A stretch of DNA of 34,724 nucleotides from a virus. The notes beneath the pieces are model-generated. The model saw nothing but the letters and a program-made list of their open reading frames with translations, did not search any database and was not told the origin of the DNA. Location: the IMG/VR virus record IMGVR_UViG_3300003690_000033, positions 1-34,724 of that record; one strand, written 5' to 3'. This document shows, piece by piece, positions 1-34,724 of the stretch (position 1 is its first letter; each line of letters opens with the position of its first letter). Made by a program: the position numbers and the translations under genes.

Positions 1-12
1 TCAAATCAGTTC

Positions 13-41
13 TTGACATATTCGCAAGCCTTCCCCATAAT
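13..41 (+). promoter_or_regulatory. sigma70-type promoter of the early cassette array
   Basis: TTGACA (13-18) is a perfect -35 box. It is followed by a 17-nt spacer and CATAAT (36-41), a 5/6 match to the -10 box. This is the best vegetative promoter seen in the window. It lies 47 nt upstream of the first small gene, so transcription would start near 48 and run through the plus-strand cassettes. The call rests on sequence match only. Confidence 0.75.
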
Positions 42-87
42 TCTCAACATCGGTGGCATAACAACCCCCAACCGACGAAGGCATAAC

Positions 88-180
88 ATGACGCAACAAT
101 TCGAAAGGTTTTTATTCTACACGATTCTTTTGACGGTAAGCGCTATCGGTACCGTCTTAATTTTCAACCCACCATTTTAG
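88..180 (+). CDS. 30-residue single-span membrane peptide
   Basis: This tiny ORF starts at ATG 88 and stops at TAG 178-180. The start is preceded by GAAGGCATAAC, a variant of the start-associated sequence used by the next genes, which is the main reason to believe it is translated. The product has a short polar N-terminus (MTQQFERF) followed by a hydrophobic stretch, roughly residues 8-26 (FLFYTILLTVSAIGTVLIF), that would span the membrane once. It is the first gene after the promoter at 13-41. Its stop codon overlaps the AGGAG of the next gene, with no hairpin between them. I do not recognise a family. It could be a host-membrane effector or simply a leader peptide. Confidence 0.5.
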   Translation: MTQQFERFLFYTILLTVSAIGTVLIFNPPF

Positions 181-194
181 GAGTGCATAACATG
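179..194 (+). repeat. start-associated sequence copy 1
   Basis: AGGAGTGCATAACATG: a Shine-Dalgarno AGGAG, a conserved GCATAAC and the ATG of the gene at 192. It is one of five copies fitting AGGAGNGCATAACATG. Confidence 0.85.
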
Positions 195-461
195 AAAGAG
201 ACAACACCAACCCCGATCCTTTTCACTGATAATGGCCAGGTCCTACGATACGCGTGGCCAGGCGGATATCCTGTCTTCTACATTGCGAACGATTGCGACG
301 CCTTGTGCCCCACTTGCGTGCAAGAAAATCTCGAATTGTGCAAAGACCCCGACGACTGCGAATTCTTCGTAACCGGCCACGCTGTCAATTGGGAAAGCGA
401 TTCCCTTTGCTGCGACCATTGTTCGAAAACCATTGAATCCGCCTATGGTGAAGCGTCCTAG
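192..461 (+). CDS. small cysteine-rich zinc-ribbon-like phage protein
   Basis: 89 residues from ATG 192, chosen over an in-frame GTG at 183 because AGGAG at 179-183 is spaced correctly for 192. Cysteines occur as C35, C39-x2-C42, C50, C56 and C73-C74-x2-C77. The CPTC and CDHC pairs suggest a zinc ribbon. The layout (GYPVFY near residue 25, NWE near 66, CDHC then ESAY at the end) matches from memory a widespread uncharacterised small protein of phages and bacteria. No function is established. It is a plausible regulator or host-takeover protein given its place directly behind the early promoter. The gene ends in TAG and is followed 8 nt later by a perfect 11-bp hairpin. Confidence 0.85.
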   Translation: MKETTPTPILFTDNGQVLRYAWPGGYPVFYIANDCDALCPTCVQENLELCKDPDDCEFFVTGHAVNWESDSLCCDHCSKTIESAYGEAS

Positions 462-469
462 CCTAGATC

Positions 470-495
470 GGACCCATGACACGCGTCATGGGTCC
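470..495 (+). promoter_or_regulatory. intergenic hairpin SL1
   Basis: GGACCCATGAC (470-480) pairs perfectly with GTCATGGGTCC (485-495) around the loop ACGC. The element is flanked by direct copies of TAGCCTAGA (459-467 and 501-509). No U-tract follows, so it is not a standard intrinsic terminator. Confidence 0.75.
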
Positions 496-518
496 TGTTG
501 TAGCCTAGAAACCAAAAC

Positions 519-534
519 AGGAGAGCATAACATG
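519..534 (+). repeat. start-associated sequence copy 2
   Basis: AGGAGAGCATAACATG, ending in the ATG of the gene at 532. It begins 23 nt after hairpin SL1. Confidence 0.85.
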
Positions 535-996
535 ACAACCAAAGTACAAATCGGAACAATCATTCACGCAACCCTTCGACCGCAAGATCTGATTCCGGCC
601 TTCATTGAGGAATTGAAACGACTGGACCGAAGAAAACTGGTCTCCATATTCGAAAACGAAGAAAGGGAAGTCGGACACCTGCTACTTGGAACCATGGGAA
701 TCGACGAAGATCACGAGTGGTGGGACTCTGAGGACTGCGCCTGCCTACTGAACGAAACCCTATTCGACGCCTTGAACGAATATGCGCCAGTCGGTTGCTA
801 CTTCGGCGCTCATTTTGGCGACGGTAGCGACTTCGGATTCTGGCCACATGAGAGCTTAGGAGACGCGGCTATGGATGATGCCGTGCTCTGTATCGGTCCA
901 AAGGACACGTGTCCAGACTACATCTTGGAAACCAACGACCATGGCAACGTGACTATGTACCGCGTTGAACTGGTCGAGGAATGGTCTTGCGTCTAG
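532..996 (+). CDS. conserved small phage protein with YFGAHFGDGSDFGFW motif
   Basis: 154 residues from ATG 532, which is served by AGGAG at 519-523; an upstream in-frame start at 433 would overlap the previous gene and the hairpin and is rejected. The N-terminal segment TLRPQDLIPAFIEEL and the motif YFGAHFGDGSDFGFW (about residues 88-102) recall an abundant hypothetical family of small phage proteins that typically reads TLRxxDLIPxFxxxL and ends near FGAHPGDGxDFGFW. The family has no assigned activity that I know of. The protein is acidic, with many Asp and Glu residues. It ends in TAG and is followed by hairpin SL2 after 8 nt, the same spacing as the preceding cassette. Confidence 0.85.
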   Translation: MTTKVQIGTIIHATLRPQDLIPAFIEELKRLDRRKLVSIFENEEREVGHLLLGTMGIDEDHEWWDSEDCACLLNETLFDALNEYAPVGCYFGAHFGDGSDFGFWPHESLGDAAMDDAVLCIGPKDTCPDYILETNDHGNVTMYRVELVEEWSCV

Positions 997-1004
997 CCTA
1001 GATC

Positions 1005-1029
1005 GGACTCACCACGCTGTGGTGGGTCC
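1005..1029 (+). promoter_or_regulatory. intergenic hairpin SL2
   Basis: GGACTCACCAC (1005-1015) pairs with GTGGTGGGTCC (1019-1029), 11 bp with one G-U pair and loop GCT. The stem sequence differs from SL1 but pairing is kept. Flanking TAGCCTAGA copies match those of SL1. Confidence 0.75.
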
Positions 1030-1051
1030 TCTTGTAGCCTAGACCATAATC

Positions 1052-1067
1052 AGGAGCGCATAACATG
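1052..1067 (+). repeat. start-associated sequence copy 3
   Basis: AGGAGCGCATAACATG, ending in the ATG at 1065. It begins 22 nt after hairpin SL2. Confidence 0.85.
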
Positions 1068-1460
1068 ACATTAGAACAATACCGGGCATTCTACCGGATT
1101 CTCACTGACGCAATTTGGAAACAATGGACCCCGGACTGCTTTCCACAATTTCTTAAACCCAAAACAGGAGTGCATAACATGAAAGCAAACAAGAAACCGG
1201 CAACCTATCGCGCAATATCGGCATCCGTAACCGTATACGCTACGTTCGACCCATCCGAAATACAGGACTGGTTTGACCAGCGAGCAGGCCAGGAAGAACC
1301 AGAGGACTGTTGGGCGCTACATGGGCGCTACGATGAATTTCTATCAGTCGTTGGTGACGATGAGACCGTGCGCGTATTCATGAACAACGGGGGCACGTTC
1401 GATGATTACGACGTGGACCATGAGGAGTATCTAACCCACTGCTTCGATGAGTTTGAGTAG
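1065..1460 (+). CDS. small acidic protein with two in-frame starts (1065 and 1179)
   Basis: The reading frame opens at ATG 1065 (131 residues) behind one full start-associated sequence. It contains a second full copy in the same frame, ending in ATG 1179 (93 residues). Reading through, that second copy is translated as TGVHNM. The sequence just upstream of it (AAACCCAAAACAGGAG) resembles the leader of the gene at 532, so 1179 looks like a genuine cassette start. The simplest reading is two former cassettes joined by loss of a stop and hairpin, or a deliberate dual-start gene. The shorter form (MKANKKPATYRAI...) is acidic, ends in a run rich in Asp, Glu, Tyr and His (HEEYLTHCFDEFE), and has no recognised domain. 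The extra N-terminal 38 residues are aromatic-rich. Confidence 0.75.
   Translation: MTLEQYRAFYRILTDAIWKQWTPDCFPQFLKPKTGVHNMKANKKPATYRAISASVTVYATFDPSEIQDWFDQRAGQEEPEDCWALHGRYDEFLSVVGDDETVRVFMNNGGTFDDYDVDHEEYLTHCFDEFE
1166..1181 (+). repeat. start-associated sequence copy 4, inside an open frame
   Basis: AGGAGTGCATAACATG, identical to copies 1 and 5. It lies within the frame opened at 1065 and has no hairpin before it. Confidence 0.85.
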
Positions 1461-1471
1461 AGACCAGGACG

Positions 1472-1498
1472 GACCCCGCAACCGTGTGTTGTGGGGTC
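1472..1498 (+). promoter_or_regulatory. intergenic hairpin SL3
   Basis: GACCCCGCAAC (1472-1482) pairs with GTTGTGGGGTC (1488-1498), 11 bp with one G-U pair and a 5-nt loop CGTGT. The stem equals that of SL5 while the loop differs. It is followed by TATCGTGG and no U-tract. Confidence 0.75.
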
Positions 1499-1537
1499 TA
1501 TCGTGGACTTAACCGCGCAATGAAAGTGAGGCTTAAC

Positions 1538-1939
1538 ATGAAAGACCAAACCAAAGCCAACGAAGCCCTACAAGGCCTTAGAGAATACTTCCGCAATGTG
1601 CGAGACACCAACCGTGAGGCGTTGACCGTTTACACCGTGTTGCGTCACGTTTCCAAGTCCGGCATGTACCGCACCTTGGACGTGTACATCATGCGAAACA
1701 ATGAACCACATCGTATCACGTGGAGTGTGTGCAAAGCGTTGGGCTATCGGTACGACCAGAGCCACGAAGCGTTAGGCACCACGGGTTGTGGCATGGATAT
1801 GGGATACGAGGTGGCGGCTTCACTATCTCGGGCGCTGTTTCATGGCACTGGCCGCGCGAAGCGTTACAGACTAAAGCACGAAGGCACCCACAAGAGCGGT
1901 GAAGCGTATCAAATACTTTGGCACCGCTGGATCGGCTAG
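1538..1939 (+). CDS. conserved phage protein (HVSKSGMYR / GCGMDMGYE family)
   Basis: 133 residues from ATG 1538, preceded by GTGAGGCTTAAC, a degenerate form of the start-associated sequence; an in-frame ATG at 1520 is a less likely alternative. Two motifs, VLRHVSKSGMYRTLDVY (about residues 31-47) and TGCGMDMGYEVAASLSRALF (about 81-100), match from memory a very common small protein of phages that usually reads HVSRSGMSRxIxVY and GCGMDMGFxxVYxLSxxLF. Its biochemical role is not established. This gene anchors the array as ordinary phage early or accessory content rather than random ORFs. It ends in TAG and is followed by SL4. Confidence 0.85.
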   Translation: MKDQTKANEALQGLREYFRNVRDTNREALTVYTVLRHVSKSGMYRTLDVYIMRNNEPHRITWSVCKALGYRYDQSHEALGTTGCGMDMGYEVAASLSRALFHGTGRAKRYRLKHEGTHKSGEAYQILWHRWIG

Positions 1940-1955
1940 GACTCGACCCTACATC

Positions 1956-1982
1956 GAGCCCATGGCCGCGGGTCATGGGCTC
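1956..1982 (+). promoter_or_regulatory. intergenic hairpin SL4
   Basis: GAGCCCATGGCC (1956-1967) pairs with GGTCATGGGCTC (1971-1982), 12 bp with one G-U pair and loop GCG. It is followed by CATTGTGGG, similar to the 3' flanks of SL3, SL5 and SL6. Confidence 0.75.
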
Positions 1983-2010
1983 CATTGTGGGAATGATTCC
2001 ACCAATTGAG

Positions 2011-2026
2011 AGGAGTGCATAACATG
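2011..2026 (+). repeat. start-associated sequence copy 5
   Basis: AGGAGTGCATAACATG, ending in the ATG at 2024. It begins 28 nt after SL4. Confidence 0.85.
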
Positions 2027-2242
2027 AGAAAATCCATCAAAATCAGAACGTTTCTGTGGCGCGGACTCTTAAGAAAACACCTGGTTCTAAGAGAAACCCA
2101 TCCTGATGGCCGTGTGTTCGTGGCCTCAGTCGGTTCGGGTGAGGGCTACACCACAGCGAAGGAAGCGACCATAGCGGCGCAACGGCTCCGTCAAATGGTG
2201 CGCGACGGTGCAACAAACTATGAGATAGCAACCGCCGAGTAG
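2024..2242 (+). CDS. small basic hypothetical protein
   Basis: 72 residues from ATG 2024, selected because a perfect start-associated sequence ends there. The N-terminus is strongly basic (MRKSIKIRTFLWRGLLRKH). It is followed by what looks like a short beta-rich segment (LVLRETHPDGRVFVASVGS) and then an alpha-helix (TAKEATIAAQRLRQMVRDG). The fold could be a small nucleic-acid-binding or ribbon-type domain, but I do not recognise a family and no function is claimed. The TAG stop is followed 11 nt later by hairpin SL5, which keeps the cassette arrangement. Confidence 0.7.
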   Translation: MRKSIKIRTFLWRGLLRKHLVLRETHPDGRVFVASVGSGEGYTTAKEATIAAQRLRQMVRDGATNYEIATAE

Positions 2243-2253
2243 AGCCTAGGACG

Positions 2254-2279
2254 GACCCCGCAACCACGGTTGTGGGGTC
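2254..2279 (+). promoter_or_regulatory. intergenic hairpin SL5
   Basis: GACCCCGCAAC (2254-2264) pairs with GTTGTGGGGTC (2269-2279), 11 bp with one G-U pair and loop CACG. It is nearly a duplicate of SL3, including the upstream GGACG and downstream TATCGTGG. Confidence 0.75.
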
Positions 2280-2280
2280 T

Positions 2281-2310
2281 ATCGTGGGATGGACTCACGG
2301 CATAACAGGA
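2281..2310 (+). repeat. 30-bp direct repeat, copy A
   Basis: This stretch is identical over 30 bases to 2774-2803. It starts ATCGTGGGATGG and ends GGCATAACAGGA. It links hairpin SL5 to the ribosome-binding site of the gene at 2319. Confidence 0.9.
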
Positions 2311-2318
2311 GTGAAATC

Positions 2319-2738
2319 ATGAATACGAAACAGGCATGCGCAGTAGATTTTCAGGGCACCTACGTAGAAAACCGATATGTCCACGCGGGTACAAGCCGGA
2401 CCCCCGATCTTGTGACCCTGTTCCTTGACCGGGCGGAAGCAAAAGCGTGGATGGTTGGCGAAAAGCGCAACCAGCAAGAGGACCACGGGCGGGACGCGAT
2501 CCAGACGATCAGCCTGGTCGAGCGCACTATCAGCATCCATGGCATGCGGATCACGGTGTACGCGGTGGTCTACCACCGACAGACCCCGGCGCGGGTAGAG
2601 CCTCCGATAATTGTACGGCCCATGGCGATCTGTATTGACCCGGATTGCCACGAGTGTGCCGATTGTATCGCGTACCGCGCGCGGATGAAGGCATTTGTCC
2701 GGGCAAAACGGGCGCTGAGATACGAGGCGAAACGCTAG
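2319..2738 (+). CDS. hypothetical protein with C-terminal cysteine cluster
   Basis: 139 residues from ATG 2319, preceded by AGGAGTGAAATC, a diverged start-associated sequence; GGCATAAC lies just upstream. The middle of the protein (about residues 67-90) contains predicted beta-strands (TISIHGMRITVYAVVYH). The C-terminal half has a cysteine cluster in CIDPDCHECADC (about residues 107-118) that could bind zinc, followed by a basic helix (AYRARMKAFVRAKRALRYEAKR region). The combination suggests a small metal-dependent nucleic-acid or protein binder, but that is inference and no family is recognised. The TAG stop is followed by SL6. Confidence 0.75.
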   Translation: MNTKQACAVDFQGTYVENRYVHAGTSRTPDLVTLFLDRAEAKAWMVGEKRNQQEDHGRDAIQTISLVERTISIHGMRITVYAVVYHRQTPARVEPPIIVRPMAICIDPDCHECADCIAYRARMKAFVRAKRALRYEAKR

Positions 2739-2746
2739 CCCAAGTC

Positions 2747-2772
2747 GAGCACGGGGCTCCGGTCCCGTGTTC
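2747..2772 (+). promoter_or_regulatory. intergenic hairpin SL6
   Basis: GAGCACGGGGC (2747-2757) pairs with GTCCCGTGTTC (2762-2772), 11 bp with two G-U pairs and loop TCCG. No U-tract follows; the 30-bp repeat copy B starts 2 nt later. Confidence 0.7.
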
Positions 2773-2773
2773 C

Positions 2774-2803
2774 ATCGTGGGATGGACTCACGGCATAACA
2801 GGA
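2774..2803 (+). repeat. 30-bp direct repeat, copy B
   Basis: Identical to 2281-2310. It lies between hairpin SL6 and the ribosome-binding site of the small membrane gene at 2814. Confidence 0.9.
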
Positions 2804-2813
2804 AGGCATAACA

Positions 2814-2921
2814 ATGAATGAGTTTACGATTCTAATTTACTTCGCCCTTTTCCCGGCCATTTTCGCCTCGGCGGTAGCTTTCGGAGCCGCTTGGTTGGAG
2901 TTCCGGCGAGGTGCGAAATGA
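2814..2921 (+). CDS. 35-residue membrane peptide
   Basis: Starts at ATG 2814 behind AGGAAGGCATAACA, another variant of the start-associated sequence, and stops at TGA 2919-2921. After a short polar N-terminus (MNEF) the product is hydrophobic from about residue 5 to 28 (TILIYFALFPAIFASAVAF and on). It ends in a basic tail (EFRRGAK), so it would sit as a single N-out/C-in helix by the positive-inside rule. Its last codons overlap the next small gene by 4 nt (ATGA). No family is recognised. The pairing with a second tiny membrane protein suggests the two act together, which is inference. Confidence 0.6.
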   Translation: MNEFTILIYFALFPAIFASAVAFGAAWLEFRRGAK

Positions 2922-3040
2922 ACACCCTATTAACATCAACCGAATTCATCGCGATCTTCATCGGTGCGATCATGCTCTGTGACCTGCCGGTGGTTATCTT
3001 TCAACACTTCAACAAAGGGGAGGATCCCCCATGCGAGTAG
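2918..3040 (+). CDS. 40-residue membrane peptide, coupled to the previous gene
   Basis: Starts at ATG 2918 inside the TGA of the preceding gene (ATGA overlap) and stops at TAG 3038-3040, 10 nt into the recombinase gene. The product has a hydrophobic segment at about residues 9-29 (EFIAIFIGAIMLCDLPVVIF) and a polar C-terminus (QHFNKGEDPPCE). The tight overlaps on both sides imply translational coupling with its neighbours. I do not recognise a family. The charge pattern is compatible with a small membrane effector, but nothing specific can be claimed. Confidence 0.55.
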   Translation: MNTLLTSTEFIAIFIGAIMLCDLPVVIFQHFNKGEDPPCE

Positions 3041-3735
3041 TAGCCTATATGCGAGCCTCTACTGAAGAGCAGAGGCTTACCAACGGGGTCCAGCTGGAGA
3101 CCATCGAGGCATGGTGCGCCGAGGGGGGTCATACCCTCTCGGCGTCGTTTACCGACACCATCTCAACACGTGAGCCATTCGAGAAACGACCGGCTCTCGG
3201 TGAGCTCCTCGCCTACGTCCATAGCAACAAAGTGGACCGGGTGGTCTACGTTCGACGTGACAGGCTGACACGCGACCCGGTTCAAGGGTTCGTTATTGAA
3301 AAGCTCCTGCGCGACGATGGCTGCGAGGTGCATGACCTTTCGGGAGTGGGCAATGGTGATTCGCCTGCCGACGAGATGATCCGAGGCATCATGGACGTGG
3401 TGAACAAGTACGAGAGGGCCGTGACCTCAATGCGAACCAAGGCAATCCTCGCAGCCAAGAAGGCACGCGGTGAGCGCATCGGTGGGGTTCCCTATGGGTA
3501 CAAGTCGGTAGGTGGCAAGTTAGTGCCCGATAATTATGAACAGTCCGTTATTGAGACGGTGTACGACCGCAAGGAATGCCTCGGCTGGACGTATCACGAG
3601 ATTAGCCGCGCACTGACTGGTGATGGATGGAAAAACCGCAGAGGCAACCCGTTTAGCAAGTCGAGCCTTTGTGAAATGATGAAAGCGTATGAAAAGCGCA
3701 TGGAGGAGGAAGTCAATGGCATATCTGCATTGTAG
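3031..3735 (+). CDS. compact serine recombinase (resolvase/invertase family)
   Basis: 234 residues; ATG 3031 follows GGGGAGG with good spacing. The N-terminal resolvase catalytic domain (about 1-145) begins VVAYMRASTEEQ, with the nucleophile Ser10 and Arg8, where most relatives have YxRVSTxxQ. DRLTRD (R78, R81) supplies the other conserved arginines. The long E helix YERAVTSMRTKAILAAKKARGER follows. Next come GGVPYGY and a short region (about 150-225) resembling the start of the recombinase DNA-binding domain. The protein is far shorter than large serine integrases (usually 450-600 residues) and lacks an obvious zinc ribbon and coiled coil. It could be a compact integrase, an invertase or a resolvase. 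Its presence supports temperate ancestry. Confidence 0.88.
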   Translation: MRVVAYMRASTEEQRLTNGVQLETIEAWCAEGGHTLSASFTDTISTREPFEKRPALGELLAYVHSNKVDRVVYVRRDRLTRDPVQGFVIEKLLRDDGCEVHDLSGVGNGDSPADEMIRGIMDVVNKYERAVTSMRTKAILAAKKARGERIGGVPYGYKSVGGKLVPDNYEQSVIETVYDRKECLGWTYHEISRALTGDGWKNRRGNPFSKSSLCEMMKAYEKRMEEEVNGISAL

Positions 3736-3874
3736 AGCGTGTGGCTGGACTGGCAATGGGGTGCGCGAGTGCCCCGACTGCGGCCCTTTGACCCTGGTGA
3801 GCGACGAGGTTGAGGACCTGGTGCCCATCGAGATCGTTGTGGTGGACACCGAGGAGGAGGTGGAAAATGAGTAG
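3716..3874 (+). CDS. 52-residue zinc-ribbon peptide
   Basis: Starts at ATG 3716 within the last codons of the recombinase (20-nt overlap), behind a strong GGAGGAGGA. The N-terminus is a compact zinc ribbon: CRAC at residues 6-9 and CPDC at about 19-22, the usual spacing for a four-cysteine zinc knuckle. The C-terminal half is very acidic (VDTEEEVENE). Coupling to the recombinase raises the possibility that it supplies the zinc-binding function missing from that protein, but this is speculation. Such small CxxC-CxxC peptides are common in phages and mostly uncharacterised. Confidence 0.7.
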   Translation: MAYLHCRACGWTGNGVRECPDCGPLTLVSDEVEDLVPIEIVVVDTEEEVENE

Positions 3875-4235
3875 CAAATACACAAAAATGCGGTGGGACT
3901 GCGCCATTGCTGGCCGGGGTGCGAGCATATTCGAGCGCCTCCACAATTCACACCTCGTGGTTTACATGCCAGATGCGCCGGATGGGACTGGCAGCGAAAT
4001 ATGCAGCCTGGAGAATGATGACATTCCCCCGCTTGATTTGGCTGAGATTGGCCTGTTGATAGCAGGTGCCCCAGAGTTACTAGCCGCGCTGGAGGAAGTG
4101 ACGGGAGACATAGAGGCGTATTGCAATGACCATGACTCAGACAGTCCCACCGATGTGACCGTCTGTCTGCCCAGGCTAAGGGCAGCTATCACTGCGGCTA
4201 GAGTGGAGCCATGGGAGGAGGCATCTAATGAATGA
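3867..4235 (+). CDS. conserved phage hypothetical protein (IAGAPELLAALEE motif)
   Basis: 122 residues from ATG 3867, which overlaps the preceding gene by 8 nt and has GAGGAGG upstream. The segment IGLLIAGAPELLAALEEVT (about residues 61-79), followed by a loop and a second helix with RLRAAITAA (about 104-112), matches from memory a widespread small phage protein whose hallmark reads NAxLIAAAPELLEALExL. Function is unknown. The N-terminal half carries a short predicted beta region (HLVVYMPD, ICSLEN). It sits between the zinc-ribbon peptide and the XRE protein in an overlapping string, which implies co-expression. Confidence 0.75.
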   Translation: MSSKYTKMRWDCAIAGRGASIFERLHNSHLVVYMPDAPDGTGSEICSLENDDIPPLDLAEIGLLIAGAPELLAALEEVTGDIEAYCNDHDSDSPTDVTVCLPRLRAAITAARVEPWEEASNE

Positions 4236-4485
4236 CTGGGCGCAAAGACTCAAGACAATCCGCACAGCGGGAGGGTTCACCCAGCCCCAGATGGCTCGAC
4301 TGTTGGGCAACGTGACCGAGTATCACCTGTGTCGTTGGGAGAGGGGGAGGTGGCCTGTCCCGGCGCACGTTCGCCTGCTTATCAAAGGCATCGAGCAGGC
4401 TGCTGCGCATGGAGGCGACGGGGTGGCTCACATTCTGGGATTCCTCGATGAGAACGTGGACACCATCGGTGATGATGGCACCTAG
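4228..4485 (+). CDS. XRE-type helix-turn-helix DNA-binding protein
   Basis: 85 residues from ATG 4228, overlapping the previous gene by 8 nt, with GGGAGGAGG upstream. Residues about 5-50 form a Cro/CI-type HTH: the RLKTIRTAGGFTQPQMARLLG segment holds helices 1-2, and VTEYHLCRWERGRWPVP contains the recognition helix and the typical W-E-R-G ending. The C-terminus is a short acidic extension with no dimerisation domain of CI type. It is probably a Cro-like or antitoxin-like transcription regulator. Targets are unknown; the divergent region at 5588-5666 and the promoter at 13-41 are candidates. It ends tail-to-tail with the minus-strand operon, both stops sharing CTAG at 4482-4485. Confidence 0.8.
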   Translation: MNDWAQRLKTIRTAGGFTQPQMARLLGNVTEYHLCRWERGRWPVPAHVRLLIKGIEQAAAHGGDGVAHILGFLDENVDTIGDDGT

Positions 4486-4862
4486 TCTGAAAGGGTAACG
4501 ATGCGCTGCGCTCGGTCCTTGGCTTCAACCAGGGCCAGCGTATGCGCCGATACCTGGCACAACCCATCTCTGATAATCGCATCCTCATCTTGCTCGCCCT
4601 TGGCGTAGACAACGCGCCACGCCTCCCCGGTGGGCGCATCTTCACGCACCTCATAGCCGAGGGTCTCCATGGTCCCCAGCATTCGGGCCAGGGTGTAGGC
4701 ACGGCTCCGAGGTACGCACCCACCAGGTAGGGGGAGTTGCACGTCATAGCTTTGCATCACGGCCTGGTAGAGATGGTACTCGGCGCTATCGCATTGATGG
4801 CGGATGGTGAGCAGCAGCTCCTCTATCTCATAGCCAGCGATGTCAGCAGGGAGTGTGACCAT
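4482..4862 (-). CDS. hypothetical protein of the minus-strand operon
   Basis: 126 residues if started at ATG 4862, 13 nt after the groES stop. A longer form from ATG 4961 (159 residues) has a better GGTGA site, but it overlaps groES by 86 nt and its extra N-terminus is a low-complexity Ser/Thr/Glu stretch, so I prefer 4862. The protein starts MVTLPADIAGYEIEELL. It has a helical middle (ILL-type helices around TIRHQCDSAEYHLYQAVM) and a C-terminal segment EVREDAPTGEAWRVVYAKG that looks like paired strands. No family is recognised. It is the last gene of a three-gene minus-strand unit with groES, so a role linked to the chaperonin or lysogeny is possible but unproven. Confidence 0.65.
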   Translation of the reverse strand: MVTLPADIAGYEIEELLLTIRHQCDSAEYHLYQAVMQSYDVQLPLPGGCVPRSRAYTLARMLGTMETLGYEVREDAPTGEAWRVVYAKGEQDEDAIIRDGLCQVSAHTLALVEAKDRAQRIVTLSD

Positions 4863-4875
4863 AGCGGTCAGCGAC

Positions 4876-5157
4876 TCAGGCTCTGAACTTTCCGATGATG
4901 TCGGCTTCGTAGAGGATGAGTTTGTCTGTGTCTCCAACGGGTTGTCCTGAGTGTCTTGCATACATCACCTTGTCGCCTTGTTGTAGGTCAAATTCACACG
5001 TTGCCCCCACGCCTAGCACGGTGCCGATGGCTGGGGGTTGGGCTTTGGTTTGTGACGGCATCACAATCTTGCCACCTGGCAGGAAGGTCTCACCATCTCT
5101 TTCTTGCATCTTCTGGAGAAGTACACGCTTTCCCAAGGGGATCACATCGCTATTCAT
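4876..5157 (-). CDS. groES: GroES-like co-chaperonin
   Basis: 93 residues from ATG 5157 (minus strand), behind GAGGCG and overlapping the upstream gene by 8 nt. It is close to the usual 95-97 residue GroES length. The order of features fits GroES: an N-terminal strand VIPLGKRVLLQK (5-16), a Gly-containing mobile-loop region with the hydrophobic tripeptide IVM (31-33, in place of IVL), GTVLGVG (45-51), GDKVMYAR (61-68) and a C-terminal LILYEADIIGKF. Known GroES proteins cap host GroEL as heptamers, and several phages encode one (T4 gp31, RB49 CocO) to fold large capsid proteins. No GroEL is encoded here, so it would use the host chaperonin. Its minus-strand position, away from the head genes, is unusual. 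Confidence 0.9.
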   Translation of the reverse strand: MNSDVIPLGKRVLLQKMQERDGETFLPGGKIVMPSQTKAQPPAIGTVLGVGATCEFDLQQGDKVMYARHSGQPVGDTDKLILYEADIIGKFRA

Positions 5158-5587
5158 TGGTCGCCTCGCTGGTGGTGTAGGGTTTCTGTTCGAGCCGGTA
5201 GACATGGCCGGCAATGGGAGGGGGCAGATCGTGTCGGTTGAAGGTGTTCAGAAGCAGGATGCGCTCCAAGATGTCGGTCGCCGCATACTCGAACAGCCAC
5301 GTCGTTGAGCATCGGATGGTGCGTGCGAGCTCCGAGAACTTCTGGGCCTTGCCGATGTCCACGTTCACCGTCTCGGTGGGGCAAGTGAACCCGGTTCCTT
5401 TGACCCTCGACTCCTGGGAGCCCAGTGTCACCTGCTCTTTGGGGATGATGGTTTCAAGAGAGCCGTTGGTCATGCTCACAATCAGGTTCGCGACTTCACC
5501 CTTGGTTACGCCGAGGCGTTGGGCTGCGCTCACTATCTTGGATGCGGTGTCCACGGTCACAGTAATTGTCCGACGAGTATTGTCCAT
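5150..5587 (-). CDS. possible tandem ribbon-helix-helix protein
   Basis: 145 residues from ATG 5587 (minus strand); an in-frame TTG at 5602 would add five residues. Two segments share a strand-helix-helix outline. The first is RTITVTVDTASKIVSAAQRL, then GVTKGEVANLIVSMTNG (residues about 5-42). The second is ETVNVDIGKAQKFSELART, then STTWLFEYAATDILERI (about 72-112). In each, a short strand with alternating hydrophobics leads into two helices, as in ribbon-helix-helix DNA-binding proteins. This could make a single-chain pseudo-dimer. It is the first gene of the minus-strand operon and faces the terminase genes across 79 nt, where a repressor would be expected to bind. The fold assignment is inference by eye. 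Confidence 0.6.
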   Translation of the reverse strand: MDNTRRTITVTVDTASKIVSAAQRLGVTKGEVANLIVSMTNGSLETIIPKEQVTLGSQESRVKGTGFTCPTETVNVDIGKAQKFSELARTIRCSTTWLFEYAATDILERILLLNTFNRHDLPPPIAGHVYRLEQKPYTTSEATNE

Positions 5588-5666
5588 ACCACTGCATCCC
5601 AAGAAACTCGGTGAATATCAAGAGGCAATACCCAAAAGCCAAAGAACTGTGTAATTTGGGGATGTT
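5588..5666. promoter_or_regulatory. divergent intergenic region between minus-strand operon and late genes
   Basis: These 79 nt separate the minus-strand operon from the start of the packaging genes, so promoters in both directions are expected. On the plus strand TGTAAT (5650-5655) is a 5/6 match to a -10 box but has no good -35 box, as might be seen in an activator-dependent late promoter. On the minus strand only weak matches are visible. No clear operator repeat is seen. Confidence 0.35.
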
Positions 5667-6032
5667 GTGACAAAACCCACGCGGAAGAAGAAAGCAGAAA
5701 CCGTGTCCGATTTGGCGGTTCCTGGTGCCCAGACACTGGAGTGTTTGGTCATGCGAGCGGCTACCGACGAGGACGTTGGCGCAGTCTATGGTGGTCTCGC
5801 CGTGTTGTCACTGCTCGATGAGAGTGCAGCCAAAGAGTTCGCCACGCAGCCCGATGGCGAGCTGGACCTCGACCTATACAGCAAACTGCTCGACATCGTT
5901 GAGAAGAAGCAACGCATCCGAATGAAGTCAGCGCAGATGATCCACAAGGCATCCGAGGTCAAGCAAGATAGCCAATACGTCGTTGCACCGGAGAAGTGGA
6001 CCGATGCAGTAGAAGCGCACGAGTTGCAGTAA
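5667..6032 (+). CDS. probable terminase small subunit
   Basis: 121 residues from GTG 5667, with TTGGGGA upstream. It lies directly before the large terminase gene and overlaps it by one base (TAATG). The N-terminus is basic and disordered (TKPTRKKKAE). The middle is helical (VYGGLAVLSLLDESAAKEF), followed by a long charged helix (YSKLLDIVEKKQRIRMKSAQMIHKAS, residues about 72-97) of the kind that forms the oligomerisation core of small terminases. Small terminases recognise the packaging site on concatemeric DNA and stimulate the large subunit. The call rests on position, size and helix content, because the sequence itself is not one I recognise. Confidence 0.65.
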   Translation: MTKPTRKKKAETVSDLAVPGAQTLECLVMRAATDEDVGAVYGGLAVLSLLDESAAKEFATQPDGELDLDLYSKLLDIVEKKQRIRMKSAQMIHKASEVKQDSQYVVAPEKWTDAVEAHELQ

Positions 6033-7855
6033 TGGATAAGGTCGATAGATACATCCAATTATGCAGAGATGACGTTCGGTTCTGCTTCAAAAACGAGTTC
6101 AAGATCCGGTCTTTTGACAGAGACACCATGCGCTGGAAGCTGGTGCCGTTTGCCCTCAACGATGAGCAAGAACACCTGCTGCAAGTCATCGAGAGGCAGA
6201 TGAAAGACAGGGGCTTTGTTCGCATCATCATAGACAAGGCCCGAAAGCTGGGGATGAGCACGTTTATCCAGGCTCTCAAGATGCACACCTGTATGTTCAA
6301 TCCCCAGAGCCACGCCCTGACGGTGGCGCACGAGGAGTCTGCCACCCGTGAGCTCTTTAGAATTGGCAAGCGCATCGCAGAGAACATTGACGAGAGGGTG
6401 GCGTCTGGTCTAAAGAACAAGGCCAAGGGCAACCTCCTTGAGTGGCGCAATGGCTCGCGTGCAGAGTGTCAAACTCAGGGGGGAAGCCCTGACTCTGAGC
6501 GTGGCTCCACCCCAAACTTCCTTCATATGTCAGAGCTTCCATCGTGGGAGTCCAGCCGTCGTACGACATCAGCCGCCGACGTGGCGCAGGCGCTGCTCAA
6601 CGCGGTGCCCAACGAGAAGTCCACCATTGTGATCATCGAATCCACGGCCATGGGGATGGGCAACCTGTTCTATGAGATATGGAACAGGGCAATCAAGGGC
6701 GCCACTGGCAACCTATTCGAACCAGTCTTTTATTCTTGGACCGGGAGGGCTCAGTATTCTGTACCAACTGGAGACGTCGAAACCGACACACATGAACTCT
6801 GGTTAGACGGCCAAATGCGCCAAGCTCAAGCGGCGGGAGACATCACGGGGTTTCATTCCATCGCGAACGAGCTAGGTTATAGCGAGTTGCAACGCAAAAG
6901 AGCCCTAGAGTACGAGCTGAGCCCTCCACAGGTCCGTTTCTGGCAGCAGACCTTGGTAAACCAGTGCGCCGATGACCAGGACAGGTTTGATCAGGAGTGG
7001 CCGGTCAGCTGGGAGGTGTCGTTTGTTTCCTCGGGGCGCGGGGTATTCTCCGGCGCCCTTATCCAGAGGCGACTCGACGAGCTCAAGAACTTCAAGATGA
7101 AGGCAGAGGGCTCTCTCATCGAGGACAAGGGTAGCGTCAAGGCCACCAAAGATGGCGGCACTTGGCAGATATACGAATGGCCCCAGGACTCTCACACCTA
7201 CATCGTATCAGCCGACGCTGCCGGTGGTGGTCGAAGTAAAGACGACGACTACGCCTGCATCCAGGTATTCGACCGATGCACCGAGCATCAGGTGGCTGAG
7301 TTTTATGACAAGGTGCCGCCCGATAGGCTGGCCGACGAGATGGCTAAGGCATCGAAACTATACAACAACGCACTCGTAGCACCCGAGTCCAATGGGCCGG
7401 GGCTTGTGACCATCCACCAGATAATGACAAGCCACCCGAACGTGCTCATCTATCGACGCTTCGCTCAACCAGGACAGGTAGCTGGTAGCGAGACAAAGCT
7501 GCTGGGCTATTCAACCAACGTCAAGACGCGGCACTATCTGTTCGGACAGTTCGAATCGGCGGTGAGACGAGAGGAAATAAAGATTTTCTCCAAGCGTCTG
7601 TTGGGAGAGATGCTCACACTGATTCGCTCCAAGGGCACAGGAAGGCCCGAAGCGTCACCCGGTTATCACGACGATGCGTGCGTAGCATTCGCCATCGCCA
7701 TGGATGTTAGCCGAATACAAGCCGATCAGGGCGTACCGGCTGTTCGCGAAGCAGCGAAGGTAGACCCTAGCATCTACAGCGGCTTGGTACAGCCCTACAG
7801 CAATGTAGCGGCACCAGCAACGGACTTCCCCGAGGGAGATAGCTCATGGTTCTAG
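6032..7855 (+). CDS. terL: terminase large subunit (packaging ATPase and nuclease)
   Basis: 607 residues from ATG 6032 (TAATG junction). An earlier in-frame start at 5996 is rejected because it overlaps the small terminase and lacks support. The N-terminal ATPase domain has a deviant Walker A, DKARKLGMST (68-77), and a Walker B, STIVIIE (197-203), with catalytic Glu203. The C-terminal RNase-H-like nuclease shows YIVSADAAGGG (390-400, Asp395), then KDDDYAC (about 403-409), and the closing acidic motif YHDDACVAFAIAM (545-557). This is the full domain set of a headful- or cos-type large terminase that pumps DNA through the portal. Length is within the usual 450-650 residues. Confidence 0.93.
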   Translation: MDKVDRYIQLCRDDVRFCFKNEFKIRSFDRDTMRWKLVPFALNDEQEHLLQVIERQMKDRGFVRIIIDKARKLGMSTFIQALKMHTCMFNPQSHALTVAHEESATRELFRIGKRIAENIDERVASGLKNKAKGNLLEWRNGSRAECQTQGGSPDSERGSTPNFLHMSELPSWESSRRTTSAADVAQALLNAVPNEKSTIVIIESTAMGMGNLFYEIWNRAIKGATGNLFEPVFYSWTGRAQYSVPTGDVETDTHELWLDGQMRQAQAAGDITGFHSIANELGYSELQRKRALEYELSPPQVRFWQQTLVNQCADDQDRFDQEWPVSWEVSFVSSGRGVFSGALIQRRLDELKNFKMKAEGSLIEDKGSVKATKDGGTWQIYEWPQDSHTYIVSADAAGGGRSKDDDYACIQVFDRCTEHQVAEFYDKVPPDRLADEMAKASKLYNNALVAPESNGPGLVTIHQIMTSHPNVLIYRRFAQPGQVAGSETKLLGYSTNVKTRHYLFGQFESAVRREEIKIFSKRLLGEMLTLIRSKGTGRPEASPGYHDDACVAFAIAMDVSRIQADQGVPAVREAAKVDPSIYSGLVQPYSNVAAPATDFPEGDSSWF

Positions 7856-8169
7856 CCATCCTTGCTGTGATGTTCATCTCTCTCGGGGTGGTCTGTGTCC
7901 ACGGCTATCGGCACACCCGAAAGGTGGAGCTCGCCCTGTCTATCATCTCAAGGAAACTTGAGAGCCTGGAGCTTGAGGGGGCGCCGGTAGTCCTTCGCCC
8001 CGTGTCTGTGCTCCCAACGATGAGTCACGACGAGATGCTCGATGCAGACTACAAGGCTTGGTACGACGAACAAGAGCGGCTCAGGCAAATCAACCCGCAG
8101 TCCCCGCACCTGGATCCCGACTGGGACAAGTTGAGCCTGGACGCTAAACCCCTGGTGAGAGGCGTATGA
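7846..8169 (+). CDS. small membrane-anchored protein between terminase and portal
   Basis: 107 residues from ATG 7846, overlapping the terminase by 10 nt and the portal gene by 4 nt. Residues 1-19 (MVLAILAVMFISLGVVCVH) form one transmembrane helix or uncleaved signal anchor. A basic stretch (GYRHTRKVE) and a helical, acidic soluble domain (MLDADYKAWYDEQERLRQ) follow. A membrane protein at this place, inside the terminase-portal block, is uncommon. It has no recognised family. It might tether packaging or be a virion component, but neither is supported directly. Confidence 0.7.
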   Translation: MVLAILAVMFISLGVVCVHGYRHTRKVELALSIISRKLESLELEGAPVVLRPVSVLPTMSHDEMLDADYKAWYDEQERLRQINPQSPHLDPDWDKLSLDAKPLVRGV

Positions 8170-10220
8170 AGGTCACAGGAAAAGACCTGCCTGTCTATGT
8201 AGAGGACTTGTTCAAGCGAGCCCGTGACAGGAAAAGCGTGCTGCACGACGAGTGGTGGACAGCGCACTCGTTTGTCGATGGCGACCAATATATTACCTTT
8301 AGAAACGGACGCTCCCAAGAGGCCAAGAGCCCGAGCTGGAGAGTGCGTCTCACCCAGAACATGCTGCTCCCGATTGTGAACACCATCTGCGCGAAGCTCA
8401 CCCAGCAAAGGCCGGGGATCCTCGTGCGGCCATCGAGCCCCGATGAGGACCGAATCCAAAAGGCCAAAGCCTGCGAGAAGCTGCTCGACTACCTGGACCG
8501 GCTCCTGAAGCTAGACCGGGTGCGCTACGAGGTATGCTGGTGGGCCGTCGTCACAGGCTCGGGGTTCTTTCGGCGCTACTGGGATCCAGATGCTGGCAAC
8601 CAATACACGGTGGACTACGAAGGTGTCACCCAGGTTATCGAGACCGGTGGCCCCAAAGTGGATGCCTTCAGCCCCTTTGACGTGTACCCGGACGTGCAAG
8701 CCACCTCCATGGATGACGCAAGGTGGGTGATTCTGGCGCACATGCTATCGGCCCAAGACCTAGAGGACCGCTGGCCCAAGGCCGGCAAGAAGATAATCCA
8801 ACAGTCGGGCGGAACAGGGGCACCCGTAAATGCAGACGACGACAGCGCACTGCGCCGAGATGTCAGCGGGTATGTAGACGACCCGAGAGATGACCGGGGC
8901 CTGTACCGAGTGCTCGAATACGAAGAGAAGCCAACGGTAGACTACCCCGATGGGCGCCGCGTTATCACATGCCAGAACCAGCTGCTCGAAGAGGGAGATT
9001 TACCTGGTCGCCGGTTCTCTTTGGCGATGGTCAGATATTCAACGATGGGAGGGAGGTTCTGGGGCAAAGGTGTAGTCACACCCCTCGTCCCCCTCCAGCG
9101 TGAACTAAACCGCACGGTTAGCCAGATGGTTGAACTGCGGAACCTCCACGCGAACCCTGTTTGGGTGGGTCCAACCGGATCTGTTCCGAACAACGCTGTA
9201 ACAAACCGCCCTGACAGCTTCATTACCTACAACCCGAACCTCGGGCCTCCCCCCCAGCGTATTGACCCGGTGCCTATTCCGAACTCCCTAGAGACGATGT
9301 CGCAGTCCATCAAGCAAGCATTCTTTGACATCTCGGGCGTCCATGAAATCAGCCAGGGACGGCAACCCTCTGGGGTTGTTTCTGGACGTGCAATGGGGAT
9401 GCTTGCAGACCAGGACGCAACGAAACTCGGCCCTGCTGTAAGAAGCCTAGAGCTCGCCATGGAGGATCTGGCCCGAGGTCTTTTGGAAGACTGGCGAGAA
9501 TACCAGTTTGTCCCGGTGACAGTCACAGTGGTGGGGCCAAGTCGGATCCCAGAGGTATTCCGCTTCTCTTCCGACCAGATTGATTCCACCGACGTGGAGA
9601 TTATTGCTGGCTCCATGCTCTACAAGCACCCGAGCTATGTCAGGGAACTGGCACTTCAATATTTCCAGATGGGCGCCCTGGGCAGTCCACAAGAGCCCTC
9701 CACCCAGATGAGGTTCCGTCAGATTCTCGGTTCAAGAGGGCTCGAAGAGTTCTACGACGACGACAGCCCAGACAGAAACTACGCACGCCAAGAAAACGAT
9801 ATGCTCACCTCGCCAGCGGTTGCCCCGGAGGTTAGGCCAGCATGGTTCGAGGACCATGTTGTGCACGTCGATGAGCACAGAAAGTTTATGCTATCGACCG
9901 AGTTCAGGGAGCTATCGAAAGAGCTTCAGGAAGGATTCAGCGAGCACCTGGCCCTTCACTACCATGAGCTCGCCAAGCAAGGCGCCGGCCAAGCCACCTA
10001 CGCAGAGGTGTTGGGCCTTGAGGCCGAGGCAGGTCAAGGAGGAGCCCCACCACCTGGAGGTCCGCCACAAGGAGGGCCGCCCCAAGGGATGCCCCCGCAG
10101 ATGGAACAAATGGCCCAGCCCCAGGGCGGTATGAGTGGGGGGACACCTGAAATCAACCAGGCGTTTAACATCGGAGGTCCCGGTGTGAACGCCACCGAAG
10201 AAGCCGGAGGCTTTCAATAA
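8166..10220 (+). CDS. portal protein
   Basis: 684 residues from ATG 8166. The length and the order of features fit podovirus-type portals, which form the dodecameric DNA channel at one head vertex. Residues about 20-60 hold the N-terminal WWTAHSFVDGDQYITF region, and RVRLTQNMLLPIVNTICAKL follows. The characteristic segment SGVHEISQGRQPSGVVSGRA (near residue 400) leads into the long helix with ATKLGPAVRSLELAMEDLAR that lines the tunnel in known portals. The C-terminus is a Gly-Pro-Gln-rich tail (about 625-665, repeated GGPPQG units), probably disordered. It overlaps the preceding gene by 4 nt and the scaffold gene by 1 nt. Family recognition is by motif memory. Confidence 0.9.
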   Translation: MKVTGKDLPVYVEDLFKRARDRKSVLHDEWWTAHSFVDGDQYITFRNGRSQEAKSPSWRVRLTQNMLLPIVNTICAKLTQQRPGILVRPSSPDEDRIQKAKACEKLLDYLDRLLKLDRVRYEVCWWAVVTGSGFFRRYWDPDAGNQYTVDYEGVTQVIETGGPKVDAFSPFDVYPDVQATSMDDARWVILAHMLSAQDLEDRWPKAGKKIIQQSGGTGAPVNADDDSALRRDVSGYVDDPRDDRGLYRVLEYEEKPTVDYPDGRRVITCQNQLLEEGDLPGRRFSLAMVRYSTMGGRFWGKGVVTPLVPLQRELNRTVSQMVELRNLHANPVWVGPTGSVPNNAVTNRPDSFITYNPNLGPPPQRIDPVPIPNSLETMSQSIKQAFFDISGVHEISQGRQPSGVVSGRAMGMLADQDATKLGPAVRSLELAMEDLARGLLEDWREYQFVPVTVTVVGPSRIPEVFRFSSDQIDSTDVEIIAGSMLYKHPSYVRELALQYFQMGALGSPQEPSTQMRFRQILGSRGLEEFYDDDSPDRNYARQENDMLTSPAVAPEVRPAWFEDHVVHVDEHRKFMLSTEFRELSKELQEGFSEHLALHYHELAKQGAGQATYAEVLGLEAEAGQGGAPPPGGPPQGGPPQGMPPQMEQMAQPQGGMSGGTPEINQAFNIGGPGVNATEEAGGFQ

Positions 10221-10885
10221 TGTCTGACGAAACCCAAGACGTACAAGAACAACCCGAAGAAACCCAACCCGAAACGGTGTCAGCGCAAGAGCATGAGAAA
10301 GCGCAAGCGCAGATCCAAGAGCTTCAGGCGCAGTCGCAGGAATACCAGACTTGGTTCCAGACTCACATGCCTGACCAAGAGACCTTCGAGTCTTTCCAAA
10401 AGTTCCATGCTGGCGGTGGCAAGGCCCAGCCAGAGGATGCGCCGCAGGAAGCCGAGGACTACGACATCTTCGATGATGTGAAACAAAAGAGCCAGACGAT
10501 TGCCGAGCTAGAGCAACGCATGAATCAGATGGAAACTCGAAGCGCCACAAACGAAGAACAGAAATACATCAACCTCGTGAAACAAGAAGCCAGCGAACTG
10601 CAAGACAAATACCCCTACCTTGCAGACCAAACAGCAACCAACATGCTTTTTTCTCTCTATGCGTCCCACGATGGGCGCAAGAGTATGGAAGCGTGTGCAA
10701 AAGAGATTGGGAGTTTCATAAACTCCCAGGGTGGTGGTGGCCGACGAGCCCCTCGGCCCATCAGAGGTCAGGCAATGGGGGCGTCAGCAGTGCCGCCCCG
10801 AGAACCTGAAGATTTGTATAAGGGGATTGACCCCTTTTCAGCCGTCAAAAATTTCACTTCAAAACAATACGGAGTAAAGGGGTAA
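10220..10885 (+). CDS. capsid scaffolding protein
   Basis: 221 residues from ATG 10220 (TAATG junction with the portal). The sequence is dominated by Gln and Glu in long predicted helices and coiled coil (EHEKAQAQIQELQAQSQEYQ; TIAELEQRMNQMETR) and is acidic in the first two thirds. The C-terminus is Gly- and Arg-rich and then ends FTSKQYGVKG, a basic tail of the kind that contacts the capsid protein. Position between portal and major capsid protein, size and composition all match phage scaffolds, which shape the procapsid and then leave. No protease domain is seen, so release is presumably by exit or another protease. Confidence 0.82.
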   Translation: MSDETQDVQEQPEETQPETVSAQEHEKAQAQIQELQAQSQEYQTWFQTHMPDQETFESFQKFHAGGGKAQPEDAPQEAEDYDIFDDVKQKSQTIAELEQRMNQMETRSATNEEQKYINLVKQEASELQDKYPYLADQTATNMLFSLYASHDGRKSMEACAKEIGSFINSQGGGGRRAPRPIRGQAMGASAVPPREPEDLYKGIDPFSAVKNFTSKQYGVKG

Positions 10886-10891
10886 TAAGAA

Positions 10892-12208
10892 ATGGCAGTC
10901 ACAGACACCCAAGTCGACACGTCCAACTACGCGGAAGCTATGAAGATTCGCTATGGTCGTGCCATTGTTGAGACGATTAACCGAAAGGTTATCCTCTACG
11001 ATATGTTGGAAAAAACCAAAGAGCACTGGACTGGTAAACAGCACCAAGTTCCCGTGTATCTTCGTTCGGCTAATGCCGTTGGTGCGCGAAACGAAGGCGG
11101 AACCCTGCCTGACGCCGCAGCTGACGTCTACCAAGAGTCGATTATCACGAACAAAAACAACTACGTGGTTGTGAAAACAACCAACATCGCTGAAGCGTTG
11201 ACAAGCCAAGGTGGTGCGTGGGCTGCGGTAAAATCCGCAACCATCAAGCACGCCGCTATGGACTTGGCCTCCTCGATGAACCGCCAGTTGAACACGGGCG
11301 GTTTCGGCATTCTGTGCGAGGCTCAGAGTATGGCTGGGCTGGTCGTCACAATCCACACCTACGGTGATGGCGCGTTGACCAACAAAACTCTCAAGGCTCC
11401 CGACACGACCCGTTTCCTCAAGGTGGGGCTTCGCGTTACGTGGGGCCGCTATGATGGCGTTGCAGACTTTGCTGCTGCGACCCCAACTGGCACAGGCCAT
11501 GGGTATGTTAGCGCCGTCAACTCCTTGACATCGTTCACAGTCGTGAAGGACGTCTCCACGGGGGGAGCCGATCCGATTGCGACCGACGTTTTTGTCATTG
11601 GTAACGGTCTGGGGCAGACCCTCCAATCTTTTAACAAAGAGATGATGGGGATTGATGGAGTCGTTGGAAGCGGCGAAACGGATTTTCAATCCATCGACGC
11701 CACAACGTACCCAGAGTGGGACTCAATCGTACTCTCCAATCCGGCTGGCGCTGGAACAGAGCGGCAATTGACTGAAGATGTGCTACAGCAAGCCATCGAC
11801 CGGGTGAATGATGAATCGGCTGATGAGGCTGATATGTTGTTCTGCCACACGACAACCCGACGAGCGTATTTGAACCTGCTGAAAAGCAAGGGTTTGGAAC
11901 GATTCGCTCCGACAGTCATGCGTGGTGGTCACAAGGCTTTGACCTACAACGGTGGTACGGGAGACACGCAAATCTTTGCTGATAAAGATGCGGTTCACCG
12001 GACCATGTTTGTTTTGTCTCGCGCTGACCTTCGCATGTTCGAGGTTTCCCCGTTCAAGTGGGACTCCACTGGTGGTGATACCTGGAAGTGGGTTGCCAAC
12101 GAGGACGCTGCAACGGCATTTGGTCGCACGTATTCCAACCTGGGCGTATTGGCTCGAAACGCACAAGCGCGTATCGACGACATCGCTGTTACCGGCATCG
12201 CCGTATAG
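10892..12208 (+). CDS. major capsid protein
   Basis: 438 residues from ATG 10892, with AAGGGG upstream, 6 nt after the scaffold stop. It starts VTDTQVDTSNYAEAMKIRYG and has YDMLEKTKEHWTGKQHQVPVYLR (N-arm and E-loop-like region). The middle (about residues 170-250) is Thr/Val/Gly-rich and strand-forming, suggesting a small inserted domain. The last third has ADMLFCHTTTRRAYLNLLKS and a C-terminal AATAFGRTYSNLGVLARNAQ, as in HK97-fold capsid proteins that follow a scaffold gene. Thr and Ala content is high and codon use is more A/T-ending than in the flanking genes, as expected for a highly expressed structural gene. Confidence 0.9.
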   Translation: MAVTDTQVDTSNYAEAMKIRYGRAIVETINRKVILYDMLEKTKEHWTGKQHQVPVYLRSANAVGARNEGGTLPDAAADVYQESIITNKNNYVVVKTTNIAEALTSQGGAWAAVKSATIKHAAMDLASSMNRQLNTGGFGILCEAQSMAGLVVTIHTYGDGALTNKTLKAPDTTRFLKVGLRVTWGRYDGVADFAAATPTGTGHGYVSAVNSLTSFTVVKDVSTGGADPIATDVFVIGNGLGQTLQSFNKEMMGIDGVVGSGETDFQSIDATTYPEWDSIVLSNPAGAGTERQLTEDVLQQAIDRVNDESADEADMLFCHTTTRRAYLNLLKSKGLERFAPTVMRGGHKALTYNGGTGDTQIFADKDAVHRTMFVLSRADLRMFEVSPFKWDSTGGDTWKWVANEDAATAFGRTYSNLGVLARNAQARIDDIAVTGIAV

Positions 12209-12222
12209 TCTAGGAGACTGTC

Positions 12223-13191
12223 ATGTCATTGGATTTTGTACAGGTCAAACGAACACTGGAAAGCCTGAACGCCCCCTTGGGGGCGGGCAAGGTGTTCTAC
12301 GTTTGCCCAGAATCAGATAGTTGGTTCTCCGATTTGGTCGGCATCCAAAAGGTGTCGGGCCAGGTCGTGGGGACCATTCAACAGGGCGTCGATAGCTGCT
12401 TGAGTGGAAGGGGGGATACTGTTGTGGTGCTCCCCGGCACTTACACGTTCTCAGACGCTGCTCTCGCGGTAAACAAAAACAGTGTTACGATAATGGGCCT
12501 TCCGGGGCAGTTGGAACTAACCTACCTCGTCACCGGCCAGCAGAACGAAGCGTCGGGCGCAGTGACGGGGTTCAACACCATCAACGTAACCGGCACTTAT
12601 GTGACCATCTCGGGGCTCAATGTGGCCAATGGGTGGCATAACGCTGGCACGCCGACCCGAGATATAATTGCTGTGAGTGGGGCCGGGTTTACCCTCAAGG
12701 ATAGCCTCATCGCGTATGAGGTCCAAGAGGGTTCTGCGTTAAATGGGGTCATGTTAACAGCCAATTTCCCCAAGGTCCTAAATTGCCGTTTCGACAACTG
12801 CATTACGGGCGGCGCAGCCATTTACTTAGATGTGACCAGCAGTTCCATCCGTAATCCCGTTATCGAGGGATGCCACTTCACGGGCGTCAACAAGGACGCG
12901 GATAGCAACCACGCAATTGAAGCACTCTCATCGCACGCCAACTCCATCTTTGGCCTGTTGATCAAAGGCAACGTCTTTGATCCAACGGGCTCAGGCGGGG
13001 TCTACGGCAACGATGAGTGGTATGATCTGCTAAATAGTGGTGCCGGTGACTACGAGGGGATGATGTGCGACAACATCTTCGGCGTTGCCAGCATTGCGGC
13101 GGCCAACCAACTTGGTAGCCGTCTGGCCACGACGATCCATTTCATTGGGAACAAGGGTCTGAATGGTCTGAGCGCAGCGACTCCATCGTAA
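12223..13191 (+). CDS. parallel beta-helix structural protein (head-proximal)
   Basis: 322 residues from ATG 12223, with TAGGAG upstream, 14 nt after the capsid gene. After a 45-residue N-terminus, residues about 50-75 (TIQQGVDSCLSGRGDTVVVL, then PGTY) are the classic entry to a right-handed parallel beta-helix. Repeating turns follow: NSVTIMG, TYVTISGLNV, KVLNCRFDNC (185-194) and IKGNVFD (247-253). No catalytic pair can be assigned by eye. Its place next to the capsid gene suggests a head decoration or fibre rather than a tail depolymerase. The protein at 16789 shares the same motifs and looks paralogous. Confidence 0.8.
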   Translation: MSLDFVQVKRTLESLNAPLGAGKVFYVCPESDSWFSDLVGIQKVSGQVVGTIQQGVDSCLSGRGDTVVVLPGTYTFSDAALAVNKNSVTIMGLPGQLELTYLVTGQQNEASGAVTGFNTINVTGTYVTISGLNVANGWHNAGTPTRDIIAVSGAGFTLKDSLIAYEVQEGSALNGVMLTANFPKVLNCRFDNCITGGAAIYLDVTSSSIRNPVIEGCHFTGVNKDADSNHAIEALSSHANSIFGLLIKGNVFDPTGSGGVYGNDEWYDLLNSGAGDYEGMMCDNIFGVASIAAANQLGSRLATTIHFIGNKGLNGLSAATPS

Positions 13192-13730
13192 TGCTTAGCC
13201 CGCGTCAATATGAGCGGTCCAAGCGTTTGCAAGTTGATGACAATTGGACGCGCACGATTCGTGAGTTGTACCCACCGGCTGAGAGGGCCAGTGTAGTAGT
13301 GGCCTTTGACCCGGTTTACCGGGGTGGCCGGTGGGTGCTCGCTTACGATACGAGCGATGTCACAGAAGCAGCGGGAGCGTTTGCCCAGGTTCGGTATCTG
13401 AAGGCGTTTTACGTCTGGCAGGGACCGGGGCAGACGTTCCTTCACCCATCTGCTGTTATTGCAGACTGGCTCCGAGACCATGATACCCATTCCGAGCACT
13501 ATACTGGGGAGTGGGAAGACCGGATGTTCGGAGACGTCGACAAGGCAAAAGAACAGGCCGAGAAAGCCTACTGGGACGAGATGACCTACGGGCTCAAGCA
13601 AGTCTACGACCGGCACGGTAAAGAGATCCGAGCCAGCCACGGGACGTTTTCACACCACAACGGCAGGGGTCCCAATAATGGATCGAAATACTTCCTGCCC
13701 TCTAAGGCGTATGGGGGATGGAAGCAATGA
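13191..13730 (+). CDS. hypothetical virion-region protein
   Basis: 179 residues from ATG 13191, overlapping the previous stop by one base (TAATG). The first half looks like an alpha/beta domain (ASVVVAFDPVYRGGRWVLAY, then a tyrosine- and tryptophan-rich YLKAFYVWQGPGQ). The second half is charged and rich in His, Trp and Asp (WLRDHDTHSEHYTGEWEDRM; SHGTFSHHNGRGP). Position between the beta-helix protein and the head-tail adaptor implies a structural or assembly role. I do not recognise the family. The His-rich C-terminal part could bind metal, which is a guess. Confidence 0.7.
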   Translation: MLSPRQYERSKRLQVDDNWTRTIRELYPPAERASVVVAFDPVYRGGRWVLAYDTSDVTEAAGAFAQVRYLKAFYVWQGPGQTFLHPSAVIADWLRDHDTHSEHYTGEWEDRMFGDVDKAKEQAEKAYWDEMTYGLKQVYDRHGKEIRASHGTFSHHNGRGPNNGSKYFLPSKAYGGWKQ

Positions 13731-14422
13731 CATTTGCCGAGCTCAAGACATTGGCCAAGACCCTCGTAGATGAGAAGGGTTTGTTCTGGTCAGATGACCA
13801 GATGAAGGCCCTGGCAAACACGGCAATGAGAACGGTGTTTCGCCAAATCGCTGGCTTCGATGCAACGCATTTTGCAGCCAAAACAACCATCACATACCCG
13901 GCAGACACAGAGTCTATCGACCTCACCGGAGCCTCCTATTTCAACATCACCCCATCGGTTTACAAAGTGCTCGCCGTGTCCAAGCTGAGTGAAGCTGCGG
14001 CGGTCACACCGACCAACCGGCCCGTCCAGCTGGACAGAACGGACGCAGCGTCGCCCCTTGGCTATGGCGACAACTGGAACGACCCAAACAGCGAGGCCAG
14101 GGGAGTATCAGCCAGTCGGCGGTGGTTCCTCGACGCAAGCAACCTGTACCTGGTCCCCATCCCCGCAGAGGCGACCCCTCTTATTATTCGGTGGGTGAAT
14201 CAGCCGACCGACCTGGACGGGGCCAGCGACGTCGTGTTCGCAGGACGGGCGTTTGAATACCACGATTTAGTAGCGACCACGTTAGCCCGACTAATGGTGG
14301 TCAAAGAGCGGCGCATGGCCGATGAAATTGTAGCCATAAGCGACTGGCTGCGAATGGAACTTCAACAAGCTGAACGCTCTCGCTCGCAGCACCCACAGGT
14401 GCGCTACGAAAGCCCATACTAG
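13727..14422 (+). CDS. head-tail adaptor (connector) protein
   Basis: 231 residues from ATG 13727, which forms an ATGA overlap with the previous gene; an in-frame ATG at 13718 would add three residues. The N-terminus is helical and resembles small connector proteins (MTFAELKTLAKTLVDEKGLF, then DDQMKALANTAMRTVFRQIA). A beta-rich middle follows (KTTITYPADTESIDLTGASY, LYLVPIPAE, IIRWVNQP). A long C-terminal helix (ARLMVVKERRMADEIVAISDWLRMELQQA) closes the protein. This layout fits adaptors such as P22 gp4 or T7 gp11, which form a ring under the portal. Identification is by architecture and gene order, not by a signature motif. Confidence 0.7.
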   Translation: MTFAELKTLAKTLVDEKGLFWSDDQMKALANTAMRTVFRQIAGFDATHFAAKTTITYPADTESIDLTGASYFNITPSVYKVLAVSKLSEAAAVTPTNRPVQLDRTDAASPLGYGDNWNDPNSEARGVSASRRWFLDASNLYLVPIPAEATPLIIRWVNQPTDLDGASDVVFAGRAFEYHDLVATTLARLMVVKERRMADEIVAISDWLRMELQQAERSRSQHPQVRYESPY

Positions 14423-14430
14423 GAGACAAG

Positions 14431-14598
14431 ATGCAAAACGGATTTCCCCTAGAAATTATCATCCGCCCAGCGGCGATGCCAATGCTGATGCACGCAAAGA
14501 AAGAGGGGCATGAAGACGAGCCGGAAGACAAAAAGAAAAAGGCCAAGGCCGCTCGAGCCCTTTCCAAACTGTTCGCCAAAAAAGAAGGAAAAGACTAA
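14431..14598 (+). CDS. 55-residue highly charged small protein
   Basis: ATG 14431 follows a strong TAGGAGACAAG, and the TAA stop at 14596-14598 overlaps the next start by one base. The N-terminus is mildly hydrophobic (MQNGFPLEIIIRPAAMPMLM). The rest is a charged helix rich in Lys, Glu and Ala (DEPEDKKKKAKAARALSKLF). No family is recognised. The good ribosome-binding site and tight junctions on both sides make it a real gene. A small virion-associated or assembly role is likely from its position. Confidence 0.65.
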   Translation: MQNGFPLEIIIRPAAMPMLMHAKKEGHEDEPEDKKKKAKAARALSKLFAKKEGKD

Positions 14599-14858
14599 TG
14601 CCCACCGTAGGAAAAGGAACAAAGATGGAAAGGCGCTTTCCATACACGATGGATGGCATCCAAGAGGCCGAGGAGTATGCCGAGCAAACCGGGCTTGAGG
14701 TTGACTACGAAGACGCTCCTGGCGAAGGGGCTCCTGCCCCAGTTGCCCTTGGCGCAGAGGCGCAAGGGTTTGATATGGGCAACCAATCAGGGGCGCCCCC
14801 ATCTGGCTCTGCTGCCGCGCTTCGGCCAGCATACCGGCGCCCGACTAAGCTGCGGTGA
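14598..14858 (+). CDS. small Gly/Ala/Pro-rich protein
   Basis: 86 residues from ATG 14598 (TAATG junction); the end overlaps the tail hub gene by 4 nt (GTGA). The start is basic, then FPYTMDGIQEAEEYAEQTG forms a short helical motif. The second half (about 40-86) is low complexity (GEGAPAPVALGAEAQGFDMG, SGAPPSGSAAALRP) and ends basic (RRPTKLR). It is probably disordered over most of its length. The function is unknown; location between adaptor and hub suggests a minor structural component. Confidence 0.65.
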   Translation: MPTVGKGTKMERRFPYTMDGIQEAEEYAEQTGLEVDYEDAPGEGAPAPVALGAEAQGFDMGNQSGAPPSGSAAALRPAYRRPTKLR

Positions 14859-16792
14859 TATATCCGGTACGAGGGCCGTGGAAGGGCATTGAAGAGCGAG
14901 AGAGCTACCAGACAGACCAGCACTGCTCACTAGCCATCAATGTGGACTTCTCAAAGGGGTACATTGAGACCCGCGATGGGACTCGTGTAATCCTAGATGT
15001 CTCGGATGTTGCAAACTGGCCGTTTGCCTCTCACGCCCAAATTGCGGTTTTAGACCGTCCGGCAGGAGACCCATACATTCTAGTCGTGGGTCCATCCCAG
15101 TCTCGAAGCTGGAAAATCTATTGCAGCATTTTGAAGTTGGATGGGACGGTCCTTGCGAACGTTGACTTGACTACAAGCTTTGCGGAGCCAGCAGATCAAC
15201 ACTTCCAGTGCTCAATAAACCGGGTGATCCTCGTAAACCCCGACACCCTTTCGCCAAACTTTGTGGGCCTGATAACAACGCCCAACGGATGCCTTATATG
15301 GAACCCGCATGTGGACCCCACCACAGTGCGCCGCCCCGTGATGACTGGCGCGGGCAAAGACCCCATTCAAGAACTTACAGACATCCCGTATTACTGGGTA
15401 ACGGAACCACGGGGCCGCATTTGTGTGCAGCATTTCGGGCGCCTATGGTATGCGGGGTTCAACCGGCAAGAAGAAATCACGCTATCACAGGCACTTCCGG
15501 CAACACAAAACTACATGCCAGAGTCATGGATTGTGGGAGCCGAGAGGGACCATTTCACTATCGGCCCACACGTCATCACCTACTCGAACACCAACGACCC
15601 GCTGGGGATTGGGGCCCAGGGGATGTTCCGGCTTCCGAACACATCCGAACGAGTCACAGGGCTCCGCTCGTTCAAAGAAAACCTCATCATTTTCTCTGAC
15701 AGGGCGATCTACGTCGCAGTCGGCAACCCAGAGGCCGGCCAACCGATGGACGTCAACAAGGTCGTTGACGGTGTTGCCTGTGTCGCGCCACACGCCACCG
15801 AGGAAGCCGGGGGTGTGCTTTTGTTTGTTGCGGCGGAGGGCATTTGGGCCTTTGACGGATCCAGTGCCACGAAAATAAGCAGCCCGATTGACTCCATGTG
15901 GAGCTCGCAGAAGTCCACAAACTCAACAGTGAAAACGGGGGAGGGCGGCGCCCTTTCTAAATATGGCTACCCGTGGAGCATCTCAAAAAGAGAATCCAAA
16001 TTTGCAACCTCGTGCCATATCCGCAGCAAGGGGCAAGTGTGGTTCTCTATCCCGACAAAAGGGAAGGGGGCCGATAGCCACCCGAATGTCCGCTCCCCAA
16101 ACTGCACCATTGTTTTTGATTATGCGAACCAGGCGTTTTCAATATACGCGGATGGCGACAAGACCAACTGCGTCCCATTTATGTTTGATGGGACAACCTA
16201 CACGGGTGACGATGGACTTGAGAGGGTCTTTCTTGTCAGGGGCGGCCTCCATGACGGAACCGACCTGAAGAATTCGGTCATTACCGAGTACGGAGGCTTC
16301 CCGGCAGACTACATTCTGTGGACAGGCTCGCCCCCCGCAATGACCGCACACCCGTTCCTATTCGCGTGGGTTTCGGCAAGACACCTGAAGGAAAACGAAG
16401 AGACAATTTCCTTCCGACGAGTGCGCCTAAAGCTGCTCGCGCAAACGAAGGGAACAACGCCAGCCGAATACTTCCTTGATGGGGAGGAATCCGCCTTCGA
16501 CAAGAAACTCAACGGGGTCACAAACACCGATAGACAGCAAGCAACCGGAAGCATCATAATGCACCCAGATACAAGCGATGATTATTTCCTGGGAACAGGG
16601 GAGCTTGGCACGATGATCCTCGGGCAAAGAGACTGGTTTACATCGAGGATTGATCCGTCCTCTGTCGCATCCAAGTGGTGCCGATTCGGCGTCACGCAAT
16701 GGTCAACGGTGGTTTCACCCCCCGAGGCACGAACGGTCTGCATCGAGTCCTATTCGCTGGAGGTACCGGATGTCACAAGGGGTCTTCGATGA
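14855..16792 (+). CDS. tail hub/nozzle or packaged-DNA stabilisation protein
   Basis: 645 residues from GTG 14855 in a GTGA overlap. The protein is almost entirely beta-rich and resembles podovirus tail hub proteins (P22 gp10, T7 gp12), which follow the adaptor gene and plug the portal after packaging. Supporting features are the opening YPVRGPWKGIEERESYQTDQ, in which such proteins describe themselves by a short G-rich start, then DFSKGYIETRDGTRVIL. A propeller-like segment follows: GLRSFKENLIIFSDRAIYVA, DGVACVAPHA and LLFVAAEGIWAFDG (about residues 270-335). Length fits this group. The call is by architecture and position; no catalytic function is expected. Confidence 0.75.
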   Translation: MIYPVRGPWKGIEERESYQTDQHCSLAINVDFSKGYIETRDGTRVILDVSDVANWPFASHAQIAVLDRPAGDPYILVVGPSQSRSWKIYCSILKLDGTVLANVDLTTSFAEPADQHFQCSINRVILVNPDTLSPNFVGLITTPNGCLIWNPHVDPTTVRRPVMTGAGKDPIQELTDIPYYWVTEPRGRICVQHFGRLWYAGFNRQEEITLSQALPATQNYMPESWIVGAERDHFTIGPHVITYSNTNDPLGIGAQGMFRLPNTSERVTGLRSFKENLIIFSDRAIYVAVGNPEAGQPMDVNKVVDGVACVAPHATEEAGGVLLFVAAEGIWAFDGSSATKISSPIDSMWSSQKSTNSTVKTGEGGALSKYGYPWSISKRESKFATSCHIRSKGQVWFSIPTKGKGADSHPNVRSPNCTIVFDYANQAFSIYADGDKTNCVPFMFDGTTYTGDDGLERVFLVRGGLHDGTDLKNSVITEYGGFPADYILWTGSPPAMTAHPFLFAWVSARHLKENEETISFRRVRLKLLAQTKGTTPAEYFLDGEESAFDKKLNGVTNTDRQQATGSIIMHPDTSDDYFLGTGELGTMILGQRDWFTSRIDPSSVASKWCRFGVTQWSTVVSPPEARTVCIESYSLEVPDVTRGLR

Positions 16793-17568
16793 TTAGCCGA
16801 CCCAGAAACATGGGACAGATTGCGGTGCAGCGAGAGTACACCACCGATCCGCTTGCAATGCTTCGGGTCTCGGACACGCTCAACCAGATTGCGCTAAAAC
16901 TCGGGGACATCGGGACGGTGATCCGACCTGGGCAATCCATCGAAAGGGCAATTATCAACCTGGGCGACGACGGTGGGCGCATCTTACTATCAGAGGGCAC
17001 CTACCCCATCGAGGCGTCAATAACGGTAGACAGGCCGAATGTATCTATTGTGGCTATAAGCCCCCATAGAACGCTCATAAAGCGCACGATAGCAACGGCG
17101 CTTCCCCTCATAAACGTGAGGGCGGACTACGCAATGATTTCGGGGATCCGGTTCGATGATTCAAACGCAACAACCCCCGCCGCAGCAGTGTATCTGGGGG
17201 CCGACTACGCATCTGTATCGAACTGCCGGTTTGATGACTGCTTTCATGCTGTGCTCGTGACGGGCGACTGGTGTCGAGTATCAGACAACTTGATAATATC
17301 ATCAGACAACTATGCAATCCACGCAACGGACGCATCGCGCCGAACCCAGATAACCGGCAATAGGATCGCCTCGGTCGCGGCCTACGCCGTGCGTGTCGAT
17401 GGCTTAACGCCTGGGGCTGTTATTATCGGCAACGTGTTTGATGAGAGCAACTCCAATGGGACCGCATCATATAATAGTTCCGCCGGTGGTTTCGGTGGTG
17501 TTGTCCGAGGAGCAGCCGCAAGAGCGAGCACTGCCTCCAACCTGGCAAACACTTACGACGAATATTGA
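16789..17568 (+). CDS. second parallel beta-helix protein (tail-proximal)
   Basis: 259 residues from ATG 16789, in an ATGA overlap with the hub gene; an in-frame start at 16675 lies deep inside that gene and is rejected. After a 45-residue N-terminus, residues 50-72 (SIERAIINLGDDGGRILLSE, then GTY) start a right-handed beta-helix. Turns follow: NVSIVAI, DYAMISGIRFDD, SVSNCRFDDC (142-151), WCRVSDNLIISS and VIIGNVFD (211-218). These align in order with the protein at 12223, so the two look like paralogues. A tail spike or hub-associated fibre is plausible. No polysaccharide-cleaving residues can be named from the sequence. Confidence 0.8.
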   Translation: MISRPRNMGQIAVQREYTTDPLAMLRVSDTLNQIALKLGDIGTVIRPGQSIERAIINLGDDGGRILLSEGTYPIEASITVDRPNVSIVAISPHRTLIKRTIATALPLINVRADYAMISGIRFDDSNATTPAAAVYLGADYASVSNCRFDDCFHAVLVTGDWCRVSDNLIISSDNYAIHATDASRRTQITGNRIASVAAYAVRVDGLTPGAVIIGNVFDESNSNGTASYNSSAGGFGGVVRGAAARASTASNLANTYDEY

Positions 17569-17576
17569 GGTAGAAA

Positions 17577-18083
17577 ATGGCGACACTAGACCTGACAAAA
17601 GTATGGACCGCAGACGAGGTTCTCACCCATACCGACCTGAACGTCAACTTTACCGAGATTGAGACCTTTCTCAACGGTCCAAACCTTGATACCGACAACA
17701 TCTCTACAAAGTATGCCACGACGTGCTACACGTTCACATATCCCGCGATGCCAGCCACCGTGAGCAAGACATACAACTTTACGATTAAGCTGCCAGCTGG
17801 CTCAAGCCCTGTTGGACAGCTAAAACCCAAGACGTTTAGCGTCTGGGCGCCAGTGACAGCCGGAACACTGACAGTGACGATTTTGGCTGGGGCAACGCCG
17901 GTTGTGACAACCGACATCACAAGCTCGTCGCTTTACAGCACCGAAAGTTTCTTGGTGGCTAACATAGCCCCCGCAAGCGAGTTGACCCTGCGCCTTGTCA
18001 CGAGTGGCGCCCCATTCACCTTCACGGGCATTGACGTTGTTACAGTCGCGTTTCACGCCCTAACAGAAATAAGGAGCTCATAA
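17577..18083 (+). CDS. beta-rich fibre-like structural protein
   Basis: 168 residues from ATG 17577. The N-terminus reads LTKVWTADEVLTHTDLNVNF, a motif family (TWxAGEVLTAxDLNxxF) that I associate with the start of phage tail or head fibre proteins. The remainder is Thr/Val/Ser-rich and strand-forming (TFSVWAPVTAGTLTVTILAG; ASELTLRLVTSGAPFTFTG), like a small beta-sandwich. It follows the second beta-helix protein by 8 nt, so the two may build one appendage. It is short for a receptor-binding fibre, and may be a trimeric tip or adaptor. Its role is inferred from motif and place. Confidence 0.65.
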   Translation: MATLDLTKVWTADEVLTHTDLNVNFTEIETFLNGPNLDTDNISTKYATTCYTFTYPAMPATVSKTYNFTIKLPAGSSPVGQLKPKTFSVWAPVTAGTLTVTILAGATPVVTTDITSSSLYSTESFLVANIAPASELTLRLVTSGAPFTFTGIDVVTVAFHALTEIRSS

Positions 18084-18397
18084 TGGCAGCAGGCGTACCC
18101 GAAGAATTGGCGGCCAATGTTCTCTCTAAGTCGATGGGCGGTCTGGCCGAGGGAAGTGCCGGGAAATGGGGAATGGCAGCGGGCGCGTTGTTGGGCATGC
18201 TCGGGGGGCCAACCGGCGCGGTTGTCGGCTCTTACGTTGGTGGTGCGCTCGGTAGCGCAACGGGGCCTAGCGAAGAGCTTGACGCAGCAATCGCAAAACA
18301 AAACGAAGAGAGACTCAAGCAGGATCTATACGCAAAACAAGGGCAAAGGCCATCCGGTCCACGGTTCCAATTCGGACAAGGCTTTCGACCTGGCTAG
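18083..18397 (+). CDS. glycine-zipper membrane-active small virion protein
   Basis: 104 residues from ATG 18083 (TAATG junction, AAGGAG upstream). Residues about 28-60 form a Gly/Ala-rich hydrophobic segment (GKWGMAAGALLGMLGG, then PTGAVVGSYVGGALGSATG) with small residues at regular spacing, as in glycine-zipper helices that insert in membranes. The C-terminus is basic and polar (KQNEERLKQDLYAKQGQRP). At the head of the internal-protein block it is a candidate for an ejected channel-forming component. A holin is an alternative, but the lysis genes lie 11 kb downstream. Confidence 0.65.
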   Translation: MAAGVPEELAANVLSKSMGGLAEGSAGKWGMAAGALLGMLGGPTGAVVGSYVGGALGSATGPSEELDAAIAKQNEERLKQDLYAKQGQRPSGPRFQFGQGFRPG

Positions 18398-18411
18398 GGG
18401 AATAACAAATG
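18396..18411 (+). repeat. late-gene start sequence L1
   Basis: AGGGGAATAACAAATG, ending in the ATG of the gene at 18409. It resembles the early start-associated sequence in combining a purine-rich site with ATAAC before ATG. Confidence 0.55.
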
Positions 18412-19881
18412 GTAGCAAAAACAGAAACACCTGTCTCACAGTTCAACTTGCCCAAGGGTGCCCCTTTCGTCCCAACGAAGGTTCCCAAGCTCCCGAAGGC
18501 AACGGGTCAAAAGAGGCTTGAGACAACGCAGGACCCGCGCCAGGTGGGCGTGCAAACTCCCCTTGAGCGAGCAGCAGCCGTCAGGCAGGCGGCACCGGCT
18601 ACGCTCCCCACATCAACGATGGCAGCCCCAACCCTCCCCGGCGTTGGGACGGTGGCAACGCAGCTTCCCTATGTTCCAAGCGCACCGGCCCCAGAGTTTG
18701 CGGCGATAGGGTATGGGGGCTCAGGGGGAGATGCCCCACCCCCGGAGGAGCAGACCATAACAGAGCCACCCGAGGACAAATACTACGAGGAGGCCAACGT
18801 CACAAAAGAGATGCTGGCGCCGCTCCTCGAGGAAAAGGGATATACCCTTGGCGAGCAAGATAACCTGGGGTCATACCCAATACTCGATGCAGACGGAAAC
18901 ATTGTTGGGTACTACTACAAGCACGAAACTGGCCCTTGGACTGTCGCATGGGAAGAGAGCGGCGCGCTGGTGGACAAGCCCCCAGACGCAGGGAAATATT
19001 CATATCAGGACTCTAGCGGGAATTGGGTTGACCCCACCGACACCGAGGCGCCTGGGTACAACCCCGCAACGGACCCGACGAGCCCAGAGTACAACCCGTA
19101 CCTGAAAGATTATCAAACAGGCGTCAGCCTTTTCGAGACATCCGGCGATGAGGCGGTCCAGCAAAAGGTTGATGCAATGGACGCCGAGGCATCCATCGCC
19201 GCATCGGCAGCCAAACGGGCGGCACAGGCTCGCTACGGCGCGTCTGGTTTCGAGGGCTCAGCCCAGTACATGCAGGAGATGGGTTCGATTGACCAGCAGA
19301 TTTGGGCGGCGAACCAAACAGCCAAGGCCGACCTGTATATGGAAAAATACAAGGCCGACCGAGAAGAGGATATTGAACTGCTGCGCCAGCAAATGGAGTT
19401 TGCAACCGGTGAAGAAAAGGCGAAGCTCCAAACAGAGCTAACCCAGATGATGCTGGACCGGCAAAAAGAAGATGCCCTCCTCACGCAATTCTGGAACGCG
19501 CCGCAATCGCTGATGGACACATTTGGAGCAGACGCATTCGACGAAACGGCATTCCAAGACTTCCAGACCGACATGGCAGATGCGTTCGCAACGGGCGACG
19601 ACGCAGCGGTCATGAAGGTCATGGCAAATGTTAAATACGCCGACGGCAAACTGTACTACGAAACCGAATGGGTGAATCCAAAAGACGTATGGTCCAAAGA
19701 GCAGTGGGCTGACCATTCCACTATGTTCATGGATAACGGATGGAACAATTACGCCGACATTGGCGCAGTTCGGCAATGGATGATTCAAAACGGTATGGAC
19801 CCACAGTATGCAGCCGATATGATCACGGCAATGAACCAAATGGGAACGTCCCAACAGGCTCAAACAGAATATCCTATTTGA
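18409..19881 (+). CDS. putative internal virion protein
   Basis: 490 residues from ATG 18409, served by late start sequence L1. The first 130 residues are Pro/Ala/Thr-rich and probably disordered (PKVPKLPKATGQ; APTLPGVGTVATQLP). A DPTDTEAPGYNPATDPTSPE segment near residue 210 is another linker. Residues about 245-360 form long Ala/Gln/Glu helices (VDAMDAEASIAASAAKRAAQ; LLRQQMEFATGEEKAKLQTE). Helical, coiled, low-complexity proteins placed after the tail hub genes of short-tailed phages are usually internal/ejection proteins. A fold-specific identification is not possible by eye. Confidence 0.65.
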   Translation: MVAKTETPVSQFNLPKGAPFVPTKVPKLPKATGQKRLETTQDPRQVGVQTPLERAAAVRQAAPATLPTSTMAAPTLPGVGTVATQLPYVPSAPAPEFAAIGYGGSGGDAPPPEEQTITEPPEDKYYEEANVTKEMLAPLLEEKGYTLGEQDNLGSYPILDADGNIVGYYYKHETGPWTVAWEESGALVDKPPDAGKYSYQDSSGNWVDPTDTEAPGYNPATDPTSPEYNPYLKDYQTGVSLFETSGDEAVQQKVDAMDAEASIAASAAKRAAQARYGASGFEGSAQYMQEMGSIDQQIWAANQTAKADLYMEKYKADREEDIELLRQQMEFATGEEKAKLQTELTQMMLDRQKEDALLTQFWNAPQSLMDTFGADAFDETAFQDFQTDMADAFATGDDAAVMKVMANVKYADGKLYYETEWVNPKDVWSKEQWADHSTMFMDNGWNNYADIGAVRQWMIQNGMDPQYAADMITAMNQMGTSQQAQTEYPI

Positions 19882-19886
19882 CTGAA

Positions 19887-19902
19887 AGGAGAATAACAAA
19901 TG
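19887..19902 (+). repeat. late-gene start sequence L2
   Basis: AGGAGAATAACAAATG, ending in the ATG of the gene at 19900. It is one base different from L1. Confidence 0.55.
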
Positions 19903-20334
19903 CCGGTGCAGATGCCGAGATTTACAAATGTTGGCGCGCAGATTAGAGCGAGGCGCAGGGAGTCCGACACCGCCCTGCAAGCCGCCCAGGCGCGGGCGGG
20001 TGGCGGCGAAAAACCATGGTATGAGAAATACCTCCTCGAACCAGCAACGAATATTGCCGCAAAAGTCGCTGTTGGCGCAATCGGGGAGGCCCTTTCGCCA
20101 GCGGCGGCAGCAGGCACGGCAGCGCAAAAGGCTGCAACGGCCTTAACCAAACAAAAAACGGGTGATTTGGCGGACACCGCCATGAGAAGCAAGTTCGCCA
20201 CGTACATGCAGGGCTGGATGCGGCAGAACCCAACCTTAAAGGCCAGCGATTGGACCTTCGGAGGCTATGGGGGCGATCTGGCCCCAGACCTCAAAGCCTG
20301 GGCCGCAAAACGCGAGCCCACGGGCCGGAGGTAG
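19900..20334 (+). CDS. small putative internal virion protein
   Basis: 144 residues from ATG 19900. The N-terminus is basic (VGAQIRARRRESD). An Ala-rich amphipathic stretch follows (PATNIAAKVAVGAIGEALSP, then AAAAGTAAQKAATALTKQK; about residues 48-87) that could associate with membranes. The C-terminal third has aromatic residues (YMQGWMRQNPTLKASDWTFG). It stands between two larger helical proteins in the internal-protein block, separated from the next gene by only 3 nt. An ejection-related role is inferred from composition and location. No family is recognised. Confidence 0.65.
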   Translation: MPVQMPRFTNVGAQIRARRRESDTALQAAQARAGGGEKPWYEKYLLEPATNIAAKVAVGAIGEALSPAAAAGTAAQKAATALTKQKTGDLADTAMRSKFATYMQGWMRQNPTLKASDWTFGGYGGDLAPDLKAWAAKREPTGRR

Positions 20335-20337
20335 ACC

Positions 20338-22152
20338 GTGGCCTATCCAGCGGATATTGAACAAGAGGAAAAAGTGGCCGAAGAAACCCTATCGTGGAGC
20401 GACAAGGAGCGGCGCCGGCTGGGGGAAATACCAAGTCCGCCCGTCCCGTTTCTGGAAGGGTACATCCGTAAAGGTGATCCGCGCGTTACAGTCGATCCAC
20501 CCTCCCTTGAGAGAACGAGCGGGCTCAACCGACAACTGGTCGGGGCGGCGAGCCGGATTGCCCTCAGAATGAAGCAAACGAAAAAGGGAAGCAATGAGTG
20601 GAACATTCTCGAGAAAATGTACCGGGATACCGAAAAAGCCTCTAACGATATGTTCCGGCTGGCGAGGGAACTAGGGAAGCGTCCTAGCGGCAGCGGTGCC
20701 ACCCCAAGGGGGAGGCAGGCGGCGACTCAGGTTGTTGAGCGCTACGAGAAAAGCGGTGAGGTTCCGCCCGAAGACGAGATCCTGCAAATGAAGCGCGAAA
20801 TTGAGGTTAGCCTTCTGGCGGGAAACGAAACGCAGAGAGGAGATCTCGAGACAAAGATCGGCAAAAAGGGGCTCAAAAGGCTGGCGTCCCTTCGGACCAA
20901 GGCCATCGAGGCCGATGCCAGGGCCAACGCCGCAGCCCTTGAGAAGACCGGCCAACCGCTGACGGATGAGGCGAGAGCAAATCCGCGAGCCAGCGGACTC
21001 CCCTCATATGTAGTAATCGCAATGGAAACGGCTCGCCAAAAAACGGAAAAGTTCAACGCCGAGTTGGCGCAAGCCGCCACATTGAGTTTCCAAAGGCTCG
21101 CAGCTGGACACCGGAAACTGAAGGGTCGGCGCGGCAAGGTAACAACCCTCACGCCGAGAGTCCCCCCAGAGGGCGAGCAACTAACAAGCGTCGAGCAACT
21201 GATACAGCAACCAGGCGAAAGGCGTGCGCGCCTTCCTGGCCGTGGTGTCGGGCGTGGTGTCGGGCGCCGGAAGCCCAGCGGCAACGAGCGGGTGATGTTT
21301 GACTGGCTCGCAAAGAAACACCCCTACATTTTCCGAGACATCAGGGGATCCACAAAAAGGGCGGGGGCCGTCAGATTCAACATCGCCATGGACAGGGTGG
21401 ACTGGACACCGGCTCAATTGAAAAAATGGTACGAGGGCGAGCAGAAGGGCGCAACCCCCGAGCAGGCGGCAGATGCTCGCATGATCCATAGAACCCTTTT
21501 CAAGCAGTACGACCGCACGATTGAAGTTTCACAGGGCCTCCAAAAAGGTCACTACGTGAGACACACTCAAAAGATGGAGCTAGCTCACCAAGCGTGGCTT
21601 TACAAGCTCGACCAGATGGCCCGCGCACAAACAGACGCCGAGGCAAAAAATTGGACCGCGTTCGAACGGGCGATGTATCTTGAGAGATACAAGCTGGGGC
21701 TGGCGAAGCCGGGGAAATTCGTTACGAAACAGGTCCCAGATATACTCGGGGATATAATAGAACTCGAATCAACCACCATATCCATCGCGGCCCCACCCCC
21801 AGGAGAGATGCCCAAGAGATACCAGGTTTCTCAAGAAGATGTCCTTGACCCGAAAAGAGGGGCGGCGCGCGACCCGGCCCAAGGGCCTGGGTCGCGGAAA
21901 AAGGGGCGTGAGCAGAGCCCTGGCGGAGAGCCCGGCGCGCTCGCGAGCAAACTCCGCAAAACCTTCTTGAAGGTAAAGCAGGTAAGCGACATATACAACG
22001 TCCCGTCAAATGAGACTCGGGAGGCATACACAACAAGAACCATGCCGATGATGACGAGGCTAAAGGGCCTTGATCCGGGGCTATTCAAAGAAGTCCATGC
22101 GGAATGGCAGGAGTTCCGGCTGGTGCAGCTAGAGAAAGAGGGGGGGAAATAG
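20338..22152 (+). CDS. large helical putative internal virion protein
   Basis: 604 residues from GTG 20338, which has GGAGG upstream at a good distance. The protein is rich in Lys, Arg, Glu and Ala and is predicted mostly helical (QEEKVAEETLSWSDKERRRL; LRTKAIEADARANAAALEKT). Near residue 302 a 12-nt tandem duplication gives GRGVGRGVGRR. Around residues 315-380 lies a more globular patch (VMFDWLAKKHPYIFRDIRGS; IAMDRVDWTPAQLKKWYEGE). The high basic charge suits a protein packed with DNA inside the head. I do not see a transglycosylase or protease motif. The role as an ejection protein is inferred from context. Confidence 0.65.
   Translation: MAYPADIEQEEKVAEETLSWSDKERRRLGEIPSPPVPFLEGYIRKGDPRVTVDPPSLERTSGLNRQLVGAASRIALRMKQTKKGSNEWNILEKMYRDTEKASNDMFRLARELGKRPSGSGATPRGRQAATQVVERYEKSGEVPPEDEILQMKREIEVSLLAGNETQRGDLETKIGKKGLKRLASLRTKAIEADARANAAALEKTGQPLTDEARANPRASGLPSYVVIAMETARQKTEKFNAELAQAATLSFQRLAAGHRKLKGRRGKVTTLTPRVPPEGEQLTSVEQLIQQPGERRARLPGRGVGRGVGRRKPSGNERVMFDWLAKKHPYIFRDIRGSTKRAGAVRFNIAMDRVDWTPAQLKKWYEGEQKGATPEQAADARMIHRTLFKQYDRTIEVSQGLQKGHYVRHTQKMELAHQAWLYKLDQMARAQTDAEAKNWTAFERAMYLERYKLGLAKPGKFVTKQVPDILGDIIELESTTISIAAPPPGEMPKRYQVSQEDVLDPKRGAARDPAQGPGSRKKGREQSPGGEPGALASKLRKTFLKVKQVSDIYNVPSNETREAYTTRTMPMMTRLKGLDPGLFKEVHAEWQEFRLVQLEKEGGK
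21241..21264 (+). repeat. 12-nt tandem duplication inside a coding region
   Basis: CGTGGTGTCGGG occurs twice in tandem (21241-21252 and 21253-21264) and encodes GRGVGRGVG in the 604-residue protein. It is in frame, so it only lengthens a basic Gly-Arg linker. Confidence 0.7.
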
Positions 22153-22155
22153 TAA

Positions 22156-25100
22156 ATGGCGACCCCAGGACGCCGCTCCTTTGATCCGGGGGCAGATGAC
22201 CCGTTTGGCATGGAGGGCGCCCCTACAGCGGCAGAGCGGTTAGCCGCCTCGGTCCTGGGCGTTGGGGTAGCAAGCACCGAGCAAGGGTTTGATCCGGGGG
22301 CAGATGACCCGTTTGCGGGACCCATGCCCCTGACGGCAATAGAACAGGCAGCAGCGATGACCGTTGGGCTGGATCTGAGCGAGCCCGACCCAGCCGACCC
22401 AGCCGAAGAGGCCGAGGAAGCTGAAGAGGTCAGAAGGCTCCTTACGCCGGATCCAGGAGCCCGCGACCCATTTGCAACAGCAAGGGAGTTCGACCCAGGG
22501 GCAGATGACCCGTTCCGCATGGAGGAGGAACTCGACCCAGGGGCAGATGACCCGTTTGCAAAAGCCGGCCCAAGAAAACCCCTTACCTCGGCAGGGAGAA
22601 CTGAGTTCCTGCAAAACTATCTCGCTTGGGGCGCATACACGGGCCGCGCTGTCCCCGTGTGGCACGACACCGGGGAAGTGAAGAAACGGTATGACCCCGT
22701 GGCCGACTCGTGGTCCATGACGTCGTGGGTGAGAAAGACCATCCAACTCCCCACCTCCCGGTTTACCCATCCTGCTGACCGCCCAGATCCGGCAGAGGGA
22801 GGCGTGTTGAGGTCAAACGAGATAATGCCCCCTACCGACGAGGAGAGGGCGGACCTTAAGGGGATGTGGGAGCGCGAAGAAATACCGGACAGGGTTTACT
22901 GGAACGAAATTCAGCGCATCGACCGAGACCTCCCAGAGTACAAGGGCATGGCTACCGGTGAGCTCGCACAAAAGAAGTTCGAATTCAAAGAACAACTGAC
23001 GGTGGAAGGCGTGGCAGATGTTGGGACAGTGGATCCCATGTCTGGGAAACTGATGGCAACCCCGCCGATGTTCCACCCAAAGGCCGGGGCTGGGCCTGCG
23101 GCCCGCTTTGTCTATGGGGTCCCCCAAGGCCAGAGCCAGTTGAGATCCGAAGCCACAACCCTTGGCCTCACCGAGTTGGAGGCATATAGAAATATAAGCA
23201 ACATCGCAGGGATCGTTGAATTCCTGTGGACTACGCTTCCGCTACTCGGCCCGTTTGTCCAACCTGTGGGCCCCGGAGAAGCGAAGGAAGAGCGCCCCCC
23301 TGGAATGGGCCAATGGATGGACCCACACCGAACCGGGAAGGCTGGGTGGCTTTATAACGCACTACGGTTCGGCCATGAAACGGTGGCCGATACTCCGCTA
23401 GACACAGTCCTTGCGGTCAAGGATGCGTGGGATGGCGGCACCTATGATGAATACTTTGCGGGCTCATCTGATGACCCCTCTGCGCCAAACTACAAGCCAG
23501 GTCTACACGACCTCGACTATGAAATCCGCGAGATAGAGGCGACTGAAGACAGGCCCATCGAGCAAACGGAACGGCTCGGCATGCTCAAAACGCAGTACGC
23601 CGACCTCAAAGACCTTCGGGATGCAAAACTAAGGTCAACAAAGCTCTGGAGAAACGTCACAGACCGGATGGAACAAACCATAGCGATGTTCAACCAGCAC
23701 GCTCGCGTGCGGAAGCCAGAAGATGAGTCCGAGATTAGCGACGTAGGGGAATCGTTCGGCATGAATCTAGCCGCAGATGTGGGCGCCATTGTCTCCATCA
23801 TCCCGCACCTTCTGGGAATGGCTGTACAGAGCATCGAATGGATTGGAGACCCGAGACACGCCAGCGAGAAATGGGCCACCGCCGCACTAAATGTGGGCTC
23901 TTTCGGGCACGGCGTTGGCTACCATTTCTACACCTATGTCGACGACCCCAGCGACGAAAGGGACTTTCACCTTCGCGGAATACCCAAGACTGCTTGGAGC
24001 AAATTTATCCGCGAGCCATTGATGGTTGCGCTCGATGTTGCGCTCGTGGGCTCGATCCTGAGAGGCGCTCTGGCTGCCGGCGGAAGAATGTCTGCTACGG
24101 CTGCAACTAGAACGGCGCTAAACATGGTTGTGCCGGCAACGCTTCGGAAGTATGGACCCAAGGAGGTTGCCGAGCATGCCCGCATCGTTTCGGAGCTTGT
24201 AATTGAGTATAACGCAAAGCGCATCAACGGCTCCACGCTTGACGCACTCATGGAAGCGAGCGCCGTGAGAACAAAGGACGCCGTGTTTGCTCGCATGGAG
24301 CAGATGGTCAAAGAGGGAGCGTTGACCAAGGCCGAGTTCAACTCCGCGACAGCGAAACTTAGCGGCGAAATGGCCGGGGTCACTCCATTCGAGGTCATAA
24401 TCGAGAAGGCGCCGGAGGCGGGTGTTGCGAGACGGCTTGCCGAGCTGGAAGAATCCCTGCCGAGCGCAGAGGTGGTACTCTCCAGAGCGGAAGATGCGGC
24501 GAAGGTGAGCGCAGCCGAGTTGATTGCTCTCGCACAAGAGGCGGGCGATCTTGCGAGCGTGGCAAAGGCAGACGCCTACATGGCTGATATTCTGAAAACT
24601 GGTGGCCGGATGGACGAGACCCGCCAATTGTTCGGAGACGCCGCCCTCGAACTCACCCAGGCCGTTACAAGCCCCAAGATAGTCGCTGCCTTCCAAACGG
24701 CTCTCGACATCATCGACCCCACCGCCGGGGTTCGGATGGCAACCGGGATGAAAGGCACCGAGATGCTTGGGATCCTGAAAGAGCGCATCAGTAAAGGGCC
24801 GCCGGTAAGAGTGCCATCAGGGGGTTTCGTCAAAGGGTTCCCCTCTGGCCGGTGGGTAGCGCAAAAACGCCCTCCGGGCGTTTTAGAGGCTGACCTCGCG
24901 CGAAGGGGCAGGTGGGGAGAGGTTGTAAAGACCGCCAGACTGGGGGTTGAGGCCGCACAGGCCGAGCTAAAGACGGCCCTTGGGCTCAAAGACAAAGCGG
25001 CGATAAAGACGGCAAGAACCCGACTAAAGAAAGCCAAGTCGGATCTAAGGGTCGCAAACAAACGGGGCGCCAAGGCGGCAACAGGAGCCCAGCAAATCGC

Positions 25101-28100
25101 AGCAGGCTACTCGACACTAGAAAAGCTCCTCAAAGACATCGGGTTCGAGCGGGTTGTTCTCAACGGTAAGAAGATTGGGAAGGCGGGGCCGACCACAAGG
25201 CAACTCAACAAAGCCCAGCAAATCGCTGACGACTTGAGGGGGGTCGAACGCTCTGGCAACAAATACCCACAGAGAGTGCAGGCATACATGGACCGCGCAG
25301 CGGCTGATGTGGCCGTCACAGACGCGGTTCTTGCTGCGCGCAGGGACATGGCAAACATATACACCGACGTCGCAGCAGCCAACGCCGGGATTCGAATGCG
25401 AAGCCGGGTTGGGGTCTCAAGGGGCCTTCCAGGCGCAAGTAAAAACGCAGCACTATGGTCCATCCGATTCAACAAAGCAGCAGCATTTATTGATAAACAC
25501 TGGGGGAAGGTAAACCCGCTATGGGGCATCCCCAAGACGGTCAACTGGTTTATAGGTCAAGCCCTGAAAGGAGAGCGGCCAGGTAGCGCCCTTTGGCGCT
25601 ACTGGTACCACACCCAGGACTCTCGATTGCTCGAGGCCGTGACGGTGCTACGGCGGGAGGCAGCTGGAGCGACGGATGCGTTTGGAGTGTCCCTATCAAA
25701 TAGGGTGCGGCAAATTGTTGCAGAGCTTGGCGACGACTCCGCTGCCTACATCCACCTGCATGAAATGCTGCAATTCCAAAGAGAGCACATTGTATCGAAG
25801 TTCATTCGCAACCCAGATGCCGTATACGGCGAAACCGCCAACACCATGTACCCCTACGGCCAGCGCTTCACGCTAAAGGAGGGGATTGAGCTCACCCCAG
25901 AAATACAACGGCAGCTCAATAACGCGAACAAGTACAGCGATCTGATTGACTACTCGAAGTACATCACCACCCGTGGAAAAGAGGCTGGGGCATTTTACGG
26001 AACAGAAGGGCTGATGGAGGTCTACTACCCAGAGGTCTACAAAGACATGGCCGGCAAGATAGAAGACTTGGCGAGAGAGGCCGAAGGTTCGGTCTATGCC
26101 GCCGCCCTCAAAAGAAACACCAGAAGACAGCGGCTTGAGAAAAAGTTCGATAAAATCGACAAGAGAGAGCGCGATGGGTTGATCACAAAAGAGCAGGCGG
26201 CTGCCGAAAGGATGGCTGAGTCAGAACTTTCCCTGGACAAGGCGGAAAAGGGATTTGACGCGACGGGCCGGCGCCTGTCCACCGACTTCAACGAAACGCT
26301 GATGGAGAGCTTCCCCAAGACCATCAAAGAGTTTGAAGAAATCAACATGCACGCCCAGATGCAGCGAGACCCCAACATCGTAAAGGCGTTCGATAATATC
26401 GACACAGGCACAGCGGGTATGCCGAAAGAGTTGTTTGATAAACTCGACACGCCGCAGAGCGGCACAAAGTTCAGAGATGCCGCCCTCGAACGATACAACG
26501 ACGGCCTCCAGACGGTATGGGGAGAGAGGGGCTGGATCCAGATTGGACCCGATGTCGGGAAGTTGGTGAAGCTCGACTGGGGCCATCCCCTCCACAACCC
26601 AGCGGACCCGGGAAAGCTGGTACCAAGAATACAAAAACTCTACCCAGACGCGACCAAGGGGGCGGCGAAAACACCCACCGAGATATGGCGAGCCCCTGGT
26701 GACGGCTGGTGGATCCCCGGCAAGATACCGGGCGCCCCTCGCAAGCTGGTCGCTATTGAAAATCCCTATGCCGGCCACCTGGTAAAGCAAAGGCTCGGCA
26801 AATACGGGCCGTTGGATGGGATGCTCCAGGCCGACGTCGCCTACGACATGCTCTATTCGCAGCACTTCATGAAGTCCTACCAGGGGATGTGGGGGACCGG
26901 GCTCGGCATCTGGAAGGCTGGCAAGACCATCCTCGCCACAGGCACGCACATAACAAACTTCCTATCCAATCTCTTGGTTATGGGACCAGCGGCAGGAATG
27001 TCTGTTGCGAACCCCCTAAACTGGGAACATCTCTACCGGGCCGGAAAGGAGTTTGCCCTCGGGGAACGCGGCGCAATGTATGTTCGCTGGATCAAAGCTG
27101 GAGGAAAGGGGCCTGCCGGGGTAATCAACCGCTCCGAGATAGTTCGGGCTACCGAAAATGGAATCGGGATTCACTACTCTGGCGCGTTGGGCAAATCGCG
27201 AAAGATGTGGGGCGATGCAAAGGGGATCCTCCGAGACCCGGCGAAAGACTTTACAGACGCAACCTTCACGCTCTCTGCTGACATCGCTAGCGGGAGCGCG
27301 AAACGAATCGCAAAAGCATTCCCAGGCAGGGTTGGTAGCGTGATAATGGACTACCCAGGGTACGCCTACCAGGCTGGCGATGACTTCTGGCGATTCGCCT
27401 TGTTTATAAAGAAGGTATCCGGCGGGATGGACGACATGGCCGCAGCCAAAGCAGGACTCAAGGGATTTGCAGACTACGGCGCATTGGCGGGCTGGGCCAA
27501 CCTGACCAGGGTCAGCTGGTGGGGAAAACCGTTCTTAGCTTTCGATGCCTCCATGATCCCACAGATGATAAAGTTTTTCGAAAGAGAACCGTGGGTCGCC
27601 AAGTGGTGGATGCACGTAACCGAACAAATGAGCCTTCAGAACATGATGGCCGCAGGCATAGACCCAGAGCAACTAGACGCTTGGCTACAGGCGCAACCCA
27701 TCTGGCAAAGACACCTCCTTTTGCTCGGCCAATTGCACCCAGACTGGGCGTTCGATGGGGAGGGGCGGCTTCGAACCGTCGCGATGCTGAAATACTCCCC
27801 CTTCCAGCGTCTCATCAAAAGGCCAGAGGAAAGCCTGGGTAAGATGGCGCAAAGGGCAATTGCATCAGAAAACCCGGTCATGTCTGGGATTGCCTACGGG
27901 ATGTGGGATTACGACCCGTACAAACAACAGCAACTCTACGACGAAGATGCGACCGAAGAGGAGAAATGGCGGGCGCGCGGTCAGGCGTGGGGGCAATTGG
28001 GACTTCCAAGCACGCCGTTCCCAATCAGTCTCGGCATTCTCTCTATTGAAAACTACGCGGCGAAAAGAAAAGGCTTCTCGCTCGACAGGCAGAGGCTCGA

Positions 28101-28626
28101 GCTTCTCGGCGGTGAATTTGACAAGCTCGAGGCGCTCACAGACCCGACAGCGCAAGAGGCAGAGAGAATGGACTATCTCTCCGAAGAGATATTCGAGATG
28201 CAGCACAGGTCGCGCCCCCGAGCGGGTATGGTGCGCCCAGAGACCCCAGGTGAGGCGTTCGAAGGGTACGCGCTTGGGATGAGGGCGCCCTCCATCGGGC
28301 GCCAGGACGTGAAGCAAAGCCGGGTCTACCAACTAAAGGGCAAGATTGCTGGCATAAAACGTAAGATTTATTTGCTTGTGCGCGAACTGAAGAAGATCAA
28401 AAAGAAGACCCCGGCCCTGGAACACTACAAAGAAAAAGAGAAGACAAGGCTCAGGGCCGATCTAAATAAACTAGAAGCTGAGAGAGATGTTCTAAAAAGG
28501 TCTCTTGAGGCTTATGATTCACAAATGGTCGAAGCCATGTGGACCACGCCAGAGCGGCCAAAAGCCTCCCCTCGAGAGATGAGGAAGCTGATAGAATCCG
28601 AACTTGGAAAGCAATATGGAGAATAA
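22156..28626 (+). CDS. giant internal virion / DNA-ejection protein with DPGADDPF repeats
   Basis: 2156 residues from ATG 22156, about one fifth of the window. The N-terminal 135 residues carry five short repeats (four DPGADDPF, one DPGARDPF) in an acidic linker. Hydrophobic segments that could insert in membranes include AADVGAIVSIIPHLLGMAVQ (about 535-555), LMVALDVALVGSILRGALAA (about 625-645) and THITNFLSNLLVMGPAAGMS (about 1597-1616). Residues about 1732-1810 (YQAGDDFWRFALFIKK, then FADYGALAGW and GKPFLAFD) recall a conserved segment of giant phage polyvalent and ejection proteins. A charged coiled coil lies at about 2061-2125. No polymerase, protease or lysozyme motif is visible. By place and size it is the counterpart of T7 gp16-like ejection proteins, but sequence-level proof is lacking. 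Confidence 0.75.
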   Translation: MATPGRRSFDPGADDPFGMEGAPTAAERLAASVLGVGVASTEQGFDPGADDPFAGPMPLTAIEQAAAMTVGLDLSEPDPADPAEEAEEAEEVRRLLTPDPGARDPFATAREFDPGADDPFRMEEELDPGADDPFAKAGPRKPLTSAGRTEFLQNYLAWGAYTGRAVPVWHDTGEVKKRYDPVADSWSMTSWVRKTIQLPTSRFTHPADRPDPAEGGVLRSNEIMPPTDEERADLKGMWEREEIPDRVYWNEIQRIDRDLPEYKGMATGELAQKKFEFKEQLTVEGVADVGTVDPMSGKLMATPPMFHPKAGAGPAARFVYGVPQGQSQLRSEATTLGLTELEAYRNISNIAGIVEFLWTTLPLLGPFVQPVGPGEAKEERPPGMGQWMDPHRTGKAGWLYNALRFGHETVADTPLDTVLAVKDAWDGGTYDEYFAGSSDDPSAPNYKPGLHDLDYEIREIEATEDRPIEQTERLGMLKTQYADLKDLRDAKLRSTKLWRNVTDRMEQTIAMFNQHARVRKPEDESEISDVGESFGMNLAADVGAIVSIIPHLLGMAVQSIEWIGDPRHASEKWATAALNVGSFGHGVGYHFYTYVDDPSDERDFHLRGIPKTAWSKFIREPLMVALDVALVGSILRGALAAGGRMSATAATRTALNMVVPATLRKYGPKEVAEHARIVSELVIEYNAKRINGSTLDALMEASAVRTKDAVFARMEQMVKEGALTKAEFNSATAKLSGEMAGVTPFEVIIEKAPEAGVARRLAELEESLPSAEVVLSRAEDAAKVSAAELIALAQEAGDLASVAKADAYMADILKTGGRMDETRQLFGDAALELTQAVTSPKIVAAFQTALDIIDPTAGVRMATGMKGTEMLGILKERISKGPPVRVPSGGFVKGFPSGRWVAQKRPPGVLEADLARRGRWGEVVKTARLGVEAAQAELKTALGLKDKAAIKTARTRLKKAKSDLRVANKRGAKAATGAQQIAAGYSTLEKLLKDIGFERVVLNGKKIGKAGPTTRQLNKAQQIADDLRGVERSGNKYPQRVQAYMDRAAADVAVTDAVLAARRDMANIYTDVAAANAGIRMRSRVGVSRGLPGASKNAALWSIRFNKAAAFIDKHWGKVNPLWGIPKTVNWFIGQALKGERPGSALWRYWYHTQDSRLLEAVTVLRREAAGATDAFGVSLSNRVRQIVAELGDDSAAYIHLHEMLQFQREHIVSKFIRNPDAVYGETANTMYPYGQRFTLKEGIELTPEIQRQLNNANKYSDLIDYSKYITTRGKEAGAFYGTEGLMEVYYPEVYKDMAGKIEDLAREAEGSVYAAALKRNTRRQRLEKKFDKIDKRERDGLITKEQAAAERMAESELSLDKAEKGFDATGRRLSTDFNETLMESFPKTIKEFEEINMHAQMQRDPNIVKAFDNIDTGTAGMPKELFDKLDTPQSGTKFRDAALERYNDGLQTVWGERGWIQIGPDVGKLVKLDWGHPLHNPADPGKLVPRIQKLYPDATKGAAKTPTEIWRAPGDGWWIPGKIPGAPRKLVAIENPYAGHLVKQRLGKYGPLDGMLQADVAYDMLYSQHFMKSYQGMWGTGLGIWKAGKTILATGTHITNFLSNLLVMGPAAGMSVANPLNWEHLYRAGKEFALGERGAMYVRWIKAGGKGPAGVINRSEIVRATENGIGIHYSGALGKSRKMWGDAKGILRDPAKDFTDATFTLSADIASGSAKRIAKAFPGRVGSVIMDYPGYAYQAGDDFWRFALFIKKVSGGMDDMAAAKAGLKGFADYGALAGWANLTRVSWWGKPFLAFDASMIPQMIKFFEREPWVAKWWMHVTEQMSLQNMMAAGIDPEQLDAWLQAQPIWQRHLLLLGQLHPDWAFDGEGRLRTVAMLKYSPFQRLIKRPEESLGKMAQRAIASENPVMSGIAYGMWDYDPYKQQQLYDEDATEEEKWRARGQAWGQLGLPSTPFPISLGILSIENYAAKRKGFSLDRQRLELLGGEFDKLEALTDPTAQEAERMDYLSEEIFEMQHRSRPRAGMVRPETPGEAFEGYALGMRAPSIGRQDVKQSRVYQLKGKIAGIKRKIYLLVRELKKIKKKTPALEHYKEKEKTRLRADLNKLEAERDVLKRSLEAYDSQMVEAMWTTPERPKASPREMRKLIESELGKQYGE
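22180..22557 (+). repeat. five dispersed 24-27 nt repeats encoding (F)DPGADDPF
   Basis: Copies lie at 22180-22206, 22288-22314, 22447-22473 (diverged, DPGARDPF), 22489-22515 and 22531-22557. Copies 1 and 2 share one set of codons (GATCCGGGGGCAGATGACCC). Copies 4 and 5 share another (GACCCAGGGGCAGATGACCC). This suggests local duplication in two steps. Confidence 0.85.
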
Positions 28627-28632
28627 CCAATG
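28618..28632 (+). repeat. late-gene start sequence L3
   Basis: GGAGAATAACCAATG, ending in the ATG at 28630 and overlapping the stop of the giant gene. It is the third member of the late GGRGAATAACMAATG set. Confidence 0.5.
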
Positions 28633-29070
28633 ATACCAATACGAAAACTCTACCATAGTTTCACGACGAGCAGCAGCTTCGTTTTTGCGTTCCCTGCCGC
28701 ATACGACGTTATTCAGATGATGTGGAAATTTACCGGCACTGACGCAAACGACACCATAAATGTCCAAGCCCTTGAGCGGAGGCCCGATGGCACTGTCCTC
28801 GAGTTTGAAGTAGCCACATTTCCACACACTGGCGCTACGCCGCCCGCCGGATCAACCGGCGAGCAAATCGCTCTGTTTGAATTCAAAGTTCCCGCCATAA
28901 AAGTAACATACGTCCTGGTCGGGGCTGGCTCCTGCGAGGTTATGGTCAAGGCGTTCAACCTTGGCCTACAGGATTCTGACACTGGAACCAAGTATCCCAG
29001 CGCGACAGCACAAACTGACGGCATGTTTGCCACTTGGGGCGCGGGTGCGACCCTGGGCGAGGGGACGTAG
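28630..29070 (+). CDS. beta-rich hypothetical virion protein
   Basis: 146 residues from ATG 28630, with late start sequence L3 upstream. The composition is Thr/Val/Phe/Gly-rich with alternating hydrophobics (SSFVFAFPAAYDVIQMMWKF; IKVTYVLVGAGSCEVMVKAF), indicating a small beta-sandwich like those found in fibre, decoration or baseplate proteins. The C-terminus is Gly/Ala-rich and flexible. It follows the giant protein and precedes the lysis genes, so it may be the last structural gene. The family is not recognised. Confidence 0.65.
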   Translation: MIPIRKLYHSFTTSSSFVFAFPAAYDVIQMMWKFTGTDANDTINVQALERRPDGTVLEFEVATFPHTGATPPAGSTGEQIALFEFKVPAIKVTYVLVGAGSCEVMVKAFNLGLQDSDTGTKYPSATAQTDGMFATWGAGATLGEGT

Positions 29071-29071
29071 G

Positions 29072-29395
29072 ATGTCAGTACGCAACGGCGTAAAGATGGG
29101 TCCGGCCCAGATGGTGGCTTATTACAAGCGCAGAGCGGACATGGAAAAGAAGCTCGCAGAAGAGCAGAAAACTCTTGCCGCGAAAAAAGCCAAAGAAGAA
29201 GCTGCCGCGAAGAAAAAGGCCGCTGCCGATGCCAAGGCAAAGGAGACGGGCCGACTGCTCGCAGCAGCCGAGTACTATGCCAAGCGCAAGCGGTGGACCG
29301 GCCACAGCCTGAGCGACGACGAGAAGGACACCATCCGCGAGGCTCTCAAGGGTGGGGCTACCCCCCAGAAGGCCGCTGAGAAGGCCCTCGGATGA
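29072..29395 (+). CDS. Lys/Ala-rich coiled-coil protein
   Basis: 107 residues from ATG 29072, chosen because a start at 28961 would overlap the previous gene by over 100 nt in another frame. Residues about 20-62 form a long Ala/Lys/Glu helix (YYKRRADMEKKLAEEQKTLA, then KKAKEEAAAKKKAAADAKAK). The C-terminus resembles a short helical domain (SLSDDEKDTIREALKGGATP). It overlaps the endolysin gene by 4 nt. A role in lysis or virion assembly cannot be told from sequence; the strong positive charge would fit DNA or envelope binding. Confidence 0.65.
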   Translation: MSVRNGVKMGPAQMVAYYKRRADMEKKLAEEQKTLAAKKAKEEAAAKKKAAADAKAKETGRLLAAAEYYAKRKRWTGHSLSDDEKDTIREALKGGATPQKAAEKALG

Positions 29396-30249
29396 TGCAA
29401 AAGGGCCAGAAGGGTCCGAAGGTCGTGGAACTCCAAAGGGCGCTTCTTCGCAAGGGCTATGGTCTGCCTCGCTACGGGGCAGACGGATGGCTCGGAGATG
29501 AGACCCTGCAAGCTGCTTTCGAGTATGCGCTCGATAACGGCTATGGTGGAGAGCCATTTGAGGCCGACATCCCCGCCGAGGTCACAGATGTGCTCATCAC
29601 GTTTGTGGAGAGGGTCGAAGGTGTGCCCATCGGGATGGTGGATGTGAGAAAAGAGGCCTCTGCTCTTCGCAAAGCAGCTGGCCTAGCGCCCCGAAGGAAA
29701 CGCCGCTGGTCTGATATTACCGGCATAACGCTGCATCAAACAGCCACTGTGTTGGGCGAAAGACCCCGACTCAAGCTCGGCATCCATTACGTCATCACAC
29801 GCAGCGGAACCATCCACTACATCAACGACCACGCCTGCAAGGTTCCCCAGGCCCAGCACCTGTTCAATCGCCATGATGTGGGCATCGAATTGGATGGCTA
29901 TTATTCGGGCATCGGGTCCGATTTGCGCTACTTCTGGAAACCCAAGAGCAAGCCCGACCGCAGGCCGATGGCGCCGACCGATGAGTTGATACAATCTGCT
30001 CGGGACACCATACGCTTTATATGCAATGATATTGCAGACCATGGTGGTAAAATAGAGTTCATCCACGCGCATCGCCAGACGAGTCGCAGCCGAACCTCGG
30101 ACCCTGGTGAGCTCCTGTGGAAAGCAGTGGGGATATGGGCACAACAAACCCTTGGGCTATCGGATGGCGGTGTTGGGTACAGCATTCTGACTGGAAACCC
30201 AATACCAGAACAATGGGATCCAAGATGTAAGGGGATACCGTACCGATGA
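29392..30249 (+). CDS. N-acetylmuramoyl-L-alanine amidase endolysin with peptidoglycan-binding domain
   Basis: 285 residues from ATG 29392 (ATGA overlap). Residues about 5-75 form a PG_binding_1-type cell-wall-binding domain (GPKVVELQRALLRKGYGLPR, then ADGWLGDETLQAAFEYA). Residues about 105-255 are an amidase_2/PGRP-type catalytic domain. GITLHQTA supplies His115, GIHYVITRSGTIHYI is the central conserved strand, VGIELDGY carries Glu166, and HAHRQTSRSRTSDPGE gives His227 and Asp237. His115, His227 and Asp237 sit where the zinc ligands lie in this family. The enzyme cuts the bond between MurNAc and L-Ala of peptidoglycan. No signal peptide is present, so a holin is needed for release. It is the first gene of the lysis cluster. 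Confidence 0.92.
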   Translation: MMQKGQKGPKVVELQRALLRKGYGLPRYGADGWLGDETLQAAFEYALDNGYGGEPFEADIPAEVTDVLITFVERVEGVPIGMVDVRKEASALRKAAGLAPRRKRRWSDITGITLHQTATVLGERPRLKLGIHYVITRSGTIHYINDHACKVPQAQHLFNRHDVGIELDGYYSGIGSDLRYFWKPKSKPDRRPMAPTDELIQSARDTIRFICNDIADHGGKIEFIHAHRQTSRSRTSDPGELLWKAVGIWAQQTLGLSDGGVGYSILTGNPIPEQWDPRCKGIPYR

Positions 30250-30560
30250 AGTGGGTAACAAAATACTGGCCGATTATCACAGGGGTTATTCTGGCAGCGG
30301 TCTTTGTCGGGCAAAGCCTTTGGACCATGGGCGCCATGAGGGCCGAGATGGTACACCAATCCAACGATGCCACCGAAGACCGCACCCGGCTGCACGCCGA
30401 AGATTCCAAACTACACAAAAAAATCGAAAACGTTTCAGCCACCATCCAGCCCATGAAAGAGGGTTTGGTTCGCATTGAGGTCCAACAACAAGCTACCCAG
30501 CGAACCGTGGACAAGATGGACAAAAAATTAGACCGAGCACTTCGAAGAGGTAACAAATGA
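30246..30560 (+). CDS. inner-membrane spanin-like protein
   Basis: 104 residues from ATG 30246 (ATGA overlap with the amidase). One N-terminal transmembrane helix (about residues 8-28, WPIITGVILAAVFVGQSLW) is followed by a charged helical domain (HAEDSKLHKKIENVSATIQP; RTVDKMDKKLDRALRR) typical of a periplasmic coiled coil. This topology, N-in with the coil outside, matches i-spanins (lambda Rz type) that bridge to an outer-membrane lipoprotein. The next gene encodes a lipobox protein and overlaps it by 4 nt. A pinholin or XhlA-like accessory protein is the alternative. The sequence has no diagnostic motif, so the call is topological. Confidence 0.6.
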   Translation: MKWVTKYWPIITGVILAAVFVGQSLWTMGAMRAEMVHQSNDATEDRTRLHAEDSKLHKKIENVSATIQPMKEGLVRIEVQQQATQRTVDKMDKKLDRALRRGNK

Positions 30561-30955
30561 AAAATCCACTGAAATCAAAAACGATCTGGTTTTCTGTACT
30601 GGTGGCCCTGGCCGGGGTTGCCGCGTATCTGGAGCAAATCCCATCCGAACACCTGGGAACCTATGGGCTGATTGCGGTTGGCTGCATCTCGGCGTTTCTT
30701 CGCTCCATCACAGCGGAGCCAATCCTCAAGTCTCGAAAGCGCGACGATAAGGGCCGCTTCACCGCTGCCTCGATTGTCCTGATGATGTTCCTGATGGGTT
30801 GCACCACCCTGAGCGTATCGGCCAAAAAGAGCGCCGACTGCAAGTTCAAGGTGCAGGCCCCTCATTCGATCACCTGCACAGTTGACGGAATACAGGTCTA
30901 TGAGCAATCCGGCCCGATGGCCCTGGACATAAAGGGGTGCTGTAAATGCCTTTAA
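30557..30955 (+). CDS. holin-like membrane protein fused to lipoprotein (o-spanin-like) domain
   Basis: 132 residues from ATG 30557 (ATGA overlap). Residues 1-56 look like a small holin or phage membrane protein: KSKTIWFSVLVALAGVAAYL (helix 1), then TYGLIAVGCISAFLRSIT (helix 2) and the TAEPI ending common in such holins. A basic linker KSRKRDDKGRF (58-68) follows. Then comes a hydrophobic segment ending in a lipobox, VLMMFLMGC, with Cys82 as the possible lipidated residue; Met at -2 is unusual. Residues 82-132 are a short soluble domain with six cysteines. No internal start codon with a ribosome-binding site is seen before the lipobox, so it appears to be one polypeptide. Signal peptidase II cleavage at Gly81-Cys82 would release an o-spanin-like lipoprotein, but this is inferred. 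Confidence 0.65.
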   Translation: MKNPLKSKTIWFSVLVALAGVAAYLEQIPSEHLGTYGLIAVGCISAFLRSITAEPILKSRKRDDKGRFTAASIVLMMFLMGCTTLSVSAKKSADCKFKVQAPHSITCTVDGIQVYEQSGPMALDIKGCCKCL

Positions 30956-31446
30956 CACCAGAACAACAAGCGGCCTTAGCAATGAGGAGAAATGGGGGCC
31001 AGGGCATGGCCCGAGGCTCTTGGCCAATGACCGAGGGACAGCCTGGATTTGTGGGGCCACCCAGCCCAAAGACCATGGAGACAGGGTGGGGACGGCCCCG
31101 AGGCGGTGCGCGCACCGGCCCATCAGACGACGAATGGCTTGCAATGTGGGAAGAACGAAACCGGATGCTTCAGCAGCAGAAGGGGCGCGAAGGGGTATTG
31201 CAGAAGTCATACCAGAGAGACAAAATGAGGAATATAGAGCCGAGCCTCTACCCGCGAGAACCAAGAAGACCCTCATTCCCAGGGGTACTTCAGCGCCCCC
31301 AGCAACGATTCGAAGGGGGAGACCTCGGGCGCCCAATGCCGCGACAGGAGACTAATCTACCCGGCGAAGGTGTCTACGACTGGGAGCAGAGGGTACAGCA
31401 GGCCGAGGACGCCCTTCAAAACGCAATAAGGGCCGCAGGGGGTTAG
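30946..31446 (+). CDS. hypothetical Pro/Arg/Gly-rich protein
   Basis: 166 residues from ATG 30946, overlapping the previous gene by 10 nt, with AAAGGGG upstream. It is dominated by Pro, Arg, Gly and Gln (GWGRPRGGARTGPSDDEWLA; LYPREPRRPSFPGVLQRPQQ), so most of it is likely disordered. One helix is predicted around EWLAMWEERNRMLQQQKGRE and a C-terminal helix around YDWEQRVQQAEDALQNAIRA. No domain is recognised. Such low-complexity proteins behind lysis genes can be late accessory or virion proteins. Only the gene's reality, supported by its tight junctions, is claimed. Confidence 0.65.
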   Translation: MPLTPEQQAALAMRRNGGQGMARGSWPMTEGQPGFVGPPSPKTMETGWGRPRGGARTGPSDDEWLAMWEERNRMLQQQKGREGVLQKSYQRDKMRNIEPSLYPREPRRPSFPGVLQRPQQRFEGGDLGRPMPRQETNLPGEGVYDWEQRVQQAEDALQNAIRAAGG

Positions 31447-31448
31447 GG

Positions 31449-31808
31449 GTGCCAGCCCATCCCAGAAACCCGCTTCAGAGAATGCCATCGCAGCGACCGT
31501 GGGCGAGGGGCAATCCCTACGTTCCCGGCCTGCCACAGTCCAACGAAAACCCCTACCAGGCATATCTTAAGTATAACCAACCTGGGTGGCTCCCGGTTGG
31601 GAACCAAGCGCCATCCCAGTTTGAGGGTGGTGCTCGCCTTGGTGGGCTCTCTGGGAAGGTCGGCTTTACTGGCTCGCAACCACAGTGGGGCGAGGTTGGC
31701 TACCAGTTCGGGCTCGATGAGGAGGAGAGGTGGAAAGCCAAGGCTGCGATGCGGCTTTCAAGGGGAGGAGACCCATACTACAGCGTTGGGCTAGAGGGGA
31801 CATTCTGA
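31449..31808 (+). CDS. small protein with outer-membrane-like beta C-terminus
   Basis: 119 residues from GTG 31449, with AGGGGGTTAGGG upstream; an ATG at 31482 is an alternative. The first 55 residues are Pro/Asn/Arg-rich (PQSNENPYQAYLKYNQP). The rest alternates hydrophobic and polar residues in four apparent strands (ARLGGLSGKVGFTG, GEVGYQFGLD, WKAKAAMRLSR, YYSVGLEGTF) and ends in Phe. Such a pattern is typical of outer-membrane beta strands. No signal peptide is evident, so export is doubtful and a virion beta-sheet protein is equally possible. Similar short C-terminally beta-patterned proteins occur in environmental phages, from memory. Confidence 0.6.
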   Translation: MPAHPRNPLQRMPSQRPWARGNPYVPGLPQSNENPYQAYLKYNQPGWLPVGNQAPSQFEGGARLGGLSGKVGFTGSQPQWGEVGYQFGLDEEERWKAKAAMRLSRGGDPYYSVGLEGTF

Positions 31809-32047
31809 TGCCAGACGAGAACACCACCACCTTAGACGAGTCGCTCATCTCTTTGATGAACAACATGATAAAAATCGGAATGAGCGCCGTGCCCGATGGG
31901 GTGCAACCAGAGATAAGCAGCCTCGTAGAGCAAGCCCTCGCAAGAGGAGCCCTGTGGCTTGTGAGGCAAATAAAGCCAGAGCAAATCAAGGTCCTGGTCG
32001 AAGCCAACGCAGACGCGACGGCTGAGATTGACTGGGGAGAGAAATGA
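31808..32047 (+). CDS. 79-residue acidic helical protein
   Basis: Starts at ATG 31808 in a TGATG junction with the previous gene; upstream in-frame starts overlap that gene and are rejected. The product is acidic and mostly helical (LISLMNNMIKIGMSAVPDG; ISSLVEQALARGALWLVRQI), ending DATAEIDWGEK. One helix (about residues 44-56) is hydrophobic enough to be peripheral to a membrane. No family is recognised. It overlaps the hydrolase gene downstream by 4 nt, which implies co-translation. Confidence 0.6.
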   Translation: MPDENTTTLDESLISLMNNMIKIGMSAVPDGVQPEISSLVEQALARGALWLVRQIKPEQIKVLVEANADATAEIDWGEK

Positions 32048-32931
32048 CGGAACCAGTCAAAGCTGCCGCCGGCACAAAAAAACACTCCCGGCTGTCCGCA
32101 GACTACCCATGGACACCCACGCCCAGATACAGGGAGAGCGTGCTAAGGAGGGTGACGCCCGCTGGAGGCGCCGGGTCAGCGCAGGCGCGCACGCCAGCGT
32201 TGGCTGCTGCCAAGGCAGTCCCTCGGGCCAAGACCCCTTGGAAGCCAGGGGTCGCACAGTCAGCATGGTTGCCACTACGCACCCAACAACACACACAATC
32301 ACCACACCGCTATTGGTGGCTTCATGGCTCAGAGAAGATCGCGGGCGCCACTCTCGAGGGACTTGAGAAAAGAGGAACATCGGTAGGCACGCTGGCAAAG
32401 GGGCGCTACTGGACGGTCGGCGGCCTCCAGGTGGATCCGAACCGCTGGCTTACCCCAGCAGGGGCCGAGGATCATGTCCGCAGCAAGAACCGTGGGAAAA
32501 GCGAAGCGCAGATCCAAAAGACCCTTCAGATCCTAAACACCGTTCGAGAGCAGTTCCTCCCGAGAATGCAACCGGGTGAGGGCGGAGCAATTATATCCGC
32601 ACATAACAGCAACCCCAGCGTTCGCTACAAAGGTAAAACCATATTCGATCACGAGCATCAAAAAAGCCAAAACGCATGGTTCGGCGATAGCGATGAAGTT
32701 GATTTTATCATCGTCACCGACAAGGCAGACTTCGACGCTGCCTATGACCAGAATGTGCCGTTCAACATCTTCTACCAGCCATTCAACCCGGAAGCCAAAG
32801 ACGACGGATCCGCGTCGTATCTTGCTAGCAAAGAGGGGTGGCGCTATTTCAACCCAGAGGTTAGCCTTCGAAAAGGCGCCGAAGAGAAACAAAAAGCAAT
32901 GGTTGATTGGATTGAAAGCCTCAATCAATAG
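32044..32931 (+). CDS. M14/AstE-AspA-like zinc metallohydrolase
   Basis: 295 residues from ATG 32044 (ATGA overlap). After a disordered Pro/Ala/Lys-rich 85-residue N-terminus, the motifs of zinc carboxypeptidase-like hydrolases appear in order: HGSE (His94, Glu97; zinc ligands HxxE), VDPNR (131-134 with substrate-binding Arg134), SAHNSN (His187, third zinc ligand), DDGSASYL (253-260), and YFNPE (Glu272, catalytic position). Relatives in bacteria read HGDE, DPNRxFT, HNN, DDGSLSVY and YINIE. Family members cleave peptide, amide or gamma-glutamyl bonds. Near the lysis genes, a second wall- or capsule-directed enzyme is a possibility, but the substrate is not known. Recognition is by motif order, not by a search. 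Confidence 0.7.
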   Translation: MTEPVKAAAGTKKHSRLSADYPWTPTPRYRESVLRRVTPAGGAGSAQARTPALAAAKAVPRAKTPWKPGVAQSAWLPLRTQQHTQSPHRYWWLHGSEKIAGATLEGLEKRGTSVGTLAKGRYWTVGGLQVDPNRWLTPAGAEDHVRSKNRGKSEAQIQKTLQILNTVREQFLPRMQPGEGGAIISAHNSNPSVRYKGKTIFDHEHQKSQNAWFGDSDEVDFIIVTDKADFDAAYDQNVPFNIFYQPFNPEAKDDGSASYLASKEGWRYFNPEVSLRKGAEEKQKAMVDWIESLNQ

Positions 32932-32939
32932 GAGAGACA

Positions 32940-33113
32940 ATGGCGAAAGCAAAGCTAGGCAGCGGCAAACGGTTCAAGGATCTCACAGGCAAGCTGGGTA
33001 AAAAGGGAGCCAAAGACCCCAAGGCCCTGGCCGCTTGGATTGGGCGCAAAAAGTACGGCAAAGACAAGTTCGCCAAACTGGCGGCTGGCGCCAAGATGCG
33101 CCAAGGCGCGTGA
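32940..33113 (+). CDS. 57-residue basic protein (ALAAWIGRKKYGK family)
   Basis: ATG 32940 follows AGGAGAGAC, and TGA is at 33111-33113. The protein is strongly basic. Its core (KDPKALAAWIGRKKYGKDKF) matches a motif that recurs in many phage genomes as a short C-terminal or stand-alone segment, usually with nPaALAAyIGRkKYG. The role is not known; small size and charge suggest nucleic-acid binding or a structural peptide. The end overlaps the next gene's GTG by 4 nt. Confidence 0.75.
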   Translation: MAKAKLGSGKRFKDLTGKLGKKGAKDPKALAAWIGRKKYGKDKFAKLAAGAKMRQGA

Positions 33114-33430
33114 GCCTGCCCCCCGAGATAACCGAAGCAGCTGCATCAATAAACATAGCCCTCGCCCACTCTCTCACGCCGCGTGACATCCTTCGGAAAA
33201 AGACCGTGGGCATCAAACTGCGAGGTTCCAAAGAGGACCTGGGGTTTCTCGCCCTCATCTCGAAAGCCAACGGCATACCCCCCTCTGAGCTAATGAGCAG
33301 GATATGGGCCATGCACTGTAGAGCCTTTCGAACGCAAAGAGGGCCGGATGGGTGCGTGATTGACTATGATGAAATCCCCACATCGACGCTTCCAGACTAC
33401 GTTTTACAACTGCTGCACCCCAACGGTTGA
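33110..33430 (+). CDS. hypothetical protein, possible small DNA-binding fold
   Basis: 106 residues from GTG 33110, in a GTGA overlap with the previous stop. A TTG at 33035 would extend it by 25 codons but overlaps the basic peptide gene by 79 nt. The protein has a helical N-terminus (TEAAASINIALAHSLTPRDI), a strand-like KTVGIKLRG, and helices with LGFLALISKANGIPPSELMS, which read like a small strand-helix-helix unit. It closes the accessory block before the recombination module. No family is recognised. Confidence 0.6.
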   Translation: MSLPPEITEAAASINIALAHSLTPRDILRKKTVGIKLRGSKEDLGFLALISKANGIPPSELMSRIWAMHCRAFRTQRGPDGCVIDYDEIPTSTLPDYVLQLLHPNG

Positions 33431-33455
33431 CACCCCACCGGGGCCGCGATAGGGT
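33427..33455 (+). promoter_or_regulatory. candidate promoter before the recombination module
   Basis: TTGACA (33427-33432) is a perfect -35 box; after a 17-nt spacer, TAGGGT (33450-33455) is a weak 3/6 -10 box. It lies in the 39-nt gap before the nuclease gene, where a new transcription unit could begin. The weak -10 makes it tentative. Confidence 0.4.
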
Positions 33456-33467
33456 TCGGACGAACCC
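33452..33467 (+). promoter_or_regulatory. hairpin covering the nuclease ribosome-binding region
   Basis: GGGTTC (33452-33457) pairs with GAACCC (33462-33467) around GGAC; the stem ends 2 nt before ATG 33470. No free Shine-Dalgarno sequence is visible between it and the start, so it may modulate translation. It is not part of the SL1-SL6 family. Confidence 0.45.
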
Positions 33468-33469
33468 CG

Positions 33470-34399
33470 ATGAAGAAACAAACCTTTAGTTCCATTACTG
33501 CGTTTCGCAACTGTAGGCGATTTTTCCAGAATCGCTATATACGGGCCATTGAATCCATCCACAAACAAGACAACCTGCGGTTCGGAACAATGGGCCACAC
33601 CGGCCTTGAGATGTACCACAACGGAGAGGGGCTAGAGGAAATCCGACAAGCCATCTTCGATGCGGCCAGGGAAGCAGCGTGGCAAGGAAAAGAGCAGCGG
33701 CAAGAACTCTACGCCTGGGCCATGATTTCCGGCTACGCCCTGCACTTCCCTCTCGAGCGAGAACGGTGGGAGGTCGTTGAGGCAGAGCCAGGGTTTGAGA
33801 CCAAACTCATCAACCCGGCCACCGGTAGGTCGGCTCGCAGCTTTATGATGGCCGGCAAAGTGGACCTGCTGGTTCGAGACAAGGAGACGGGCGAATATGC
33901 AATCATGGAGCACAAGACAACTACTAGAACAGTTGATAGCTTCTTGCAAAGGATATGGACGGACTTCCAAATACACCTATACGCCCATTACCTGGGGCAA
34001 GCCAGGGGCATCAAGATAGGGAAGGTCATCTACAACATCTTGACCAAGAGCAAACTTCGCCGGGGCGGGTTGGCATCGAAAAAACAAGTGCCCCTCGAGT
34101 CCGATGGGGATTTGCTCGGGCGCCTCCTTGAAGACCACCTGGGCTCTGACAAGCTGTACCACCGAGAGGAAATCATCATCTCTGACCACAGGGTTGAGCA
34201 ACTTGTCGATGAGGTGTGGGAGGTCAAAGACCAGATGCTCATTGCGGCGAGGCGAAATAAGTATTACCAAAACCCAAGCTATTGTTTCCACTGGAACAGG
34301 GCGTGCGAATACTACGAGCTCTGCAAATCAAACGACAACGAACTGATTATGAATAGCTACTTCAAACCCCGTATACCGCATGAGGAATTGACCCGATGA
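33470..34399 (+). CDS. Cas4/RecB-type PD-(D/E)XK exonuclease
   Basis: 309 residues from ATG 33470. Nuclease motifs are in order: GTMGHTGLE with His44, GKVDLLV with Asp132, IMEHK with Glu147 and Lys149, and QIHLY (Gln167 to Tyr171). This is the PDDEXK_1 set of RecB/Cas4 nucleases. Cys15 together with Cys272, Cys279 and Cys285 could hold an iron-sulfur cluster as in Cas4 and AddB, although the spacing (C-x6-C-x5-C) differs from the usual CxxC-x5-C. In phages such exonucleases resect DNA ends for annealing and pair with a recombinase; the next gene encodes a P-loop ATPase and overlaps it by 4 nt. There are no cas1/cas2 genes, so a CRISPR role is not indicated. Confidence 0.88.
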   Translation: MKKQTFSSITAFRNCRRFFQNRYIRAIESIHKQDNLRFGTMGHTGLEMYHNGEGLEEIRQAIFDAAREAAWQGKEQRQELYAWAMISGYALHFPLERERWEVVEAEPGFETKLINPATGRSARSFMMAGKVDLLVRDKETGEYAIMEHKTTTRTVDSFLQRIWTDFQIHLYAHYLGQARGIKIGKVIYNILTKSKLRRGGLASKKQVPLESDGDLLGRLLEDHLGSDKLYHREEIIISDHRVEQLVDEVWEVKDQMLIAARRNKYYQNPSYCFHWNRACEYYELCKSNDNELIMNSYFKPRIPHEELTR

Positions 34400-34724
34400 G
34401 ACCCCTGCCGACAGCCATAAACAAACCCAAGTCTGACATCTCCACGGCGTCTTTGGGCATCACAGGATTTGCCAAGACCGGAAAGACATCTTTGGTCATC
34501 AACACCAAAGATCACTTCGTGTTCAACCTGGACGATGGGTTGGATTTCTTCGAGCACATAGGCGAGCGCTATGGTCGCCAGGACTACGAAGCGCTCGAAC
34601 AAAGGGTGGAAGAGTTTAGCACAGCATCAAAGGCGGGTACACTGCCGTACCGCTCCATCATTATTGATACCGTCGATGAGATGTGGAAGATGTGCGCCAG
34701 AGAGATATGCAAGCGAAAGCACCT
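34396..34724 (+). CDS. P-loop ATPase, Sak4/RecA-like (3' end outside window)
   Basis: The gene starts at ATG 34396 in an ATGA overlap with the nuclease gene and is open to the window end (109 codons seen). GFAKTGKTS (24-32) is a Walker A motif with Lys30 and Thr31, and YRSIIIDTVDE (85-95, Asp91) is the Walker B motif. This arrangement near the N-terminus is typical of AAA_24/Sak4-type single-strand annealing ATPases of phages, often encoded next to a PD-(D/E)XK exonuclease. The pair likely serves homologous recombination and replication restart. A RecA-like helicase loader is a possible alternative until the rest of the gene is seen. Confidence 0.8.
   Translation, partial: MRPLPTAINKPKSDISTASLGITGFAKTGKTSLVINTKDHFVFNLDDGLDFFEHIGERYGRQDYEALEQRVEEFSTASKAGTLPYRSIIIDTVDEMWKMCAREICKRKH

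Follow-up and report, generated by a model that had tools for sequence, protein, structure and literature searches.

Covarying intergenic RNA hairpins in the early genes of two phages, candidate mRNA-processing sites resembling the R sites of T7

Six intergenic elements in the left-end gene cluster of a virus record and three more in a second genome belong to one RNA family, in which a long and variable upper stem stands on a conserved internal loop and a covarying middle stem. Their structure is under selection as sense-strand RNA, and our preferred reading, held with about evenly balanced confidence, is that they serve between genes to process the mRNA and to protect its 3' ends, in the manner of the R sites of phage T7. 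The window, i.e., the whole stretch of DNA analyzed here (a 34.7-kb virus record, IMGVR_UViG_3300003690_000033, 34,724 nt), is probably a fragment of a phage genome, and DNA comparison with it found no close phage records. For its capsid protein and one early protein, the relatives are distant and come mostly from actinobacteriophages, with Caulobacter phages as a further source for the early protein; at the level of distant protein matches, this suggests an actinobacterial host.

The small early genes that flank the elements lie on the + strand at 192-461, 532-996, 1065 (or 1179)-1460, 1538-1939, 2024-2242, and 2319-2738. None of those tested matched Pfam, while three have PHROG matches. This left-end chain of genes carries the start sequences AGGAGNGCATAACATG. 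In particular, AGGAGTGCATAACATG occurs on the + strand at 179-194, 519-534, 1052-1067, 1166-1181, and 2011-2026, with variants at 75-90 and 2800-2815, and the counts of the start sequence in the window were reached by no shuffle. At the head of the cluster there is a promoter-like site (TTGACA-17-CATAAT, 13 to 41, + strand, 11/12), the only + strand promoter match above 9/12, although such matches are individually weak, given that four were found in positions 1 to 5700 versus 3.8 in shuffles. From this one upstream site, we infer that the cluster may be co-transcribed.

The preliminary description of this DNA had named six hairpins with stems of 11 to 12 bp, and all of them were confirmed at those places. 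Element 1 (SL1) spans 459 to 508, with a covariance model core at 462-504 and an upper hairpin at 470-495 (11 bp, loop of 4). Beneath it come a 4/5 internal loop, a CTA/TAG middle stem, a C-C mismatch, and an outer stem, where CUA is the partner of the UAG stop. SL2 (994 to 1043, core 997-1038, hairpin 1005-1029 with 11 bp and a loop of 3) has the same lower part, again with the stop codon in its outer stem. In SL3 (1458 to 1511, core 1464-1507, hairpin 1471-1499, 12 bp, loop of 5), the internal loop is 4/4 or 5/5, depending on a G-U pair at the bottom of the upper stem, and is followed by a CCA/TGG middle stem, an A-A mismatch, and an outer stem of 3 bp. SL4 covers 1937 to 2001 (core 1948-1991, hairpin 1956-1982, 12 bp, loop of 3; middle stem CCTA/TGGG) and SL5 covers 2240 to 2298 (core 2246-2288, or 2245-2288 if the whole middle stem is included; hairpin 2253-2280, 12 bp, loop of 4). 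Finally, SL6 covers 2736 to 2792 (core 2739-2781, hairpin 2747-2772, 11 bp, loop of 4) and has a CCCA/TGGG middle stem. All six elements are on the + strand, and the internal loop of SL4 and SL6 is 4/5, as in SL1 and SL2.

The hairpins begin 8, 8, 10, 16, 10, and 8 nt after the TAG stop (SL1 to SL6), within the range described before, and lie 22 to 28 nt ahead of the next Shine-Dalgarno sequence, about as described. The reported lack of a U-tract was also borne out: a T run of at least four appears in 0 of the 6 gaps, so that the window elements do not have the U-tract after the hairpin by which canonical intrinsic terminators are defined. They occupy every cluster gap longer than 65 nt (6/6, 68 to 84 nt), and the only other gaps of at least 30 nt in the gene list of the window are 5603-5666 and 33431-33469. 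Folding energies of the hairpin alone range from -18.0 to -21.7 kcal/mol, and the minimum-free-energy z-scores of the 42- to 44-nt cores of the window copies range from -3.8 to -5.9. SL3 and SL5 have near-identical stems, leaving about five independent stems in the window, and a 3' tail is common to SL5 and SL6.

A search of relatives, as the preliminary description had proposed, led to a second genome. A scan based on the terminase retrieved contig L103 (terminase 70% identical), with three further copies at 1916, 2910, and 3295 in the region before the resolvase gene, the counterpart of the window cluster. AGGAGYGCA also recurs at gene starts there. The earlier emphasis on amber stops held only in part, since TAG stands before all the window copies, but the L103 copies follow TAG, TAA, and TAA. 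The three gaps that hold elements measure 68, 116, and 85 nt. Elements are absent from gaps of up to 24 nt, and a 66-nt gap ahead of 4066 may be taken up by a small ORF. We saw no convincing similarity between the genes flanking the elements in L103 and those flanking them in the window, which indicates that the element goes with the gap and not with the gene. The L103 copy at 2910 (hairpin a) has held its position after the stop, even though its distance to the next start has grown to 81 nt, so the element appears to track the end of the upstream gene rather than the start of the following one.

The element extends past the hairpin and takes in a conserved internal loop and a middle stem, which flank it on either side. 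The architecture common to the nine copies consists of an upper stem of 11 to 12 bp, an internal loop of 4/5 or 4/4 to 5/5 (RRWC or a similar sequence on the 5' strand, YRUYG or a similar one on the 3' strand), and a middle stem of 3 to 4 bp (CYA/TRG or CYYA/TRGG) that covaries as CTA/TAG, CCA/TGG, and CCCA/TGGG. Variation is found in the upper stem, and conservation in the internal loop and middle stem. Several copies have a 1x1 mismatch and an outer stem beneath the middle stem, and in SL1, SL2, and L103c the UAG stop pairs in this outer stem, past a C-C mismatch. SL5, SL6, and L103b have only a short lower paired part, and in SL6 and L103b this part is also less certain because folding of their extended region favors a different small hairpin. 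Amber suppression or read-through was considered and set aside, since the frame past the SL1 stop closes quickly and L103 uses TAA.

The idea that selection acts on RNA structure, and not merely on a repeated sequence, is supported by covariation, by an asymmetry between wobble types, and by the conserved internal loop. Covariation was assessed with the three L103 copies included, and both partners vary in 8 of the 15 pairs. In a MAFFT alignment of the nine copies, on which the structure was drawn by hand, 94.8% of pair cells are paired; 20 cells changed on both sides, whereas shuffles gave a mean of 5.6, and pairing falls to 48.5% or less once the partner strand is displaced by one to three columns. 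These controls overstate significance, since the structure comes from the same sequences and SL3 and SL5 are near duplicates. Counts for the lower helix are understated, given that MAFFT sets this stem one column out of register in SL3, SL5, and L103a. Independent of any alignment, the 103 stem pairs comprise 92 Watson-Crick, 11 G-U, and 0 A-C pairs. Given that the stems had been located with G-U permitted, the scan was repeated with A-C permitted instead, and SL1, a stem free of wobble pairs, was the sole window element to be found again. A structure in DNA or in antisense RNA would be expected to show both wobble types equally, and the excess of G-U therefore points to selection on the sense-strand RNA. 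A covariance model, also proposed earlier, scored the copies at 42 to 58 bits in sense and 15 to 33 bits in antisense; as it was built from these same copies, only the contrast between strands is informative.

Within the viral and genome collections scanned, the family was found in these two genomes only. No Rfam family matched the elements. The nearest new contigs from the terminase-alignment scans (L105, which has no early region, and L106) gave no element with the hairpin scan and the covariance model, and none was found in genome contigs. A scan of viral contigs with the start sequence returned 92 stretches, in none of which copies are clustered, and these matches were judged to be chance. 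Contig L183, which matched the flank pattern by sequence, has no such hairpin. Matches to the hairpin pattern in L191 (7559-7602) and L192/L193 reach 23 to 31 bits and were likewise attributed to chance, since they fall within an ORF or on the strand opposite one, and the pattern had picked them out of whole collections. The phages Shocker, Commonplace, and Dalilpop have no convincing copy, Dalilpop giving one weak match of 17.7 bits.

The closest parallel that we found is with the early RNase III sites of T7 (R0.3, R0.5, R1, R1.1, and R1.3). We described the layout by a rule (upper stem of at least 9 bp, internal loop of 4-5 by 4-5, middle stem of at least 3 bp) that matches all six window copies and, in positions 5600-6600 of T7, R1.1 as the sole match (upper stem 10, loop 4, internal loop 4/5, middle stem 3, 1x1 mismatch, outer stem 6). 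The rule gives 0 to 6 matches per shuffle of the window and also matches eight places within window genes, so layout alone is not diagnostic. A looser rule applied to T7 700-6600 picked out hairpins in five intergenic places, in agreement with the known R sites, plus one further intergenic and two coding ones. These T7 early sites resemble the window elements in their upper stems of 8 to 12 bp and small loops, and several of the T7 sites have an internal-loop sequence in common with one another while the upper stems vary, as happens in our family. Both sets are irregular hairpins that have no U-tract and lie between genes of an early multigene unit, although co-transcription in the window is inferred and an outer stem is present in only part of its copies. 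R1.1 itself, located between genes 1.0 and 1.1, has an asymmetric 4/5 internal loop (PMC6121014), like SL1, SL2, SL4, and SL6, and shares with window elements the 3-bp middle stem, the 1x1 mismatch, and the outer stem. However, the T7 sites belong to an unrelated phage, have another internal-loop sequence, and show no detectable relatedness; the lower stem is shorter in several copies of our family, and cleavage is known for T7 and predicted here. In Streptomyces, RNase III cleaves an intergenic hairpin between rpsO and pnp at a 4/4 internal loop (PMC10126417). This Streptomyces coelicolor hairpin is similar in position and internal loop, but it is a single chromosomal site and not a repeated phage element.

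Hence, the earlier suggestion of processing sites or mRNA stabilizers gains support from covariation, the G-U/A-C asymmetry, the internal loop, and the T7-like layout. Under this proposal, transcription from the upstream promoter would pass through all the genes of the cluster, and each element would fold into a long irregular helix with the internal loop and middle stem, in many cases extended by a mismatch and an outer stem. The helix would then be cleaved by an endonuclease specific for double strands, most likely the host RNase III. The cut would fall within the internal loop or next to it, and if R1.1 is a guide, the 3' strand (YRUYG) is its probable place. The upstream mRNA would keep a stable 3' hairpin resistant to exonucleases, and the downstream one would gain a new short 5' leader with its Shine-Dalgarno start sequence. 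If these are processing sites, the T7 solution, in which an early transcript is cleaved at a series of intergenic hairpins that preserve their internal loop, arose or persisted in an unrelated lineage of tailed phages and would be recognizable from sequence alone. They would then also be an example of phages outside the T7 group decoupling the expression of small early genes. A more ambitious version, which we find doubtful, is that the RNA element and AGGAGYGCA form a gene-independent cassette, served by a dedicated factor of phage or host, by which an uncultured lineage outside that group divides a polycistronic early transcript into mRNAs of one gene each, under separate control.

The main rival to processing is U-less termination, in which the hairpins would act as "I-shaped" intrinsic terminators, or partial ones, and give the operon graded expression. 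Hairpins that lack a U-tract and lie no more than 50 bp from the stop have been described as common mycobacterial terminators (PMC12288462), and our hairpins, 8 to 17 nt behind stops and with no U-tract, look like them; a promoter-like site (TTGACA-17-TATGGT) between L103 hairpin a and the next start would also fit. However, I-shaped terminators are defined by termination, while the window elements have a conserved internal loop and stand in a promoterless chain of genes. Six of them in series, 22 to 28 nt before the Shine-Dalgarno sequence and with no good promoter between, would silence the genes, and termination requires neither a conserved internal loop nor a covarying middle stem. Furthermore, ordinary hairpin-plus-T terminators occur at another place in the relatives L103 and L104, downstream of the resolvase gene, and U-less termination is itself disputed in work cited by PMC12288462. 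We therefore regard this reading as unlikely. Passive stabilizing hairpins at 3' ends made by other nucleases or Rho would account for stable stems directly after each stop, but they leave the conserved internal loop and middle stem unexplained and seem quite improbable.

The elements could also be sites for a phage RNA-binding protein or another regulator through which the early genes, as a single regulon, are controlled in translation or stability. The internal-loop sequences (RRWC/YRUYG) vary less than a good part of the upper stem does, the element accompanies the common start sequence AGGAGYGCA, and its independence of the gene, seen between the window and L103, suits this idea. Against it, no candidate binding protein was identified in the partial genome, and L103 hairpin a stays behind the stop although the start is 81 nt away, which makes a regulon of this kind distinctly unlikely in our judgment. 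Very improbable is an origin as DNA inverted repeats (ESAS-like operators, sites for protein dimers, or recombination boundaries) or as a selfish REP-like repeat. The homogenized copies (the stems of SL3 and SL5, the tail of SL5 and SL6) would fit cassette copying by recombination, but all copies are on one strand and in gaps only, and a DNA site would conserve sequence and not pairing, contrary to the variable stems and the 11 G-U versus 0 A-C pairs. The parallel previously drawn with ESAS was not supported. Those of cluster K are near-constant 17-bp inverted repeats in which changes generally do not support base-pairing (PMC3203893), while the window stems vary yet pair. Searching the window for the SAS consensus with up to three mismatches gave 9 matches versus 11.7 by chance, with 0 at cluster starts. 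The start sequences differ as well, GGGATAGGAGCCC in cluster K (PMC3203893) and AGGAGYGCA here, and the likeness lies in the arrangement, an intergenic inverted repeat just upstream of a repeated start sequence among non-structural genes.

The stems of SL3 (1464-1507) and SL5 (2245-2288), two of the intergenic hairpin elements of the window, are nearly identical. Since the genes adjoining them are different, this pair points to copying of the element from gap to gap. Outside the paired core, a tail, GATGGACTCACG, is kept behind SL5 (2288-2300) and SL6 (2781-2793), as well as behind two copies in L103, a contig of a related phage (2944-2956 and 3329-3341), the last of which reads GATAGACTCAGG.

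In both phages, early genes are preceded by the start-associated sequence AGGAGYGCA, at a count well above chance. It has the form AGGAGNGCATAACATG in the window (179-194, 519-534, 1052-1067, 1166-1181, and 2011-2026) and appears in L103 at 688, 902, 1008, 1962, 2371, 3004, 3350, and 4054. The window ORF at 1065-1460 has two in-frame ATGs (1065 and 1179), each reached from its own start sequence (1052 and 1166), and therefore two protein forms are possible. The product of the gene at 192-461 matched a PHROG labeled “DNA ligase,” an unlikely name and probably a misnomer, given that the protein is only 89 aa long.

Hairpins of other kinds were also found. Those with T-rich tails in L103 (5172-5201) and in the relative L104 (1194), downstream of the resolvase gene and facing converging genes, look like ordinary terminators. 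L101, a contig with a gene for a relative of the product of the window gene at 532, has short A+T-rich hairpins ahead of start sites (183-220, 1026-1065, 1785-1815, and 2612-2640; e.g., CCAGAAA-AAG-TTTCTGG), which differ from the window elements but may represent an analogous arrangement. In L106, another contig from the terminase scan, a start is preceded by a stable hairpin (18516 on the reverse complement), then a small second hairpin, and then GGAGG.
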